A DNA stretch of 64,000 bases from Arenibacter arenosicollis (GTDB lineage: Bacteria > Bacteroidota > Bacteroidia > Flavobacteriales > Flavobacteriaceae). The notes under the pieces are model-generated. The model did not search any database and was not told the origin of the DNA. It saw only the letters and a list, made by a program, of their open reading frames with translations. The DNA lies in NCBI RefSeq assembly GCF_014397245.1, contig NZ_JACLHY010000002.1, forward strand, positions 248,001 to 312,000, read 5' to 3'. Of this stretch, positions 1-64,000 are shown piece by piece. The position numbers and the translations under genes were made by a program. The stretch's first letter is position 1, and the number at the start of each line of letters is the position of its first letter.

Positions 1-1859
1 ATAGTTTTACGGTCGTTAAGGGTGTATGCCGGCAGTCGCAGTTCGATACGTTTTAAGCTCTCTATTTGTCTATCCAATTCCAATGGCGCCGGATGTACAG
101 CAACAACTGATACCGTTATTTCGGGATGGGATAGATTTTCCAACTTTAATTGCTTCCCGTCTTGACGTAAAATTGCGCCTCCTTTAACAATCTCTACATC
201 CGCCACTGTAAGCATTTGCCAAGTGACCAATTGCGTTGAATCGGAGGCTACTAAGGAGTCCTCTATAAGCAAGGATGTAGGGCTATCTTTAACAAAGCGA
301 CGTTGGGCACTTTTTAATTGACCTTCAAAGGCAGCACTAAGATCTATTGTGGCCTCTGGTTGATCTCCGTCTTTAAAGTCAGTAAAAAAAGCCATTCCAT
401 CTACTTCATGATGTTGATTGTTTACGGTCAATGTACTATGACCAAAATTATTTTTCGTTAAAAGCGACCAGCGCTCGCACTCCTGGCACCTATGCCAGAG
501 GTCAAAGCCTGTCTTTTCCAAATTATGATAATTTTGGTTTCCTGCATCTATAGACCAACGTACCCCGTTAAGTTCAAATATGAAAGATCCTCCATCCATA
601 TTCCCATGATTTACTGTTCCCCTACCCCCTTTTCCTCCGAAATAGTATTGGTGCGGGTCGTTAGCAACCGATTTAAAAATTACTATAGGGTTATCTCCAT
701 CACCTTTCCAGGCCAATGGGGTTTTTTGGTCGTCTTTTTCCTTAAATTGAGAAACCCACACCAGTCCAGCACCAGCATTTCTAGCCAATTTTCCCATACC
801 TTCGGCGGGAGCTAAAAACCTATCTTCTTCAAAAAAAGCCTTATTGCCTGTTTTCGAAGCGAACCAAGCCAAAGTAATATCTCCTTGTTCGCTACGTTTA
901 TCACCACAATCGGCAAAATTATAATACCAACCGGACGGAGCGTTGCAAAGCAATCTGAAATTAGCACTTTCCAAAAAAGCAGGAAATTCGGACAATCCGA
1001 AGTCAGTATCAAATGCACTCTCGAACATAGCAGCAGTAAACACCGTAAAAGAAGTACCATAGGACCAATAGGTTGAGCCTTCTGGATAAATACCATCGGG
1101 ACCATAGGAAACAAGAGCTTGAGGAATACTATCCAAAGCCCTACTGATGGTCCTGGCCGCCAATTCCGGATCTTTATCGGCTGTAACTATAGCAGCGGCT
1201 ATCATACCGCCATGACATACTTGATTCCAATTATTGTTGCCTCCTACCCAGCCTGTATTGCCTTTTTCATTGTAACTAGGTTTGATACCTTTCTCGATAA
1301 GTGAAACTTTGGCCAGTTCAACGGTACTTGAAGGCAATGCCTCACCTGCCCAATCAATACCGAATGCAACGGCCATCGACATTTCTGCTACATCGAGGTA
1401 ATGTGATGGGTTCCAGTCCGAAAAATTACACACGGCTTTTAGTTCCTCATCGATACGCGCAAGAATAACCGGATCTTTTTCAATACGATACACCATCCCC
1501 AAAATATTGATACGATACAACATTTCCCGTGACACATGAAGCAAACGTCTGCCTTCCAACTCCCTTATCAACAACGGCTCTTTTTGAATTTCAACGGCGT
1601 TGGCTTGTATGGCCTTGTACAAATTCCGGACAACTGGATCTGTTTTCAGCTTCTTTATTAGGTTTTTTTCAATTTTAGGGTTTAAGACCAATTTTGGCCC
1701 TGCCTTTTTTAGCTTTTTTTGAAGGTAATGTACACTTATAGGGTTTTGAAGCTTTGGCAGATTACTATTAGCCTCCTCTTGGGCCCATGTAATCTGGACT
1801 GTTAACAAGCATATTAGTGGTACAGAAAATAAAAACCGTTGGACTTTTTTGTATGGCAT
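1..1859 (-). CDS. Heparinase II/III-family polysaccharide lyase (3' end beyond window)
   Basis: Reading the minus strand from the ATG at 1859 gives an uninterrupted frame of at least 619 codons that leaves the window at position 1 without a stop, so the C-terminus is missing. A signal peptide ends near WAQ (residues 24-26). The helical (alpha/alpha)-toroid region shows WNPSHYLDVAEM near 149-160, a WNQVCHGGM segment near 211-219 and YGPDGIYPEGSTYWSYG near 252-268. The beta-sandwich region begins with GTVNHGNMDGGSFIFEL near 414-430, followed by RWSLLTKNNFGHSTL. These are hallmarks of heparinase II/III-type lyases, which cleave uronic-acid polysaccharides by beta-elimination. It lies downstream of susC and susD on the same strand, so it is probably the degradative enzyme of this locus. 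The exact PL family and substrate cannot be told from sequence by eye. Confidence 0.88.
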   Translation of the reverse strand, partial: MPYKKVQRFLFSVPLICLLTVQITWAQEEANSNLPKLQNPISVHYLQKKLKKAGPKLVLNPKIEKNLIKKLKTDPVVRNLYKAIQANAVEIQKEPLLIRELEGRRLLHVSREMLYRINILGMVYRIEKDPVILARIDEELKAVCNFSDWNPSHYLDVAEMSMAVAFGIDWAGEALPSSTVELAKVSLIEKGIKPSYNEKGNTGWVGGNNNWNQVCHGGMIAAAIVTADKDPELAARTISRALDSIPQALVSYGPDGIYPEGSTYWSYGTSFTVFTAAMFESAFDTDFGLSEFPAFLESANFRLLCNAPSGWYYNFADCGDKRSEQGDITLAWFASKTGNKAFFEEDRFLAPAEGMGKLARNAGAGLVWVSQFKEKDDQKTPLAWKGDGDNPIVIFKSVANDPHQYYFGGKGGRGTVNHGNMDGGSFIFELNGVRWSIDAGNQNYHNLEKTGFDLWHRCQECERWSLLTKNNFGHSTLTVNNQHHEVDGMAFFTDFKDGDQPEATIDLSAAFEGQLKSAQRRFVKDSPTSLLIEDSLVASDSTQLVTWQMLTVADVEIVKGGAILRQDGKQLKLENLSHPEITVSVVAVHPAPLELDRQIESLKRIELRLPAYTLNDRKT

Positions 1860-1899
1860 TTGGAATTGGTTTAAGAATTAATAAAATCGTTCAGGTAAT

Positions 1900-1934
1900 T
1901 AAAAAACAAAGCCATCTACTTTGGATGGCTTTGT
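1900..1934 (-). terminator. Stem-loop with T-run between susD and the lyase gene
   Basis: An 11-bp perfect inverted repeat (1906-1916 paired with 1924-1934, seven-base loop) is followed on the minus strand by six T residues. It sits 20 bp after the susD stop and 41 bp before the lyase start. It should act as a terminator or partial attenuator, lowering expression of the lyase relative to susC and susD. Confidence 0.8.
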
Positions 1935-1954
1935 CTTATTAAATATAACTTCTG

Positions 1955-3730
1955 TTACCACCCTGGGTTTTGCCCTAGGTCGGGGTTTTGAGAAATTTCC
2001 GATAGTGGAATAGGCCACAAATAATGTTTGTTCTCATCAAACTGGGGATTGGCCCAATCCGAACCACCATAAGGATCTATATAGGTCTTTCCTGAATCAG
2101 AATCAACCGCCGTTTTAACCGTTGCCCCTGCATATCGGGCTTCAGCCGCAGCATCCCACAATAAGCCCAAATCTTTCTTCTGTAATTTGGCTCCTTGTTT
2201 CCAACGTCTGAGGTCGTCATAACGGAATCCTTCCATAAATAACTCAACCCGGCGCTCCCGTCTGATCTCGGCAATCAATGGTGAAATTCCATCACCGGTA
2301 TAGCGTGGGTCAACCGGTACATTGTTAATATCTAGATGCGGCATGGCTACTCTATCCCGAAGAGCATTGATGGTCATATCCAAATCTTGTTGAGTCATGG
2401 TTCCCAACTCGGCTACCGCTTCTGCATAGTTCAGCAAGGCCTCACCTAAACGCAAGGTAATTGCAGGAGTCCATGAGGTATTGTATGATCTATAAGCTGC
2501 CGCAACATCATAAACTTTTATAATCTGATATCCAGTAGCACTTTTTTCACCTCCTACCATACCGGTAACACGAGGATAAGCAAAGTCTCCACTATTGCCA
2601 AAGTTATAGAACGCCCGGTCATCCGGGTGCAATATGGTTTGTCTTAACCTTGGATCCCTGTTTTCAAAAACATCCTCAATCTGTGCATCCCCGGCATACT
2701 CACCTGAAAGGGTAATGGGCAGACCATCCGTACACAGGTAATCTTCGACCATACTTTTGGTTGCACCACCATTATAACCTCTCCAATAGGACATTACGTG
2801 ATTGGTATACTGTCCTGGATCGTATTTCCTCCATAAAATAACCTCAGGATTTCCATCGAGGTCCAATTGACGGTGATATGCGTTGTAATCGTGTTCAGGA
2901 TCTCCAGTACTATAAAGGGAATATGGGCCATTTTCTATAAGCTCCTTAGCCGCATTGGCTGCTTCGGTAAGCCACATTTCACTGTTGCTACCACCATGGT
3001 ATTTTTGCCATGTACCTTCGAAAAGACAAACTCTTGATTTGATCAATAAGGCGGCCCAACGGTTCAATCGGCCATGATTGCCACCATCACCCCAAGCCTC
3101 CGGCAGGTTTTGTGTAGCAAAATTCAAATCTGCCAAAACATTTGCCATTACTTCATTTCGCGGGGTCCTGGCACTGAATAATTCTTCAGATTCCGTAGAA
3201 AGTTCTTCATCTATCCACGTGATATCACCAAATTTAGAAACCTTATCAGCATAAAACCAACCTCTAAAAAGACGTGCTTCCGCCCTATATTTATTTTTAA
3301 TTTCCTCGGAAACATTTGCCAGGTCGTAATTTTTCAACCCAATGTTCAAAGAGCGCACAAAGTTCCACCCCTTATAACCATACCACTCCGGTCCATCGGG
3401 CGTTACATGGATACCAGCCCGTAATGATCTATACCTATTGTGCCTACTATGTTGCGCCGTGATATTGTCCGAAGCCTCGTCCAAATACCATATTCCAAAT
3501 CGATGGCTATTAAATCCATCAAAATGCCCCATCATAATTGGCACATTATCATCGTTTCGGGCAAGGTCATAAAAATTATTATTATAGACCTGTAGGTCAC
3601 TTTCAGTAGCCCAGAAAGTAGCATCACTTACACTATCAAGTGGTACCCTTTCCAAAAAGTCATCGTTGCAACCGAACAAAAGAAGTGTCGCCGCAAACCA
3701 CATTATATTTTTAATTCTATTAGTTTTCAT
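1955..3730 (-). CDS. SusD/RagB-family outer-membrane glycan-binding lipoprotein
   Basis: This is the surface-exposed glycan-binding lid of a SusCD importer. The chosen start, 14 codons inside the longest frame, gives a good lipoprotein signal: a hydrophobic stretch followed by LLFGC with the lipidated Cys at residue 21. Starting at 3772 would put the N-terminus inside susC and bury the signal. Typical SusD features follow: SVSDATFW near the N-terminus, RAEARLFRGWFYADKV in the TPR-like helical core, EALLNYAEAVAELG, IRRERRVELFMEGFRYDDLRRW, and the C-terminal LWPIPLSEISQNPDLGQNPGW type ending. About 590 residues is normal for the family. It follows susC by 19 bp and is co-transcribed with it. 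Confidence 0.96.
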   Translation of the reverse strand: MKTNRIKNIMWFAATLLLFGCNDDFLERVPLDSVSDATFWATESDLQVYNNNFYDLARNDDNVPIMMGHFDGFNSHRFGIWYLDEASDNITAQHSRHNRYRSLRAGIHVTPDGPEWYGYKGWNFVRSLNIGLKNYDLANVSEEIKNKYRAEARLFRGWFYADKVSKFGDITWIDEELSTESEELFSARTPRNEVMANVLADLNFATQNLPEAWGDGGNHGRLNRWAALLIKSRVCLFEGTWQKYHGGSNSEMWLTEAANAAKELIENGPYSLYSTGDPEHDYNAYHRQLDLDGNPEVILWRKYDPGQYTNHVMSYWRGYNGGATKSMVEDYLCTDGLPITLSGEYAGDAQIEDVFENRDPRLRQTILHPDDRAFYNFGNSGDFAYPRVTGMVGGEKSATGYQIIKVYDVAAAYRSYNTSWTPAITLRLGEALLNYAEAVAELGTMTQQDLDMTINALRDRVAMPHLDINNVPVDPRYTGDGISPLIAEIRRERRVELFMEGFRYDDLRRWKQGAKLQKKDLGLLWDAAAEARYAGATVKTAVDSDSGKTYIDPYGGSDWANPQFDENKHYLWPIPLSEISQNPDLGQNPGW

Positions 3731-3749
3731 AGTATATATTTTCTTATGA

Positions 3750-6700
3750 TTAAAACGACACATTAACTCCAAATGTAAAGATTCGCTGTAAATAATACTC
3801 TTGGGTCACTGTAAAGACGGATTCAGGATCAAGAGGTTTATGCATTTTGGTAGATTCCCAAAGGTTCTGTCCAGCAAGGTATAATTGAGCTTTGCTCATA
3901 CCAAGGTTTTCAAGCAGCGTATCCGGCAAATTAAAACTTAAGGTAATGTTCTTAAGGCGAATGTATGCTGCGTTCTGCACGTAACGGGATTGTGGTAATA
4001 TATTACGTTTATCGGAGGTTCCAACTAGCGGTGCTGCAAAATAGGCATCCGGGTTTTCAGGGCTCCATGATTCCGTAATGTAATACTTCTCTACAAGATT
4101 GGAGTTACTGGGGTAAAAGGCATTCCAGTTTCCATTGCTAGGAAGGTAATCCCTAAACAACCCTTGAAAAAATAGATCTAGTGACCAGTTTTTATACTTT
4201 ATATCAGGGTTGATCCCGAAAGAATAACGGGCCGTAGTATTACCAATCACCTTATAATCGCCTGGATCATCCAGTGTCTGACTACCACGATCTATTTTAC
4301 CATCGCCGTTCAAATCGGCATATTGAATATCACCGGCCGACCAATTGTTTCCAATTGGGGATTGATCTGGTGCGGCTGCCACCTCTGCATCTGTCTGAAA
4401 AATTCCTACAGTTTCATAACCCCAAATTTCACCAACCTGTTGGCCAACGTAATATTCCGATAAGGCTCCAGATGGGTTGTCATATTTTGTGATTTCAGTC
4501 TGACTATCGGACAAAGCTAGATTCAAGCCCCATCTACCATGTTGGCCGAAGGTATCTCGCCATGTAAGGGAAAGTTCCCATCCTTTGGTCCGTAAGTCGG
4601 CCGCATTGCTAGCTGGTGCAGTTACACCCAAAAGCCCTGGATAGTCCACTGACATTAACATGTCTTTGGTATCACGGGTATAATAATCTGCCGTAATGGA
4701 CAACTTATTTTTAAACAAAGCCAAATCGAGGCCAAGGTTCTTTGACACCACGGTTTCCCATGTTAAGCTTGGACTGACCAAACCTCCTGGACTTACGTAA
4801 GGCGTTCTTCCCGACCCTAGGATAAAAGGTGAAGTACTAGACCCCAAACTGGTAATATAAGGGTAGTTCCCATAATTTTCTTCCACCGACTGGTTCCCTA
4901 ATGAACCCCATGAACCACGTATCTTAAATTGATCCATCCAGCCCTCTGCACTATCCATAAAAGGCTCTTCGGACACATTCCATCCCGCAGAAAAAGAGGG
5001 GAAGAAACCAAATCTGTCGTCCGTTGGGAAACGTGAGGTACCATCGTAACGACCATTGGCCTCGAACAAGTATCGATCTTTAAAAATATAGTTCAAACGA
5101 TAAAATCCACCTCTTAACGAGAAGTCAGACTCATTTCCATTCGTCGTCTGAGCGCCCGTTGTTGCACTAATATTATTGATCAATGGTGTTATCAACGTCT
5201 GTGCGCGAGCAGAGAAAAAACGCTTGTGCCCCCATTCTTGGTTAAAGCCGATCATAGCCTTTAAGAAATGATCTTTGTCGGAACGATCTGCGTTAAACTC
5301 GTACTCCGCAAAGGCATTAAAAACATAGTACTCATTGCGGTTATTCGTTTCTTGAATATAATCATTGCCACTAAGACCATTGGTAAGCATAGGATCTGCA
5401 TTTAGATCTGTATCAACGATTTCAATCTTACTGGCCACATCTTTATCATTTCTGTTAAAGGAATTATAGGAAAAATCACTTCTGATTTTTAAACCAGGAG
5501 CAGGATCTAGAGTAACCCCCTGGGTCAACCAAATGTCACCGGCAACAAAGGTATCACGTCCGCCATCTTCCAAATAAGGAAAAAAGGTACCGAAATACTT
5601 CCCTATAAATGGCTCATAGGTAGCACGGTCACCAGGAGTCTGGTAATAGGGCAGATCTGGAAATTTCAAGGGTGTGATGGCCGTTACCCTGGCCACGGTA
5701 TTTATGTTAACGTCCCAGTTGTAAAAGTGCGGCTTATCACTATTTTGATTGTTATAGACTATCTTCGAATCGAAATTTAACCAATCATTCACCTGATAAT
5801 CTGTCTTCATCAAAACATTATAGCGTTTGAATTTCTCATTTTTTTCAGAATTGTTGATATAGCCGTCTTTACTAAGATAACCAAAAGACACATAATAGGA
5901 TGCTTTCTCCGTAGCCCCACTAATACTGAAGTCATATGTCTGTTGAGGACTAAAATCCGCAATAGCCTTATTGTTATAATCGTTGCTTCCAAAATAACGT
6001 AAATTGCCATTTTTTACACCCCATTCATTTTCGGGTATAGGATTTTCGGAATACCTCTTTGCTCCAGCCACATAATCGTCATCAAAGCTTGGTTGTCCAC
6101 TTGTACGTATGGAAGCCTGATTCACATAGTTGACCAAATCATAGGGGTCGGTTACAGGATCAATAAGAAAAATAGGTTTGGCGTAGGATTGTTGTGTACT
6201 GAAATTGATACTGGTTTTACCTACCCTACCCTTTTTCGTTTCTACCAAGATCACACCAAAAGCACCCCTTGCACCGTAAACGGCTGCAGCAGAGGCATCC
6301 TTAAGTACAGATACACTTTTGATATCGTTTGGATTGATACGTTCCAGATCCATAGGCACTCCATCGACCAAGATAAGAGGGCTACCACCATTAATGGATT
6401 CGAAACCACGGATATTAAAATCGGCACCTTGAGTGGGATCTCCGTTTCTTATCGAGATGTTAAGGTTGGGAACCACACCCTGTAACCCTTGTCCTGCGGA
6501 GGTAATAGGCCTGTTCTCTAGACGCTCGGCATCGGCAATACCTACAGATCCCGTCAGGTTTTTCCTTTTCTGGGTACCATAACCTACTACAACAACTTCC
6601 TCAAGTTGACCGGCATCAATAGGAAGAGTGGCATTAATGGTGGATTTCCCTCCGATGGCCACTTCAGTAGTCTTATAACCTATATAACTAAAAACCAAAA

Positions 6701-6977
6701 CCCCTTGGGAAGGCGCCTCAATACTGTAATTACCGTCAAAATCTGTAACGGCACCCGTGGTTGTTCCTTTTACCACCACACTGGTTCCAGGTAGTGGAAT
6801 ACCATCCTCATCGATGACCGTACCTTGTACAATCGATTGTATTGTTTCACTAAAAGAAAGTGGTTCATTTAATCCTGCATGCGCAAATGTTGGTGGTATG
6901 CCCATAGAAAACAGCATAACAGGCAGCAGGAAGCCCGTAGCTTTTGGCATCAATTTTTGTAAGCGATTTTTCATCAT
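3750..6977 (-). CDS. SusC/RagA-family TonB-linked outer-membrane transporter
   Basis: A 1075-residue TonB-dependent receptor of the SusC class, which imports glycan fragments captured by its SusD partner. After an N-terminal signal peptide there is a carboxypeptidase-regulatory-like domain (about residues 45-130, starting VQGTVIDEDGIPLPGTSVVV). A TonB-box/plug transition follows (EEVVVVGYGTQKRKNLTGSV), then the plug (NISIRNGDPTQGADFNIRG; SINGGSPLILVDGVPMD; ISVSVLKDASAAAVYG-like SVLKDASAAAVYGARGAFG) and a long beta-barrel ending in phenylalanine (FTFGVNVSF). Its order with susD and a lyase marks a polysaccharide-utilisation locus. Energy would come from a TonB system such as the TonB at 48588-49298, though that pairing is only inference. 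The start could also be the second Met. Confidence 0.97.
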   Translation of the reverse strand: MMKNRLQKLMPKATGFLLPVMLFSMGIPPTFAHAGLNEPLSFSETIQSIVQGTVIDEDGIPLPGTSVVVKGTTTGAVTDFDGNYSIEAPSQGVLVFSYIGYKTTEVAIGGKSTINATLPIDAGQLEEVVVVGYGTQKRKNLTGSVGIADAERLENRPITSAGQGLQGVVPNLNISIRNGDPTQGADFNIRGFESINGGSPLILVDGVPMDLERINPNDIKSVSVLKDASAAAVYGARGAFGVILVETKKGRVGKTSINFSTQQSYAKPIFLIDPVTDPYDLVNYVNQASIRTSGQPSFDDDYVAGAKRYSENPIPENEWGVKNGNLRYFGSNDYNNKAIADFSPQQTYDFSISGATEKASYYVSFGYLSKDGYINNSEKNEKFKRYNVLMKTDYQVNDWLNFDSKIVYNNQNSDKPHFYNWDVNINTVARVTAITPLKFPDLPYYQTPGDRATYEPFIGKYFGTFFPYLEDGGRDTFVAGDIWLTQGVTLDPAPGLKIRSDFSYNSFNRNDKDVASKIEIVDTDLNADPMLTNGLSGNDYIQETNNRNEYYVFNAFAEYEFNADRSDKDHFLKAMIGFNQEWGHKRFFSARAQTLITPLINNISATTGAQTTNGNESDFSLRGGFYRLNYIFKDRYLFEANGRYDGTSRFPTDDRFGFFPSFSAGWNVSEEPFMDSAEGWMDQFKIRGSWGSLGNQSVEENYGNYPYITSLGSSTSPFILGSGRTPYVSPGGLVSPSLTWETVVSKNLGLDLALFKNKLSITADYYTRDTKDMLMSVDYPGLLGVTAPASNAADLRTKGWELSLTWRDTFGQHGRWGLNLALSDSQTEITKYDNPSGALSEYYVGQQVGEIWGYETVGIFQTDAEVAAAPDQSPIGNNWSAGDIQYADLNGDGKIDRGSQTLDDPGDYKVIGNTTARYSFGINPDIKYKNWSLDLFFQGLFRDYLPSNGNWNAFYPSNSNLVEKYYITESWSPENPDAYFAAPLVGTSDKRNILPQSRYVQNAAYIRLKNITLSFNLPDTLLENLGMSKAQLYLAGQNLWESTKMHKPLDPESVFTVTQEYYLQRIFTFGVNVSF

Positions 6978-7570
6978 AATAAATAAATTAAGTTAGTTGA
7001 TTTACTAAAAGTTGAGATATTTCTGTTAAATTTTGCAACTCCAAATCTTGGAGAAACCCTTGTAGTATCAAATGTCAAATTTTTAAACAATTAAGACACT
7101 ATTTACACACTTGTAAAAAAATGCTGCCCTAGGATATTGAATTCATATAAAAATCAACCCAAAATTATATGTTAACAAATTTTTAACTTTTCGAATATAG
7201 GAATAGATTTCAATAAAAAAAATAAATAAATTATTTTTTTTCAATCCAAACGATCACAAAGTGTAAACTATAATGATAAAAAACTTTATTCAAACCATGT
7301 CTTTATCAGTATGAGCAATTAATTTGGTATACAGAATTTTTTAATGACAGTGGATTAATCAGCTTTGGTGCAAATCTGATCAAATATGAAACTAAAAACT
7401 AGGTAGCATATAGTAGTATTGTTTTTCATTTACCTCTTACCCAAGGTAATTTGAACCACATTTTGGAAATTGGCTCATCCATACAAATAAAATGATAAAT
7501 GACCTGGTTAACCAGGTTACCCTTTTAAAATAAAATACTACTTTAGGACACTAGAACTAAACTTTTTCCT
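6978..7570. other. Divergent intergenic region of the polysaccharide locus
   Basis: About 590 bp of very AT-rich DNA separates the divergent susC and DUF1080 genes. No coding frame is convincing. It contains the perfect palindrome listed separately, an imperfect palindrome near 7322-7339 (TTGGTATACAG core), and several poly-A/T tracts. It presumably holds both promoters and the binding sites of the locus regulator, whose gene is not in the window. Confidence 0.6.
7502..7517. promoter_or_regulatory. Perfect 16-bp palindrome, candidate operator
   Basis: ACCTGGTTAACCAGGT is its own reverse complement. The TGGT...ACCA arms resemble operators of GntR/FadR-class regulators that often control sugar-acid and polysaccharide genes. 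It lies about 21 bp upstream of a near-consensus -7 element (TACTTTAG, 7539-7546), where the -33 region should be, so binding would block the promoter. The regulator assignment is inference. Confidence 0.6.
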
Positions 7571-8422
7571 ATGCAAGCAAGATTCAATAATACACTTAAA
7601 ACAGCTTTCTTAATACTTAGTTTAAGCCTACTTTCCAATGTATGCGAGGCCCAAAAACATGTGAATTGGAAACAATTGTTCAATGGTAAGGATTTAAATG
7701 ATTGGCAAATAAAAATTAGGCATCACGAATTAAACGACAACTTCAACAATACTTTTCAAGTCAAAAATGGCAATATTCAGGTGAGGTATGACCAATACAC
7801 CAAATTTGACGAGCAATTTGGACATCTTTTTTACAAAGAGCCATTTTCATCCTATTTAATTGGTGTTGAATACCGATTTGTTGGAGATCAAGTTAACGAA
7901 GGACCAGGTTGGGCCTATAGAAATAGTGGAATTATGATTCACGGTCAGGATCCGGCGACTATGACCATAGACCAAGATTTCCCAAATTCGATTGAGGTGC
8001 AGCTTTTGGGAGGAAATGGCAAGGATAAACGTTCTACGGCAAATCTCTGCACTCCTGGAACCCAATATGAAAAAGATGGCAAAACAATAAAACAGCATTG
8101 TACCAATTCTACATCCAAAACTTATCATGGGGACCAATGGACACGGGTAGAAGTTCTTGTCTTAAAGGATTCCTTAATTGTTCATTACGTAAACGGCGAG
8201 GAGGTTATGCGCTATACAAAACCACAATTAGACCCTATTAATGGAGCTGTTGAGGGAGAACTATTAAAAAGTGGAAGTATTTCATTACAAAGCGAAAGTC
8301 ACCCTGTTGATTTCAGGAAGGTGGAAATTGTTGATTTGGAGAAATATGCCGCCAAACCAAAGAAATTGGAAAAGGTAATCGCAAAACTTATGACGGAAAA
8401 ACGAGTGGCGAGACAACAATAG
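7571..8422 (+). CDS. DUF1080 (3-keto-disaccharide hydrolase-like) secreted protein
   Basis: A 283-residue secreted protein with a signal peptide ending at about CEAQ (residues 25-28), followed by one concanavalin-like DUF1080 domain. Diagnostic segments are WKQLFNGKDLNDWQIKI at the start, GPGWAYRNSGIMIHGQDP in the middle, NSIEVQLLGG, and a terminal GSISLQSESHPVDFRKVEI. Members of this family include proteins annotated as 3-keto-glycoside hydrolases or carbohydrate-binding proteins, and they are frequent in Bacteroidetes glycan loci. It is divergent from susC and has the palindromic operator candidate just upstream, so it probably belongs to the same regulon. Its precise substrate is not visible. 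Confidence 0.88.
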   Translation: MQARFNNTLKTAFLILSLSLLSNVCEAQKHVNWKQLFNGKDLNDWQIKIRHHELNDNFNNTFQVKNGNIQVRYDQYTKFDEQFGHLFYKEPFSSYLIGVEYRFVGDQVNEGPGWAYRNSGIMIHGQDPATMTIDQDFPNSIEVQLLGGNGKDKRSTANLCTPGTQYEKDGKTIKQHCTNSTSKTYHGDQWTRVEVLVLKDSLIVHYVNGEEVMRYTKPQLDPINGAVEGELLKSGSISLQSESHPVDFRKVEIVDLEKYAAKPKKLEKVIAKLMTEKRVARQQ

Positions 8423-8553
8423 CCTTTTATTGTCAACTATTTTACAACTACGGGAAATAGAACTGAGCACTAGTACTTAAAAATCCAAAACTTATTTAGT
8501 TCTAGCTATTGCCCAAATATTGAATAGAAGTTAAAATCTGTACGTATTTTCAG

Positions 8554-8561
8554 TATCTTTG
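8554..8561 (+). promoter_or_regulatory. Consensus -7 promoter element (TATCTTTG)
   Basis: Exact match to the Bacteroidetes TAnnTTTG box, 15 bp before the ATG at 8577. No TTG at the preferred -33 spacing was found. It supports expression of the small basic protein that follows. Confidence 0.55.
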
Positions 8562-8576
8562 ATAAAAACAAACGCA

Positions 8577-8681
8577 ATGGCAAAGAGTCAAGACGCAAAG
8601 AAGAATGTAAAAAAGGAACCCGTATTATCTGCTAAAGAAAAAAAAGCGGCCAAGAGGGATAAGAAGTCAAAAAAGTCATAA
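8577..8681 (+). CDS. Small lysine-rich basic protein (34 aa)
   Basis: A 34-codon frame starting MAKSQDAKKN and ending KRDKKSKKS, with about 40 percent Lys/Arg and no predicted hydrophobic segment. A consensus -7 promoter box lies 15 bp upstream of the ATG. Short Lys-rich MAKSQ-type proteins are often seen in flavobacteria, frequently next to cold-shock genes, but no cold-shock gene is present here. Function is unknown; a nucleic-acid or ribosome-associated role is only a guess from charge. A decayed partial copy follows at 8850-9052, which suggests local duplication. Confidence 0.6.
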   Translation: MAKSQDAKKNVKKEPVLSAKEKKAAKRDKKSKKS

Positions 8682-8849
8682 TAGTCCCTACTACTATTAA
8701 AAGCTTTATTGGACGTCACCAGATATAAGAAAATTCATTATTCTTAAAGGACATAATAACATAGGAGTTTCGGACTTAGTCGGCGTTTTTGATTCTGTTG
8801 AAAACTGTATTGAACCAACTAATTTACCGACTGCAAGAAATAAGGTAAC

Positions 8850-9052
8850 AGGCCTTATTATCTATTAAGGAAAAAGGAGCCTAGAGGGATAGATAGTATG
8901 CCCAAGAAGTCGTAATAGTCCTTACCACTCTTAGAATCTGTCTTATACCTAGCTATGTATAGAATATTAATAATTCTTTAGGAAAAGTATACTAATTTCG
9001 AACTTTCTACACTAATGATTCCAGTAAAAACTGCGAATTGTACCACTTAATT
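8850..9052 (+). pseudogene. Decayed tandem copy of the small Lys-rich gene and its 3' flank
   Basis: From TTATTATCTATTAAGGAAAA onward this stretch aligns, by eye at roughly 70-75 percent identity, with 8619-8838 (CGTATTATCTGCTAAAGAAA onward). The match includes the shared GAGGGATA and AAGAAGTC-TAATAGTCC blocks around the stop codon, and it continues into the 3' flank. The reading frame of this copy is broken by stops, so it is not expected to make the protein. Between 8682 and 9249 I see no other gene. Confidence 0.55.
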
Positions 9053-9249
9053 TACCTAATAATATATTGAACTAATTTTTTAATTGTTTAAGTTAAAAAC
9101 AGATTGGCACCCGACTTATATTTACATATATAAAAAATAGTAGATTATAATGTCCTTTTATCGGATTTTTATACCGATAAAAGTTTTTGTAAAATACTGA
9201 TGAAATAATTTCCGAACCTTTAACTAATAAATAATAAATCCTCCGTAAA

Positions 9250-9702
9250 ATGAAAAAATATGTATACTTATTTCTAGTGTCGATTTCTTTAATTATTTCT
9301 GGATGTAGCAAAGATGATGATTCCTCTAAATCCTCCACAAGTGTTAAAGTGTACACATTGAGCTCTGTTTCCAATTCCAAAATTTCTGGGAAGGTTACTT
9401 TTAAAAAGAATGAAGATGGATCAACTACGGTTCTATTGGAGATAAACGGTTCTTCCACCGACATCCATCCTGCATTCATTTATTTCAACAACGCAGAAAC
9501 TGGTGGAGAGGTGGCCATTACGTTGGCTCCCATAGATTGTGATTGCGAATCCAGTAGCACAGTTATCACTACTTTGGACGATGGAACACCGATTACCTAC
9601 GAACAACTTCTAAAATTTGATGGTCACATTAAGATTCATCAAAATGAAGATCACATGGAAATTGTCATCACCCAAGGCAACATAGGCGCAAACGCCAACT
9701 AA
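9250..9702 (+). CDS. CHRD-like lipoprotein
   Basis: A 150-residue predicted lipoprotein: hydrophobic signal followed by IISGC with the lipidated Cys at residue 19, then an acidic SKDDDSSK linker. The rest resembles the CHRD fold: YTLSSVSNSKISGKVTF, an internal STDIHPAFIYFNNAETGG segment with a conserved-type His, and a terminal FDGHIKIHQNEDHMEIVITQ. Such proteins in Bacteroidetes are extracytoplasmic and uncharacterised. It stands alone, with a strong terminator 30 bp downstream, so it is probably monocistronic. The fold assignment is by motif pattern and moderately sure. Confidence 0.75.
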   Translation: MKKYVYLFLVSISLIISGCSKDDDSSKSSTSVKVYTLSSVSNSKISGKVTFKKNEDGSTTVLLEINGSSTDIHPAFIYFNNAETGGEVAITLAPIDCDCESSSTVITTLDDGTPITYEQLLKFDGHIKIHQNEDHMEIVITQGNIGANAN

Positions 9703-9730
9703 ATAATTAAGTTTTAAGATATTATTTACA

Positions 9731-9754
9731 CCCCCGACTTGATAAGGTCGGGGG
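9731..9754 (+). terminator. Rho-independent terminator after the CHRD-like gene
   Basis: GC-rich eight-base-pair stem (CCCCCGAC paired with GTCGGGGG, eight-base loop) followed by TTATCTTTT. It begins 28 bp after the stop of the lipoprotein gene. Confidence 0.85.
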
Positions 9755-9794
9755 TTATCTTTTGGGCATTTTGGATATCTCATTCCAGTGAAGT

Positions 9795-10428
9795 ATGATA
9801 AAGAAAATTGGCCTCGCATTCCTACTGAGGATATTTGGTATTTACTTAGCTTTAATCACCTGCGATTATATAATTCAAAAAGCTACTGAAAATAAGACCT
9901 TTGGAACGTAAAGGAAATTCGCAAAAATAAGGTAGGCCTAGTTTCAGGCACCTCCAACCGACTTGTAGGCGGTGGTTCCAACCCATATTACACCAATAGA
10001 ATTAAAGCGACCACTGAATTGTACAAAGCAGGGGAAATTGACTTTGTATTGATCAGTGGCGACAACAGTTCCCTATATTACAACGAACCTACGGTATTTA
10101 AAAAAGACCTTATTAAAGGAGGCATTCCACAGGAAAAAATTTTTTTGGATTACGCGGGTTTTCGAACTTTGGATTCCATGGTTCGGGCCAAGACGATTTT
10201 CGGATTGGACAGTGCAACCATGATTTCTCAAAAATTCCACAATGAACGGGCTATTTATCTAGCTGAAGAAAAAGGATTACACGCAATTGGATTTAATGCC
10301 GATAATATTTCGTTGAAAAATGGCTTGAAAGTACAGATTAGAGAGTACTTTGCACTTTAAAGGTATTTATTGCTCTAGCCCTAAATACACAGCCCAAATT
10401 TTATGTGGAGAAAATTAAAATCAAGTAA
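9795..10428 (+). pseudogene. SanA/YdcF (DUF218, ElyC-type) membrane protein, two frameshifts
   Basis: Three consecutive frames together rebuild one SanA-type protein. The N-terminal transmembrane segment (MIKKIGLAFLLRIFGIYLAL) starts at 9795 and stops at about 9909. The core follows in the next frame (KVGLVSGTS; IDFVLISGDNSSLYYNEPT; EEKIFLDYAGFRTLDS-like EKIFLDYAGFRTLDSM; SQKFHNERAIYLAEEKG) and stops at 10360. The family's C-terminal tail (VFIALALNTQPKFY) then continues in the third frame to the TAA at 10426. Each shift is consistent with loss of one base. SanA-type proteins affect envelope permeability. Either the gene is decaying or there are two sequencing errors. A truncated 113-residue product from 10019 is possible but would lack the membrane anchor. 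Confidence 0.8.
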
Positions 10429-10435
10429 TCTTAGC

Positions 10436-10443
10436 TATATTTG
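10436..10443 (+). promoter_or_regulatory. Consensus -7 element (TATATTTG) before the Nramp-like gene
   Basis: Exact TAnnTTTG match only 8 bp before the ATG at 10452 and 17 bp before the in-frame ATG at 10461. If used, the message is nearly leaderless for the first ATG, or the second ATG is the true start. Confidence 0.5.
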
Positions 10444-10451
10444 CCCCTGAA

Positions 10452-11711
10452 ATGTCCACAATGACCTCTATTAGGACTCTGATTAGGAACCTTGGTCCCG
10501 GCCTGCTTTTTGCCAGTACGGCCATAGGAACTTCCCATTTAGTATTATCCACCAAGGCAGGTGCGCAATATGGGTGGCTTATGGTAATTCCCATTATATT
10601 GGCCAACGTACTCAAATATCCTTTTTTCGAATTCGGAATACGATATACCAATATCACCAATAAAACCCTCATAGAGGGTTATCTTAATCGTGGCAAAGGG
10701 TATTTAATTTTTTATGCCGTTATTACCTTATTCAGCACCTTTACCATTCTAGCCGCATTATATGTAGTTACTTCGGGATTGCTTATCAACCTCCTTCAAC
10801 TATCCAATACACCCGTAAATGTTGTGGCGGGAGGCCTTTTTATAGTGATATGTGCGATACTTATTGTCGGCCGTTATAAATTTCTGGAAACCTCATTAAA
10901 ATATGTAGTATCCCTATTATTCCTAGCCCTTTTAGCAACTTCAATTTTGGTAATTGCCAATGGACAGGTTACGGAAATAGAAAACTTTAAAGCGCCCAAT
11001 ATTTTTAATGAAGTAGGAATCCTTTTTTTAATCGGATTAATGGGGTGGATGCCAACCACCGTCGAAGCCTCTAGTTGGATAAGTCTTTGGAGTATTGAAA
11101 AACTTAAAAACTCCAGTCGCAAACCTTCTTTAAAGGAGGCCTTGCAAGAGTTTAAATTTGGCTATTTCACCACAGGAATCCTTGCAATTTTCTTTATGAC
11201 CATTGGTTGGCTTACCCTCTATGGCACCAATACGGAACTGAGCAACAGTGCTGTAATTTTTGCAGATCAATTAGTCCAATTATTTACCGCCAATATTGGC
11301 TCCTGGGCTTATATTTTGATAGGCATTGCCGCATTCTCCACCATGTTCAGCACTTGCATCACTGCCCATGATGCCATTGCCCGTGTAAGTGTTGATATTA
11401 TAACATTGCTCTACCCCAAAAAAAAGAACGTTAAAAAACAGAGTTTTACCATTGCGATAATACTCCTTGCAATTATCAATTATACGGTCATTCTTAGCTT
11501 TTCAGCCAACATGGGCTTGCTGGTGGCATTGGCCACTTTTGTTTCATTTGTGGTAGCGCCAATCATAGGGTATATGAATCTAAAGAATGTAATGAGCCAT
11601 GAAATTCCCGAAATATACAGGCCCTCTAAAAACTTGCAAATATTGACATACGTTGGAATTCTCTTCCTTGCTCTTTTTTCCATTTACTATTGTTGGATGG
11701 TTTTATTCTGA
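10452..11711 (+). CDS. Nramp-family (NRAMP-like) membrane transporter, atypical metal site
   Basis: A 419-residue integral membrane protein with about eleven hydrophobic segments. It matches the Nramp family in overall layout: GPGLLFASTAIGTSHLV in TM1, KAGAQYGWLMVIPIILANVLKYPFFEFG-type TM2, and SWAYILIGIAAFSTMFSTCITAHDA late in the protein. Canonical Nramp Mn/Fe transporters use a DPGN motif in TM1 and an MPH motif in TM6. Here TM1 reads STAIGTSH (residues 22-29) and TM6 reads GWMPTTVEASSW (198-209), so the usual Asp, Asn and His ligands are replaced. It may carry a different ion such as Mg, or a non-metal substrate. The start could instead be residue 4, given the promoter position. Confidence 0.85.
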   Translation: MSTMTSIRTLIRNLGPGLLFASTAIGTSHLVLSTKAGAQYGWLMVIPIILANVLKYPFFEFGIRYTNITNKTLIEGYLNRGKGYLIFYAVITLFSTFTILAALYVVTSGLLINLLQLSNTPVNVVAGGLFIVICAILIVGRYKFLETSLKYVVSLLFLALLATSILVIANGQVTEIENFKAPNIFNEVGILFLIGLMGWMPTTVEASSWISLWSIEKLKNSSRKPSLKEALQEFKFGYFTTGILAIFFMTIGWLTLYGTNTELSNSAVIFADQLVQLFTANIGSWAYILIGIAAFSTMFSTCITAHDAIARVSVDIITLLYPKKKNVKKQSFTIAIILLAIINYTVILSFSANMGLLVALATFVSFVVAPIIGYMNLKNVMSHEIPEIYRPSKNLQILTYVGILFLALFSIYYCWMVLF

Positions 11712-11857
11712 AATATATATATTCTTAAAAGTGTCCTCAGCCTTGCCACTCACACCTGACTTACTACCTCGCCATAAATAAAGACTTAACACCCATAATT
11801 TGGAATTGAATTATATTATTGCTATCCTTCCAAGGTACATATGATAAAGATAGATTT

Positions 11858-12049
11858 ATGAAATTGATTCGAATTAAAAGGAATACCATAATTGAAAAAC
11901 GTTATAATTCCAAAATGGGGATTCTAAATACGCGGGTAACCTACATAAAAAAAGCTGTTTTAGGTATACCCTTTAGTACGCTCCATAAATATAGGGAAAC
12001 CTACTATGGCCAAATAAAAGATTGCAGTACATGTGTCTTAACTAAATAA
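11858..12049 (+). CDS. Small hypothetical basic protein (63 aa)
   Basis: Begins MKLIRIKRNTIIEKRYNSKM and ends KDCSTCVLTK, with a CSTC pair near the end and a basic N-terminal half. The ATG at 11858 was preferred over 11819 because the upstream extension looks like non-coding leader. No known domain is recognised. The composition (TLHKYRETYYGQIKD) looks protein-like rather than random, and similar short proteins may exist in relatives, but nothing links it to a function. No operon partner: the next gene is convergent. Confidence 0.5.
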   Translation: MKLIRIKRNTIIEKRYNSKMGILNTRVTYIKKAVLGIPFSTLHKYRETYYGQIKDCSTCVLTK

Positions 12050-12087
12050 AAATTACTATTTCCAATTCCTTAAAGAGGATAAGAATT

Positions 12088-14025
12088 TTAAAATAATAAA
12101 TTATAATTAAGCACAACAATCAAGGATCTTTCATTTTTATTGTGTAGCATGTCAAGACAAAAAACGCCATTCTTACATCCATTCAGAAGTTTATCCTCAC
12201 CATAACCAACAGTGTAGAGAATACTCGACGCTGACACCCCTTGCTGCAAGAGGTATTTTTTAATGGCATCCGATCTTTTTTGTGAAAGTATAAAATTAGA
12301 ACTCGCACCCCCTCTACTATCAGTATGTGATTCTATTCTTAGTTGCAACTGTGGAAATCTGCTCATAACATCAACCACCTTGTCCAGTTCTTGTGCTATT
12401 TCAAGCGTAATCTTGCTTTGACCCCTATCAAAGTAGAACTTTTTTAATTTTACGACCGTCTGTCCCTCTTGATCCTCAACCAAATCTTCAAGAGATTTAA
12501 TCCCCATATTAAAAGCCGTTTCCTGGATTTTATCGAGTTGATTGTCATTATAAGTCACCGAAAATATGGAGTATTTTTCTTTAGTTGCCTCAATAGTAAT
12601 GGTATTTTGGAATGGAATCTCAATATTATAATCACCATTCTCATTCGTAAACACCTCCTTAACAATCTTTCCTTCCTGATCAATGAGCCTTACTTGAACT
12701 TTGGACACACCATTATTGGAAGTAAGGTCAACCACTTTTCCTTTTAGGGCCAAGGTTTTTAGGCCAGGTTTTTCAGAAACATTAAAACCATATAGATCAT
12801 CGTTACCTCTACCACCTTCCCTATTGGACGAAAAATAGCCCAACAAGCCATTAGAACCATTATTTTTTATAATGAAGCCAAAGTCATCTTTAGGCGAATT
12901 AATCCCCTCCCCTAAGTTTACAGGAATACTAAAACTGTTATCTGCCTGTATGTTCGATCTGTAAATATCCATTCCTCCTAGCCCATAAAAAATATCGGAC
13001 GAAAAATATAGGCTATTTTCAAATATATAAGGAGCTATTTCATTACCAGGTGTATTAATTCTCGGCCCCAAATTTATGGGGGCGGACATAATTAATCCAT
13101 TGTTGGTGTACACGAAATAGATATCGGTACCCCCAAAACTATCGTGAAAATTAGCGGCAAAAAACAATCTTCCAGTAGCGGCTTCATAAAACGGATAATA
13201 GAACGAGGTATCCGGATCTCTTAATATAAACTCGAACGACCCCTTACCATTGCTCCGCCCTATTGCCAAGGCATTTTTCCCATTTTCACTAAATTGTAAA
13301 TCCTCTCCATCAGAATTGGAAAGAACATAGAATATATAACCGAGCTCCTCCGAATAATAAGGTGTAGCGCGATGAAATTTACTTTCGGATATACCTTTAA
13401 AAACCTGTGGACTTTTCACTTCGCCCTGCTGATCGATCTTGGACTCATAAACATTTAAATACGATTCCCCAGAGGGCCCATATATCTTTTTAGACCCATC
13501 TGGCCTACTACTTGAAAATAATAGCTTATCCTTATAAAAGGTTGGGGAAAAGTCTGCTTGGGGACTATTTCCATTTACATTAAATATCCTATATTTCAAA
13601 TCGTCATTGCTATTCGATGCGATCAACTCATAATTAAAATCTGCATTTTCGAGCAATTCAATGGAAAGATCATCCTTTTTGGTAGCGAGATACGCCCTCA
13701 CCTTTTCAATTTCAGAAGTTCTGGATAACGACTGTAACATTTTATTAAAATGATAGGTAGACATAGTAGTGTCTTTCTGATAAATATCCAAATAAATTTC
13801 AGTGGCCTTTTTATAGTTGCTGACTTTCATATAGGAATCCGCCAAGTTTAAATACTGTTTATTCGTAAGTTGACCCTCCCTTAATTCCTTCTGATATTCA
13901 ACAATAGCCTGACTATAGGAATACTCAAAAAATAGCACATCCCCTTTGGATTTTTTTTGCTGAGAAAAACCTAAGGACGATAAGATGATAAAAAATATAA
14001 CTATTACATTAAACCTCATGTTCAT
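12088..14025 (-). CDS. PorE-like TPR / beta-propeller / OmpA-domain protein
   Basis: A 645-residue periplasmic protein with a signal peptide (residues 1-21, ending GFSQ). TPR helices follow (about 25-110, FFEYSYSQAIVEYQKEL), then a WD40-like PD40 propeller (about 150-415; repeats such as DKLLFSSSRPDGSKKIYG and NSLYFSSDIFYGLGGMDIYR). Next come a carboxypeptidase-regulatory-like domain (about 425-515) and a C-terminal OmpA peptidoglycan-binding domain (FYFDRGQSKITLEIAQELD; RIESHTDSRG). This order matches PorE of the T9SS, which links the outer-membrane ring to peptidoglycan, except that no lipobox is seen. It is the last gene of a cluster with a PorP/SprF protein 7 bp upstream and an adhesin before that, so it is probably the anchor for export or display of that adhesin. 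Confidence 0.88.
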   Translation of the reverse strand: MNMRFNVIVIFFIILSSLGFSQQKKSKGDVLFFEYSYSQAIVEYQKELREGQLTNKQYLNLADSYMKVSNYKKATEIYLDIYQKDTTMSTYHFNKMLQSLSRTSEIEKVRAYLATKKDDLSIELLENADFNYELIASNSNDDLKYRIFNVNGNSPQADFSPTFYKDKLLFSSSRPDGSKKIYGPSGESYLNVYESKIDQQGEVKSPQVFKGISESKFHRATPYYSEELGYIFYVLSNSDGEDLQFSENGKNALAIGRSNGKGSFEFILRDPDTSFYYPFYEAATGRLFFAANFHDSFGGTDIYFVYTNNGLIMSAPINLGPRINTPGNEIAPYIFENSLYFSSDIFYGLGGMDIYRSNIQADNSFSIPVNLGEGINSPKDDFGFIIKNNGSNGLLGYFSSNREGGRGNDDLYGFNVSEKPGLKTLALKGKVVDLTSNNGVSKVQVRLIDQEGKIVKEVFTNENGDYNIEIPFQNTITIEATKEKYSIFSVTYNDNQLDKIQETAFNMGIKSLEDLVEDQEGQTVVKLKKFYFDRGQSKITLEIAQELDKVVDVMSRFPQLQLRIESHTDSRGGASSNFILSQKRSDAIKKYLLQQGVSASSILYTVGYGEDKLLNGCKNGVFCLDMLHNKNERSLIVVLNYNLLF

Positions 14026-14032
14026 ATATATT

Positions 14033-15025
14033 TTAGAAAAACCTTGGGGAATCTATTTGTTTAGGATTCCCTTTTTGATATCGATTATTTTCCTTTTTAA
14101 TTTTATTCCCTGCTTTTCCTAAATAAAACTTTAATATTACCTCATGTGAACCTTGACTATATTCCCCTAAACCATTGGTATTATAATCATAGGAATACCC
14201 CATAAATAGACTATTGGAAATTTGAAGTCCTGCCAAACCACTTATGGCATTGTCCAATCTATAAGAAGCCCCCAAAGTTACCAAGTCACTAATCAAAAAA
14301 TTGGTAGAAAGATTCAAGTTTAAAGGTGCACCATTTAAATAGTTCATTAAAAAGGCAGGTTTAAACTTTAGGCCTTCAGAAAGGTCAAAAACATAGCCCC
14401 CGATAAAATTAAACTGTACCTTATCTTCTATTATATTGGCTACTTCATCAGCATATATCCCTGAAGTTAAAAAATTGGGTACGGATAAGCCCACATACCA
14501 ATTTTCTTGGTACATAAACATACCTGCTCCTATAGTGGGATAAAATTTATTAAAGGTATCGGCATTATTGAGCAACGGTTCATTTGGATTTTCAAAATCG
14601 CCTTTGGTATAATCCACATCAAGTAATGAGCCACCTGCATCTACACCAAAAGACAACTTGGTATCGTCTGAAAGTTTTACCTGAAATGAATAAGCAAAAT
14701 CTATATAGGTTTGGGAAGTTGGCCCCAACTGATCACTGACCACATTAAAACCCAAACCATTTTTTTCATTGGCCAAAGGCAGATTTACCCCAAACCGTAA
14801 GGTTTTTGGCGCTCCTGGAATACCTGACCATTGAACACGGTACAGACCCGAAATATCTGGAGTCTCCACGGTACCCACATACGCTGGATTAAAACTGCCA
14901 ATATTGTACATATATTGGGTATACTGTGGTTCCTTCTGTCCGAAAAGCACAGTAATGGAAAATAACAGTAAGCTACAAAACAATATTGGATTTCTATACC
15001 CTATCCTGTATATTCTAAAATTCAT
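14033..15025 (-). CDS. PorP/SprF-family T9SS outer-membrane protein
   Basis: A beta-barrel protein of about 330 residues. The start at the internal Met (15025) gives a signal peptide ending VLFGQ directly before KEPQYTQYMYN, and leaves 8 bp to the adhesin stop; the upstream Met would overlap it. Family signatures are QYTQYMYNIGSFNPAYVGT, SGLYRVQWSGIPGAPKT and NGLGFNVVSDQLGPTSQ. In flavobacteria each PorP/SprF protein is commonly encoded beside a T9SS substrate with a type-B C-terminal domain and is thought to help export or retain that substrate. Here it directly follows the 1658-residue adhesin, so the two are very likely cognate. Confidence 0.95.
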   Translation of the reverse strand: MNFRIYRIGYRNPILFCSLLLFSITVLFGQKEPQYTQYMYNIGSFNPAYVGTVETPDISGLYRVQWSGIPGAPKTLRFGVNLPLANEKNGLGFNVVSDQLGPTSQTYIDFAYSFQVKLSDDTKLSFGVDAGGSLLDVDYTKGDFENPNEPLLNNADTFNKFYPTIGAGMFMYQENWYVGLSVPNFLTSGIYADEVANIIEDKVQFNFIGGYVFDLSEGLKFKPAFLMNYLNGAPLNLNLSTNFLISDLVTLGASYRLDNAISGLAGLQISNSLFMGYSYDYNTNGLGEYSQGSHEVILKFYLGKAGNKIKKENNRYQKGNPKQIDSPRFF

Positions 15026-15033
15026 AGTCTTTT

Positions 15034-18000
15034 TTATCTTATGATTTGGATCCAACCTTTTCGCACTTCCGTACCATCGCCAAGATCCAATATATAAAAG
15101 TAGGTTCCTTTTGGCAAATCGCCATTCTTACCCGTTCCCATCCAAGTATTATCATAACTACTGGCTTTAAAAACCTCATTACCGTAACGGTCATAGATTT
15201 CCAGGGTATTATTGGGATAATCTTCAATGCAGTTAATATATACTGCGTCGTTAAATCCGTCTCCGTTTGGTGATATCTGATTAAAGAGGAATCCGCATTC
15301 GGACGTGGAACGAGGGGTCACCGTTACGGTTGCTGTGGCCGTATTATTGGTAGCATTGGAATCTTCCGGAAAAGAGTCCACAATGGCGGCAACATTCTGG
15401 TAAGTGCCGATTTCAGGTACTCTAGCCGTAATGGTTAATGTATTCACCTCATCCGCCAAAATCTCATCCAATTGCCATACTCCAGCAATTTCATTGTATG
15501 TCCCGCTAGTAACCGTACTACTAATATACTCAAAACCAAGTGCAGGGCTTACAAGATCGTTAACCGCAACATTGGAGACCATGATTTGACTTAAATTGGT
15601 CAAGGTAACCGTAAAAGTAACCTCTCGTTCTACTAATACACTTTCTAAATCAACCACCTTCTCAATACCAAGATCGATCTGGCAGGCATCTGAGATATTA
15701 GGGATACAAGGGTTATTGTTCGCTGGATCCAATTGATCCACAATACCGTCATTGTCCGAATCCAAGATATTGGAATCCAATGCGTCTATTATACCATCAT
15801 CATCCGTGTCTATCGGATTACTTATATCCGGTCCCACTTCTACTCCATCGTCAATGCCATCAGCATCCGTATCCCGATTATTAGGGTCAAGGCCCAAAGC
15901 ATTTTCATCCCTATTAATAATACCGTCCCCATCGCTATCTACAGTACAAGTAGTTACAGCAATGGTAACATCAACGCTTTCATTTACACAAGGGGAAACA
16001 GCCGTATTAGTAGTAAATCTAAAAATATATTCACCATCTGCAGCCCCTTCAAAATCAACAACGTTATCCGACCCAATAGTGACAGTCCCTGGAGGGGTGC
16101 CCACTATAGTCCATTCCCCAGAAGTACCTCCGGTCCTAGTAGTATCCAAATCCAAAGTCGTGGGCCCACCTCCTGTTATGCTACATGCAGCATCATCAGT
16201 GGTTGTACCGGGCAAAACAGGGTCTGCCATAGTAACGGTAACCCCAATCCGTTCCGAAACACACTGATTGGCCGACGCTTCTACATAGTAAATTGTAGTG
16301 GCCGTGTTATTTGGTGTAGTGAAAGTGCTACCTTCACCAAGTGGCAGACTATCCGACGTTGAACTGTACCAAAACAAGCTACCTCCAGCGGATACCGTTG
16401 CACTAATGGTGGCCGTGCCTGGGCCACAAATGGTGGTTGGTGTGGTACTTAATATTTCAGGAGGTTCATTACGCACCAAAGTTACTTCTAATGGAGGACT
16501 GACACAGCCTGATCCCGAATTGAACAAAAATCCATAAAAAGTAGCTGCAAAATCTACCTCACTACTTCCTAATCTAGCTCCTGTAATAGAAAAATCACTG
16601 CTACTACTCCAAATTAATTCAAAACCTGAAGGAATGACAGTATCAGTATATGCATCCAAATCCTGTTTAAAATCTTCACAAAATATTGTAGGCGTTGTAT
16701 TTATTAAAGGGGCCTCTATACAATTGTCATTATCGGCGATGGTTCCAATACCTTGGGCCTTTCCAATTTGTGCAAAACCTGTGGCATTGTTCAGATTTAC
16801 AAAAAAGGTTTCTGTGCCCTCTGACACAGTATCCTCCAAAATATCAATTACAATAGTTTTTGTTTCTCCATTAAAACCTAAAAATGAAACGGAGCCTGAT
16901 TTGCTAACATAATCTGACCCGGCCGTGGCCGTATTATTGGCTGTTGAATAAGTAACATTAGTTCCAAAAAGGACTGCTCTATTTAATGTAACGGTAAAGG
17001 AAGCACTTCCATCACCTTCATTTACCAACACATCATCAATGGACACTCCAGCCCTATCCTCACTGGTTATAGAAACGGTGGCGTTGTTGGGGGAACCTAC
17101 GTTATATCCCGTACCAGATCTCAAGGTCACATTTACCGACTCAGCAGCTTCTACTTCGGTATCATTAATGGGAGTTACCGTAATAGTACTACTTTCTTGG
17201 GCATTGGGTATAGAAACTGTGCCCGAAGGTGCTATATAATCCGAATCGGGTGTAGCCGTGCCGCCAACTGTATAATTTACGACTATTGGATTCCCCGTTA
17301 TATTGGCTGTATTTAGACCTACTGTATAAGAACCCGCAGTCAATGGGCTTTCCGAAGCATCGGGAGTAGTGGCCGTTATGGTCGCAATATAGCTGTCATT
17401 ATCCTCAATGGTAACCGTCGCTGTATTGTTCGGTGCTACAGCTAATGTGTAGCCTGTCCCCGTGGCCAGTGTCAAAATCACCGTCTCAGGGCCCTCGACA
17501 AGTTCGTCGTCAACCGGGGCGACGGTGATTAACCCTGAACGTTGATTATTTGCTATGGATACACTGCCACTCAAAGTGCCATAGTCCGTAGTATTGGTCG
17601 CATTAGAACCGCCGGTCGCTATCGTATAGTTCACCACGATAGCGCTCCCGGTAGTGTTAATCGTCCCAAGATCTACTGTAAACTGACCAGTGGTGGTGCC
17701 TGCCTCCGTGGAAGTAGGATCGTTAGCAGTGATACTTGCAATATAGCTGTCATCATTGGTTATCGTACCCTGGGCTGTCGCCGGGGCCCCTATAGTATAG
17801 CCCGGACTCGGACCGCTGAGCGTTACCGTAAAAGTCTCGTTGGGCTCCACCGCAGTGTCACCGCTCACATTTATCGTTATAGCCGCCGTGGAGGAACCGA
17901 TTGCAAAGTTCGCCGTACCGCCGGGAAGCGTACCTCCTACGAAATCCGTACCGTTTGCAGGGTCTGCTCCGCTACCCGTCACTGTGAAGGACGCCGTGGC

Positions 18001-20010
18001 CGAGGCCGCGGTAGACCCAGTTCGGCTCGCCGTAAAATTAAATGCTGTTGTGCCGCTGTTCCCTTCTGAAAGGGTTACCCCACCGCCCATCGACATTACA
18101 TCGTTGTCGTCGTTGGTTATCGTCCCCAACGCCGTCGCCGTTCCAACAGCATAACCCGCTGTCGGAGCGCTGAGCGTTACCGAAAAAGTCTCGTTAGGCT
18201 CCACCGTGGTGTCACCGTTGACATTTATTGTAATTGTCGCCGTGGAGGAACCTATCGCAAAGTTTGCCGTACCACTGGGAAACGTACCTCCAACGAAATC
18301 AGCACCGTTGGCAGGGTCAGCTCCGCTGCCCGTCACCGTAAATGTAGCCGTGGCCGCGGCCGCTGTCGACCCCGTACGGTTAGCCGTAAAATTAAAGGTC
18401 GTGCTGCCAGCATTCCCCTCGGATTGCGTCACATTGCCCCCCATGGACATATCATCACTGTCGTCGTTGGTTATCGTCCCCAGCGCCGTCGCCGTACCTA
18501 TGGTATAGCCAGCACTGGGTCCGCTCAGCGTTACCGCAAAAGTCTCGTTGGGCTCAACCGTAGTGTCACCACTTACGTTTATCGCTATCGCCGCCGTGGA
18601 GGAACCGATCGCAAAGGTCGCCGTCCCAGTAGGGAACGAGCCCCCAAAGTCCGCAGCGTTAGCGGGGTTCGCACCAGTGCTCGTCACCGTAAAGGTAGTC
18701 GTCGCGGCTGCCGCGGTAGACCCTGTCCGGCTCGCCGTAAAATTAAAGGCTGTTGCGCCGGTGTTCCCCTCTGAAAGGGTCACACCACCACCTATCGACA
18801 TCACATCGTTGTCGTCGTTCAGTATTGTATAAGTTGTGGAGGTTATGGCTCCAAGGGATGCGTCCCCTGTAGCGCCGCTAAGACCTAGCACGATTGTTTC
18901 GTTTGGCTCCACGCTTGAATCGTTCGTTATGGCAAGGGAAGGTATAGGAATTTCCGTTGCCGCCGTACCATCATAAACGCCTACCGGGATGGCAACTACC
19001 TGGGGACTTGCGAAAGTAAAATCTACCCCACTGGTCGCCGTACCAGTGCCAGAATTGGTCACCGTTACGTTAGTGGTGGCTGTAACTGTGCCCGTCACAA
19101 AAAGAGTCGGAAGGTTGTCCCCAGTGTTCTCCGGACCAGATCCGGCTGCCGAAGAAAAGGATACGGCAACAATATCATCATTTATAATGGTATAGGTTGA
19201 TGACGTAGGGCTATTCGTTGCAACAATATCACCATTTTGTCCACCAAAACCTAAAATAATTGTTTCGTCGGTCTCTACTATGGCATCTGAAATTATTGAA
19301 AGGCCCGTAGAAACAGCAGTATTATTATACAATCCAGGTGGAATATTCACCGTAGTGCTTGGTAAAGAATAATCCGCTATAGTTGCCGTACCACCTAGGG
19401 TCAATACGATGCCCGAAGAACCACTTTCCACTCTTCCATTCACTATTAACGTTGGCAAATTATTCCCTACATCTTCCTGAGCCGAACTGTTGGCAGTTGA
19501 AAATTGAACGGATGCATCGTTATCCTGTATCGTTACGGTAGCTTCATCTTGCGTACCAATTGCGCCAAAATCTGTATTATCCAAAGTTACAACAACAGTT
19601 TCATCACCCTCTATAAAAAGGTCATCTACAATTGATGTTACGTTTATTACTGCCTCATTTGGTAACCCAGTGCCTCCTGGCAATGTTATTGAACCCGACA
19701 AGGCCAAATAATCCGTATTTCCAGTACCTGTCGCGGACCCTGAAACTGAGTATAGTACTGTAATATCTGACCCTATCGCCTCACTGTTGAAAACTCTAAA
19801 TTGTCCATTATTCAATCCTGCCTCAGAAGCATCAGGATCTGAAGCCTCTATAGCAATTATCTGCCCATTAATTCCTGAACTAAGCATTAGCATAGCCCCT
19901 AAAAGCAATAGACATTTAAGCCTAAAAGAAACCAAAAGAATGGAAAGTATATTATATTGGGAAATTATTTTCATAACCGGTTCTTTCATACTAAGATTTA
20001 ACCGGGGCAT
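15034..20010 (-). CDS. Giant Calx-beta repeat adhesin with T9SS type-B sorting domain
   Basis: A 1658-residue secreted surface protein. Translation may begin at any of three Mets; 19974 or 19989 fits best with the signal peptide (ending GINGQ). About eight or nine Calx-beta-type repeats (NDDxxxxx...VEPNETFxVTLSxPxxG) fill residues 50-1085. An Ig-like segment follows (ICGPGTATISATVSAGGSLFWYSS within a longer block), then thrombospondin type-3 Ca-binding repeats (DSDGDGIINRDEN; DTDADGIDDG), a DUF11 domain and the gliding-motility-associated C-terminal domain. That domain reads FNQISPNGDGFNDAVYINCIE ... GTYFYILDLGDG ... KGWIQIIR, and is the type-B T9SS export signal. The protein is probably a calcium-stiffened adhesin exported via SprA (50440-57621). 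The middle three repeats are nearly identical at DNA level. Confidence 0.93.
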   Translation of the reverse strand: MPRLNLSMKEPVMKIISQYNILSILLVSFRLKCLLLLGAMLMLSSGINGQIIAIEASDPDASEAGLNNGQFRVFNSEAIGSDITVLYSVSGSATGTGNTDYLALSGSITLPGGTGLPNEAVINVTSIVDDLFIEGDETVVVTLDNTDFGAIGTQDEATVTIQDNDASVQFSTANSSAQEDVGNNLPTLIVNGRVESGSSGIVLTLGGTATIADYSLPSTTVNIPPGLYNNTAVSTGLSIISDAIVETDETIILGFGGQNGDIVATNSPTSSTYTIINDDIVAVSFSSAAGSGPENTGDNLPTLFVTGTVTATTNVTVTNSGTGTATSGVDFTFASPQVVAIPVGVYDGTAATEIPIPSLAITNDSSVEPNETIVLGLSGATGDASLGAITSTTYTILNDDNDVMSIGGGVTLSEGNTGATAFNFTASRTGSTAAAATTTFTVTSTGANPANAADFGGSFPTGTATFAIGSSTAAIAINVSGDTTVEPNETFAVTLSGPSAGYTIGTATALGTITNDDSDDMSMGGNVTQSEGNAGSTTFNFTANRTGSTAAAATATFTVTGSGADPANGADFVGGTFPSGTANFAIGSSTATITINVNGDTTVEPNETFSVTLSAPTAGYAVGTATALGTITNDDNDVMSMGGGVTLSEGNSGTTAFNFTASRTGSTAASATASFTVTGSGADPANGTDFVGGTLPGGTANFAIGSSTAAITINVSGDTAVEPNETFTVTLSGPSPGYTIGAPATAQGTITNDDSYIASITANDPTSTEAGTTTGQFTVDLGTINTTGSAIVVNYTIATGGSNATNTTDYGTLSGSVSIANNQRSGLITVAPVDDELVEGPETVILTLATGTGYTLAVAPNNTATVTIEDNDSYIATITATTPDASESPLTAGSYTVGLNTANITGNPIVVNYTVGGTATPDSDYIAPSGTVSIPNAQESSTITVTPINDTEVEAAESVNVTLRSGTGYNVGSPNNATVSITSEDRAGVSIDDVLVNEGDGSASFTVTLNRAVLFGTNVTYSTANNTATAGSDYVSKSGSVSFLGFNGETKTIVIDILEDTVSEGTETFFVNLNNATGFAQIGKAQGIGTIADNDNCIEAPLINTTPTIFCEDFKQDLDAYTDTVIPSGFELIWSSSSDFSITGARLGSSEVDFAATFYGFLFNSGSGCVSPPLEVTLVRNEPPEILSTTPTTICGPGTATISATVSAGGSLFWYSSTSDSLPLGEGSTFTTPNNTATTIYYVEASANQCVSERIGVTVTMADPVLPGTTTDDAACSITGGGPTTLDLDTTRTGGTSGEWTIVGTPPGTVTIGSDNVVDFEGAADGEYIFRFTTNTAVSPCVNESVDVTIAVTTCTVDSDGDGIINRDENALGLDPNNRDTDADGIDDGVEVGPDISNPIDTDDDGIIDALDSNILDSDNDGIVDQLDPANNNPCIPNISDACQIDLGIEKVVDLESVLVEREVTFTVTLTNLSQIMVSNVAVNDLVSPALGFEYISSTVTSGTYNEIAGVWQLDEILADEVNTLTITARVPEIGTYQNVAAIVDSFPEDSNATNNTATATVTVTPRSTSECGFLFNQISPNGDGFNDAVYINCIEDYPNNTLEIYDRYGNEVFKASSYDNTWMGTGKNGDLPKGTYFYILDLGDGTEVRKGWIQIIR
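17755..18815 (-). repeat. Three tandem ~354-bp repeats encoding Calx-beta domains
   Basis: Three adjacent units of 117-119 residues each start NDDxDxMSxGGxVTxSEGN and end with GTIT. Matching DNA blocks recur at about 17832, 18188 and 18542. The units are visibly richer in G and C than the flanks. The high similarity points to recent expansion or gene conversion inside the adhesin, and such a tract is prone to copy-number change. Confidence 0.88.
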
Positions 20011-20269
20011 AGATAGACCATACCCCTACAAAATGGGCAATCAATATTAAGAAAAAATACCCCACAAGCCTAACAATACTGCTTAAATATGAATTTATCA
20101 GGTGAAAAGCAAACATAGAAAGATCAGCGTATTTAAAACATACCTTCTCCAAGGCATTTTGGTGATGATAACAGTTGTTAATTTTATTTATTTCCCTCTA
20201 AGAAACATGTCAGAGAATAGCTCATTAACCCAACTCTGCATACTTACACTACTAGCTGCTATTTGTCCC
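20011..20269. other. AT-rich spacer between the two adhesin genes
   Basis: About 260 bp without a convincing gene. It is long enough to hold a separate promoter for the larger adhesin, but no consensus TTG/TAnnTTTG pair was found, so the two genes may or may not be co-transcribed. Confidence 0.4.
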
Positions 20270-22858
20270 TTATCCCATTATCTGAATCCATCCTTTTTTT
20301 ACTTCGGTACCATCCCCCAAATCCAACATATAAAAATAGGTGCCTTTTGGCAAAATTCCATTTTTCCCCGTTCCATCCCAAGAATTATCATATCCCCGTG
20401 CTGCATACACCTTATTACCATAACGATCAAAGATTTCCAAAGATATATTGGAATATTCCTCAATACAATTTATCACAAGTTTATCATTGATTCCATCCCC
20501 ATTAGGCGATATCTGATTAAAAACAAACCCGCAGGCATCTACCGATCTAGCCCCCACGCGGACAGTGACCGATGCCACATTATTGGCTACATTGTCATCT
20601 TTGGGCAAAGAGGAAACTAGGGCAACCGTATTTTGGAACACACCTTCTTGCAGAACGCGAGCTTCAATTTGCAATGTGAATATTGCCTCCCCATCAACTT
20701 CATTAAGCAGCCAAACACCTCTTTGGGGGTCATAAAGACCACTATCCACTGTATGCGAAATATACTGAAAACCTAACGAGGCATCTATAAGTTCATTTAT
20801 TCTGACATCCACGGCATCCAACGTGGTTAGATTATATAAGATGATGGTGAAATTTATTTGATCTCCAACAATTGGGTTGGGGTTATCTACCTCGAGCTCC
20901 AATGCAAAATCTACCCCACATCCAGCCGTAGCCTTTGGTACACATGGTTCATCATTGGCAGGGTCCTTTTGGTCCACCACACCATCCTCATCAGCATCCA
21001 AAATGTTAGACTCAAGCGCATCTATAATTGAATCCCCATCCTCATCAAGGGCATTGTTTACATCTGAGCCAACTTCTACATCATCCCGTATACCGTCCCC
21101 GTCCGTATCCGGGTCGTTAACATCAGTTCCCAATACCATTTCTGCCGAATCCAAGAGACCGTCCTTATCCGAATCCAAAGTACATTCACTTACAGTAATA
21201 ACCACCTCAACACTAGCACTCGGACATACATTATTTGTGTTTGAGGTGGTAAATCGGAATACATAATCCCCCGATGAAGCGCCTAAAAAATTAACCACAT
21301 TCCCTGACCCTATTGATATTGCACTGGGAGGTGTCCCAACAATACTCCACCCACCTGTAGAACCACCGACCCTTGTATTGTCTAGATCTACGCTTGTAAC
21401 TCCATTTCCACCCACATTACAGGCCGAGGTATTGGTTGTAGTTCCCGGGCTGGATTCCTCGATTACTGTAACCCTAACCGGTAAGCGAGCTGAGGCACAA
21501 CCGTTTGCCGAAGCTTCCACGAAGTAATCCGTTGTTCGAGAATTAATAGGGGTTGTAAAGTTCCTTCCCTCCGCCAATACTTGAACGCTTGAAGCTGATG
21601 AATACCACAGTACACTTCCGCCCGCACTAACTGTAGCACTTAAATTGGCCCTTCCTGACCCACAAATAGTAGCAGGTTCCGTGCCTAATACCTGAGGAAT
21701 TTCGCTCTGTACCACATTAATTTCCAAAGGGGGGCTATTACAATTAGCTCCTTCATGATAAAAGTAACCATAATAGGATGCTGCATTATTCACAATAGAA
21801 CTTGTCAAGTGTGCACCTGTATTGCTAAAATCGCTACTGCTGCTCCATATCAAAACTGAACCCGAAGGTATGGGACTGTTATTATATTCATTTAAATTTT
21901 GACTGAATGCCTGACAGAACACAGTGGATATGTCAGGATTTTGCGCAGGTGCCGTTTCGCCAGCAGGACAACTAAAGTCATCATCCCTATTAATTACGCT
22001 TACCGTCTTATTGGGAACTCCCGCATAGTCATCATCACTTTCCTTTATTCCGATGGTAATGAGATAGGAGATATCACCATCCATTATTTCATCATCAACC
22101 GGTTCTATGTTTACCGTTTGCGGGGAACTCCACTTATCCTTCTTAAATTTTACTTCATCTTTGGAAACAACACCCTCGGTAGTATCACCCGAATTTATGA
22201 AAAGGGTAACATCCTCTTCTGGCCTGGCAGACAGCACTATGCTTAAGGACACAGAAGACCCATCTTCCCTTGTAGTTACTGTTTGCGGAGTCACGATAAA
22301 ATCGGCCTCATCATTATCCTCATTGGCCACTTGTACATCCGCTATTTCATCTTCCTTTAGGTCGTCATAATCGTCATCCTTAGCATCAATCTTATCTATA
22401 TAAATCCTATAATTAACCGTTCCATCAACAACATCATCATCCACACCAGTTACAGTAATGATTTGTGGAATATTCCAATCCTTGGAATCAAAGCTCACCT
22501 CTTCCTTATCGATCTTTCCCTCGGACTCATCACTACTTTTTAAATCAATTTTCACCTTCCCTTTCGGTTTGGAATTCAGGACAATTGTAAAAAATGCTGT
22601 CCTACCTGATTCATTGGTATTTCTACTAATGGCACCAACCGTAATTCCAGCTCTTTCCTGCAAGAGAAAAGATTCAATTTCTACAGACTCAAAATTATCA
22701 GTAAGCCCTTTTGTAGATTCGAATGCATATAAACCCTGTTTTAGGGCAAAAGATGAAATTTCAAAACTACCAATAGGAATCATAACCAATAAAACCAAAA
22801 GCAAGTGCTTCCAGCCTAATCGAAACATGGTAGTATAGGGATTTTCAAGTGTTTTCAT
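20270..22858 (-). CDS. Second adhesin, paralogous C-terminus, T9SS type-B sorting domain
   Basis: An 862-residue secreted protein with a signal-like N-terminus (WKHLLLVLLVMIPIGS). Two Calx-beta-like modules come first (KIDKEEVSFDSKDWNIPQII; VSKDEVKFKKDKWSSPQTV). From about residue 300 the protein is a clear paralogue of the C-terminal block of the larger adhesin: SSSSDFSNTGAHLTSS, TICGSGRANLSATVSAGGSV, thrombospondin type-3 repeats (DSDKDGLLDSAE), DUF11, and the type-B sorting domain FNQISPNGDGINDKLVINCIE ... KGWIQIMG. Export by the T9SS and surface display are expected. It lies just upstream of the larger adhesin, and the nearby PorP/SprF and PorE-like genes may serve both. Confidence 0.92.
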   Translation of the reverse strand: MKTLENPYTTMFRLGWKHLLLVLLVMIPIGSFEISSFALKQGLYAFESTKGLTDNFESVEIESFLLQERAGITVGAISRNTNESGRTAFFTIVLNSKPKGKVKIDLKSSDESEGKIDKEEVSFDSKDWNIPQIITVTGVDDDVVDGTVNYRIYIDKIDAKDDDYDDLKEDEIADVQVANEDNDEADFIVTPQTVTTREDGSSVSLSIVLSARPEEDVTLFINSGDTTEGVVSKDEVKFKKDKWSSPQTVNIEPVDDEIMDGDISYLITIGIKESDDDYAGVPNKTVSVINRDDDFSCPAGETAPAQNPDISTVFCQAFSQNLNEYNNSPIPSGSVLIWSSSSDFSNTGAHLTSSIVNNAASYYGYFYHEGANCNSPPLEINVVQSEIPQVLGTEPATICGSGRANLSATVSAGGSVLWYSSASSVQVLAEGRNFTTPINSRTTDYFVEASANGCASARLPVRVTVIEESSPGTTTNTSACNVGGNGVTSVDLDNTRVGGSTGGWSIVGTPPSAISIGSGNVVNFLGASSGDYVFRFTTSNTNNVCPSASVEVVITVSECTLDSDKDGLLDSAEMVLGTDVNDPDTDGDGIRDDVEVGSDVNNALDEDGDSIIDALESNILDADEDGVVDQKDPANDEPCVPKATAGCGVDFALELEVDNPNPIVGDQINFTIILYNLTTLDAVDVRINELIDASLGFQYISHTVDSGLYDPQRGVWLLNEVDGEAIFTLQIEARVLQEGVFQNTVALVSSLPKDDNVANNVASVTVRVGARSVDACGFVFNQISPNGDGINDKLVINCIEEYSNISLEIFDRYGNKVYAARGYDNSWDGTGKNGILPKGTYFYMLDLGDGTEVKKGWIQIMG

Positions 22859-23006
22859 GCGCCAACTGAAGGATTTGCTTAGTAATCTAACAGCAGGATA
22901 AAAGTCACTGTAAAATTAGGGTGACCAATAGTACACAAATAATATCTCTAAAATTGACAAATTCCAATATAAAATGAACTCAATCGAATATTGAAAGTGA
23001 ACTTAA

Positions 23007-23891
23007 TTACTCCAGTTCCGCAGACATAGTTTCAGCTCCAGGATGAATTTTTTTCACCAAGCCTTGAAGTACCTTCCCCGGACCTACTTCCGTAAATAAA
23101 GTTGCGCCATCAGCTACCATTTGCTGTACGCTTTGGGTCCATTTTACAGGGGCAGTTAACTGGGCAATTAAATTTGCTTTTATAGCCTCTGGATCGTTAA
23201 CCGCAGTGGTAGGCACATTTTGGTATATGGCACAGCTTGGTATATTGAAAACTGTATTCTCTATAGCAGCTGCCAATTCTTCCCTTGCAGGCTCCATTAA
23301 GGGCGAGTGAAACGCTCCTCCAACTGGCAGTACCAAAGCCCTTCGGGCACCGGCTTCCTTCAATTTTTCACAAGCGGCATTTATGGCATCCACGTCACCG
23401 GAGATTACCAATTGTCCGGGACAATTGTAATTGGCCGGAACAACAATACCAGGTATCTCGGCGCATATTTTTTCAACAATAGCATCATCCAAACCTAAAA
23501 CAGCTGCCATCGTGCTTGGCTGTATTTCACAGGCCTTTTGCATTGCCATTGCACGTTGGAACACCAGCTTTAATCCATCTTCAAAATTCAGGGCCCCATT
23601 GGCCACCAACGCTGAAAATTCGCCCAAGGAATGACCTGCCACCATATCTGGTTTAAAACTATCGCCCATAACCTTGCTCATGATTACCGAATGCAAAAAG
23701 ATGGCCGGCTGAGTAACCTTCGTTTCCTTTAAGTCCTCCGGAGTACCCTCGAACATAAGATCGGTAATGGAAAAATCTAAAATCTCATTAGCGGTTTCAA
23801 ACATTTTTTGCGCTAAGGGATACTTTTCATAAAGATCCAATCCCATTCCTACAAATTGTGCTCCTTGACCAGGAAAAATATATGCGTTCAT
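23007..23891 (-). CDS. fabD: Malonyl-CoA:ACP transacylase
   Basis: A 294-residue cytosolic enzyme that moves malonyl from CoA to acyl carrier protein, the entry step of fatty-acid elongation. Visible family signatures: FPGQGAQFVGMG at residues 6-17, the nucleophile elbow GHSLGEFSALV with catalytic Ser88, and GGAFHSPLM with catalytic His195; the substrate-binding Arg in FQRAMAMQ is Arg113. The length is normal for FabD. It stands alone here, away from the fab/acpP cluster in which it is found in many other bacteria. A consensus -7 box (23923-23930) lies about 30 bp upstream. Confidence 0.97.
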   Translation of the reverse strand: MNAYIFPGQGAQFVGMGLDLYEKYPLAQKMFETANEILDFSITDLMFEGTPEDLKETKVTQPAIFLHSVIMSKVMGDSFKPDMVAGHSLGEFSALVANGALNFEDGLKLVFQRAMAMQKACEIQPSTMAAVLGLDDAIVEKICAEIPGIVVPANYNCPGQLVISGDVDAINAACEKLKEAGARRALVLPVGGAFHSPLMEPAREELAAAIENTVFNIPSCAIYQNVPTTAVNDPEAIKANLIAQLTAPVKWTQSVQQMVADGATLFTEVGPGKVLQGLVKKIHPGAETMSAELE

Positions 23892-23922
23892 ACGTTTGTT
23901 TTTATACTATTTAATGTTGAGG

Positions 23923-23930
23923 CAAAAATA
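23923..23930 (-). promoter_or_regulatory. Consensus -7 element (TATTTTTG) before fabD
   Basis: Exact TAnnTTTG match on the minus strand about 31 bp upstream of the fabD start. No TTG at the expected -33 spacing was seen. Confidence 0.5.
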
Positions 23931-24055
23931 AGATTATTTGATTAGGTGTTTGCCTTGAATACTAAGAATTAGTTTTTCTTTTGGCTCCTAACCTAATTCA
24001 TTAAAATTTTCAATTAACATCTATAAAATAATCATCAATCGTTTAATCACTAAAA

Positions 24056-24565
24056 TTACTCCTTAAACCAACTCGAATATTTTACGTAACTATTGGCAAT
24101 TCGCTCTACCTCACCAACACTTAAGTCAGTACTGATATCCTTTATCTTTTTGGCCGGCATGCCCGCAAAAACAGTACCCGAAGGTACGCGAGTTCCCTTT
24201 GTAACCACGGCACCGGCTGCAATAATACTATTGCTTTCAACAACACAATCATCCATAACAATACTGCCCATTCCTATTAACACATTGTCATGTATAGTAC
24301 ACCCGTGTACAATGGCATTGTGCCCTATGGAAACATTATTGCCAATATTGGTGGGCGACTTTAAATAAGTGCAATGTATAACAGCACCGTCCTGCACATT
24401 TACCTTATTTCCCATTTTTATATAATGAACATCACCCCTTAAGACCGCATTGAACCAAACACTACATTGGTTTCCCATGACTACATCTCCAACAATGGTG
24501 GCATTCTCAGCTATATAACAATCCTCACCTATCTGGGGCGATTTCCCGTTAATGGTTTTAATCAT
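24056..24565 (-). CDS. Gamma-carbonic-anhydrase-like hexapeptide-repeat protein
   Basis: A 169-residue left-handed beta-helix protein of the gamma-carbonic anhydrase/YrdA/PaaY group. Hexapeptide turns run through the first 140 residues (IGEDCYIAENATIVGDVVMG, IGNNVSIGHNAIVHG). The three zinc-ligand histidines are in place at His64, His82 and His87, and the Arg43/Asp45 pair (LRGDVHYI) that stabilises the trimer is present. Zinc binding and a trimer are therefore expected. Many members have no proven carbonic anhydrase activity, so the reaction is left open. The gene is monocistronic by spacing. Confidence 0.92.
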   Translation of the reverse strand: MIKTINGKSPQIGEDCYIAENATIVGDVVMGNQCSVWFNAVLRGDVHYIKMGNKVNVQDGAVIHCTYLKSPTNIGNNVSIGHNAIVHGCTIHDNVLIGMGSIVMDDCVVESNSIIAAGAVVTKGTRVPSGTVFAGMPAKKIKDISTDLSVGEVERIANSYVKYSSWFKE

Positions 24566-24677
24566 TTTGATTTATTTAATTATTTGGCGAGGTTTAATTT
24601 TAGAGCTCCCCATTCCCATTTTTAAGTGGCCTACCTATATCAGGGACTTGCAACCTTATACTTGATGCAAATTTATG

Positions 24678-25409
24678 CTATTCAAAATACGATAACAAAT
24701 TCTTCTTTTTTGAAGCGGAAACCATTATTTCCTTACCATTGGAAATTACCACACTACCCCCCTTGCCCCGCTTATATTGGACCACTTCGTTAACATTTAC
24801 CAAATACGACTTATGGATTCGGGCAAAGGCATATTCCCCTAAGGCCTCCTCGAAATATTTCAAAGTTTTACTTACCAGGATCTTTTTATTCTCCAAATAC
24901 AGTTCCGTGTAATTGTCATCTGCCTTGCAATATAAAATATCGGCCACATTCAGTACCTGAAAGCCATCTTGTTGTGGCAGGGTGATCTTACCGTCCACCT
25001 TATTGAATTTTGGCGTAAGTATGTGATTCTCTATCGCTTTTTCCTTTGCCCTTATTTCAGTTACATATTCCACTGCCTTTATAAGTTCGTCTATGCTAAT
25101 GGGCTTCATTAAATAGTAGGCCGCATGGGCGTTAAGGGCATCTACAGCGTATTGATTATATGCGGTCACAAAAACGGTTTCGAAATCACGGTCCGGCATC
25201 TGATCCAATAAATCAAAAGCATTTCCAAATGGCATTTCCACATCCAGAAACACCAAATCCAGGTCATTCCCTTTGATTAGGGCAAGTCCTTCCGCAATGG
25301 TTGCCGCCTCCCCTACCAGACTTACAATAGGACAATATTTGGCCAAATAATTACGTAGAATTTCCCTGCTATTTACTTCGTCTTCTACAATTATAGCATT
25401 TAACTTCAT
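24678..25409 (-). CDS. LytTR-family response regulator
   Basis: A 243-residue two-component regulator. The receiver domain occupies residues 1-120, with acidic residues Glu9/Asp10, phospho-acceptor Asp56 in DLVFLDVEMP, Thr in FVTAYNQYAVDAL and Lys in YLMKPIS. The LytTR DNA-binding domain (about 140-243) shows DILYCKADDNYTELYLENKK and FARIHKSYLVNVNEV. It lies 72 bp downstream of the histidine kinase gene on the same strand and is its evident partner. LytTR regulators bind direct repeats upstream of envelope and secretion genes; targets here are unknown. Confidence 0.96.
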   Translation of the reverse strand: MKLNAIIVEDEVNSREILRNYLAKYCPIVSLVGEAATIAEGLALIKGNDLDLVFLDVEMPFGNAFDLLDQMPDRDFETVFVTAYNQYAVDALNAHAAYYLMKPISIDELIKAVEYVTEIRAKEKAIENHILTPKFNKVDGKITLPQQDGFQVLNVADILYCKADDNYTELYLENKKILVSKTLKYFEEALGEYAFARIHKSYLVNVNEVVQYKRGKGGSVVISNGKEIMVSASKKKNLLSYFE

Positions 25410-25481
25410 TCTTGGATATTATAACATATTGAAAATATTGTAGGCCTAAGTGACATGCAAACTAGACACCTTATTATTTTA

Positions 25482-27686
25482 TCAATCCCTCTTAATAGAG
25501 AATACTACTTTAGTGCCCGTGCCATTTGTCTCCAGGTCAGAAATAAAAACGTCCACTTTATCCTTATACATATCGTTTAATATTTCTATTCTCTTTTTAA
25601 TGTTTCCCATACCCTTGGACTTCTGTTTCTTCTGATTTTGGGTCTTAATGGCTTTCGATTTTTTCCTACCTATACCATTGTCCGTAATAGAAATCTCCAT
25701 GGCATTTTTATCCTTTTGCCTAAGCTCAATCTTTAGAAAACCCTTGTCTTCCCTATAGCGCAAACCGTGCCATATCGCATTTTCTATGTAGGGCTGCAAC
25801 AGCATAGGAGGAATTTGGAAAGCATCAATATCAATATTTTGATCTATCTCAATCTTATAATCGAATTTATCCGTAAAACGGGAATGCTCCAACTTGGTAT
25901 ACAATTCCAATAATTCCAATTCTTTAGACAAGGGAATAAAATCTTCATCAGAATTTTCCAATACGGCCCGCATTAAGGTAGAGAAATCGCTTAAATACCT
26001 GTTTGCACTTCTTTCGTCGCTTTTGGCAATAAAATTATTTACAGAATTTAGGGCGTTAAATATGAAATGAGGGTTCATTTGTGACCTTAGCGATTTCAAG
26101 GCCAATAAATTATTTGCCAATTTTTGTTGCTTATTGCTCCTATAAAAGAAGTAGGTAGCCAACCCCATCAAAAGCATTCCAAAAATTAAGGAATAAATGA
26201 TCCAATTTTGCCGTTTTATACTTTCCTCCACCAATTGTTGCTCTGTGAGCGCCAGACTGTATTTACTTTGAGAAAGCTCCCTCTCCTGTTCCAGTCCGGA
26301 AATTCTGCTCTGTTTGGAGGCAATCTCTCTATTAAAACGAGCCGCTCTGGCTATTTCCTGTTCTTTTCTAACATATAAGGTATCTACAACAGCTACATAT
26401 TGTTGATAGGTCTCCAAAGTCTTAGTGAAATCGCCCTTATATTTATACACTTCCGACAATTTTCTCGTGGCATCTTTCTGGACGAACAAATCGTCTTCCA
26501 CGTCAGCATCTTTAATACTCTCTTCCAAATAAGGTATGGCCTCGTCATATTTATCCTGGGCAATATAGGCGTTGGCTATCTTATAATTTATTCTTTGCGC
26601 CGTAATAGAATCGTTTTGATATGATATTCCTGCCGCGGGCGACTTGGTTTTAGGTATTTTTTTTAGATCCTCCAAGCTCTTTTTTCGCAATGCTATTTCT
26701 TGGCCAAATTGATTTTTTTGATTGTAAAAATCGGCCACCTTCTCTTTTTCCTGTACAGAGCGCTGAGGGGCTTGTTGAGAGGCCATTTGCAGGGAATTGT
26801 TAAAATAATCATCGGCCTCCTGTAGCCTATTGTCCTTTGCATAGGCCCCAGCTATCTTGGAATTTAAATCGATAGTCTTTGGTGAAATCTGATTCTTTTC
26901 AGCCACCGTAAGCCCTTCATTATAAAAGGCCACAGCTTTATCCACTTCCCCAAGGCCAACGTAGGCATCCCCAAGAAATTCGTACAGCTCCACTCTTTGA
27001 TAGGGAACCATTTTAGCTATATTGACCAAGGGGGATAAAACTTTCTCCGCTGGCCCAAACTCTTCGTTCAATATATAGGTTTGGCCCAATAGCAATGAAG
27101 TTTTAAGGGTCTTGTTCGCCGAAAGGGCATCCTTATAACTGGAGATAGCCAAATCATACTGTTTGTGGTACTGATATACTTCTCCCAAGGTGGTATAGGA
27201 AATAGCCAATTCCTCCTTATTATTGCCGACCCCCAAGTGGGAGATGGATTGGGTAATAAAATCGATGCTTTTCCGAATATCCTTCTTCTTATAAAAATTT
27301 GCCGAATCTATATAGGTACGATACAAAGAGACCGACCTATCCCCACTCCTGTTCTTGCTTGCTACAACTTCACCTTTTTCCGAGATATCAACCGAAATTT
27401 CTATATACTTTTTACTATTGACCCGATAGCGCACGGTTTCCATACTTGGGCTTTTAAACACAAGTTCCTCGCCCATTGTCACCTCTATATTAAATTCACC
27501 TCGGGCATTGGTTAGGCAATACTCCCCGCTATTGGTAGACACCGCTACCCCCGAAACACCTTGGTAGCTTACCTTGTCCTTAACAACACCCTGCACCTCA
27601 AATTGTTCCCCAGTCCGTGGTATTTGGGCATACCCAACGGCCCAACTGAACACTATTAAGAAACATATGTAAAAATACTTGGTCAT
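25482..27686 (-). CDS. TPR sensor histidine kinase (LytS/His_kinase type)
   Basis: A 734-residue sensor. The signal peptide (1-20, ending GYAQ) is followed by a carboxypeptidase-regulatory-like domain (about 30-100, FEVQGVVKDKVSYQGVSGVAV). TPR repeats span about 125-440 (for example LGDAYVGLGEVDKAVAFYNEG), then come a coiled coil (440-490) and one transmembrane helix (495-515). The His_kinase domain has phospho-acceptor His540 in QMNPHFIFNALNSVNNFI, and the ATPase domain has LLQPYIENAIWHGL and ITDNGIGR. The sensory part is periplasmic. It forms a pair with the LytTR regulator downstream. The N-terminal carboxypeptidase-regulatory-like domain is an unusual addition to this type of kinase. Confidence 0.94.
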   Translation of the reverse strand: MTKYFYICFLIVFSWAVGYAQIPRTGEQFEVQGVVKDKVSYQGVSGVAVSTNSGEYCLTNARGEFNIEVTMGEELVFKSPSMETVRYRVNSKKYIEISVDISEKGEVVASKNRSGDRSVSLYRTYIDSANFYKKKDIRKSIDFITQSISHLGVGNNKEELAISYTTLGEVYQYHKQYDLAISSYKDALSANKTLKTSLLLGQTYILNEEFGPAEKVLSPLVNIAKMVPYQRVELYEFLGDAYVGLGEVDKAVAFYNEGLTVAEKNQISPKTIDLNSKIAGAYAKDNRLQEADDYFNNSLQMASQQAPQRSVQEKEKVADFYNQKNQFGQEIALRKKSLEDLKKIPKTKSPAAGISYQNDSITAQRINYKIANAYIAQDKYDEAIPYLEESIKDADVEDDLFVQKDATRKLSEVYKYKGDFTKTLETYQQYVAVVDTLYVRKEQEIARAARFNREIASKQSRISGLEQERELSQSKYSLALTEQQLVEESIKRQNWIIYSLIFGMLLMGLATYFFYRSNKQQKLANNLLALKSLRSQMNPHFIFNALNSVNNFIAKSDERSANRYLSDFSTLMRAVLENSDEDFIPLSKELELLELYTKLEHSRFTDKFDYKIEIDQNIDIDAFQIPPMLLQPYIENAIWHGLRYREDKGFLKIELRQKDKNAMEISITDNGIGRKKSKAIKTQNQKKQKSKGMGNIKKRIEILNDMYKDKVDVFISDLETNGTGTKVVFSIKRD

Positions 27687-28005
27687 TAGCTTATATAATA
27701 TAGGATAAACTTAATCGATTTAAATCATATTAAAAAATGCATAATTCCATCAAACTAGGCAGTTCACTAACAAATAACGGGCTTTACGAATTCAAAACTC
27801 CTGTTGCCTCATCCAAAAGAGCCGTTTACTCATTACCGATTTTTTTTGAAATATGTTGCCTCTACTTTTAACATGTGATTTCACCCAATTATATCGAAAT
27901 AATTAAAATTCCGGGGTCTCATACATGGCAACAATAGCGGTAAAGCACAATTGCCCAACCACTAAAATTAAAATAGAATCAATGTTTAACTTAAATAAAG
28001 TAGAA
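27687..28005. other. Divergent intergenic region
   Basis: About 320 bp between the kinase gene and the vWA gene, AT-rich. The in-frame extension of the vWA gene (from 27925) lacks a signal peptide and reads like leader. No tRNA, repeat or terminator was seen; it should contain both divergent promoters. Confidence 0.4.
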
Positions 28006-29184
28006 ATGAAAAATTTAAAACAAATTGTAATAATGGGGGCAATTACCCTAGGTATGGGCAACAGTTATGCTTCCGACCTTACTTATTTGAACAGCAGCAA
28101 AGAAACCATATTAACCGAAGCGACCATGGAAAAATCCCGGCCGGCCAATAACTTGGTCAAGATTGCGCTATTGCTTGATACCAGTAATAGTATGGACGGA
28201 CTTATAAATCAGGCGAAAGCACAATTATGGGATATTGTCAACAAATTTACACATGCCAAGTGCGGCAACGATGGTAGACCACAATTACAAATTGCACTTT
28301 ATCAATATGGAAACGATAATCTATCTTCCAGGGAAGGTTACATTCAACAGGTTTTGGGCTTCAGCAGTGATTTGGATGAGATTTCCGAAAAATTATTCTC
28401 CCTATCTACAGATGGAGGGGAAGAGTATTGTGGACAAGTGATACAAACCTCGTTGAACCAGTTGGACTGGGGAAAAAATCCAGACAATCTAAAAATGATC
28501 TTCATTGCCGGAAATGAGCCTTTTAACCAAGGAAAAATAAACTATAAGGATGCAGTGGCCAATGCCAAGGAGAAAGACGTCATGATCAATACTATTTTTT
28601 GCGGTGCCTATGAACAAGGAATAAACACCGATTGGAAAAATGGGGCCCAACTAACAGGTGGAGAATATATGGCCATTGACCATAACCGGAAAGTAGTCCA
28701 TATAAACACTCCATATGATGATGTGATCATTAAACTAAACACCAAATTAAACAGAACTTATATTTCATATGACGCATTGGGTGCAGCCAAGATTCAACAG
28801 CAAAGTGCCCAAGATGACAATGCTATGGAAATGGAAGAAGCTGTTGCTGTAAAAAGAGCTGTTAGCAAATCGTCTCGACTATATTCCAATTCCTCATGGG
28901 ATTTAGTGGATGCCTCTAAAGAAAAGGATTTTGATATCGCTAAAATTAAAAAAGAACAATTGCCGATGGAATTACAGGGGAAATCCAAAGCGGAAATTGC
29001 AACCTATGTTGAGGACAAGAAAAGGGAGCGTATTGACATACAAAAGGAAATTCAAGAACTGAACAGCAAAAGGGAAGCCTATATTGCCGAGCAGCAAAAG
29101 GATAACGAAAAAGGTGAATTGGAAAATGCCATGTTTACAGCAATAAAGAAGCAGGCGGCCAAGAAGAATTATCGTTGGGAATAA
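28006..29184 (+). CDS. Secreted von Willebrand factor A domain protein
   Basis: A 392-residue protein from the ATG at 28006, chosen because it opens with a signal peptide (MKNLKQIVIMGAITLG, cleavage near YAS). The vWA domain follows, with a MIDAS motif ALLLDTSNSMDG (Asp58, Ser60, Ser62) and a downstream TDGGEEYCG segment. A C-terminal charged region (about 310-380) with Lys/Glu-rich heptads predicts a coiled coil and contains WDLVDASKEKDF. A metal-dependent protein-protein interaction in the periplasm or on the surface is likely. It is not next to MoxR or BatA-type genes. Function unknown beyond the domain. A hairpin terminator follows. Confidence 0.85.
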   Translation: MKNLKQIVIMGAITLGMGNSYASDLTYLNSSKETILTEATMEKSRPANNLVKIALLLDTSNSMDGLINQAKAQLWDIVNKFTHAKCGNDGRPQLQIALYQYGNDNLSSREGYIQQVLGFSSDLDEISEKLFSLSTDGGEEYCGQVIQTSLNQLDWGKNPDNLKMIFIAGNEPFNQGKINYKDAVANAKEKDVMINTIFCGAYEQGINTDWKNGAQLTGGEYMAIDHNRKVVHINTPYDDVIIKLNTKLNRTYISYDALGAAKIQQQSAQDDNAMEMEEAVAVKRAVSKSSRLYSNSSWDLVDASKEKDFDIAKIKKEQLPMELQGKSKAEIATYVEDKKRERIDIQKEIQELNSKREAYIAEQQKDNEKGELENAMFTAIKKQAAKKNYRWE

Positions 29185-29244
29185 TCGGTTAAAAAAAGTC
29201 GGATTCCCTTGTAAGAATTCCAACTACATCATAAATTGAAGAAA

Positions 29245-29290
29245 ATAATGTTCAATGGATCTTATAGGATCTGTTGAACATTTTATTATT
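29245..29290 (+). terminator. Hairpin terminator after the vWA gene
   Basis: A nine-base-pair stem (AATGTTCAA with TTGAACATT, 18-base loop) followed by TTATTATTT, 63 bp after the stop codon. AT-rich and therefore weaker than average. Confidence 0.55.
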
Positions 29291-29376
29291 TGGTAGTAGC
29301 ACAGGCAAGGGCTACAAATAAATTATTATAGTGATTAATATGGAACTATGCATTGGCTCCCAATGTAACAATGGGA

Positions 29377-30369
29377 TCAATAATTAACTGCCGGACATTT
29401 ACAATCGTATCTTTTCTCGGATTGACCAAAGTCGTACCCCAGGGTAATTTGATGAAACCCGCCATTATCAAATCGAACATCGCCCATTTGATAGGAATAA
29501 TTATAGGACACTAGAAAATTTCTGTAATTTACACCAACTATTGGGGTAATAAGCTGCAAACGTTGTTCCCCAAAATCTGTGGCGGTCTGATATTGCGCAC
29601 CATCAAAACTTCTTCTGTAAGAAACGCCGCCCCAAACCGTTCCAAAATCCACACTCTTGTAGACCTTTGCATTAATATCAATAGCCTTTTCCTGAGTAAA
29701 CTCCGTAAATTGAAATAATACCGAAGGTTCTACCTGCCATTCGCTCCTTCCAAATACATAACCAGTGGATACCAAATATTTTCTTAAGTTGTTGGACTCG
29801 ATTGCCGAATATAAATCCCTACCTCGCCCCATTAAATTGTGAATAGCGGCATGGGCATAGAACTCCATAAAATTATAGGACATCCCCAAATCCATATTAA
29901 AATAGCTAACACTGTTCCTGGAACCGGTTATAATTGGATCTGGAATAACCGAAACAAACTCGGACTCATCCAAATTACTTTGTTGAATTCCCGCACTTAG
30001 TCCAAATGAAAGTTGATTAAGACTCCTATAATCCCCACCAAGACGTAGATGATGTGCGTAAGTGAGCTTTAACCCCGTTTGGGAATGGTAACCGTTGGCA
30101 TCATTAAATACGGTTGCCCCAAAGCCACTACTTTCACCAACCCTTACATGGGCATTTAAAGTTTGTAAATTGGGCGCTTCGTCAACATTAAACCATTGCT
30201 TTCTAATAGTTGCCCTAATTTTCCCTCCTTCACCAATTCCTGCCATTGATGGGTATACCAAATAGTAATTATCCGCCAAATAATCAAAATAAACTGGGAC
30301 ACCTTCTTGCGCCATGGACTGGAAGCCAATCGCAAAAAACGAAAGTAGGATCAATAAATGGTGTTTCAT
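29377..30369 (-). CDS. PorP/SprF-family T9SS outer-membrane protein
   Basis: A 330-residue beta-barrel protein with signal peptide ending SMAQ (about residue 21). Family features are EGVPVYFDYLADNYYLVYPSMAGIG near the N-terminus, IRATIRKQWFNVDEAPNLQ, and a closing barrel strand GGFHQITLGYDFGQ before a short Cys-containing tail (DCKCPAVNY). Unlike the copy at 14033, it has no adhesin beside it; its neighbours are the vWA gene and, divergently, nfu. A role in export or retention of an unlinked T9SS substrate is inferred. A consensus -7 box (TATATTTG) lies at 30411-30418, about 42 bp upstream. Confidence 0.9.
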   Translation of the reverse strand: MKHHLLILLSFFAIGFQSMAQEGVPVYFDYLADNYYLVYPSMAGIGEGGKIRATIRKQWFNVDEAPNLQTLNAHVRVGESSGFGATVFNDANGYHSQTGLKLTYAHHLRLGGDYRSLNQLSFGLSAGIQQSNLDESEFVSVIPDPIITGSRNSVSYFNMDLGMSYNFMEFYAHAAIHNLMGRGRDLYSAIESNNLRKYLVSTGYVFGRSEWQVEPSVLFQFTEFTQEKAIDINAKVYKSVDFGTVWGGVSYRRSFDGAQYQTATDFGEQRLQLITPIVGVNYRNFLVSYNYSYQMGDVRFDNGGFHQITLGYDFGQSEKRYDCKCPAVNY

Positions 30370-30410
30370 TTAAGATTAGGGGTGAATTAATAACATCGTC
30401 CAAATATAAA

Positions 30411-30418
30411 ATATAACG
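30411..30418 (-). promoter_or_regulatory. Consensus -7 element (TATATTTG) for the PorP/SprF gene
   Basis: Exact TAnnTTTG match on the minus strand, divergent from the nfu promoter box at 30466-30473. No TTG at -33 spacing. Confidence 0.5.
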
Positions 30419-30465
30419 GATGAAATACTACATTATTATATATGCCATTACTTAGAAAACCTTCG

Positions 30466-30473
30466 TACTTTTG
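30466..30473 (+). promoter_or_regulatory. Consensus -7 element (TACTTTTG) for nfu
   Basis: Exact TAnnTTTG match ending 14 bp before the ATG at 30488. It overlaps the alternative GTG at 30473, which therefore cannot be the translation start if this promoter is used. Confidence 0.6.
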
Positions 30474-30487
30474 TGAAAAATATTAAA

Positions 30488-31390
30488 ATGAAGGAGTTTA
30501 TAGTTACCGTAGTACCCACGAAGAATCCGGCGATACTAAAATTTGAAACTAATCATTTCATTACAAAAAATAATAATTACGAATTCAAGAACATAGACGA
30601 GGCTAAAAATTCGCCTTTGGCCCAACAATTATTTTACCTGCCTTTTATTAAAACGGTTTATATTTCAGGTAATTTCATTGGACTTGAACGATATGATATT
30701 GTGGAATGGGACGATGTAAAAGACAGTGTAGCCCAACAGTTGGTAGATTATCTTAATGAGGGAGAACCTGTAGTTAATGAAGATGACAACAAGAAAAAAG
30801 TTGCGGTAACAGTTTATGCCGAGGTGACCCCGAATCCGGCCGTGATGAAATTTGTTACCAACAAAAAAATAGTTCCTACTACTTTTGAATTCAAGAATAT
30901 AGATGAGGCAAAGGAATCAGAATTGGCCAAACAACTTTTTATGCTACCCTTCGTGAAGGAAGTATTTTTTGATGAAAATTATGTTTCAATAAGTAAGTAC
31001 GAGGTTGCGGAATGGGATGATATTACCTTGGAATTGCGTGAAAAAATCAGGGATTTCATTGCCGAAGGTCATGAAGTAGTATCGGCCACTAGCCTTCAAA
31101 AGCAAAAAACTGATACTCCACAGGCCAAATTGGAGGATACAAATTTGGATGATACTTCAAAGCAAATCATCGATATATTGGAAGAATATGTTAAACCAGC
31201 AGTCGCGAGTGACGGTGGCAATATTCTTTTTAAATCATATGAGGCAGAAACAAAAACCGTAAACGTTATATTACAAGGAGCCTGCAGCGGTTGCCCTTCC
31301 TCTACCTATACTTTAAAAAATGGCATTGAAACAATGCTAAAAAATATGATGGGCGACAAGGTACAGGAAGTAGTAGCCCTAAACGGCTGA
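30488..31390 (+). CDS. Nfu/NifU-type iron-sulfur cluster carrier with two N-domains
   Basis: A 300-residue Fe-S scaffold or carrier. Two tandem Nfu_N domains lie at about residues 1-95 and 100-200; compare NPAILKFETNHFITKNNNYEF with NPAVMKFVTNKKIVPTTFEF, and KNIDEAKNSPLAQQLF with KNIDEAKESELAKQLF. A linker leads to the NifU C-terminal domain with the cluster-binding CxxC in LQGACSGCPSSTYTLKNG. The ATG at 30488 was chosen because the upstream GTG lies inside the promoter box. Fe-S delivery to apo-proteins in the cytosol is the expected role. The duplicated N-domain is a visible internal repeat. Confidence 0.95.
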   Translation: MKEFIVTVVPTKNPAILKFETNHFITKNNNYEFKNIDEAKNSPLAQQLFYLPFIKTVYISGNFIGLERYDIVEWDDVKDSVAQQLVDYLNEGEPVVNEDDNKKKVAVTVYAEVTPNPAVMKFVTNKKIVPTTFEFKNIDEAKESELAKQLFMLPFVKEVFFDENYVSISKYEVAEWDDITLELREKIRDFIAEGHEVVSATSLQKQKTDTPQAKLEDTNLDDTSKQIIDILEEYVKPAVASDGGNILFKSYEAETKTVNVILQGACSGCPSSTYTLKNGIETMLKNMMGDKVQEVVALNG

Positions 31391-31409
31391 TTTTGACACC
31401 TTTTAGGCT

Positions 31410-31437
31410 TTGTTCTATGTTTTATTTGTTAACTTTA
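31410..31437 (+). promoter_or_regulatory. Promoter for the dodecin gene
   Basis: TTG (31410-31412), 17-bp spacer, TAACTTTA (31430-31437), one mismatch from the TAnnTTTG box, and 22 bp before the dodecin ATG. Confidence 0.6.
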
Positions 31438-31459
31438 AGAGAATCTAAAATTATACATT

Positions 31460-31660
31460 ATGGCAATCTTAAAAGTTATTGAAGTATTGGCTAACTCCAA
31501 CAAAGGATGGGAGGATGCCGCCAAAAAAGCTGTAGAGCAAGCTTCCAAATCGGTTAAAAATATACGTTCGGTCTATATTAAAGAGCAAAGTGCAACGGTT
31601 AAGGACGGGAAACTGGACGATTATCGTGTAAACGTTAAAGTCACCTTTGAAGTGAATTAA
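31460..31660 (+). CDS. Dodecin (flavin-binding/storage protein)
   Basis: A 66-residue protein matching dodecin in length and pattern: MAILKVIEVLANSNKGWEDA, a single helix with AAKKAVEQASKSVKNI, and a C-terminal beta strand DYRVNVKVTFEVN. Dodecins form hollow dodecamers in the cytosol that bind flavins or CoA. In the S-x-K-G-W segment (NSNKGWED) the Trp that stacks on flavin is present. It has its own promoter and a strong terminator, so it is monocistronic. Confidence 0.95.
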   Translation: MAILKVIEVLANSNKGWEDAAKKAVEQASKSVKNIRSVYIKEQSATVKDGKLDDYRVNVKVTFEVN

Positions 31661-31683
31661 TTTTATTCGCATTTCAATCAACA

Positions 31684-31708
31684 AGCGCCGTTAAAAGGCG
31701 CTTTTTTT
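31684..31708 (+). terminator. Rho-independent terminator after dodecin
   Basis: Stem AGCGCC with GGCGCT around a seven-base loop, followed by seven T residues. It begins 24 bp after the dodecin stop. Confidence 0.9.
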
Positions 31709-31793
31709 GTAGTGTCTTTTTGTTATTTGCACGGCGATAGCGTGAACCTTAAGTGCAAACCCCCAAGATTAACAATTGTTTAGTGCTTAGAAT

Positions 31794-31824
31794 TTGACAA
31801 GGAACCGGAATTTTTATTGTTTTG
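31794..31824 (+). promoter_or_regulatory. Probable promoter of the mscS-type gene
   Basis: TTG (31794-31796), 20-bp spacer, TTGTTTTG (31817-31824), one mismatch from TAnnTTTG, 17 bp before the ATG. Confidence 0.45.
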
Positions 31825-31841
31825 CAAAAATTTAAAATTAC

Positions 31842-32678
31842 ATGAATATATTTAACGAATACGAAGATAATTTAACTAAAGCTCAGGAATGGGCATGGGA
31901 AATTCTACCCGGCCTGGCTACCTCTTTAATCACTGCCGCCCTAACTTTTATAATTGGCCTTTGGATCATTAGGTTGATCAATAGAATGGTTAGGAAATTC
32001 TTCCTTAAAGCGGATTACGACCCTTCTTTGGAATCGTTCCTACAAAGCTTTATCAGCATTGGTCTAAAACTAATGCTCTTCGTCCTTGTAATTACACAGT
32101 TGGGTGTACAATCTTCCTCTTTGGTAGCCATCATCGGTGCCGCTGGCCTTGCCGTTGGTCTGGCCCTACAAGGTTCCTTGGCCAACTTTGCGGGAGGAGT
32201 CTTAATATTACTGTTCAAACCCTTTAAAGTAGGTGATTTTATCTCAGCACAAGGTGTAGACGGCACTGTTAAGGAGATTTCAATCTTCACCACAAAAATC
32301 AGTACGTTTGGAAATCAGATGGCGATAGTACCCAATGGACAATTGTCCAACAATAATATTATTAACTACAATACCCAAAGTACCAGAAGAGATAAAATTG
32401 CGATAGGCATTGGATACAGCTCCAATATTAAACTGGCAAAAGAAATATTACTCGAAATCTGTGCTGAAAATGCAAATATCCTAAAAGATCCAGCGCCTGA
32501 AGTTTATGTAGCCGAATTGGGGGATAGCTCCGTTAACCTTTCCTTGCGATTTTGGGCACGAAACGATGTTTTCTGGGCCGCTCACTTCCATGTTATGGAA
32601 GAACTAAAAAGTAGGTTTGATGCTGCCGGAATAGAGATTCCATTTCCACAAAGGGTTATACACAACGCGAAGTCCTAG
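31842..32678 (+). CDS. MscS-family small-conductance mechanosensitive channel
   Basis: A 278-residue inner-membrane channel that releases solutes on osmotic downshock. Three transmembrane helices occupy about residues 20-125. The pore-lining helix carries the Gly/Ala pattern AAGLAVGLALQGSLANFAGG, followed by the beta-domain entry FKVGDFISAQGVDGTVKEISIF, and a C-terminal alpha/beta domain ending GIEIPFPQRVIHNAKS. Length is close to E. coli MscS. Its last four bases overlap the end of the convergent tsaB gene. Confidence 0.96.
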   Translation: MNIFNEYEDNLTKAQEWAWEILPGLATSLITAALTFIIGLWIIRLINRMVRKFFLKADYDPSLESFLQSFISIGLKLMLFVLVITQLGVQSSSLVAIIGAAGLAVGLALQGSLANFAGGVLILLFKPFKVGDFISAQGVDGTVKEISIFTTKISTFGNQMAIVPNGQLSNNNIINYNTQSTRRDKIAIGIGYSSNIKLAKEILLEICAENANILKDPAPEVYVAELGDSSVNLSLRFWARNDVFWAAHFHVMEELKSRFDAAGIEIPFPQRVIHNAKS

Positions 32679-33346
32679 GCTTTTTTACCTTGCAACATAA
32701 AATCCTTTAAATAATACGGTTCAAAGTAAGCGATATTTTCAAATTCGCATGCTTTGAACTTTTTATAGGATATTTTTCCCATTTCCAGAGCCGTAGGCAA
32801 TGTGGATTCGTAATTAAAATTGGGATGTTCCAACAACGCCCTACATTTTTCTGCACCGTCCCCGATCAATAAAACTCTTCCCCGTCCCGCATATTCCATA
32901 AAGCTCTCTTTTTGAATTATTTCAGCCTTGGTCTCCCTTATGTTATTACCATCTGCATCGAAAACTGTGGAATACACCTCCATTCTCCTAGCATCCAGCA
33001 GGGGTATAATAAAATCGTACTTTTTACCAAGTCCCTGCTTGGCCAAACTTTCCAAGGTGGATACCGAGATTAGAGGCAGGTCCAATGAAAAACAAAGTCC
33101 TTTAGCTGCTGATACCCCAATGCGTAAACCGGTATAGGAGCCAGGGCCCTTGCTTACGGCAATTGCGGATATATTCTTAAAAGATAAGGAAGCTTCTTTC
33201 AAAGCTTCCTGTATAAAAACATGTAATTGTTCCGAATGCGAATAATTGGGGCTGTTATCCTCCTTTAATATAATTACCTCCCCATTCTTAGCAATACTCA
33301 CCGAACAATTCGTGGTTGCGGTCTCTAAATTTAAAATCATAGCCAT
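32675..33346 (-). CDS. tsaB: tRNA threonylcarbamoyladenosine biosynthesis protein TsaB
   Basis: A 223-residue member of the TsaD/TsaB ASKHA family that partners TsaD and TsaE in making the t6A modification at position 37 of ANN-decoding tRNAs. Signatures: ILNLETATTNCSVSIAKNG at the start, SEQLHVFIQEAL, and AVSKGPGSYTGLRIGVSAAKG. TsaB lacks the metal-binding His pair of TsaD, as here. Translation may start at the third residue. It is 19 bp downstream of the TolC-type gene and may be read through from the efflux operon. Confidence 0.94.
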   Translation of the reverse strand: MAMILNLETATTNCSVSIAKNGEVIILKEDNSPNYSHSEQLHVFIQEALKEASLSFKNISAIAVSKGPGSYTGLRIGVSAAKGLCFSLDLPLISVSTLESLAKQGLGKKYDFIIPLLDARRMEVYSTVFDADGNNIRETKAEIIQKESFMEYAGRGRVLLIGDGAEKCRALLEHPNFNYESTLPTALEMGKISYKKFKACEFENIAYFEPYYLKDFMLQGKKA

Positions 33347-33365
33347 AATAGACTACAAATATAGT

Positions 33366-34706
33366 TTAATCCAATGTTATAGGTAACCCAAAATAAAACT
33401 CCAATACCTTTAACCTAAAAATATAATCGTATTTTGTTCTTATCAATACTGCCTCTGCATCGTCTACCCTGGATTGTGATTGACTAAAATCGAAGGCGTT
33501 CATTAAGCCTACATTAAACCTTTCTCTAGAATAGTCATAAGCCAACCTCCTAGCCTCCAATGTTTTCTGTGCCGCTTCGTAGGCTTTGGAAAAACTCTTT
33601 ACATCTACATATGCCTGATTTATATTGGTTTCCAAATCCAATTTATCTTGTTTTAACTGTAGCCGTGACCTTTCTACCCCGATCTTGGCCCGTTTAATAT
33701 TGTTCTTAACACTAAACCCATTAAACACGGGGATATTTAACTGCAGTCCGTAGGCAATACCATCGGTTAAATACAACTGGTCGGCAAAAGAGATTCGGTT
33801 AAAAGTTGATGGATCTCTGAATTCACTTGAATAGCGCGTTCCATAATTAAAGAAAGCTCCCAAAGTAGGATAAACAGCCCCTTTGGCTATATCCAAATCC
33901 TTTAATGCCAAATCTACGTTTGATAAGGAGAATTTTATATCATTCCTAAAGGTAAGTGCCTTGTCAAAAATTGTTTTAGGGGAGTTATCCAAAATATTGG
34001 AGGGAGGAATGTCAAATTCTTCTTCCGCAATGTCAAAATTTTCGTAATCGGTTATTTGTAGCAATTGTGCCAGGTTGATTCTTGAAATCAACACTTGATT
34101 TTCACCATTTACAATTTGTTGTTCCTGAGTAGCAGCAGTGGCTTCAATTTCCAATAAATCACCTTTAGGTACAACTCCTGCATCCACCAGCTCCTTTGTC
34201 CTTTTCAAATCCTGACCGGTAACGGCATATTGCGCCCTAAAAACTTTAAGGGACTCCTTATTGGACAAAACCTGAAGGTAGGAATTAGCCACAGCCAGCA
34301 TTATATCGTCCTTCAAATTATCCAGCCTATATTGATTGGCCAAGGCGTTAAGTTTAGCCCTATTTAACCTATGAATATTCCTTAGTCCGTCAAATATATT
34401 GACCGAGGAACTAAAGCCTCCAGATGCCGTTGTTACCGTTCCTGTAACTTGTTGGTTTCTGGATTGGTCTAAAACGAGTCCTGAATTACCAGAGAGACTT
34501 GCATTTACATTAAAATTGGGCAACATATCGCCTATAGCATCCGATTTATCTATTTTGGCATTTTCAAGATCTAGTTCATATTGCTCTATGGTCAGGTTAT
34601 TTTCAACTGCGTAGTACACACATTCTTCCAAGGTCCATTTTTTTTCTTGGGCGGTAATTATGCCACTACAGAAAAGAGACAACCCTATAATAATCTTAAT
34701 TTTCAT
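33366..34706 (-). CDS. TolC-family outer-membrane efflux protein
   Basis: A 446-residue protein from the internal Met, chosen because it begins a signal peptide (MKIKIIIGLSLFCSGIITAQ); the longer frame would run through the end of the adaptor gene. Two outer-membrane-efflux repeats form the coiled-coil tunnel (WTLEECVYYAVENNLTIEQ at the start; RLAYDYSRERFNVGLMNAFDF in the second half). It provides the exit duct for the MacAB-like cluster upstream, being its last gene after the adaptor at 34738-35886. Confidence 0.95.
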   Translation of the reverse strand: MKIKIIIGLSLFCSGIITAQEKKWTLEECVYYAVENNLTIEQYELDLENAKIDKSDAIGDMLPNFNVNASLSGNSGLVLDQSRNQQVTGTVTTASGGFSSSVNIFDGLRNIHRLNRAKLNALANQYRLDNLKDDIMLAVANSYLQVLSNKESLKVFRAQYAVTGQDLKRTKELVDAGVVPKGDLLEIEATAATQEQQIVNGENQVLISRINLAQLLQITDYENFDIAEEEFDIPPSNILDNSPKTIFDKALTFRNDIKFSLSNVDLALKDLDIAKGAVYPTLGAFFNYGTRYSSEFRDPSTFNRISFADQLYLTDGIAYGLQLNIPVFNGFSVKNNIKRAKIGVERSRLQLKQDKLDLETNINQAYVDVKSFSKAYEAAQKTLEARRLAYDYSRERFNVGLMNAFDFSQSQSRVDDAEAVLIRTKYDYIFRLKVLEFYFGLPITLD

Positions 34707-34737
34707 GTTTTGATTGTTTTTTGATTGATATTCCTGC

Positions 34738-35886
34738 TTAATTCCCTTCTGCCGATTCACCATCTTCTTCCGTGCCCTTCTTTATAGGCTCTGTCTTGTT
34801 CCAAACCTTTACCTTGTCATCTTTGGTTATTCCAGAAACAATTTCCACATTTACTCCGTCCGAAATCCCTATCTCAACATCCTTTCTTTCAAATTTTTGC
34901 TCTTCCACAGTACCAACGGCTATCTCCACAAAGGGCTTATCCGTTATTTTATCAAATTGTAGAAGGGCCTCGGGAATTACCATTACACTGTCTTTCTTTT
35001 CCAACACCAAAGAGGCATTGGCGCTATACCCGGCACGAATTAAAAAGTCGTCATCAACGGTTACGTCCCCCTCTATCTTAAACTGGACTGCACCAGATTC
35101 CTCTATACCCTTTGGGGCAATGAACCTAAGTTTGGCGTCGAACTTTTTATCATTGATGGCTCCCAGGCTAATTTCCAAGGGCATTCCCAATTTCAATTTT
35201 CCAACTTCACCTTCATCCACCTTACCTTCAAAAATCATAATGCTCAAATCGGCAATGGTTGCAATGGTAGTACCGTCGTTGAAGTTATTGCTCTGAATTA
35301 CCTGATCTCCTTCTTTCACAGGAATCTCCAGTATGGTTCCTGAAACGGTGGCCCTAATATTGGTGTTCGCAGTAGCGCTACCTCCAGCCGATCCATCACG
35401 GATGATCTGGTAATCGGATTGTGCATTCTGCAGTTCCAATTTTGCTTGATCAAATCTCAATTGCTGGGTATTAAAATCTTGGGAGGATATTACTCCTTTA
35501 TCAAATATGGACTTGTTCCTATCGTATTCAATCTTAGTGTTGTTCAAAGCTATTTCAGCGTTTTTCACACGGCCTCTGGCCTGGTTCAGGGACTGTTCAT
35601 TAGGAACCACCTTTATTTTAGCAATTAAGTCGCCTGCTTTTACCTCAGCGCCCTCTTTCATCAAAATTTCATCAATGATACCAGAAATCTGCGGTTTTAT
35701 TTCCACTTCATCCTCTGGTACCACCTTACCTGTTGCCACAGTTTTCTTTTGAATATTGGCCGTGAACGGATTTTTTGTCTCGTAGGTAATTGCCGACTTG
35801 CTATTGGACTTAACAAAAAAGGCCGCCGCCCAAAGAGCTCCAAGCACTAAAACTCCTATTAGCACATATTTTACAATCTTATTCAT
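34738..35886 (-). CDS. MacA/HlyD-family periplasmic adaptor (copy 1)
   Basis: A 382-residue membrane-fusion protein with one N-terminal transmembrane helix (residues 5-25). The lipoyl-like half domain follows (KKTVATGKVVPEDEVEIKPQ; EGAEVKAGDLIAKI), then an alpha-hairpin (90-165), the second lipoyl half (IRATVSGTILEIPVKEGDQV), and beta-barrel and membrane-proximal domains. It bridges an inner-membrane ABC permease to the TolC-type duct encoded 31 bp downstream. It is a close paralogue of the adaptor at 39204-40316; both share GTTIAxIADxxxMIFEGKVD and SxANASxxLxKxDSVxxxxEALxQFD. The C-terminus is unusually acidic. Confidence 0.95.
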   Translation of the reverse strand: MNKIVKYVLIGVLVLGALWAAAFFVKSNSKSAITYETKNPFTANIQKKTVATGKVVPEDEVEIKPQISGIIDEILMKEGAEVKAGDLIAKIKVVPNEQSLNQARGRVKNAEIALNNTKIEYDRNKSIFDKGVISSQDFNTQQLRFDQAKLELQNAQSDYQIIRDGSAGGSATANTNIRATVSGTILEIPVKEGDQVIQSNNFNDGTTIATIADLSIMIFEGKVDEGEVGKLKLGMPLEISLGAINDKKFDAKLRFIAPKGIEESGAVQFKIEGDVTVDDDFLIRAGYSANASLVLEKKDSVMVIPEALLQFDKITDKPFVEIAVGTVEEQKFERKDVEIGISDGVNVEIVSGITKDDKVKVWNKTEPIKKGTEEDGESAEGN

Positions 35887-35916
35887 TTTACTATATATTT
35901 ATTTGTATTGGTTTGT

Positions 35917-37179
35917 TTATTCTTCTCTTAAAGCATCTATTGGTTTTATACTTACGGCACGTTGGGCAGGTATAAGGCCGATCAAAGTACCTAGAACTAC
36001 CATAATTGCCAAAGCCCCTAAAACATAAGGTATAGGCACGGTAGGATTGGCATAGGGGAAATCCATGCCCTGGGTCCACTTATTAATCAAGCTTAACACT
36101 CCCGCCCCAAGAATAATTCCCATGACCCCGGCTATCATCGTTAAAAACACCGATTCCAAGATAATAAGGGATCTAACTTCCCTAGGGGTAGCTCCAAGAG
36201 CACGTCTAACCCCAAGTTCTTTGGTCCTTTCCTTGACAGAGATCAATAAAATATTCCCGATTCCTATAACTCCCGCTAAAATAGTGGCTATACCCACAAC
36301 CAAAGACATGAAGGTCAACCCCTTTGCAAAGCCGACAATTCTATTAAAGATTTCCCCTAGGTTAAAAGATCCAATAGCCCGATCATCTTTTGGATTCACA
36401 TTATGAATTGCCTTTAGAATCGCCTTTACATTTTCTTCAACCTTAATAACATCCGCATCATCATAGGCTGCAATGGCAAACCAACCCACATTTTCCCCCG
36501 TATTATATAATTTTCTAAAGGTTGTAAAGGGTATATAAATATCGGAATCACTTTCAAATCCACCTCCGGGCGTAAACTTATGCACCCCCACTACCTGGAA
36601 GAACACATTATCTATTCTGATATAATTGCCTATGGGGTTTTCATCAATTTCGAACAACTCCTTTTGGGTACGTTCCCCAATTACACATACCTTTCTGGCA
36701 CCATCAATATCCTCGTCATTAATAAATCTACCATCATCATATATTTTCTTGGTAGCTATTTTGGTAGAAATAGGATAATCGCCATAGACCGCATAATTCC
36801 CGGACTTCCCTCCCCTAATAATTTGGGCCGGGCCACCTCCGAATACACCCTTTACGTTTCTTGGGGCGATATATTGAATCTCCGGAATCCTATTTTTTAG
36901 AATACTCACATCCTTCAATTTAAGTTGTATCTGTCTTCCGGTTTTAAATCCTTTATAAGGCATGCTGGTGCTTTGTGCCCAGGTGAACATACTGTTCATA
37001 GCCACATTTTGAAATTGCTTTTCAAAACCATTGTCCAACCCTTTAGCTGCACCGGACAAAACGATATAAATAAAAATTCCCCACAACACGCCTATCACCG
37101 TAATAATGGTCCTAGTCCTATTTTTACCAATAGAACCAAAAATCTCCTGCCATGTATTGCTGTCAAATAAAAATCCCAT
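35917..37179 (-). CDS. MacB-like ABC permease (type B, copy 1)
   Basis: A 420-residue permease without a fused ATPase. One N-terminal transmembrane helix (RTIITVIGVLWGIFIYIVLS) precedes a large periplasmic MacB core domain (about 45-250), followed by three C-terminal helices of the FtsX domain (ERTKELGVRRALGATPREVRSL is the cytoplasmic coupling segment). It ends with IPAQRAVSIKPIDALREE, typical of the family. It is most similar to the permease at 40408-41667 and probably pairs with the type A permease 1 bp upstream (37181-38410) as a heterodimer driven by the single ATPase at 38403. Confidence 0.94.
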   Translation of the reverse strand: MGFLFDSNTWQEIFGSIGKNRTRTIITVIGVLWGIFIYIVLSGAAKGLDNGFEKQFQNVAMNSMFTWAQSTSMPYKGFKTGRQIQLKLKDVSILKNRIPEIQYIAPRNVKGVFGGGPAQIIRGGKSGNYAVYGDYPISTKIATKKIYDDGRFINDEDIDGARKVCVIGERTQKELFEIDENPIGNYIRIDNVFFQVVGVHKFTPGGGFESDSDIYIPFTTFRKLYNTGENVGWFAIAAYDDADVIKVEENVKAILKAIHNVNPKDDRAIGSFNLGEIFNRIVGFAKGLTFMSLVVGIATILAGVIGIGNILLISVKERTKELGVRRALGATPREVRSLIILESVFLTMIAGVMGIILGAGVLSLINKWTQGMDFPYANPTVPIPYVLGALAIMVVLGTLIGLIPAQRAVSIKPIDALREE

Positions 37180-37180
37180 A

Positions 37181-38410
37181 TTATTCGTCTCTTAAGGCTT
37201 CAATTGGTTTTATATCCGCAGCTCTTTTAGCCGGAATATACCCCGCAATGGCTCCAAACAGTATCAAAACTAATGTTGCACTAATGGCCATTGTAATATC
37301 TATATAGGGATTGGTTATAAAGTAGTCCTTCAATTTTTCGCCCAAGGAATTCAAAATAAAAACTCCAAGAAGCATTCCCAGAAAGCCTGAAATAGTGGTA
37401 ATAAAAACCGATTCCAAAAGGATAGAACTAATGACCGACTTCGGTGTTGCCCCCAATGCCTTTCGAATACCCAATTCCTTGGTGCGCTCTTTGACTACAA
37501 AAACCATAATATTACTGATACCTATAATACCTGCTATAATGGTTCCAAAGGCTACAAAGGCAACTATAATCTGTAAGACCCGTGCAAATTGTTGCTGTTG
37601 CTTTAATTGGTCCGCAACATTTCTAATAAAGACGCCACTCTGGTCATCCGGGCTTATGTACTTCTTCTCCCTAAAAAATCTATCCAGGCTTCTATCCAAG
37701 GCCATGGCTCCGGCATAACCGATTTCTGGCTTAAAGGCCACAATTATCTGGTCTATTTTATCGTTGTTTTTTTCAATCAACTGTCTTGTCGTATAGGGCA
37801 TATAGATCAATCGCTCCTCATTATCCCCCCCATCATCTTGAAAAACACCGATAACCATAAAAGCACTCCCTGCCACATCTATATATTCGCCCAAGGAATT
37901 TTCACTTCCAAAAAGATCATTTTCTACCAGCCTTCCTATGACAACATATTTCGTACTATTCCTTATATCTTCCTCATTTAAAAAACGACCCTTCATCATT
38001 ATGGTCTTTTCGGCATATTGATGTGCTGGACCAACCGCTCTGGTAGTATAGTTATTGGATTCGCTTTTATATTTTACCAAGCCACCTCTAGAAATTCTTG
38101 GTGTGGCGTAATCAATGAACATAGCGAAGTTTTTATTTATGTCCGCCAAATCACTGTTGTCAAACTCAATGGCCCTATTGGATTTATATCCTTTATACGG
38201 AACGGTGGTTCTTCCTGGAAACACGTATAGTACGTTGGTGGCATCATCCCCGAAAAACTCCTCGAAAGTATTTACCAAGCCGTTTCCCATTCCAAACAGA
38301 ACAACGAAAATTAAAATGCCCAAAGCAACGGTAAATCCGGACAGAAAGGTCCTTAGCTTATTCTTTTGGATTGTCTCAAATATCTCCTTCCAATTATCCC
38401 TACTAAACAT
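37181..38410 (-). CDS. MacB-like ABC permease (type A, copy 1)
   Basis: A 409-residue permease with the same layout as its neighbour: first helix in KNKLRTFLSGFTVALGILIFVVLF, periplasmic MacB core (about 45-245), and FtsX domain with coupling segment ERTKELGIRKALGATPKSVIS and terminal IPAKRAADIKPIEALRDE. The start overlaps the last 8 bases of the ATPase gene, indicating translational coupling. It is most similar to the permease at 41697-42944. Likely substrate: a lipophilic compound or envelope lipoprotein; sequence does not say which. Confidence 0.94.
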   Translation of the reverse strand: MFSRDNWKEIFETIQKNKLRTFLSGFTVALGILIFVVLFGMGNGLVNTFEEFFGDDATNVLYVFPGRTTVPYKGYKSNRAIEFDNSDLADINKNFAMFIDYATPRISRGGLVKYKSESNNYTTRAVGPAHQYAEKTIMMKGRFLNEEDIRNSTKYVVIGRLVENDLFGSENSLGEYIDVAGSAFMVIGVFQDDGGDNEERLIYMPYTTRQLIEKNNDKIDQIIVAFKPEIGYAGAMALDRSLDRFFREKKYISPDDQSGVFIRNVADQLKQQQQFARVLQIIVAFVAFGTIIAGIIGISNIMVFVVKERTKELGIRKALGATPKSVISSILLESVFITTISGFLGMLLGVFILNSLGEKLKDYFITNPYIDITMAISATLVLILFGAIAGYIPAKRAADIKPIEALRDE

Positions 38411-39104
38411 ACTGGGAAGCCCTAATCTGGGTTATTTTCTTGTCCTCAACAATAACCCCATCCTTTAAATGCACAATCCTTTTGCACATGTCCGCTATGT
38501 CCGGCTCATGGGTAACTATAAGTATGGTATTGCCGGCGTCATTAATTTTTTGAATAAGGTCCATTACCTCGTAGGAGGTTGTGCTATCCAAGGCTCCTGT
38601 AGGTTCATCTGCCAATAGAACTTTGGGCTCCGCTGCCATGGCCCTGGCTATAGCTACCCTTTGCTTTTGCCCTCCGGACAATTCACTGGGCAAATGATCC
38701 GCCCACTCCCGCAAACCTACTTGCTCCAAATATTTTAAGGCTTTTTCCTGCCTTTCTTTCCGCCCAACTTTTTGGTAATACAGGGGAAGTGCTACATTCT
38801 CCATGGCACTTTTATAATTGATCAAATTAAAGGATTGGAAAACAAAACCCAAAAACTTGTTCCTGTATTGGGCAGCCTTAGTTTCGTTCAGGTTTTTAAT
38901 TGGTACTCCGTCCAGGGTATAGGACCCCTCATCAAGCACATCCAACATACCCAATATATTCAAGAGAGTGGATTTACCGGATCCTGAAGATCCCATTATG
39001 GCTACAAGTTCACCTTCTTCAACCGAAAAGTTAATACCTTTTAATACGTGAAGGGAATTGCTTCCCATTTTATAGGATTTATGAAGATTTTTTATTTCTA
39101 TCAT
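38403..39104 (-). CDS. ABC transporter ATPase (MacB/LolD type)
   Basis: A 233-residue nucleotide-binding subunit with Walker A GSSGSGKST, Q-loop FVFQSFNL, signature LSGGQKQRVAIARA, Walker B VLLADEPTGALDS and H-loop VTHEP. It is the only ATPase in a cluster with four separate MacB-like permeases and two adaptors, so it presumably powers both permease pairs. In classical MacB the ATPase is fused to the permease; here it is a separate polypeptide. A gap of 99 bp separates it from the adaptor upstream. Confidence 0.96.
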   Translation of the reverse strand: MIEIKNLHKSYKMGSNSLHVLKGINFSVEEGELVAIMGSSGSGKSTLLNILGMLDVLDEGSYTLDGVPIKNLNETKAAQYRNKFLGFVFQSFNLINYKSAMENVALPLYYQKVGRKERQEKALKYLEQVGLREWADHLPSELSGGQKQRVAIARAMAAEPKVLLADEPTGALDSTTSYEVMDLIQKINDAGNTILIVTHEPDIADMCKRIVHLKDGVIVEDKKITQIRASQYV

Positions 39105-39203
39105 GTTTTGTTGAATTAGGTGAGGTTCCTGAAAATACGAATATATGACCGACTATGGGTATAGTTGTTACAGTTCAATATGTTAAAGCTGTGTTAAAAG
39201 AGT

Positions 39204-40316
39204 CTAGGTGCCCAAGGCGGCAGGTTTTATTTCGTTCCAAATTTTTATTTCATCGTCCGCCTTAATTCCGTTTAGAATTTGGACATAAATTCCATCACTT
39301 ACTCCCAATTGAATCTCCCTGCGTTCAAATTTCTGACCACCTGTAGCTATTTCCACAAAGGGTTTTTTGGTTTCCGGGTCAAATTGAATCAAAGCTTCCT
39401 TTACCGCTAAAACACTATCTGCCTTGGCTAAAATTATGGAAGCATTGGCACTTAGCCCCGCCCTAATAAATATGGAATCGCGCTTTTTTAAAGTACCTTT
39501 AATCTCAAATTGAATAGCTCCATTTTCCACCTTCCCCTTAGGGGCAATATAGTCCAAAACAGCATCAAAAACTGCATTCTCTATGGCTCCAACAGTAATT
39601 TCCAAGGGCAGGTTTTCTTTTATCTTGCCTACTTCCGACTCGTCTACCTTTCCTTCAAAAATCATCTTATCCACATCGGCAATAGCCGCAATAGTAGTGC
39701 CTTCATTAAAATTATTGGATTCTATAACCTGATTACCTACTTCTACCGGCACTTCCAAAACCATTCCACTTACCGTAGCCCTGATTAAGGTATTGGCCTC
39801 ATTGCCATAACCTTTGGTTGTCCCGGTCTTAACTATATCAAAGCGCTTGTTGGCTGCCGCATAGGATTGTTTTGCCTGATCAGCTGACACCTCGGCCCTC
39901 TCCAGATCCACTTTGGAAATTACACCCTTGTCAAACAAAGTTCTTTGACGTTCCAAATTGCGTTTTTGGTCATCCAAGGAAATCTTGGCCTCCTCTATGG
40001 TGTTCTTTGCCTCGTTCAATGCTGACAGATTGGGAACAACCTTGATTTTAGCGATTAAATCGCCAGAGTTAACATAATCGCCCCCCTCTACAAAAACCTC
40101 TTCAATAACCCCAGAAATATTAGGTTTGATCAACACCTCCTCCAAAGGTAAAATGCTACCGGTGGCCACAGTTTTCTTTATTATTGTTTGGGTGGATGGT
40201 TTTTCGGTTTCGTAGACCACTGGGTCCTCGGCATTCTTTTGATATAGATAATACAAGGCTCCACAGCAGCTAAAAACAATAAATGTTAATATTATAACAG
40301 TAACTGACTTTTTCAT
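39204..40316 (-). CDS. MacA/HlyD-family periplasmic adaptor (copy 2)
   Basis: A 370-residue membrane-fusion protein with lipoyl halves (KKTVATGSILPLEEVLIKPN and IRATVSGMVLEVPVEVGNQV), a long alpha-hairpin and a barrel, closely matching the copy at 34738-35886. The N-terminal hydrophobic segment holds IVFSCCGALYYL; VFSC resembles a lipobox, so this copy might be lipid-anchored rather than membrane-spanning, but the hydrophobic run continues past it, so this is uncertain. It lacks an adjacent TolC gene and probably shares the duct at 33366. Confidence 0.94.
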   Translation of the reverse strand: MKKSVTVIILTFIVFSCCGALYYLYQKNAEDPVVYETEKPSTQTIIKKTVATGSILPLEEVLIKPNISGVIEEVFVEGGDYVNSGDLIAKIKVVPNLSALNEAKNTIEEAKISLDDQKRNLERQRTLFDKGVISKVDLERAEVSADQAKQSYAAANKRFDIVKTGTTKGYGNEANTLIRATVSGMVLEVPVEVGNQVIESNNFNEGTTIAAIADVDKMIFEGKVDESEVGKIKENLPLEITVGAIENAVFDAVLDYIAPKGKVENGAIQFEIKGTLKKRDSIFIRAGLSANASIILAKADSVLAVKEALIQFDPETKKPFVEIATGGQKFERREIQLGVSDGIYVQILNGIKADDEIKIWNEIKPAALGT

Positions 40317-40407
40317 TTTTATGATTTGTTTTTGATTGATTGATTTACTCCTTTTTTATATAGTTCTTCATATTCCAAACAACGGCGCTTTGATAATACA
40401 TAGTCAG

Positions 40408-41667
40408 CTATTCCATCCTCAAAGCCTCTATGGGCTTAACCTTAATAGCACTTTGGGCCGGTATAAATCCGGCCAACAAGCCTGATACGACCAAAATATT
40501 TAAAGCCGTAATTACCACGCCAAGACTAACACTGGGATTTAGAAACATTTCTACCGGTCCATTGGTTTCCAAAAAATAATTAATAAGGTAAATGACCAAG
40601 GCTCCAAAGCTAATCCCGGCCATCCCCGAAATCATGGTCAAAAAAATAGATTCCATTATAATTTGAAGCTTTATGGACCATGGATTTTCACCCAATGCCC
40701 TTCGTATCCCAATCTCCTTGGTTCTTTCCTTGACCACGATCAGCATAATATTGCTTACTCCGATTACACCGGACAGCAACACCAAAATACCAACAAAATA
40801 AGCTATATAACGCATGGCCATGAATAGTCCCAATACTTTGTTGAACTCTTCAAATAAATCAAAATGACCTACTGCCCTTACATCTTGGGGATGAATTTTT
40901 TGATTTTCCCGAACTACAGCAAAAATTTGTTCCTTTAGTTGGGTTATAGACGAATTATCATTTGCGGTAATCGCCATCCAACCTACATTATTGCCCTGGT
41001 TGAAGGCTTGTGAAAAAGAGGTAAAGGGAATAAAAATTTCTTTTTGGATCTCCTCGGCATTCCCATCATTGGAATTCTTTTTATAGGTTCCTATCACCAT
41101 AAAATTTACTCCTTGAATTTTTAAATAGGTGCCTATCACCTCTTCCCCAACATCATACAAACTGGCCTTGACACCTTCACCAATAACAGCCACTTTCCGT
41201 TTCTCCCCTATATCCAACTCATTTATGAATCTACCCGAAGTAATGCCCATGGGATCCTGATTGATGATATCCGGATAATCCCCGTAGACATTGAAGGCCC
41301 CAGTTTTTATTCCACGGACCACATTATTCACTCCATTAAATCCACCCAATTGATTTCTTGGTGAAACAAACCTGAGATTGGGGACGTTTTGCTTAATGGC
41401 CTCCACATCTTCCAATTTAAAATAAAAACGTCTTCCTTTTGGCAAACCTTTGTAGGCCATGGAGGTACTCTGAGTCCACATAAACATAGTGTTGGTAGCG
41501 ATGTCACCAAAATTTGACCGTATACCGTTTTCCAACCCCTTACCGGCAGCCAATAGTACAATCAATATCAATATACCCCAAAAAACCCCAAATGCGGTTA
41601 GAAGCGTCCTGAACCAGTTGCTGGTCAACACTTCCAAAATCTCTCTCCACCGGTCTTTATTGAACAT
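40408..41667 (-). CDS. MacB-like ABC permease (type B, copy 2)
   Basis: A permease of 419 residues from the internal Met (MFNKDRWREILEVL), which matches the N-termini of its paralogues better than the Met four codons upstream. First helix in RTLLTAFGVFWGILILIVLL, MacB core, and FtsX domain with coupling segment ERTKEIGIRRALGENPWSIKL, ending IPAQSAIKVKPIEALRME. It pairs by position with the permease at 41697-42944 and is the duplicate of that at 35917-37179. Confidence 0.93.
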   Translation of the reverse strand: MFNKDRWREILEVLTSNWFRTLLTAFGVFWGILILIVLLAAGKGLENGIRSNFGDIATNTMFMWTQSTSMAYKGLPKGRRFYFKLEDVEAIKQNVPNLRFVSPRNQLGGFNGVNNVVRGIKTGAFNVYGDYPDIINQDPMGITSGRFINELDIGEKRKVAVIGEGVKASLYDVGEEVIGTYLKIQGVNFMVIGTYKKNSNDGNAEEIQKEIFIPFTSFSQAFNQGNNVGWMAITANDNSSITQLKEQIFAVVRENQKIHPQDVRAVGHFDLFEEFNKVLGLFMAMRYIAYFVGILVLLSGVIGVSNIMLIVVKERTKEIGIRRALGENPWSIKLQIIMESIFLTMISGMAGISFGALVIYLINYFLETNGPVEMFLNPSVSLGVVITALNILVVSGLLAGFIPAQSAIKVKPIEALRME

Positions 41668-41696
41668 ATTTACTTTCAATATTTAAAATGACTACC

Positions 41697-42944
41697 CTAT
41701 TCATCTCTCAGTGCCTCAATGGGCCTAATGGTCGAAGCCCGCCAGGCAGGAAAAAATCCAGCTAGGGCCCCAGCAATTATCAATAGAAAAACTGTGCTAA
41801 TCGCCACCCTGAAATTGATGGAAGGATTTAATACATAATCCACCTGAAGAGATGGCCCCACAAATTCCAACAGTCCCATGCTAAAGATCAGTCCCGCAAA
41901 TCCGGCAACACTGGTTACAAATATTGCCTCGTGCAATATCATGCCCACAATGGCCCATGGTCTTGCCCCCAAGGCCTTCCTCACCCCGATTTCCCTGGTT
42001 CTTTCTTTTACAATGATCATCATTATATTGCTAACGCCGACCACCCCGGCCACTATGGTACATATACCAACAAACCAAAAGAAAAATTTTATTCCTCCCG
42101 TTAAATTTTGGAACCGCTTTACACCCTCTAAAGTATTAAAGGTATTAACAGCGCTTGGATCGGTTGGCGCCACCGTGTGCGCTTCCCTTAAATAGGACTT
42201 GATGTCTTCTGTGAATTTTATAGATTTTGCAAGCGTTTCTTCAAAGTTGCTGGATGGCTTTAAGGTAAAGAACATCATATTTAAATTATCGCTCCCATTA
42301 AAAACACGTTGCGCCGTACTTATTGGGATAAAGAGTCGATCTTCTTCCCTATCACCTCCCTTATCACCATAAACCCCAACTATCTGAAAATTAATACCTG
42401 ATATTTTCAAAAATGAACCTATGGGATCATCTTCCCCTTTCAGCAGTTCCCGTTTGATCTTATTACTAATCATAACGACCTTGGCCACACTTTCTTCATC
42501 ACCATAATTTAAATAGCGACCCTGTGAAATAAATTGATTTTCTATGTTTTGAAATAAGGGCGACACACCCTGAACGGAATAGGACCCCGATTCATTATTA
42601 TAATCCACCGTTACATTTCTCAACCTAAAAAAAGGGGATTTATGTTCCAAATTGCCAGAAAATTTGGAATTGATGGATTGGTAGTTATTATTCTTCAGTT
42701 GAATGGGCCTTCCAGGATTCAATCCTTTGTATTCCTGTGTAGTTACTTGGGTCCATACTCCGATCCTATTGCTCGCATCGCTTTCAAATTCTTTGGCAAT
42801 ACCATTTTGCATGCCCTGCCCAAAACCCAATAGAATAACCAAAATAAAAATTCCAGAGGCTACAGAAAAGCCCGTAAGAAAAGTACGAAGTTTATTTTTC
42901 TGTATGGCATCAAAAATTTCCTGCCATCTCTCAATATCGAACAT
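41697..42944 (-). CDS. MacB-like ABC permease (type A, copy 2)
   Basis: A 415-residue permease and the first gene of the efflux cluster. First helix in KNKLRTFLTGFSVASGIFILVILL, MacB core, coupling segment ERTREIGVRKALGARPWAIVG, last residues FPAWRASTIRPIEALRDE. It is separated by 29 bp from the next permease. Duplicate of 37181-38410. No consensus promoter was recognised upstream (42945-43033), although the position requires one. Confidence 0.93.
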   Translation of the reverse strand: MFDIERWQEIFDAIQKNKLRTFLTGFSVASGIFILVILLGFGQGMQNGIAKEFESDASNRIGVWTQVTTQEYKGLNPGRPIQLKNNNYQSINSKFSGNLEHKSPFFRLRNVTVDYNNESGSYSVQGVSPLFQNIENQFISQGRYLNYGDEESVAKVVMISNKIKRELLKGEDDPIGSFLKISGINFQIVGVYGDKGGDREEDRLFIPISTAQRVFNGSDNLNMMFFTLKPSSNFEETLAKSIKFTEDIKSYLREAHTVAPTDPSAVNTFNTLEGVKRFQNLTGGIKFFFWFVGICTIVAGVVGVSNIMMIIVKERTREIGVRKALGARPWAIVGMILHEAIFVTSVAGFAGLIFSMGLLEFVGPSLQVDYVLNPSINFRVAISTVFLLIIAGALAGFFPAWRASTIRPIEALRDE

Positions 42945-43033
42945 AGGACCTATGATGTTTATTGAATAAGACCCTTGAACGCTGAAATTGTTACAGTTAT
43001 AATTTTAATTAAATGTTAAAATTGAAATCGCTT

Positions 43034-43291
43034 TTAGGCTTTCATCCTTTTGTAGATAAAGAAGAATAAACCGGCCACCAACAGGTAAGGAACGGCCATA
43101 AGATACACAATACCATTATTGATACCCTTTGCAGCAGCCTCACTCCCTTCGCTCTCCAAGACCGCTCGGCACATGGCACATTGGGCTTCTGAAAAATTTG
43201 GAAACAACAAAAATGAAATCGTTAAAATCAATACTAGGTACTTAATTTTAAAATTAGCGCGTCCTGCAATAGAAGATGATTTAGTGTACAT
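43034..43291 (-). CDS. Small membrane protein with periplasmic CxxC
   Basis: An 85-residue protein with a signal-like or first transmembrane segment (KYLVLILTISFLLFPNF), a short periplasmic stretch AQCAMCRAVLESEGSE carrying a CAMC pair, and a second helix (GIVYLMAVPYLLVAGLFFFIY) followed by KRMKA. It overlaps the end of the DUF420 gene by 11 bp and closes the cytochrome oxidase operon. A role in heme-copper oxidase maturation (copper or disulfide handling) is inferred only from the CxxC and position; no function is known to me. Confidence 0.75.
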   Translation of the reverse strand: MYTKSSSIAGRANFKIKYLVLILTISFLLFPNFSEAQCAMCRAVLESEGSEAAAKGINNGIVYLMAVPYLLVAGLFFFIYKRMKA

Positions 43292-43814
43292 AATAGGGAG
43301 ATATCATTAAATAGACGACTACTCCGGTAACTGCGACATACAACCACAACGGAAAGGTAATTTTGGCAAGTTTCCTATGCGCCTCATACTTCTTAAGGTA
43401 TGCCTTTGCATAGGTGCGCAAAACCAAAGGTATAATTACAATGGAAAGAATAATATGGGTGATCAAAATAAAGAAATAGATATACTTAACAACGCCTTCC
43501 CCTCCAAATGAAGTAGAATCCGAAGTCATATGATAGGCAACATACATAACTAAAAATGCCAAGGACAATAAAACACAGCCGGTCATTAGCTTTTGATGCA
43601 ACTCCAACTTACCATTTTTAACAGCAATGACCGCAATAATCAATAAAATGGCGGTAAAACCATTTACAGAGGCATAAATGGGCGGTAAAAAGCTCAAAGG
43701 CTCCACGTTTGGCAGTTTTACCCCAAAAAGTATTGCAACCACTACTGGTATTATAACAGATACCAGGTTGATTATCTTATTGAATTTTTTTTCCTTTAAC
43801 GCAATTGCATCCAT
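43281..43814 (-). CDS. DUF420 membrane protein
   Basis: A 177-residue protein with five predicted transmembrane segments. DUF420 hallmarks: HQKLMTGCVLLSLAFLVMYV with a conserved-type His in the second half of a loop, ILITHIILSIVIIPLVL, and HRKLAKITFPLWLYVAVTGVVVYLM. Members (CtaM-like) accompany heme-copper oxidase genes and are implicated in oxidase assembly. Its start overlaps the Sco gene stop by one base, indicating translational coupling. Confidence 0.92.
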   Translation of the reverse strand: MDAIALKEKKFNKIINLVSVIIPVVVAILFGVKLPNVEPLSFLPPIYASVNGFTAILLIIAVIAVKNGKLELHQKLMTGCVLLSLAFLVMYVAYHMTSDSTSFGGEGVVKYIYFFILITHIILSIVIIPLVLRTYAKAYLKKYEAHRKLAKITFPLWLYVAVTGVVVYLMISPYYVH

Positions 43815-44542
43815 TATTCTTCCAACAATTTTTTAATATCCTCTTTCAGAATTGATATTTGCTCCTTTTCCCCATGATCATTTTCACCTTCTTCTTCGGT
43901 AATGGTTCCCCGGTAGTATACAATTGGATTTCCAAAGCTATCCACCCTAGAGCGTATATAGCCATTTTTATCTACCAATGCAAAAAGGCCCGCATGTTCA
44001 AAGCCACCTTCCGCAGCTGGAACTTCAGCTGCAAAAATACTAAATCCCGTATTGGCCAAGGTATAAATATCGTTAAGGTTCCCCGTCAACAAATGCCAGT
44101 CCATATTATCTATTCCGTACTCTTCGGCATATTTCTTTAATACTTCCGGCGTATCATAATCGGGGTTTATGGTAAATGAAGCCACACCGAGATTGTCAAT
44201 ACCTTTAAATTCCTCTTGAATCTGCACCAAATTTTTGTTCATTATTGGGCAAATGGTTGGGCAGGTCGTAAAAAAGAATTCCACAAGATAAACCTTGCCT
44301 TTATAATCATCATTGGTGATCATTAGGCTATCTTGGTCAATAAAGGCAAAAGGGGGTACTTTTCGCTTTTCACCGTTCATTTCCACAAATGCCAATTTCT
44401 CATTAGCACCCTTCAGGTTCAACCTATCATTTTCCACCACATATCCACCTTGCACCCGTTCAATAATTCTGGGAATAAAGATTATTCCAAAAACCAGGAT
44501 TACCAATGAAACCCAAACATAAGAGTATTTATTCTTTTGCAT
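43814..44542 (-). CDS. SCO1/SenC-type copper chaperone
   Basis: A 242-residue membrane-anchored thioredoxin-fold protein that delivers copper to the CuA site of cytochrome c oxidase. One N-terminal helix (residues 9-25), then the copper ligands: Cys94 and Cys98 in FTTCPTICP, and His183 in GGFEHAGLF. The C-terminus has an acidic EEEGENDHGEKEQ stretch. It lies in the oxidase operon between a cysteine-free paralogue-like protein and DUF420. Confidence 0.95.
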   Translation of the reverse strand: MQKNKYSYVWVSLVILVFGIIFIPRIIERVQGGYVVENDRLNLKGANEKLAFVEMNGEKRKVPPFAFIDQDSLMITNDDYKGKVYLVEFFFTTCPTICPIMNKNLVQIQEEFKGIDNLGVASFTINPDYDTPEVLKKYAEEYGIDNMDWHLLTGNLNDIYTLANTGFSIFAAEVPAAEGGFEHAGLFALVDKNGYIRSRVDSFGNPIVYYRGTITEEEGENDHGEKEQISILKEDIKKLLEE

Positions 44543-45174
44543 TATTTTATCCTATCAGCATTATTCTTTTTTAGGGCCATACGATATTCGGCCAATATAA
44601 TCTTCACATCATCCTCCATCTTATTGTTTAGGTCAGCTACCGAGGAGGTATCAAATCCATATTTGATGCCGTCATCCTCATCATCGTCCCTTCCACGTAA
44701 AACCCTTTTCTTATCAATAATGAACACATAGGGAGTACCAAGCTGATTGTCCAATCTTAGGTTTGTCTTTAGGCTATTGAACATTGCATGAATTTCATTT
44801 TCAGTCCCAAAAACAAATTTCCATTTTTCCACGTCCGCCAATTGTTCCAATTCCTTTTTCAATTCTTCCACGCCCTGCTCCGTACCTTTAGGCATTATCA
44901 TGACAAATTGAAAATCCTCGAACTCGTTAAAGCGCTTGTAAATTTTTTGGTTTAAGTTAAAGGCATTGCCTTTTTTGCTTTCCACATCTTTCCCAAGAAA
45001 TCCGAGTACCGAAATCTTACCTTCCAAGGAAATATCGTTCGGGGCAAAATCCAATTCCGAAACATTCTCGGTCAAAGTTGCCAACTTACCAAAGTTTGTA
45101 ATACCTGTAGCGAAAAAAAGGTATATCACAATGGGCAAGACAAATAGGGTTATCAGTACTATTGCTTTCTTCAT
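44542..45174 (-). CDS. Thioredoxin-fold membrane protein without active-site cysteines
   Basis: A 210-residue protein with one N-terminal helix (IVLITLFVLPIVIYLFFAT) and a periplasmic domain with thioredoxin-like order: KISVLGFLGKDVESKKGN where a redox protein would have CxxC, then FQFVMIMPKGTEQG, TPYVFIIDKKRVLRG with the cis-Pro region, and a C-terminal helix. No cysteine is present in the mature part. It overlaps Sco by one base. An accessory or structural role in oxidase assembly is inferred; the fold call is by pattern only. Confidence 0.8.
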   Translation of the reverse strand: MKKAIVLITLFVLPIVIYLFFATGITNFGKLATLTENVSELDFAPNDISLEGKISVLGFLGKDVESKKGNAFNLNQKIYKRFNEFEDFQFVMIMPKGTEQGVEELKKELEQLADVEKWKFVFGTENEIHAMFNSLKTNLRLDNQLGTPYVFIIDKKRVLRGRDDDEDDGIKYGFDTSSVADLNNKMEDDVKIILAEYRMALKKNNADRIK

Positions 45175-45265
45175 CTAATATATATTAGCTTCCAAAATTA
45201 CAGTTTGGTTAAAAAACATATTTCTCCCCTGTAAAATCAGTATAAACCGAATTGGTGCAAAAATA

Positions 45266-45293
45266 AAAAAGACGGTTGTTATACCGTCTTTTT
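45266..45293. terminator. Bidirectional hairpin terminator inside the oxidase cluster
   Basis: AAAAAGACGG pairs with CCGTCTTTTT around an eight-base loop (45276-45283), 18 bp after the subunit IV stop. It would separate the subunit genes upstream from the Sco-DUF420 genes downstream, so the latter may have their own promoter or be read through. Confidence 0.85.
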
Positions 45294-45310
45294 AAGCTGT
45301 TAATTATTCG

Positions 45311-45694
45311 TTAGAAGTTCCACTTAACAAAACCGTCAGTGTAAACGTGGTATATATAATCTGCCTCAAAGAGAAGGATAAAAATAAGATAGGCCACCAA
45401 GAATATAGGGGTCCAAACAATGGCTCTTCTCAAAGAGCTCTTCTCGTCCCTAAGGTGCATAAAGTCCCAAGCAATATAATAGGCCTTAACCAATGTTAAT
45501 ATAATGAAGATCCAATTCAAAACCTTCATTCCCAAGAAATATGAATGAGTCAATGCCTCAGGCTTAGCAATCCCCAACCCCACTTCAACTATAGTCACCA
45601 AAGTTAGGAATATTAATACACCCCATATTTTTTGGGTGTTGGACTTAAATTTCAACAGACCTCTAAATATTTCGAGTTTATGTTCGTGTGCCAT
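45311..45694 (-). CDS. Cytochrome c oxidase subunit IV family protein
   Basis: A 127-residue protein with three transmembrane segments (IWGVLIFLTLVTIVEVGLG, YFLGMKVLNWIFIILTLVKAYYI, VWTPIFLVAYLIFILLF), typical of the small subunit IV of bacterial caa3/cytochrome c oxidases (prokaryotic COX4/CyoD-like). The conserved-type WDFMHLRDE segment follows the second helix. It is 55 bp downstream of the subunit III gene. Catalytic subunits I and II are not in this window. Confidence 0.92.
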   Translation of the reverse strand: MAHEHKLEIFRGLLKFKSNTQKIWGVLIFLTLVTIVEVGLGIAKPEALTHSYFLGMKVLNWIFIILTLVKAYYIAWDFMHLRDEKSSLRRAIVWTPIFLVAYLIFILLFEADYIYHVYTDGFVKWNF

Positions 45695-45749
45695 TTCTAA
45701 TTATATTTTTAATGTATACTTTTAATGATAAATAATAAATCCCAATAAA

Positions 45750-46724
45750 CTATACCAAGTAGAAGAAGGTAAATACAAATACCCATACCAAATCTACAAA
45801 GTGCCAGTACAATCCAACTTTTTCCACCATTTCATAATGTCCCCTTCGCTCATAAGTACCAAGAATAACATTAAAAAAGATAATACAGTTGATTATAACA
45901 CCGGAAAAAACGTGAAAACCGTGAAATCCAGTGATAAAGAAAAAGAAATCGGCGAACAACCTACTGCCGTACTCATTGCGCACCAGATTGGCCCCTTCCA
46001 CTACAAGAACAGCATCATTTAGTTTTTTCAAGGTTTCATCCCTTGTCAAAACAGTTTTGTGACCATCTTCATTTATTAATTCGGTACGAATAAGGACATT
46101 CGGATTGGACTTCACCCCTTCAGCTACTTCGTTTAAGGAATAACTTGGTAAGCCCTGGCCTTCGTAGTACCAAACTCCGTTTTTCTTTTCATGATCTACC
46201 CTCTCATCTGGAATTGTTTCCGCAAAATCGCGTAAAGCCAGACGTTCTCCTGAATCTGCATTAACAAATTGCAAGATTCTACCACCTTTGGTTTCCAAAG
46301 CACCAAAATCACCCTTTATAAAGGTAGCCCATTCCCATGCTTGTGAACCTACGAATATAGCTCCCCCAATTATAGTAAGGAACATGAACCAGATCACCTT
46401 TGTCTTTTGTAATTTATGTCCGGCATCAACAGCCAATACCATGGTCACCGAGGACATAATCAAAATAAAGGTCATGAATGCCACGTAATACATAGGATAA
46501 TTCCCATGAAAAAACGGAACGTGTGTAAACACCTCATCGGCAATTGGCCAAGTTTCTATAAACTTAAATCTCGAAAAACCGTATGCAGCAAGAAAGCCAG
46601 AAAACGTCAAAGCATCGGAGACAAGAAAAAACCACATCATTAACTTTCCGTAACTAGCGCCTAGAGGTTGATTTCCCCCACCCCAGACATTTTCTTCTGT
46701 ACCCGTAGTAACCGTAGAATCCAT
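45750..46724 (-). CDS. Cytochrome c oxidase subunit III with long insertion
   Basis: A 324-residue heme-copper oxidase subunit III. Family segments: KLMMWFFLVSDALTFSGFLAAYG in helix 1, MYYVAFMTFILIMSSVTMVLA, GSQAWEWATF, then FFFFITGFHGFHVFSGVIIN and YWHFVDLVWVFVFTFFYLV. Between helices, about residues 140-255, there is a hydrophilic insertion (starting FIKGDFGALETKGGRILQF) absent from the 193-residue paralogue 147 bp upstream at 46872. Two subunit III genes side by side are known in Bacteroidetes oxidase operons. The role of the insertion is unknown. Confidence 0.93.
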   Translation of the reverse strand: MDSTVTTGTEENVWGGGNQPLGASYGKLMMWFFLVSDALTFSGFLAAYGFSRFKFIETWPIADEVFTHVPFFHGNYPMYYVAFMTFILIMSSVTMVLAVDAGHKLQKTKVIWFMFLTIIGGAIFVGSQAWEWATFIKGDFGALETKGGRILQFVNADSGERLALRDFAETIPDERVDHEKKNGVWYYEGQGLPSYSLNEVAEGVKSNPNVLIRTELINEDGHKTVLTRDETLKKLNDAVLVVEGANLVRNEYGSRLFADFFFFITGFHGFHVFSGVIINCIIFFNVILGTYERRGHYEMVEKVGLYWHFVDLVWVFVFTFFYLV

Positions 46725-46871
46725 ATAACAATTATAGCGTTAATAAAATTTTCACAAATTTACATTTTTTTCGGCTAAACAAAATTTTTGCCTTTTAAAA
46801 ATGGCAAAAAAAACCCATTCTAAATAAGCATGCCGGTATTACCTTCTAATAACCAAAGAAATAGGCCTTAT

Positions 46872-47453
46872 TTAGCTTACGAAATACATGAACAGAATTA
46901 AATAAACCCAAAGAATATCCAAAAAATGCCAAAATGTAGCTCCAAGTTCCAAGCCAAGCATTTCCTTGGAAGAATACTTATTTCGCAAGTGATTGGCAAT
47001 AACTACCAAAAGAGAAATAATCCCGGCAACTACATGCACAATATGCACAGCAGCTATTAAGAAAACGTAAGACATTTTAATATTACTTGTAGGACCGGTA
47101 AAATAGTACCCATTGGCCACCATCTGGGAAAATCCATTAAATTGAAGTACTACAAATGCAATACCCAAGCCCAAAGTCAACAACAACCAATTGGTACACT
47201 GCTTAACCTTATCTTGCTTGATGGCTTTTTTGGCCATAATATAAGTTATACTACTTATAATTATAACAATAGTGCTAACCAAAAACGAAGATGGCAAAGC
47301 CAAATCCTTGATCCAATCTTCCCTAGAACTACTAACTATATAGGCACTGGTCCAACCTGCAAACCCCATAAGTAAGCTAACAATTCCGAACCAGAGCATC
47401 ATCTTTTTCGCCCTATCGTTCTTTTCTTTTCCTGTACCTTGAGTTAAGTCCAT
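46872..47453 (-). CDS. Cytochrome c oxidase subunit III (short form)
   Basis: A 193-residue protein with five transmembrane helices. Diagnostic segments: KMMLWFGIVSLLMGFAGWTSAYI, LTLGLGIAFVVLQFNGFSQM, YVFLIAAVHIVHVVAGIISL, and the C-terminal FWHFLDILWVYLILFMYFV. It lies 5 bp downstream of cyoE and is likely translated with it. It lacks the hydrophilic insertion of the neighbouring longer copy. Confidence 0.94.
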   Translation of the reverse strand: MDLTQGTGKEKNDRAKKMMLWFGIVSLLMGFAGWTSAYIVSSSREDWIKDLALPSSFLVSTIVIIISSITYIMAKKAIKQDKVKQCTNWLLLTLGLGIAFVVLQFNGFSQMVANGYYFTGPTSNIKMSYVFLIAAVHIVHVVAGIISLLVVIANHLRNKYSSKEMLGLELGATFWHFLDILWVYLILFMYFVS

Positions 47454-47458
47454 CCTTA

Positions 47459-48358
47459 TTAAATAAATTTATCCATTACGTATACCACCTGCATCAAGGT
47501 GATATAACTTACACTAGCCAACATTAATTTCCTTGCGGAAACATTATCCCTTTTTTCATATAATCTAAAAGCGAAGAATAACATAACCAATCCCATTAAA
47601 AAGACGATTACCGCAGCAACAAGGGATAATTGCAATCTTCCTGTAAAACCAAATACCGGAATCACTGAAATGATTATCATCCATATGGTATACATAATTA
47701 TCTGCAATGCGGTACCCTTATCCTTTTTACCAGTGGGAAGCATTTTAAAACCTCCTTTTTTATAGTCCTCATCCAACATCCAACCCAAAGCCCAGAAATG
47801 TGGAAACTGCCAAAAGAACTGTATCATAAACAATGTCCCTGGTTCTATCCCAAAATTATCTGTAGCCGCTACCCACCCCAACATAAAGGGAATGGCACCT
47901 GGAAAAGCCCCAACAAAGACAGCTAAGGGAGTTATAGTTTTTAATGGCGTATATACACTGGTGTACAAAAAGATGGAGATCGCTCCGAACATGGCCGTCT
48001 TGGGATTCAGGAAATACAAAGCCACTATTCCCAAAATTGTCATCAGCACTGCAATGGTCATAGCCGTGTTAACAGACATTCTCCCTGCCGGTATAGGTCT
48101 GTTCTTGGTACGACTCATTAACGCATCCAAGTCTTTTTCTATAATTTGATTATAGGCATTGGAAGCACCCACCATACAATATCCGCCAAACGCCAAAAGA
48201 AGAACCGATAAAAAATTAATTTCAATAGCACCAAGAAAATACCCTGCTATGGAAGAAAAAACTACACTGACTGCTAGCCTTGCTTTGGTAATTTCTTTAA
48301 AATCAGAAAAATATACCGCTAAAGAGGTACTTTTTACTGAACTGACCGCCGTTTTCAT
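47459..48358 (-). CDS. cyoE: Protoheme IX farnesyltransferase (heme O synthase)
   Basis: A 299-residue UbiA-family prenyltransferase with about nine transmembrane helices. It attaches a farnesyl group to heme b to make heme O, the precursor of heme A in oxidases. Key motifs: NAYNQIIEKDLDALMSRTKNRPIPAGR (first Asp-rich region with NxxxDxxxD pattern) and DEDYKKGGFKMLP in the second. It is the first gene of the oxidase operon and has an excellent promoter 22-52 bp upstream. It could equally be named ctaB. Confidence 0.96.
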   Translation of the reverse strand: MKTAVSSVKSTSLAVYFSDFKEITKARLAVSVVFSSIAGYFLGAIEINFLSVLLLAFGGYCMVGASNAYNQIIEKDLDALMSRTKNRPIPAGRMSVNTAMTIAVLMTILGIVALYFLNPKTAMFGAISIFLYTSVYTPLKTITPLAVFVGAFPGAIPFMLGWVAATDNFGIEPGTLFMIQFFWQFPHFWALGWMLDEDYKKGGFKMLPTGKKDKGTALQIIMYTIWMIIISVIPVFGFTGRLQLSLVAAVIVFLMGLVMLFFAFRLYEKRDNVSARKLMLASVSYITLMQVVYVMDKFI

Positions 48359-48379
48359 TTACATTTTTTAAAGGGATCG

Positions 48380-48410
48380 CAAAGATACACCTCATTGGAA
48401 TTTTTTGCAA
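48380..48410 (-). promoter_or_regulatory. Consensus promoter of the cyoE-cox operon
   Basis: On the minus strand TTG (48408-48410), a 20-bp spacer and TATCTTTG (48380-48387) match the Bacteroidetes housekeeping promoter exactly. The cyoE ATG is 21 bp downstream. Confidence 0.8.
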
Positions 48411-48534
48411 CCAAATAAACATGTTTATCTTAATTAACGGTCAAAGCAGCATTAATTCCAAATAATAATATATCGTCAAAGAATTTATAATTTCCATTCT
48501 TTGACATAATTGGCCATAAATTATAGGGAATAAA

Positions 48535-48562
48535 AAAATCCCGAGCCAAGGCCCGGGATTTT
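48535..48562. terminator. Terminator after tonB
   Basis: AAAATCCCG pairs with CGGGATTTT around a ten-base loop, 25 bp downstream of the tonB stop on the minus strand, followed there by a T run. The symmetric A/T arms allow use in either direction. Confidence 0.85.
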
Positions 48563-48587
48563 AAATATAGTGATGATTCCTATCTTA

Positions 48588-49298
48588 TTATTGTAATTTA
48601 AAGGTAATTGGAATACTAAATGGAACACGAACAGCTCTACCTCTTTGCTTTCCTGGGGTCATCTTAGGCAATTTACCAATAATCCTTGCAGCCTCTTCCT
48701 CCAAGTTTTTATCAGGACCTCTCATCCTTACGTTCCCGATACTTCCATCCTTTTGGATAACGAACATTACGTTAACCCTTCCTTGAACTCCCATTTCCTG
48801 GGCAATTTCTGGGTAACGGAAGTTTTTACCTATGTGCTTTTGCATCATTGAGTTAAAACAATCCCTTAACTTACTTTTTGGCTCGTTTTCACAACCTGGA
48901 AAAATTGGAACATCCTCGATAACCGCGAAAGGAACATCCACATCTTCCTCAATCTCTTCAACTTCAACATCAGCAACTTCTATCACTTCTTCCTCCTGGC
49001 TAGTTTCAGTAGATTCGATTACAGTTTCTTCAACTTCCTCCTCATCCTCAACAACCTCGATAATCTCGGGAGCAGCTGGTGGCGGTGGTGGCGGCGGTGT
49101 CTTAATTTGCTCGGTCATTGGAACTTCTTCGTCCAAAGTATCCTCCACATTCATGGTATAATCAAAATTGTTATCATCGTCATAGGTCTTCCATTCAAAA
49201 GCTATGTACGTCAACAGCATAACCAGCACAAGACCAATAACGAAATAAAGTCCGCTATTTCTTGTTAAATCTGCCTTAGGATTCTTTTTAAGTTCCAT
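48588..49298 (-). CDS. tonB: Energy transducer TonB
   Basis: A 236-residue inner-membrane protein that passes proton-motive energy to outer-membrane receptors such as SusC. N-terminal cytoplasmic LKKNPKADLTRNSGLYF, transmembrane helix (about 16-36), a proline cluster (PPPPPPPAAPEI), an unusually acidic Glu/Val-rich periplasmic linker (EVVEDEEEVEETVIEST; EVEEIEEDVDVPF), and the TonB C-terminal domain (FRYPEIAQEMGVQGRVNVMF; ending FSIPITFKLQ). Two Cys flank GCENEPKSKLRDC. Here exbB/exbD are not adjacent. Confidence 0.93.
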   Translation of the reverse strand: MELKKNPKADLTRNSGLYFVIGLVLVMLLTYIAFEWKTYDDDNNFDYTMNVEDTLDEEVPMTEQIKTPPPPPPPAAPEIIEVVEDEEEVEETVIESTETSQEEEVIEVADVEVEEIEEDVDVPFAVIEDVPIFPGCENEPKSKLRDCFNSMMQKHIGKNFRYPEIAQEMGVQGRVNVMFVIQKDGSIGNVRMRGPDKNLEEEAARIIGKLPKMTPGKQRGRAVRVPFSIPITFKLQ

Positions 49299-49540
49299 AA
49301 TTCTTAATTTTTAATGTTCGCTAATTTATATATTTATTTTATCTGTTTAAAACTTTTTGTTAAAAAAAATACAAATAAATTTAAACAGTGCATTGGGTTC
49401 CAAACATCACTTTCATTTGTTACTACAGGCGCCGATCAAGGCCACAATGTGGATTCCACACATCTTCAATTACATTTGACTAAGAACCAGAAAGTTACAC
49501 CCCTTAATTTGAAATACTTCCCAAATTACTCAAAAAAATA

Positions 49541-49969
49541 TTATTTCAACCACTTTAAAGAAGTTTTTCCAGAGAACATGTACTTTACTGCAAAACTTCC
49601 AAATAAGGCCCCAGAGCTATTCGCCAAAACATCCAACAAATCGGGATCTCTATCAATCGTAGCTACACCTTGCAATACCTCAATAACTATACCATAAACT
49701 ACAGCGTATATAATTATTTTTACCAAGGCTTTTCCCAAGGGAATACTCCTACGATCTATTTCCCTAAAAGACAAACATCCTAAAACGGTAAACCCAAAAT
49801 AAAAAGTAAAATGCACCAGTTTGTCGAAATGGGGAATAGCTATTGAAGGAATACTTTCTTCTTCAAAAGAAAATAAGCTGAGCAGTGTAATGAACACCAC
49901 CCAGCTTATAAATACTATAGTAAAAAAATATTTTTTAAGCACCCACGAGTTCTTTGTAAGCCGCATCAC
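49541..49969 (-). CDS. VanZ-family membrane protein
   Basis: A 142-residue protein with four transmembrane segments and the VanZ pattern: [20 protein letters not shown] in the first half, [16 protein letters not shown], and [18 protein letters not shown]. The Asp-Lys-x-x-His and Glu of these segments are the family's conserved polar residues. It overlaps the 3' end of gcvH by 35 bp, so the two are translationally linked, an arrangement common in flavobacteria. VanZ homologues confer low teicoplanin resistance in some Gram-positives; the role here is unknown. Confidence 0.85.
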
Positions 49970-50315
49970 TAAGCAAACTCTCTATTTCGGACGAATCATT
50001 TATTTTAATTTTAATGATCCAACCTGCACCGTAAGGGTCTGTATTCACCTTTTCTGGCTCATCCTCTAGCGCCTCATTAAAAGCTTCTATTTCCCCACTT
50101 AAAGGAAGAAAAAGATCTGAAACTGTTTTCACGGCCTCAACGGTTCCAAAAACCTCATCCTTATCCAAGGTTTCATCCAAAGTCTCTACTTCTACATAAA
50201 CAATATCCCCTAGTTCGCCTTGGGCAAAGTCTGTAATTCCCACTATAGCGGTATCGCCCTCTATTCTGACCCATTCATGGTCTTTTGTGTACTTTAAATC
50301 TGAAGGTATATTCAT
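49935..50315 (-). CDS. gcvH: Glycine cleavage system H protein
   Basis: A 126-residue lipoyl carrier that shuttles the aminomethyl group between the P, T and L proteins of glycine cleavage. Characteristic [21 protein letters not shown] at the start, [12 protein letters not shown], and lipoyl-lysine Lys63 in [16 protein letters not shown]. The P, T and L genes are not in the window. A perfect promoter lies 22-52 bp upstream. Confidence 0.97.
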
Positions 50316-50336
50316 TATCTCAATTTGTTAAGGAAG

Positions 50337-50367
50337 CAAATGTAAAAGAATATCTCTTGTTAATCAA
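50337..50367 (-). promoter_or_regulatory. Consensus promoter of gcvH
   Basis: On the minus strand TTG (50365-50367), a 20-bp spacer and TACATTTG (50337-50344) match the Bacteroidetes consensus exactly. The gcvH ATG is 22 bp downstream, so gcvH and vanZ need not depend on transcription from sprA. Confidence 0.8.
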
Positions 50368-50439
50368 AAAACTCATTTAAACTTTTTCACATACTTAAAA
50401 GTATCATCCTTTCAAGTACCTTTTCTTTTCTGGGCAAGA

Positions 50440-53400
50440 TTAGTTCCCGAAATTATACCTTAAGGTAAAACCTGTATTTATGGAAGTTTGTGGAAATGCC
50501 GTTGAAACAGCAAATTTGGAAAACGAATGATCGTAAAAGAACAGTGCATTTAAACTTTTGCTCAAGGCATAATCTGCCACAAATTTAACGGACACCAAAT
50601 TTTGTCCTGAAGTAATTTGATTGTTATCAATATCCAAGTTTCGAATAATGGTAATATTGTCTCTTAGGGTTACGTCAGCCTTAAGATTTAAATCACCCTT
50701 TAAGCGTTGCTTCTCCCCTCCAATATTAGTTACAAATTTCACATCCTTGAAACGATAACCAAGTCCAACCGTATATTCCTTCCCATTGATCTCTGTCATT
50801 AAATTGTTATCAAAACTCAAGGACAATGCCCTATCCGTTCGAATCTCCGCAAGTATACTAAGCGAATTTTGCATTTCGAAATCGACCTTCACCAGCGGAT
50901 TAAACTGATCAGTTAACACAACATTGTTCATAATGTTCACTGGCAAGAAATCCTGGGTTTCCGGGTTTATGGGTTCCATTCCCTCATTGATCAATTGGGT
51001 ACGCGCCAAATTGGTCTGAAAAGAATTTATACTGTAGGCCGACCTATATCCGTGGCTTATTGAAAAACGCTTGAATTTTTTCTTGAACCAAGGATTACGC
51101 ATTAACCCTGTATATTTAATATTCCAGTTAGGAATTGGAATGTCCCTAAAAGCATCCAAACTTACCTTATTTGGATCCTTCCCTGTATATGCAGCAAAAA
51201 AGGCCGGTAACAAAACGTCCTGACTTGTCTTACCATATCTTTCCGGAAAACCATCAGCATCTACCTCACCGGTATCATGGTTCCTTTCCGACACAATTCT
51301 ATTGGCTACCGTTATCCGATTTTGTTTGAAGGTTTCAAAATTATCTGAATTAAATTCATCACCTTGACTGAAGACCGTGCCAATCATTAAAGTCGAAATA
51401 CTAAAGTTGCCATAGTTATTCCCCAGTAAATTCACATATTCAAATGCACTATTGCCCATATCCTCCACATTAAAGGTCTCCTGATAACTCTCGGAAGATT
51501 GCCTATCCGCTACAAGATCAATGGTTAAATCCCGCGTTGGTTGGGCTGTGGCGGTTATATTCAACTGTTTATTGGTATTTTCTATATACTGCTGGTTAAA
51601 CTCAGGAAAAGTGGTCAACCATCCATTCTTTGCCGCCTCAAACCTAACATCGGCCTGACTACCAAAAACAAATCCTATGGTTGGCTTTGCGGTACCTATA
51701 AAACCGACCGACCTAGTATAACCGGGTAATACCTTACCATTATTTTGACTATAAGTTACATTTACCCGTTTCACCATTGTCAACACATCCACAAAGGCAT
51801 TATACCCGGCACTAGTCGACTTTTGAGTCTCTTTACTATTTTCTTTTGATGCTGCGTTGCCACCTTTGTCCAAACGAACCGGTTTCTTAGCGGCACTTTT
51901 GGTATCCTTTCTGCCCAATCCTAGAAAATCATAGAATTTCTGCATGGTCAAGGAGGCCGTTAAATTATGTGTACTGGCATTCTGTACCGTATTGATATCC
52001 TCTCCGGCCACTTCGTTCAAAGCATCCCCTCCCCTTTGCCAATCAAAATTACTGGTATAGGTATATTGGGCATTTATAAAACTGAAAGCGGGAATTTTGT
52101 TCAATGGCAATTCGTAATTCAATTGCATCTCTTGGGAATGTCTATTGGGTTCTCCCAAATCAAAAAATCCGTCCCATAGTCCCAAAGCCTGGTTAATTTC
52201 CGAGTCCGAATTTCCATCTTCCTCAAAATAGTTCCTAATTATATTATTATTGGATGCCGTAAGGTTTAACCGCAAGGATTTTGTTAGGCTATAATTGATA
52301 GCATACTGCCAATTAAAAAGATAATTTCTTTGCTGCAGAAATGGCAAATCCAATTTTTCCACCCCAGGCTCAAAAACATCCCTGAACTTTTGTTGGTTAA
52401 AAGAGCGGTTTATATTGGATTGCAACGAAATACTGGCAGGCAAAACATTCAAATTTAAATCTTTCAGCCATTTCCAATACTTACCAGTAAACAAAGAATC
52501 TTTCTTCGCAAAAGGCTCCACTGGAGCAGGTCTAAAATTATGGTTGTACACAAATCCGGTTACCACATTTTGATCCTTTAGTTCATCTATCTCAAAATCC
52601 CTATGGCTAACCTCATTATAGGAATAATTGAAGGTGAAGTTTTCTATATCGTAGAAGTTTGCTTCAGCTTCTTCCCCTCTATCCTTGCCGACCCCAATAA
52701 AATTGATACTGGTTCTCTTGGTATAATCTTCTCCCTGCTGCCTAATTGCCTCGGCATCTTCAGGTGTTTCCGCAGCAGCAATACGATCTTCCAATTTAAG
52801 ATCATCATAGACAGGGTCGAATTCCGGAGTTATCACCTGTTCGGAAATACCGTAATTAAATGGCAGTTGTATACCCCATTTTTTTGGAAACAATTGACCA
52901 ATATTCACGTTGGTGACCACATCATAGGAGATGGCATCTTCACGTGCCCTTTCATTTGGCATTTGATCAATAGCACCGAATCCGGAAGTACTTTTACTAC
53001 CTGTTGCGGATACACTTGCAAAATCTGCCATGTTCATATCCATTGCCGCAATCGCTGCCCAACCCCCGTTATTATCCAAACCTGAAAGTCGCAATTCATT
53101 AAACCAGACCTCTCCCCTTGCTGGAAGGTTGTCATCGTTCTTCACCCCAACCATCATACTTCGAATACTACCCAAAGAAGGGTTTCCACGAATACCGATA
53201 CGCAATTTGCCAAGGGTTCTGGGATCAAATTCATTTACTTGAACCACTTCCCCATTATTTATTTCGTAATAATTAATTGTGTTTAGGGTCTGGGCTGCGA
53301 TTCCGGCAGATTTCACCTTGGACAAATCGTCCAATGAAAGATCCAATTCATTAACATCTGGCCAAATTTCGCTGTCCGAACTTGTACCGTAAGGTGTTAA

Positions 53401-56400
53401 CTGCAAGGGCAACTCTATCTGATAAAAATTTTGGGAAAAATCCGAACCAATTCTTATAAAGCCTACCAAAGGAGTCTCATCGTTGGCATAATCGGTTTCT
53501 ACAATCTCTTCCGCATGCATAAACATTTTTAAACGTTTATACTGCCTAACATCAATATTCAAATTTTTAAATACCCCTCTGGAATCACGAGGTTCCAAAT
53601 TCTCGACCACAAACGACAATGACTGCTCATTCTGTCTAATAATGGTATTGTTATTGTTCAGTCTTTCACGCTGCACTCCTGGAGGCAATACATATGGAAT
53701 TGGAGTTCTGTTCGCATTTTCTTCAATATTAACAGCGTTCACATCCACCAAAGTACCATCGTCCGTTGGGTCGCCGTCCACTTCTGGTTGTAAAGATTTG
53801 GTATAAGTACGCCAATCTCCACGTACCAGATCCAAAGTAGCAAAACGCAATACCACATTACTGGAAAACCCCGTAAGGTACATCCTCATAAAGCTTATAG
53901 ATCTAAAATCGGTTATACCACCTTTGGCATCCGTAAAATCCGTTAAAGGTATCTTATACTGAATCCAACGCTCGTTCAAGGTATTACCATTGGGCAAAGA
54001 TCTGGTAACCCCTTCTTTTATGTCCGTTACATACTTATCATTAATAGTGGTTCCTGGCTTAATATTTATACGATATTCAAAATAACTGTTTACCGTATTC
54101 ATGGTTCCATCCCTATCTATATCCTCTACATCGGGCAAGGTTGTGGACCCTCTATTTGAATCGCTCAATTGCACTGGAGAGTTACCATCAGGATTATTAT
54201 AATTTAAATATCGTTCCAAAATACTCCCCTCCCTGTTCAGGAAATACTCATAATTATCCAATGCAGGATCCTCCGCAGGACCATTATAGGTTATTCCTCC
54301 CTCAAAAGTATAGGTAGCCTCATCGGCGTCACTTAAACCGTCAAAACCAATATCCTGCAACCCTCTGTTGTTCTGATCGGCATCAAAAGCATATACAAGG
54401 GACTGGGTTGCTGGAACCTTTCCCCAATTTGTTTTATAGGTAAGATCATTGGAAACTGGATTTACTGGTAAACCGTTTTCATACTGCTTTCTTCCATCGG
54501 GCAGGATATCCTCTGATATATTTCCCAGGTTAATCACCAAATCACCTGAACTTGTTGCTATGCCATCCACATAGGGATCCAATACCCAAAACTGAACATA
54601 TTCCACGTTGGACTGCTCAAAATTGGTACTACTTAAAGACCTCATTATCCCCGCCCATTTATCCTGCGGCTGTTCCGCTGTAAAATTAGGGTTTGCATTG
54701 TAGGGCCCCTTAGAATTTGGATAGTATGCAATATCCAAGGTGTTTTGTGCCAAGGTCTGGCCTTGAGCTACATCCTGGTTAAAAACATCCTGTATATAGA
54801 TTCTTCTAGTTTCGTTAGTGGATATATCATCATCACTCAGTGCAGATGGCCGCTGATTGGAATAAAAAATGGGATCCACGGTATACCAAGCCATTTTAGC
54901 CCTTCCATAGCCAGATTCCAAGCCATTGCCACCCGTCATGTATTCCAAAGGCGGACTGGCCATGGACCATCCAAGGAAGGATCGGATATCAATTAGCGAT
55001 TGTGCACCCTCAAAGTCGTCCAAATAGGTAGTGGTTTCCCCCTCAAAATCTGCATTTTTAGGTGAGCCAGGACTTAAAAAGGCAACTTCGCCCCTTACCG
55101 ATAAATTGGAAGGAACATCAGTATCTATGTTTGGTAATTTATTGGCTAATCTGGTCAGAAAAGGAACTTCGGTAGAGAAATTACTATTCAATCCAAATAT
55201 CGTATTGTTCACCGGTTCTATTCCATAATTGGACTTCTGGGTCAAAGGTTTCTCGTTCAGATTCAACAAAGTACCACCCAACACAAAATTCTTATTGAAT
55301 TGATGTTCTACATTCACACCAGTAAAACGCCGTGTTTGCTGTCCAAAAACAGCATTATTTTCAACAGAAATATTGATGGGAGTGTTGGAAGCCTCCAAAC
55401 TTGGATCCAATATTTGAACTGTACCGGATTGATAGTTTACTGTGTAGTCTATGCCTTCCTGCAGCTGTCGACCACCGGCGGTAACCCTTACAGATCCTCT
55501 TGGCACATTAAAGGCCCCTATAGGAATACCATTGGTTCCCTGCGACTTATAGGTACCTTTTAGAATAAATTTGTTTTTATCAGCGTCCTGTTGTGCCGCC
55601 GCCGTAGGAAGTGCGTACATATTCCTAAAGACGTACTTTTTTTGATTGGCATTATACCCTTGATCATTATCCACATCATAGGTACCGCCCCCCAGGAGAT
55701 TAAACAAGTATTCCCCAAATGGCTCCACCTTTGTAAATATTATACTTCCTGTTTGCGAGTCTATCGTAATACCTTCCACATAATCAAAAAAACCATCCCC
55801 ACCATTTTGAAGATCGTTGTAGGCATTTAACCTATCCAGATTAAACACATCCAACAGTATCCTTTCCTCCAAAGGCTTCGGTGTTGTGGGCCAACCAGAA
55901 CCAACTCCGGATTCAGCAGGGGTAATATAATTTCGAGGAGTGGTTTCTGTATATAAAATATTTAACTTAAAATCCTCCTGACTTAATTGATAAGCCCCAG
56001 TGGAATAAATATTCTTCATCATCAGATCCCAGATAGGATCTACAACATTGGTAATATTGCTTTTAAGCAATTTAAGTATTAAGGTATTATTGTTTACCGG
56101 AATTTCAGCACCTGGCGATACCGTTGTGGCATCCAAGCCACCATTGGCGAACTCTCCCACCTGATAGACCTCACCGTTAAATGTATATTGAAATGCAACC
56201 CCTAAAACCTCATCATTACTTAATCTCTGGTTTAAGGAAATATATCCCAATTGGGTATTAAAGGTAAAATCGCGTCCTTGTTCCAGTTTTCTGGCATTTT
56301 CCAAAATAGCATAATCAAATCCTTGATTTACAGTATATCCCGGCACATTAAAACCGGTCTGAACAGTGGCTATATCGCGAATATTCTTTGTTAGGGCTCC

Positions 56401-57621
56401 TCCTGAGCTTATTAACAAAGGATCGTAATCATTGGCCCCGTTTCTGGGCAAATTACCAGCAGCAGAATTATTAAAGAATCCGGCAGGATCCCCGTTGTTT
56501 TGTCCAATTCTTGTTTTACCCGGTTGCACCTCCCCCAAATCCTGGATGGCCACAACATTTCTAACATTTAAAGTTTGCTGACTTCTGTTGGTCACCCAAA
56601 CCTCCAATCTGGTAATTTGGACCTGACTCCTTATATATGGATAATTTACAAGGGCTGCATCATAATTATCCCTAAAGTAATGTGCTAGAAAAAAGTGTTT
56701 GTCCTCATCATAATCCTGGGCCCTGAGTTCAAAATCGTTCACCGTACCCCCGCCTTGCGCTACTACTGTATTGCTCTGTGACCTCTGTTCCGAAAAAACT
56801 GCTGTAACCCTGGTCTTGCCAAATTGCAATTCCGTTTTCACCCCAAATAAACTCTGTGCTCCTGTAATCAAGGAACTGTTAAGGGGCATACTAACATTAC
56901 CGACTTCTATTTTTTGAAGTATATCATCCTCCGATGGCGTATAGTCCAATTTTACCAAATTCTGGAAATCGAAGGTTGCCTCGGTATCGTAGTTAGCTGT
57001 AACCTGAAGTCGTTCCCCAATTTTACCTAACATACTTAGGCTTATACGTTGATCAAAATCAAAAGAAAGATTGGTACGGTTTCTAGGGGACAGGGAAGGA
57101 TTATCATTCTTTTGCCAGATAACACCTAGATCCATTGCCACAGAACCTTGAGGAATTACCTCGATCGTATTGCCACCGAAAACACTTTCAAAAAAGCTAT
57201 TGTTTACATAAAAGTTGGGCAACAAATTTTTTCTAGCGGCTTCACTACCCTCCTTTTTACCAGAAAAGGCATCAATTTTTTCCTTGAAATAAGATTTCAT
57301 GCCTTCACGGCGTACGAGCTCCAGGTATTGGGCCGGCGTAAGGATAACGGGATAGCTAATATCAAAATCGCCAACACTTACAGTATAAATATATCTGTCC
57401 AAGTTGGCATCATAAGTATATTTTGAAACAATGCTGTCAGGGTTTTCCATTTTCAATTTCCCCAAGGCAACACCGGTTTGAAGCGTGTCTATTTCCTGCT
57501 CGTTAGTATCGTCAGCCTCTGTTTCCTGTGCAAAGGAATATTCCGTTGCACCCACGAAAACAAAGAATAGGATAGTAAGCTTAAATAATGATTTAAGATA
57601 AATTTTTGCCCCTTTTTTCAA
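50440..57621 (-). CDS. sprA: SprA, T9SS outer-membrane translocon / gliding-motility protein
   Basis: A 2393-residue outer-membrane protein, close to the known length of SprA (Sov). It forms the giant beta-barrel through which T9SS cargo crosses the outer membrane, and is needed for gliding in gliding species. Signal peptide ends EYSFAQ (about residue 31). Visible features: LLPNFYVNNSFFESVFGG near the N-terminus, NLSFDFDQRISLSMLGKIGERLQV, FSEQRSQSNTVVAQGGGT, and GEVAFLSPGSPKNADFEGETTTYLDDFEGAQ in the middle, then long C-terminal barrel strands ending FTLRYNFGN. Five bases separate it from ruvA upstream, so it belongs to the maeB-ruvA-sprA group. It should export the two adhesins at 15034-22858. 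Confidence 0.97.
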   Translation of the reverse strand: MKKGAKIYLKSLFKLTILFFVFVGATEYSFAQETEADDTNEQEIDTLQTGVALGKLKMENPDSIVSKYTYDANLDRYIYTVSVGDFDISYPVILTPAQYLELVRREGMKSYFKEKIDAFSGKKEGSEAARKNLLPNFYVNNSFFESVFGGNTIEVIPQGSVAMDLGVIWQKNDNPSLSPRNRTNLSFDFDQRISLSMLGKIGERLQVTANYDTEATFDFQNLVKLDYTPSEDDILQKIEVGNVSMPLNSSLITGAQSLFGVKTELQFGKTRVTAVFSEQRSQSNTVVAQGGGTVNDFELRAQDYDEDKHFFLAHYFRDNYDAALVNYPYIRSQVQITRLEVWVTNRSQQTLNVRNVVAIQDLGEVQPGKTRIGQNNGDPAGFFNNSAAGNLPRNGANDYDPLLISSGGALTKNIRDIATVQTGFNVPGYTVNQGFDYAILENARKLEQGRDFTFNTQLGYISLNQRLSNDEVLGVAFQYTFNGEVYQVGEFANGGLDATTVSPGAEIPVNNNTLILKLLKSNITNVVDPIWDLMMKNIYSTGAYQLSQEDFKLNILYTETTPRNYITPAESGVGSGWPTTPKPLEERILLDVFNLDRLNAYNDLQNGGDGFFDYVEGITIDSQTGSIIFTKVEPFGEYLFNLLGGGTYDVDNDQGYNANQKKYVFRNMYALPTAAAQQDADKNKFILKGTYKSQGTNGIPIGAFNVPRGSVRVTAGGRQLQEGIDYTVNYQSGTVQILDPSLEASNTPINISVENNAVFGQQTRRFTGVNVEHQFNKNFVLGGTLLNLNEKPLTQKSNYGIEPVNNTIFGLNSNFSTEVPFLTRLANKLPNIDTDVPSNLSVRGEVAFLSPGSPKNADFEGETTTYLDDFEGAQSLIDIRSFLGWSMASPPLEYMTGGNGLESGYGRAKMAWYTVDPIFYSNQRPSALSDDDISTNETRRIYIQDVFNQDVAQGQTLAQNTLDIAYYPNSKGPYNANPNFTAEQPQDKWAGIMRSLSSTNFEQSNVEYVQFWVLDPYVDGIATSSGDLVINLGNISEDILPDGRKQYENGLPVNPVSNDLTYKTNWGKVPATQSLVYAFDADQNNRGLQDIGFDGLSDADEATYTFEGGITYNGPAEDPALDNYEYFLNREGSILERYLNYNNPDGNSPVQLSDSNRGSTTLPDVEDIDRDGTMNTVNSYFEYRINIKPGTTINDKYVTDIKEGVTRSLPNGNTLNERWIQYKIPLTDFTDAKGGITDFRSISFMRMYLTGFSSNVVLRFATLDLVRGDWRTYTKSLQPEVDGDPTDDGTLVDVNAVNIEENANRTPIPYVLPPGVQRERLNNNNTIIRQNEQSLSFVVENLEPRDSRGVFKNLNIDVRQYKRLKMFMHAEEIVETDYANDETPLVGFIRIGSDFSQNFYQIELPLQLTPYGTSSDSEIWPDVNELDLSLDDLSKVKSAGIAAQTLNTINYYEINNGEVVQVNEFDPRTLGKLRIGIRGNPSLGSIRSMMVGVKNDDNLPARGEVWFNELRLSGLDNNGGWAAIAAMDMNMADFASVSATGSKSTSGFGAIDQMPNERAREDAISYDVVTNVNIGQLFPKKWGIQLPFNYGISEQVITPEFDPVYDDLKLEDRIAAAETPEDAEAIRQQGEDYTKRTSINFIGVGKDRGEEAEANFYDIENFTFNYSYNEVSHRDFEIDELKDQNVVTGFVYNHNFRPAPVEPFAKKDSLFTGKYWKWLKDLNLNVLPASISLQSNINRSFNQQKFRDVFEPGVEKLDLPFLQQRNYLFNWQYAINYSLTKSLRLNLTASNNNIIRNYFEEDGNSDSEINQALGLWDGFFDLGEPNRHSQEMQLNYELPLNKIPAFSFINAQYTYTSNFDWQRGGDALNEVAGEDINTVQNASTHNLTASLTMQKFYDFLGLGRKDTKSAAKKPVRLDKGGNAASKENSKETQKSTSAGYNAFVDVLTMVKRVNVTYSQNNGKVLPGYTRSVGFIGTAKPTIGFVFGSQADVRFEAAKNGWLTTFPEFNQQYIENTNKQLNITATAQPTRDLTIDLVADRQSSESYQETFNVEDMGNSAFEYVNLLGNNYGNFSISTLMIGTVFSQGDEFNSDNFETFKQNRITVANRIVSERNHDTGEVDADGFPERYGKTSQDVLLPAFFAAYTGKDPNKVSLDAFRDIPIPNWNIKYTGLMRNPWFKKKFKRFSISHGYRSAYSINSFQTNLARTQLINEGMEPINPETQDFLPVNIMNNVVLTDQFNPLVKVDFEMQNSLSILAEIRTDRALSLSFDNNLMTEINGKEYTVGLGYRFKDVKFVTNIGGEKQRLKGDLNLKADVTLRDNITIIRNLDIDNNQITSGQNLVSVKFVADYALSKSLNALFFYDHSFSKFAVSTAFPQTSINTGFTLRYNFGN

Positions 57622-57626
57622 ACTTG

Positions 57627-58208
57627 TTATAAATTTTTAAGCGCAAATTTTATAATGTCCTCTACGCTTAGTCCAGGGTCTTGGCGAACTACCTTGTCCA
57701 CAACTTTTTCAGCTTGTTTGCGAACAAATCCAAGAACCTCTAATGCAGATAACGCTTCATCTTTATTTGTATTGTTTGACGGGGCGGAAAGTTCATCAAT
57801 ATCGTAGACTTTTAAAACCTTGTCTTTAAGGTCCAAAATTACTCGCTGTGCCGTTTTGGCTCCAATACCCTTTATCCCTTGAATAGTTGGCACATCACCT
57901 GTGGCAATGGCATCCCTTATTTGGCCAGGAGACAAGGAAGACAACATAGTTCTGGCGGTGCTAGAGCCTATTCCAGAAACGGACAACAACAATCTAAATA
58001 TCTCACGCTCGGACTTCTCCGAAAAACCGAACAAGGTATGGGAATCCTCTTTTACTTGAAGATGGGTATACAGCTGTATATTTTCCATATCCCCAATTTT
58101 AGAAAATGTGTGCAACGAAATATTTACAAAATATCCAACACCTGCACACTCGATTACAATATGGGTAGGATTTTTTTCAACAAGTTTTCCTTTTAAATGG
58201 GTAATCAT
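57627..58208 (-). CDS. ruvA: Holliday junction branch migration protein RuvA
   Basis: A 193-residue DNA-junction-binding subunit that tetramerises on Holliday junctions and recruits the RuvB motor. N-terminal OB-fold domain (MITHLKGKLVEKNPTHIVIE), tandem helix-hairpin-helix motifs (LLSVSGIGSSTARTMLS and TIQGIKGIGAKTAQRVILDL), an acidic-flexible linker, then domain III (KDEALSALEVLGFVRKQAEK) that contacts RuvB. It lies 66 bp after maeB and 5 bp before sprA. Confidence 0.97.
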   Translation of the reverse strand: MITHLKGKLVEKNPTHIVIECAGVGYFVNISLHTFSKIGDMENIQLYTHLQVKEDSHTLFGFSEKSEREIFRLLLSVSGIGSSTARTMLSSLSPGQIRDAIATGDVPTIQGIKGIGAKTAQRVILDLKDKVLKVYDIDELSAPSNNTNKDEALSALEVLGFVRKQAEKVVDKVVRQDPGLSVEDIIKFALKNL

Positions 58209-58274
58209 TATCTATTTCTGGTTTCAGGGTTCAGTTTTCGGAACTTCTTGAAAATTGAGATACATTCAATTATT

Positions 58275-60569
58275 CTACTTTCGAGTTTTTGCAATTTTCC
58301 TTTTCTCCCTTTCTTGGGCATCTATAACGGCAACAGCGGTCATATTGACCATCTCGTCCACACTGGCCCCCAATTGAAGGATGTGCACGGACCGTCTTAA
58401 ACCTACCATTATTGGACCTATGGAATCTGCTTGGTTCAATTCTTTCAACAACTTATAGGTAATGTTTGCCGATTCCAGATTTGGAAAAATTAAGGTATTT
58501 ACTTTTTTGCCCGATAATTTGGAAAAAGGGAATTTCCCTTGGTGCAGGTCTTTATTCAGTGCAAAATCGATCTGTAACTCACCGTCTACCACCAACTCGG
58601 GATTTGAAGCGTGCAAAATTTTCACCGCTTCCCTAACTTTTGTAGCTCTAGGATGGGTAGAAGATCCAAAATTGGCATAGGACAACAAGGCCATAACAGG
58701 GCTAAAACCAAAGGTGGTGGCCACATTTGCCGTCATTTTTGCAATTTCTGCAATTTCCTCCGCATTGGGATCTATATTGATGGAGGTGTCCGCCAAAAAT
58801 AACGGCCCCCTTTCTGTAATCATAATATTTACGGTAGACACTTTTTTAACGTTGGACGCTCTTCCTATTACCTCAAACACCGGCTTAACCACAGTTGGGT
58901 ATGCCCGGGAATATCCAGAAATCATTCCGTCCGCATCTCCTTCCAAGACCATCATTGCCGCAAAATAGTTGCGTTCCTTCATTTTTGCTCTGGCTCCGAA
59001 CAGACTAACCCCACTTCGCTGTCTGTTTTCAAAATACTTAGCGGCATAATGATTTCTTTTATCATTGGCTTCATCGGCATGAGTATCAACAACAAGAATA
59101 TCGGCATCGAATTCGAGTTCCTTCATCAATTCAGCAATTACCACTTTATTTCCCAATAAAATTGGCGTTGCAATTCCTTCTTCATGGGCAATTTGAGCCG
59201 CTTTGAGGACATCCAAATGATCGGCCTCGGCATAAACAATTTTCTTTGGGTTCATTCGGGCACGGTCGTGCAACAAACGCACTATCTTATTATCGTTGCC
59301 AGAACGCTGCAGTAGCTCCTCTTTGTATTTGTCCCAATCATCAATTGGCATTTTCGCCACTCCACTTTCCATAGCCGCTTTTGCCACCGCCGGAGGAATT
59401 TCAGAAATTAACCTTGGATCAAAAGGCTTAGGGATTATGTATTCCCGCCCGAAGGTTAACCTGGTTTGTCCGTATGCAATATTCACCTGCTCCGGAACGG
59501 GTTCCTTGGTAAGATCCGCCAAAGCCTTAACGGCCGCCATTTTCATAGCTTCGTTAATTTTGGTGGCCCTAACATCCAAGGCTCCCCTAAAAATAAATGG
59601 AAATCCTAAAACATTGTTTACCTGATTAGGATGGTCAGATCTGCCTGTGGCCATAATTATATCCTTTCTGGTTTTTATGGCCAGATTATAATCAATTTCC
59701 GGATCGGGATTGGCCATAGCAAACACAATGGGATCTTTAGCCATTGACAATAACATTTCTGCAGAAACGATATCCTTCACAGAAAGACCAATAAAAACAT
59801 CGGCATCTTTCATAGCCTCTTCCAAGGTATCAATTTTCCTATCCGTGGCGAACTCCAATTTTTCTGCGGATAGACTTTCACGATCACTGCGGATCACCCC
59901 TTTACTATCCAACATTACTATATTTTTATCGCTTGCCCCAAACGCCTTGTAAAGCCGTGTGCATGAAACTGCAGCAGCACCTGCCCCGCTAACCACAATA
60001 CGGACTTTACTTATTTTTTTCTTGGTAAGCACTAGAGCGTTCAAAAGGGCTGCGGCCGATATTATAGCTGTTCCATGCTGATCGTCATGCATTACCGGAA
60101 TATCCAATTCCTCTTTTAATCGTCTTTCTATTTCAAAGGCTTCAGGAGCTTTTATGTCTTCCAGATTAATACCCCCAAAAGTAGGCGCAATTATCTTTAC
60201 AGTTTCAATGAATTTTTCAACATCGGTAGTATCCAGTTCAATATCAATACCATCAATGTCCGCGAAAATCTTGAACAACAGACATTTCCCCTCCATCACG
60301 GGTTTGGAAGCCTCAGGGCCAATATTCCCCAATCCAAGTACGGCAGTTCCATTGGAAATTACCGCCACTATATTTCCCTTGGCCGTATACTTATATACGT
60401 TATCCTTGTTCTTGGCAATTTCCAGACAGGGCTCTGCAACTCCTGGAGAATAAGCAAGGCCTAAATCCCTTTGCGTTGCATAAGGTTTGGTAGGCACTAT
60501 TTTTATTTTACCGGGCTGAGGCTTGGCATGATATACTAAAGCTTCCCTTCTGGTCTTTTGCTTGCTCAT
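58275..60569 (-). CDS. maeB: NADP-dependent malic enzyme (MaeB type, with phosphotransacetylase-like domain)
   Basis: A 764-residue two-part enzyme converting malate to pyruvate and CO2 with NADPH formation. Malic enzyme domain (about 1-425): RDLGLAYSPGVAEPC, NGTAVLGLGNIGPEASKPVMEGK, the metal-binding VMHDDQHGTA, and the cofactor site RIVVSGAGAAAVSC. The phosphotransacetylase-like domain (about 430-764) includes KIVYAEADHLDVLKAA and GVSLFGARAKMK, and in homologues is regulatory (acetyl-CoA sensing) rather than catalytic. It has a -7 box at 60589-60596. Confidence 0.96.
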   Translation of the reverse strand: MSKQKTRREALVYHAKPQPGKIKIVPTKPYATQRDLGLAYSPGVAEPCLEIAKNKDNVYKYTAKGNIVAVISNGTAVLGLGNIGPEASKPVMEGKCLLFKIFADIDGIDIELDTTDVEKFIETVKIIAPTFGGINLEDIKAPEAFEIERRLKEELDIPVMHDDQHGTAIISAAALLNALVLTKKKISKVRIVVSGAGAAAVSCTRLYKAFGASDKNIVMLDSKGVIRSDRESLSAEKLEFATDRKIDTLEEAMKDADVFIGLSVKDIVSAEMLLSMAKDPIVFAMANPDPEIDYNLAIKTRKDIIMATGRSDHPNQVNNVLGFPFIFRGALDVRATKINEAMKMAAVKALADLTKEPVPEQVNIAYGQTRLTFGREYIIPKPFDPRLISEIPPAVAKAAMESGVAKMPIDDWDKYKEELLQRSGNDNKIVRLLHDRARMNPKKIVYAEADHLDVLKAAQIAHEEGIATPILLGNKVVIAELMKELEFDADILVVDTHADEANDKRNHYAAKYFENRQRSGVSLFGARAKMKERNYFAAMMVLEGDADGMISGYSRAYPTVVKPVFEVIGRASNVKKVSTVNIMITERGPLFLADTSINIDPNAEEIAEIAKMTANVATTFGFSPVMALLSYANFGSSTHPRATKVREAVKILHASNPELVVDGELQIDFALNKDLHQGKFPFSKLSGKKVNTLIFPNLESANITYKLLKELNQADSIGPIMVGLRRSVHILQLGASVDEMVNMTAVAVIDAQEREKRKIAKTRK

Positions 60570-60588
60570 ATAGTGTTATTTAGAAAAA

Positions 60589-60596
60589 CAAAGTTA
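60589..60596 (-). promoter_or_regulatory. Consensus -7 element (TAACTTTG) of maeB
   Basis: Exact TAnnTTTG match on the minus strand 19 bp before the maeB start; no TTG at -33 spacing. It probably also drives ruvA and sprA, as no closer promoter is evident in the 66-bp and 5-bp gaps. Confidence 0.55.
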
Positions 60597-60761
60597 ACAG
60601 TATTCTTTAAAATAATAGGATTAATAAAGGTAATCTCCAGTAGTTTTATTTCTCCCTAATTTCTTACCAATCCTTTTTGGCTGACCTACCCTAACGTCCA
60701 GCCGTAATACGGATTAGGCTGCTATAGAATCAATAATTTTCAAAAAAACAGGACTTCCACC

Positions 60762-61688
60762 CTACTTCAGAAATTCAATATTTCTTTTAAGTCCAGAAAA
60801 TTTGGTCCTTTTTACGGCCGATTTTTGGAACACCTTCTTAAATACATCTTCCGTGATTTCCTCCCAATCCTTTTTGGTCATAGAAAGTAATTCGGGATGG
60901 GGATCGAACAAAGGTTCGCGATGGGGTTTGGAGAAGCGATTCCACGGACATACATCCTGACACACATCACAACCAAACATCCAATCGTCCATTTTCCCCT
61001 TGAAATCCGTAGGGATTTCATTCTTTAATTCTATAGTAAGATAAGATATGCATTTACTGCCGTCCACAACATAAGGCTCTACGATAGCTTGGGTGGGACA
61101 GGCATCTATACAGGCAGTGCAGCTACCACAATGATCCGTTGTCCTATGATCGTATTCCAGCTCCAAATCCAATATTAGTTCTGCAATAAAATAAAATGAT
61201 CCCACTTGCTGGGTCAATAGATTACTGTGTTTCCCGATCCAGCCCAATCCGCTCTTTGCAGCCCACGCCTTGTCCAACACGGGAGCCGAATCTACAAAAG
61301 CCCTGCCATTAACCTCTCCTATCTCTTGGGTAATAAATTCTTGAAGCTCCTTTAATTTGGATTTAATAATATGATGGTAATCCTGACCGTAGGCATATTT
61401 GGAAAGTTTATAGGTGGCCTCATTTTGAGTTGCTTCTGGAAAATAATTAAGGAGAAGGGAAATTACGGATTTAGACCCCTCCACCAATTTTGTAGGGTCC
61501 AAACGCTTATCGAAATGATTTTCCATATAGCCCATTTCCCCGTTCATGTTCTTATTGAGCCAATTTTCCAACCTAGGAGCTTCCTCTTCCAAAAATTCTG
61601 CCTTGGAGATACCGCATGACAAAAAACCGAGGCGTTTGGCTTCGGTTTTGATAAGTTCTGTTTGGTTTGCTTTGGGAACCATTGGCAC
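60762..61688 (-). CDS. queG: Epoxyqueuosine reductase QueG
   Basis: A 308-residue cobalamin-dependent enzyme reducing epoxyqueuosine to queuosine in tRNA. The catalytic Asp133 lies in [20 protein letters not shown] and is followed by [12 protein letters not shown] of the B12 site. Two ferredoxin-type 4Fe-4S motifs: Cys187/190/193/197 in [12 protein letters not shown], and Cys213 with Cys240/243/247 in [11 protein letters not shown]. The start with MPMVPK is the likeliest; the third residue is also Met. At about 308 residues it lacks the C-terminal HEAT-like extension of the longer QueG form. Confidence 0.96.
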
Positions 61689-62157
61689 TTAAACCTATTT
61701 TCTGATTCACGCTAAGGTACGCTTTCCGTTTCACCAAATACGATAGACTGCAATTTTTAAGACATTGCCACTTGTGCACCATCCTTGACCTCGCCATCTT
61801 AGCAATTCTAATTCCAACTATGGCAAGGACTATGATATTTATTGACTGCAAATCAAGGATAGAAGGACGTTGTCCGTGCTGCCCGTAATGATGGCCGGTA
61901 ACAAAACGGGAGCACGACAATTATTGTCTTTTCGCGCCTTTCGATTAATCTCGAACATTGTGCATTTATATTTTTTTTAATCCAATGCACGACAACCCCG
62001 ATTATCATGTTGTTCATTATAGCCAATATGGCCATGTATTATGTCCGCATATATTGTTGACTAAAACAAAATAAAAACCGGAGCTCCTCGCTCCGGTCCA
62101 TTAATTAATTACACAAAGATACTCCACAAAATTTAAAATATGGCCACATTACCCTTT
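61689..62157. other. Intergenic region between the methyltransferase and queG
   Basis: About 470 bp. Short frames on the minus strand (such as 61853-62035) have no recognisable domain or start signal and are judged spurious. Apart from the terminator at 62077-62097 nothing is recognised. Confidence 0.45.
62070..62097 (-). terminator. Terminator after the methyltransferase gene
   Basis: ACCGGAGC (62077-62084) pairs perfectly with GCTCCGGT (62090-62097) around a five-base loop, followed on the minus strand by TTTTATTTTGTTTTAG. It lies 61 bp past the stop. Confidence 0.88.
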
Positions 62158-63237
62158 TTAGGGACGTGCCTCAAGTATCAAATTAAATGGTGTTTCGGTT
62201 GCCCTTCTAAATCTGGCAAATCCTCCGTCTATAGCTACCTGTTTTAATTTTTTTTCACCCGCTTGTGCCCCGAGTGCAAGACCTACCTCCTGGCTCAAGG
62301 AACTTGGGGTACACAACATGGTCGAAAACGAATAGAATGCCCTTCCAACAGGATTCATGTTCTCGAGCAGGCTATCGTTGGCATATGGTTCTACAATAAG
62401 ACAAGTACCATCAGGTTTTAACGCCTTTACGGTATGCTTACAGGCCCCAACCGGATCACCCATATCGTGAAGGCAATCAAAAAAAGCAACGAGATCATAG
62501 TCCTTTCCAGGAAAGTTTTTAGCATTGCCCACTTTAAAAGTAATATTTTTGAGTCCGGCTTTCTTTGCATCCGCGGCCGCATGGTTGACAGATCCTTCAT
62601 GAAAATCATATCCTATGAACTCGGAATTCGGGAAGGCTTCGGCCATGATTATGGTAGAAGCTCCATGACCACAACCTATGTCTGCGACCTTGCCTCCCTT
62701 TTTCAATTTATCGACAACTCCATCCAAAGCGGGAAGCCAATTTGAAACAAGGTTAGTTTTGTAAGATGGCCTGAAAAACTTCTCTGTACCACAGAAGAGA
62801 CAACTGTGATGATCCCCCCAAGAAACACCTTTTCCCGATTTAAATGCTTTTTCCATGATTTCCTCATCATGATACATTGAGGAAATGGCATAATAAGCCC
62901 CAGTCATTAATACTGGACTGTTCGGATCGCTAAATACCATTGCCTGCTCCTTGGTCATTGAAAATTGTTCTTTTTCGGGATGGTACTCAATATATCCCGA
63001 TGCCGCTTGGGCAGCCAACCATTCCCTTACGTACCTTTCCGAGGTCCCCGTGGCATCAGCCAATTGTTTTGAGCCTGTTGGCCCGAAATCTTCAAGGGCT
63101 TTGTAGAGCCCCAATCGGTCTCCTAGAATAATCAACGGTCCTATTGCTGCTGCACCCATTTCGGTAACCATCTTTCCCAATAATACATGTAGTTTCTCTT
63201 CATCCACTTGCATGGATATTTTTTCATTTACTTCCAT
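62158..63237 (-). CDS. SAM-dependent methyltransferase with N-terminal winged-helix domain
   Basis: A 359-residue class I methyltransferase of the kind with an N-terminal helical/winged-helix dimerisation domain (Rv2258c-like). N-terminal part (about 1-100): MGAAAIGPLIILGDRLGLYKAL, then SKQLADATGTSERYVREWLAAQAASGYI, which resembles a winged-helix. The catalytic domain has SAM motif I VADIGCGHGAST and FIGYDFHEGSV, then FFDCLHDMGDPVGA. Substrate unknown; the whole family is poorly defined. A -7-like box (CATCTTTG) lies at 63305-63312. It is monocistronic, with its own terminator. Confidence 0.85.
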   Translation of the reverse strand: MEVNEKISMQVDEEKLHVLLGKMVTEMGAAAIGPLIILGDRLGLYKALEDFGPTGSKQLADATGTSERYVREWLAAQAASGYIEYHPEKEQFSMTKEQAMVFSDPNSPVLMTGAYYAISSMYHDEEIMEKAFKSGKGVSWGDHHSCLFCGTEKFFRPSYKTNLVSNWLPALDGVVDKLKKGGKVADIGCGHGASTIIMAEAFPNSEFIGYDFHEGSVNHAAADAKKAGLKNITFKVGNAKNFPGKDYDLVAFFDCLHDMGDPVGACKHTVKALKPDGTCLIVEPYANDSLLENMNPVGRAFYSFSTMLCTPSSLSQEVGLALGAQAGEKKLKQVAIDGGFARFRRATETPFNLILEARP

Positions 63238-63699
63238 AACATTTTATTAAAAGATTAAAAAATTGAGGGGAATACATAGAATTCATTGTACTCTATAAAA
63301 GCTCAAAGATGAACTTTTTACACTAACACTCAGTAAGTTAAATGAGGGGAAACATCTTCTAAATTACGAAATGTAAGTCGAAATACAAAAATTTAACACC
63401 TACAATTCCCTAAAAATAAAGGTATAAAGTTAGAGCTGGGCAAAGGTCGACAATTAATATTCCTATAAAACTTCCGCATAGGCTGGTTAATAAAAACGAC
63501 AAGAAACAAAGACGTGTGGCTTCAGTTTTGATTAAATAGTGGAGATTGGCGGTTAACTCGATTTTAACTTTTGCGAAAAAAATTCCTAAATCCAAGAATG
63601 GATTGGCACCCCAAAAGCCAAGTCAGAAATTAAAAGGGCAATTACTTGGCCAATTGTGCTTCCTCATTTTCTATGGAAGCCTTAAAGCTTTTCCATAAA
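63238..63699. other. Intergenic region with a queG-like remnant
   Basis: About 460 bp between the methyltransferase gene and the small zinc-ribbon gene. Around 63497-63535 a short stretch resembles the 5' end of queG (see findings). No intact gene is seen. Confidence 0.4.
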
Positions 63700-63946
63700 T
63701 TAATTATCATGACTGCAATCGGCACAAACATAACAATTTGCTGCTTTGGTGATCGGGTTCAGCTTATAAAACGATACCATTTTTATATTCAATTGGGCTT
63801 TTAAAGGGTAAAATAGGATTTCCATGCAAATCGGACAGCTAAGAGCCTTCCCCTTAACTAAATATGCCTTCGGTTGATGCCTATCACTTTTCCGATTCAA
63901 ATGAATTAAAATAGCCCGCCTTGGATATTTCCTTTAATTCTCCCAA
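63700..63946 (-). CDS. Small zinc-ribbon-like protein (start uncertain)
   Basis: A short frame whose C-terminal 45 residues look like a zinc ribbon: ALSCPICMEILFYPLKAQLN, a hydrophobic KMVSFYKLNP, then TKAANCYVCADCSHDN with two further Cys-x-x-Cys-type knuckles. No ATG fits; TTG codons at 63946 or 63900 are the only candidates, and the frame is stopped above 63946. It may be a real small nucleic-acid-binding or metal-binding protein, or the 3' part of a truncated gene. Function unknown. Confidence 0.45.
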
Positions 63947-64000
63947 GGTGCCTATAGGCCAATTCCGTTACCTCCCTACCTCTGGGAGTGCGCATTATAA

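Follow-up and report, generated by a model that had tools for sequence, protein, structure and literature searches.

A probable wall-anchored type B T9SS adhesin cassette in Arenibacter arenosicollis, and a possible destination code in the C-tails of PorP/SprF shuttles

The window analysed here is a 64,000-nucleotide stretch of an Arenibacter arenosicollis contig. On its minus strand four open frames follow one another in the order adhesin 1, adhesin 2, PorP/SprF and PorE-like, and their Pfam and NCBIfam domains agree with this order, which an earlier note on the DNA had read from the letters. The features to which the argument refers are the following.

20270..22858, minus strand: type B T9SS adhesin 1, 862 aa, with Ig_7, DUF11 and a CHU_C/TIGR04131 C-terminal domain
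15034..20010, minus strand: type B T9SS adhesin 2, 1658 aa, with Calx-beta repeats, Ig_7, DUF11 and CHU_C/TIGR04131
14033..15025, minus strand: PorP/SprF shuttle barrel, ATG start, C-terminus KQIDSPRFF
14033..14047, minus strand: the terminal PRFF codons and stop of the PorP/SprF gene, ending a tail of about 27 residues past the last barrel strand
12088..14025, minus strand: PorE-like periplasmic protein, 645 aa, with a probably TPR-like N-terminal part, PD40 propeller, CarboxypepD_reg and OmpA
29377..30369, minus strand: orphan PorP/SprF shuttle of the contrasting track type, outside the cassette, Cys-x-Cys tail YDCKCPAVNY

Judged by their spacing, adhesin 2, PorP/SprF and the PorE-like gene stand in tight operon order, with 8 nt from the adhesin 2 stop to the PorP ATG and 7 nt from the PorP stop to the ATG of the PorE-like gene; adhesin 1 sits 259 nt upstream of adhesin 2. 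The ATG at 15025 is a more likely start for PorP than the listed TTG at 15055, because it lies those 8 nt past the adhesin 2 stop. A sigma-70 promoter scan was uninformative (37 sites against 32.6 expected).

The earlier assignment of type B cargo domains to both adhesins is confirmed, as each carries the sorting domain TIGR04131 above its curated cut-off (55.5 and 59.5 bits; cut-off 35). Pfam and NCBIfam models further place Ig_7, DUF11 and CHU_C in both proteins and six stretches of Calx-beta in adhesin 2, and the N-termini of both read as visibly hydrophobic. Their last 550 residues align without a gap at 55% identity, so the two look like a duplication with differing outer parts, and this shared C-terminal portion makes it plausible that the single PorP shuttle serves both. 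The locus reaches far enough upstream in 11 genomes, the source genome included, and 4 of these have a second adhesin at the position of adhesin 1.

The shuttle is a clear member of its family (PF11751, 283 bits, cut-off 22.3; TIGR03519, 272.4 bits, cut-off 90.55). Its only cysteine lies near the N-terminus, and it lacks the Cys-x-Cys C-tail that characterizes the mobile shuttles of the SprF type, which the orphan at 29377-30369 possesses. The position of the last strand before the window PorP tail was read off the sequence; a structure search with PorP and SprF-like queries returned no solved relative at an E value of 0.2 or better. In a tree of shuttles the orphan groups with the Cys-x-Cys shuttles of genomes G053, G049, G085 and G081, and 7 of 18 relatives also have a Cys-x-Cys shuttle near the cassette within the retrieved sequence, which is truncated in several cases.

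For the PorE-like protein, the full order of TPR, propeller, CRD and OmpA claimed earlier stands for its last three members, PD40, CarboxypepD_reg and OmpA, which pass their Pfam cut-offs in that order, but the TPR is only weakly visible: a single TPR-like ARM model matches the window protein (E 0.078), and generic TPR models give weak matches in up to 4 of 14 aligned PorE-like proteins (best E 0.0028). An N-terminal TPR part is thus likely. A structure prediction of the protein alone reached a mean pLDDT of 36 and was set aside; the weakly predicted secondary structure, helices between residues 27 and 127 and then mostly strands, only fits the family. The OmpA domain has the triad Asp-x7-Asn-x6-Arg (D569, N577, R584), which is invariant in all 14 aligned proteins (the window protein and 13 of its 18 orthologues) and has the same spacing as Asp576, Asn584 and Arg591, the residues with which Porphyromonas gingivalis PorE contacts peptidoglycan (PMC7192894). 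By sequence, then, the peptidoglycan-binding triad is kept. Against the NCBIfam PorE model NF052230 the protein scores about 209 bits (208.7-209.7), far below the cut-off of 600 bits, which no protein of the source genome passes.

The earlier note had also remarked on a missing lipobox. Read by eye, the window protein indeed has none at its N-terminus, but this does not distinguish it. A lipobox pattern run on 83 PorE-like proteins, paralogues included, from the source genome and 24 related genomes flagged 15, each with a cysteine early in the signal peptide and the hydrophobic run behind it, and none was convincing by eye; the six PorE-like proteins of Flavobacterium johnsoniae CI04 gave the same picture. 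We therefore rejected the missing lipobox as a mark that sets the window protein apart from its relatives.

Arrangements of this kind have been described. In P. gingivalis a PorE-PorP-PG1035 complex was co-purified, and wall anchoring through complexes of PorP with PorE-like proteins, as a static anchor, was proposed for F. johnsoniae in the same work (PMC9143113); the proposal was repeated in 2025 for Fjoh_3952-3951-3950 (PMC12618676). The suggestion that a cargo-specific anchor would be a new component of type B secretion has thus been pre-empted by these papers. With PG1035-PorP-PorE the window shares type B cargo, a PorP barrel and a peptidoglycan-binding PorE, here recognized from sequence alone. 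P. gingivalis, however, has a single PorP and a single type B cargo, whereas the source genome has several paralogous cassettes, and PorE of P. gingivalis is a lipoprotein, unlike the PorE-like proteins here, which lack a lipobox. The closer likeness is to Fjoh_3952-3951-3950 and its kin, which have the same order of cargo, PorP and PorE-like genes; the PorE-linked operons of F. johnsoniae differ from the window, where two cargo genes go with one shuttle. Taken together, the locus is probably a type B T9SS cassette for anchoring adhesins to the cell wall, and as such it is ordinary, one more copy of the published arrangement. By analogy with experiments on relatives (PMC9143113, PMC12618676, PMC12635249), both adhesins would leave through the T9SS translocon, their C-terminal domains would stay bound to the PorP barrel, and the PorE-like protein would hold PorP from the periplasm while gripping peptidoglycan. 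The adhesins would be static because PorP is held in this way. A review lists PorE as required for export (PMC10202324), but PorE may not be needed for that step, since in P. gingivalis PorP and PG1035 still made a complex when PorE was absent (PMC9143113).

The cassette appears to be inherited as a unit. An orthologue search with the window PorE-like protein covered 30 relatives (17 in the genus, one in the family and 12 more distant). Orthologues at 54-88% identity are present in all 18 genomes of genus and family; the 12 more distant genomes have weaker matches only. Each of the 18 adjoins PorP, and upstream there is a type B adhesin frame; some of these loci are truncated by the end of a contig. 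Among 90 PorP-PorE pairs, three without a cargo domain were dropped, leaving 87 cassettes from 29 genomes, 23 of which contribute more than one. Distances between the three proteins correlate strongly (PorP-PorE 0.933, PorP-cargo domain 0.844, PorE-cargo domain 0.863), and 500 within-genome shuffles never exceeded 0.456, 0.306 and 0.353, respectively. PorP, the PorE-like protein and the cargo domain are, on these sequence distances, inherited together, and this joint inheritance and the 18 orthologues beside their own PorP bear out the dedicated display unit that the earlier note had suggested. Its description as self-contained is loose, in that export still needs the T9SS of the genome. Natural fusions lend support to a tether to the wall: PorP is joined to OmpA, with thrombospondin type 3 repeats, in three proteins of one genome (L261:4033-5754, L262:3943-5745 and L272:3083-5029) and to SPOR in a different one (L299). 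PorP barrels with very long extensions also occur (L232, L239, L245 and L391; 970-1527 aa, L391 running off its locus).

The part of the analysis that merits attention is the end of the shuttle. The discovery set comprised 78 shuttles from the source genome and its relatives, collected for the most part from the surroundings of PorE genes. PorE is the next gene downstream of 59 PRFF-class shuttles but not of two further ones, and none of the 17 shuttles with other tails has PorE next; nine of these 17 end in Cys-x-Cys, and the remaining eight are all from the source genome. Whatever their tail, 57 of the 59 PorE-followed shuttles end in PR[FY]F. The association was then examined with a pattern fixed beforehand (PR, F or Y, an optional F or Y, end) in a draw of 60 genomes from the phylum, the source genome included, 25 of which had matches. 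In 13 other genomes 99 shuttles were targeted and 95 recovered, the PorP profile missing L250, L256, L279 and L290; the source genome's 15 matches, the fragment G065:C16 and 17 matches below 32 bits had been dropped before this count. L290 itself has an interrupted PorP frame with a PorE-like frame downstream of it. More distant genomes gave 17 weak PorP matches; one frame each was read for 11 of them, several apparently wrongly picked, and none yielded a usable tail.

Among the 95 test shuttles, 17 of whose loci extend no more than some 1500 bases to each side of the match, 24 were PRFF-class with PorE next, six PRFF-class without it, eight other with it and 57 other without it (Fisher 1.6e-10). 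The corresponding counts for the five genomes of the same family were 16, 1, 0 and 17. The sole miss there, L197, has a PorE frame that overlaps the shuttle frame; with this case moved by eye afterwards, PorE follows 17 of 17 PRFF-class shuttles and none of the 17 others. Beyond the family the association weakens (8, 5, 8 and 40; p 0.0027), with PorE next to 8 of 13 PRFF-class shuttles and 8 of 48 others. A stricter end, PR[FY]F, chosen post hoc, marks 25 of the 33 PorE-followed test shuttles in comparison with 1 of the other 62. None of the nine Cys-x-Cys shuttles in the test set has PorE next to it.

PRFF shuttles without PorE next are L074_9 in the source genome, L264, L178_6, whose operon nevertheless ends in PorE, and four with a Cys-Pro-Arg-Phe end, which make up four of the five such shuttles outside the family. 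Deep-branching shuttles such as L205, L257, L258 and L274 end in Cys-Pro-x-Phe, and these four have no PorE next; such an end may be a variant of the track tail with only one cysteine. Three near-alike tail-less shuttles of the source genome (L077:6540-7427, L079:2626-3573 and L080:7515-8462) each lie beside a type B adhesin, without PorE.

The tails can be compared with phenotypes in F. johnsoniae, where six porP-like genes adjoin porE-like genes (PMC9143113) and five PorE-linked type B operons with cognate shuttles are reported (PMC12618676). Fjoh_3952, beside the PorE-like Fjoh_3950, is static, while SprB and in part the C-terminal domain of Fjoh_1123 (shuttle Fjoh_1677) move with the gliding machinery, most Fjoh_1123 foci being static (PMC12618676). 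Strain CI04, which we reached through its PorV, has 10 PorP matches. PRFF terminates six of these shuttles, each of which has a PorE gene after it. Two more have a Cys-x-Cys end and no PorE: one lies beside a type B gene and has an SprF-type tail, and the other is an orphan that, judging from its position and its lack of partners, seems to correspond to Fjoh_1677. The last two matches are a frame that runs off its locus and a fragment. This split appears to fit the published mobility phenotypes in the main. The motif PRFF is absent from the available part of PMC12618676, and we did not find the rule pointed out in the searchable literature, a scope that leaves aside preprints and most subscription journals. 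The shuttle-tail rule is therefore new as far as the searched literature goes.

What the tail does may be read from its shape. In 83 PRFF-class tails with a placeable last strand, 6-28 residues separate that strand from the C-terminus, and related shuttles without PorE can end at the last strand itself. Since the end is near-constant while this distance varies, PRFF appears to be a C-terminal binding motif carried by a tether outside the barrel. Part of the uniformity of the 85 tails in our position profile is by construction, because the pattern itself selected them.

The tail could instead be a mark of ancestry only, one old PorP clade having inherited both the tail and the PorE neighbour without any contact between them. 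In a tree of 114 shuttles with the last 25 residues removed (shuttles above 480 aa, 7 of the 95, and source-genome shuttles of at least 420 aa were left out), most PorE-linked shuttles, and most PRFF shuttles, do fall within one clade of 59 rows, and a starred-branch test found only four independent pairs and was not significant. Within that clade, however, the counts in the order used for the test set are 40, 3, 3 and 13 (Fisher 6e-8), and a model of dependent evolution, run with a home-made script, fits better than an independent one (p 0.011). Five groups inside the clade, which together comprise 13 shuttles, lack both PRFF and an adjoining PorE gene downstream, although many forks of the tree are weakly supported: L230/L236, with Cys-x-Cys instead; L202 with four of the source genome's own shuttles; L231/L237; L294/L295/L297; and L286. 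The near-constant strict end in 57 of 59 shuttles, set at a varying distance from the strand, also speaks for a binding motif. A link between PRFF and PorE beyond ancestry is thus moderately supported by these sequence comparisons, and we consider ancestry as the sole cause rather unlikely.

Outer-membrane barrel signals typically have aromatic residues at their end, and PRFF might likewise serve insertion of the barrel and have no contact with PorE. The last strand (e.g. HEIFLRYEF, read by eye), however, lies 6-28 residues before the end. Furthermore, related tail-less shuttles end at the strand (KNTNEFLLRFLF) and Cys-x-Cys shuttles lack PRFF; PorP-family barrels thus do without it, and an insertion signal is quite improbable.

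It is also conceivable that the cassette serves gliding, its adhesins being carried on the moving track. The SprF Cys-x-Cys tail bonds to GldK of that track (PMC12635249), and the source-genome GldK has two cysteines besides the lipidated one, so a partner for Cys-x-Cys shuttles exists in this genome. A GldJ-like gene, read by eye, is present as well, and one Cys-x-Cys shuttle has a giant type B frame next to it, a pair whose position and size recall SprF/SprB. The window resembles SprB-SprF in pairing a type B adhesin with a dedicated PorP-family shuttle (PMC12635249). SprF, however, lacks a PorE neighbour and is bonded to GldK through its Cys-x-Cys tail, whereas the PorP of the window ends in PRFF, has no cysteine in its tail and is followed by a PorE-like gene; moreover, the F. 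johnsoniae cargo genes whose products were shown to be mobile are not in operons with PorE (PMC9143113, PMC12618676). A gliding role for the cassette is very improbable.

The source genome (5.4 Mb, 77 contigs) has 15 PorP-family matches and 20 type B domain matches, 19 of them over the cut-off. Besides the window gene it contains three other full-length PorE-like genes and one without OmpA, all five close to a PorP gene. By the reasoning of the earlier note the window gene would be the core PorE if the genome had no other, and others are present; no lipoprotein PorE, the kind of second copy for which the note proposed a search, was found among them. The longer C1-type PorE-like gene, grouped by length (843-1044 aa), occurs in all 19 genomes; in 16 of them the retrieved stretch contains no PorP, and for this reason the gene is the better candidate for the core PorE. 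In the source genome this gene (L072:11135-13783) has a SPOR domain, which Pfam did not find in L144. That the window gene is itself the core T9SS PorE, placed beside the adhesins incidentally, is scarcely credible despite its conservation in all 18 genomes of genus and family, given the C1-type gene and the lowest PorE-model score of the four full-length paralogues (208.7 bits; the others 349.8, 319.5 and 295.6).

The PorE-like gene without OmpA (L073:11646-15121, C4 of the source genome) lies just upstream of L073_12, a PorP-SPOR fusion without PRFF and one of the eight source-genome shuttles of the discovery set that have neither PRFF nor Cys-x-Cys. Because its neighbour lacks OmpA while the shuttle is fused to SPOR, L073_12 may itself carry the wall-binding domain. 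Two source-genome shuttles have a SPOR match, one of them marginal.

Returning to wall anchoring as the preferred reading of the cassette, we propose that the C-tail of a shuttle acts as a destination code deciding whether display is static or mobile. In PorP, the PRFF-ended tail past the last strand is predicted to make the contact by docking on the TPR/propeller part, the N-terminal half, of the PorE-like protein; in shuttles of the SprF type the Cys-x-Cys tail would instead be bonded to GldK of the moving track. Both N-terminal domains of PorE have been named as possible contacts for PorP, and the available text of PMC9143113 names no site on PorP. Such a code, docking included, is a proposal that we hold evenly poised between right and wrong. 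One pair nested in the PRFF clade (L230/L236) has Cys-x-Cys tails and no PorE, and there is about an even chance that the code switches with gene context. If it does, exchanging tails should immobilize a mobile adhesin, and might also work in the opposite direction.

If the tail code is true, it would provide a rule readable from sequence, at least in the Flavobacteriaceae, for telling adhesins fixed to the wall from those that ride the track. It would also offer a four-residue handle on the hold between PorE and PorP, which the available text of the paper describing the complex leaves open (PMC9143113).
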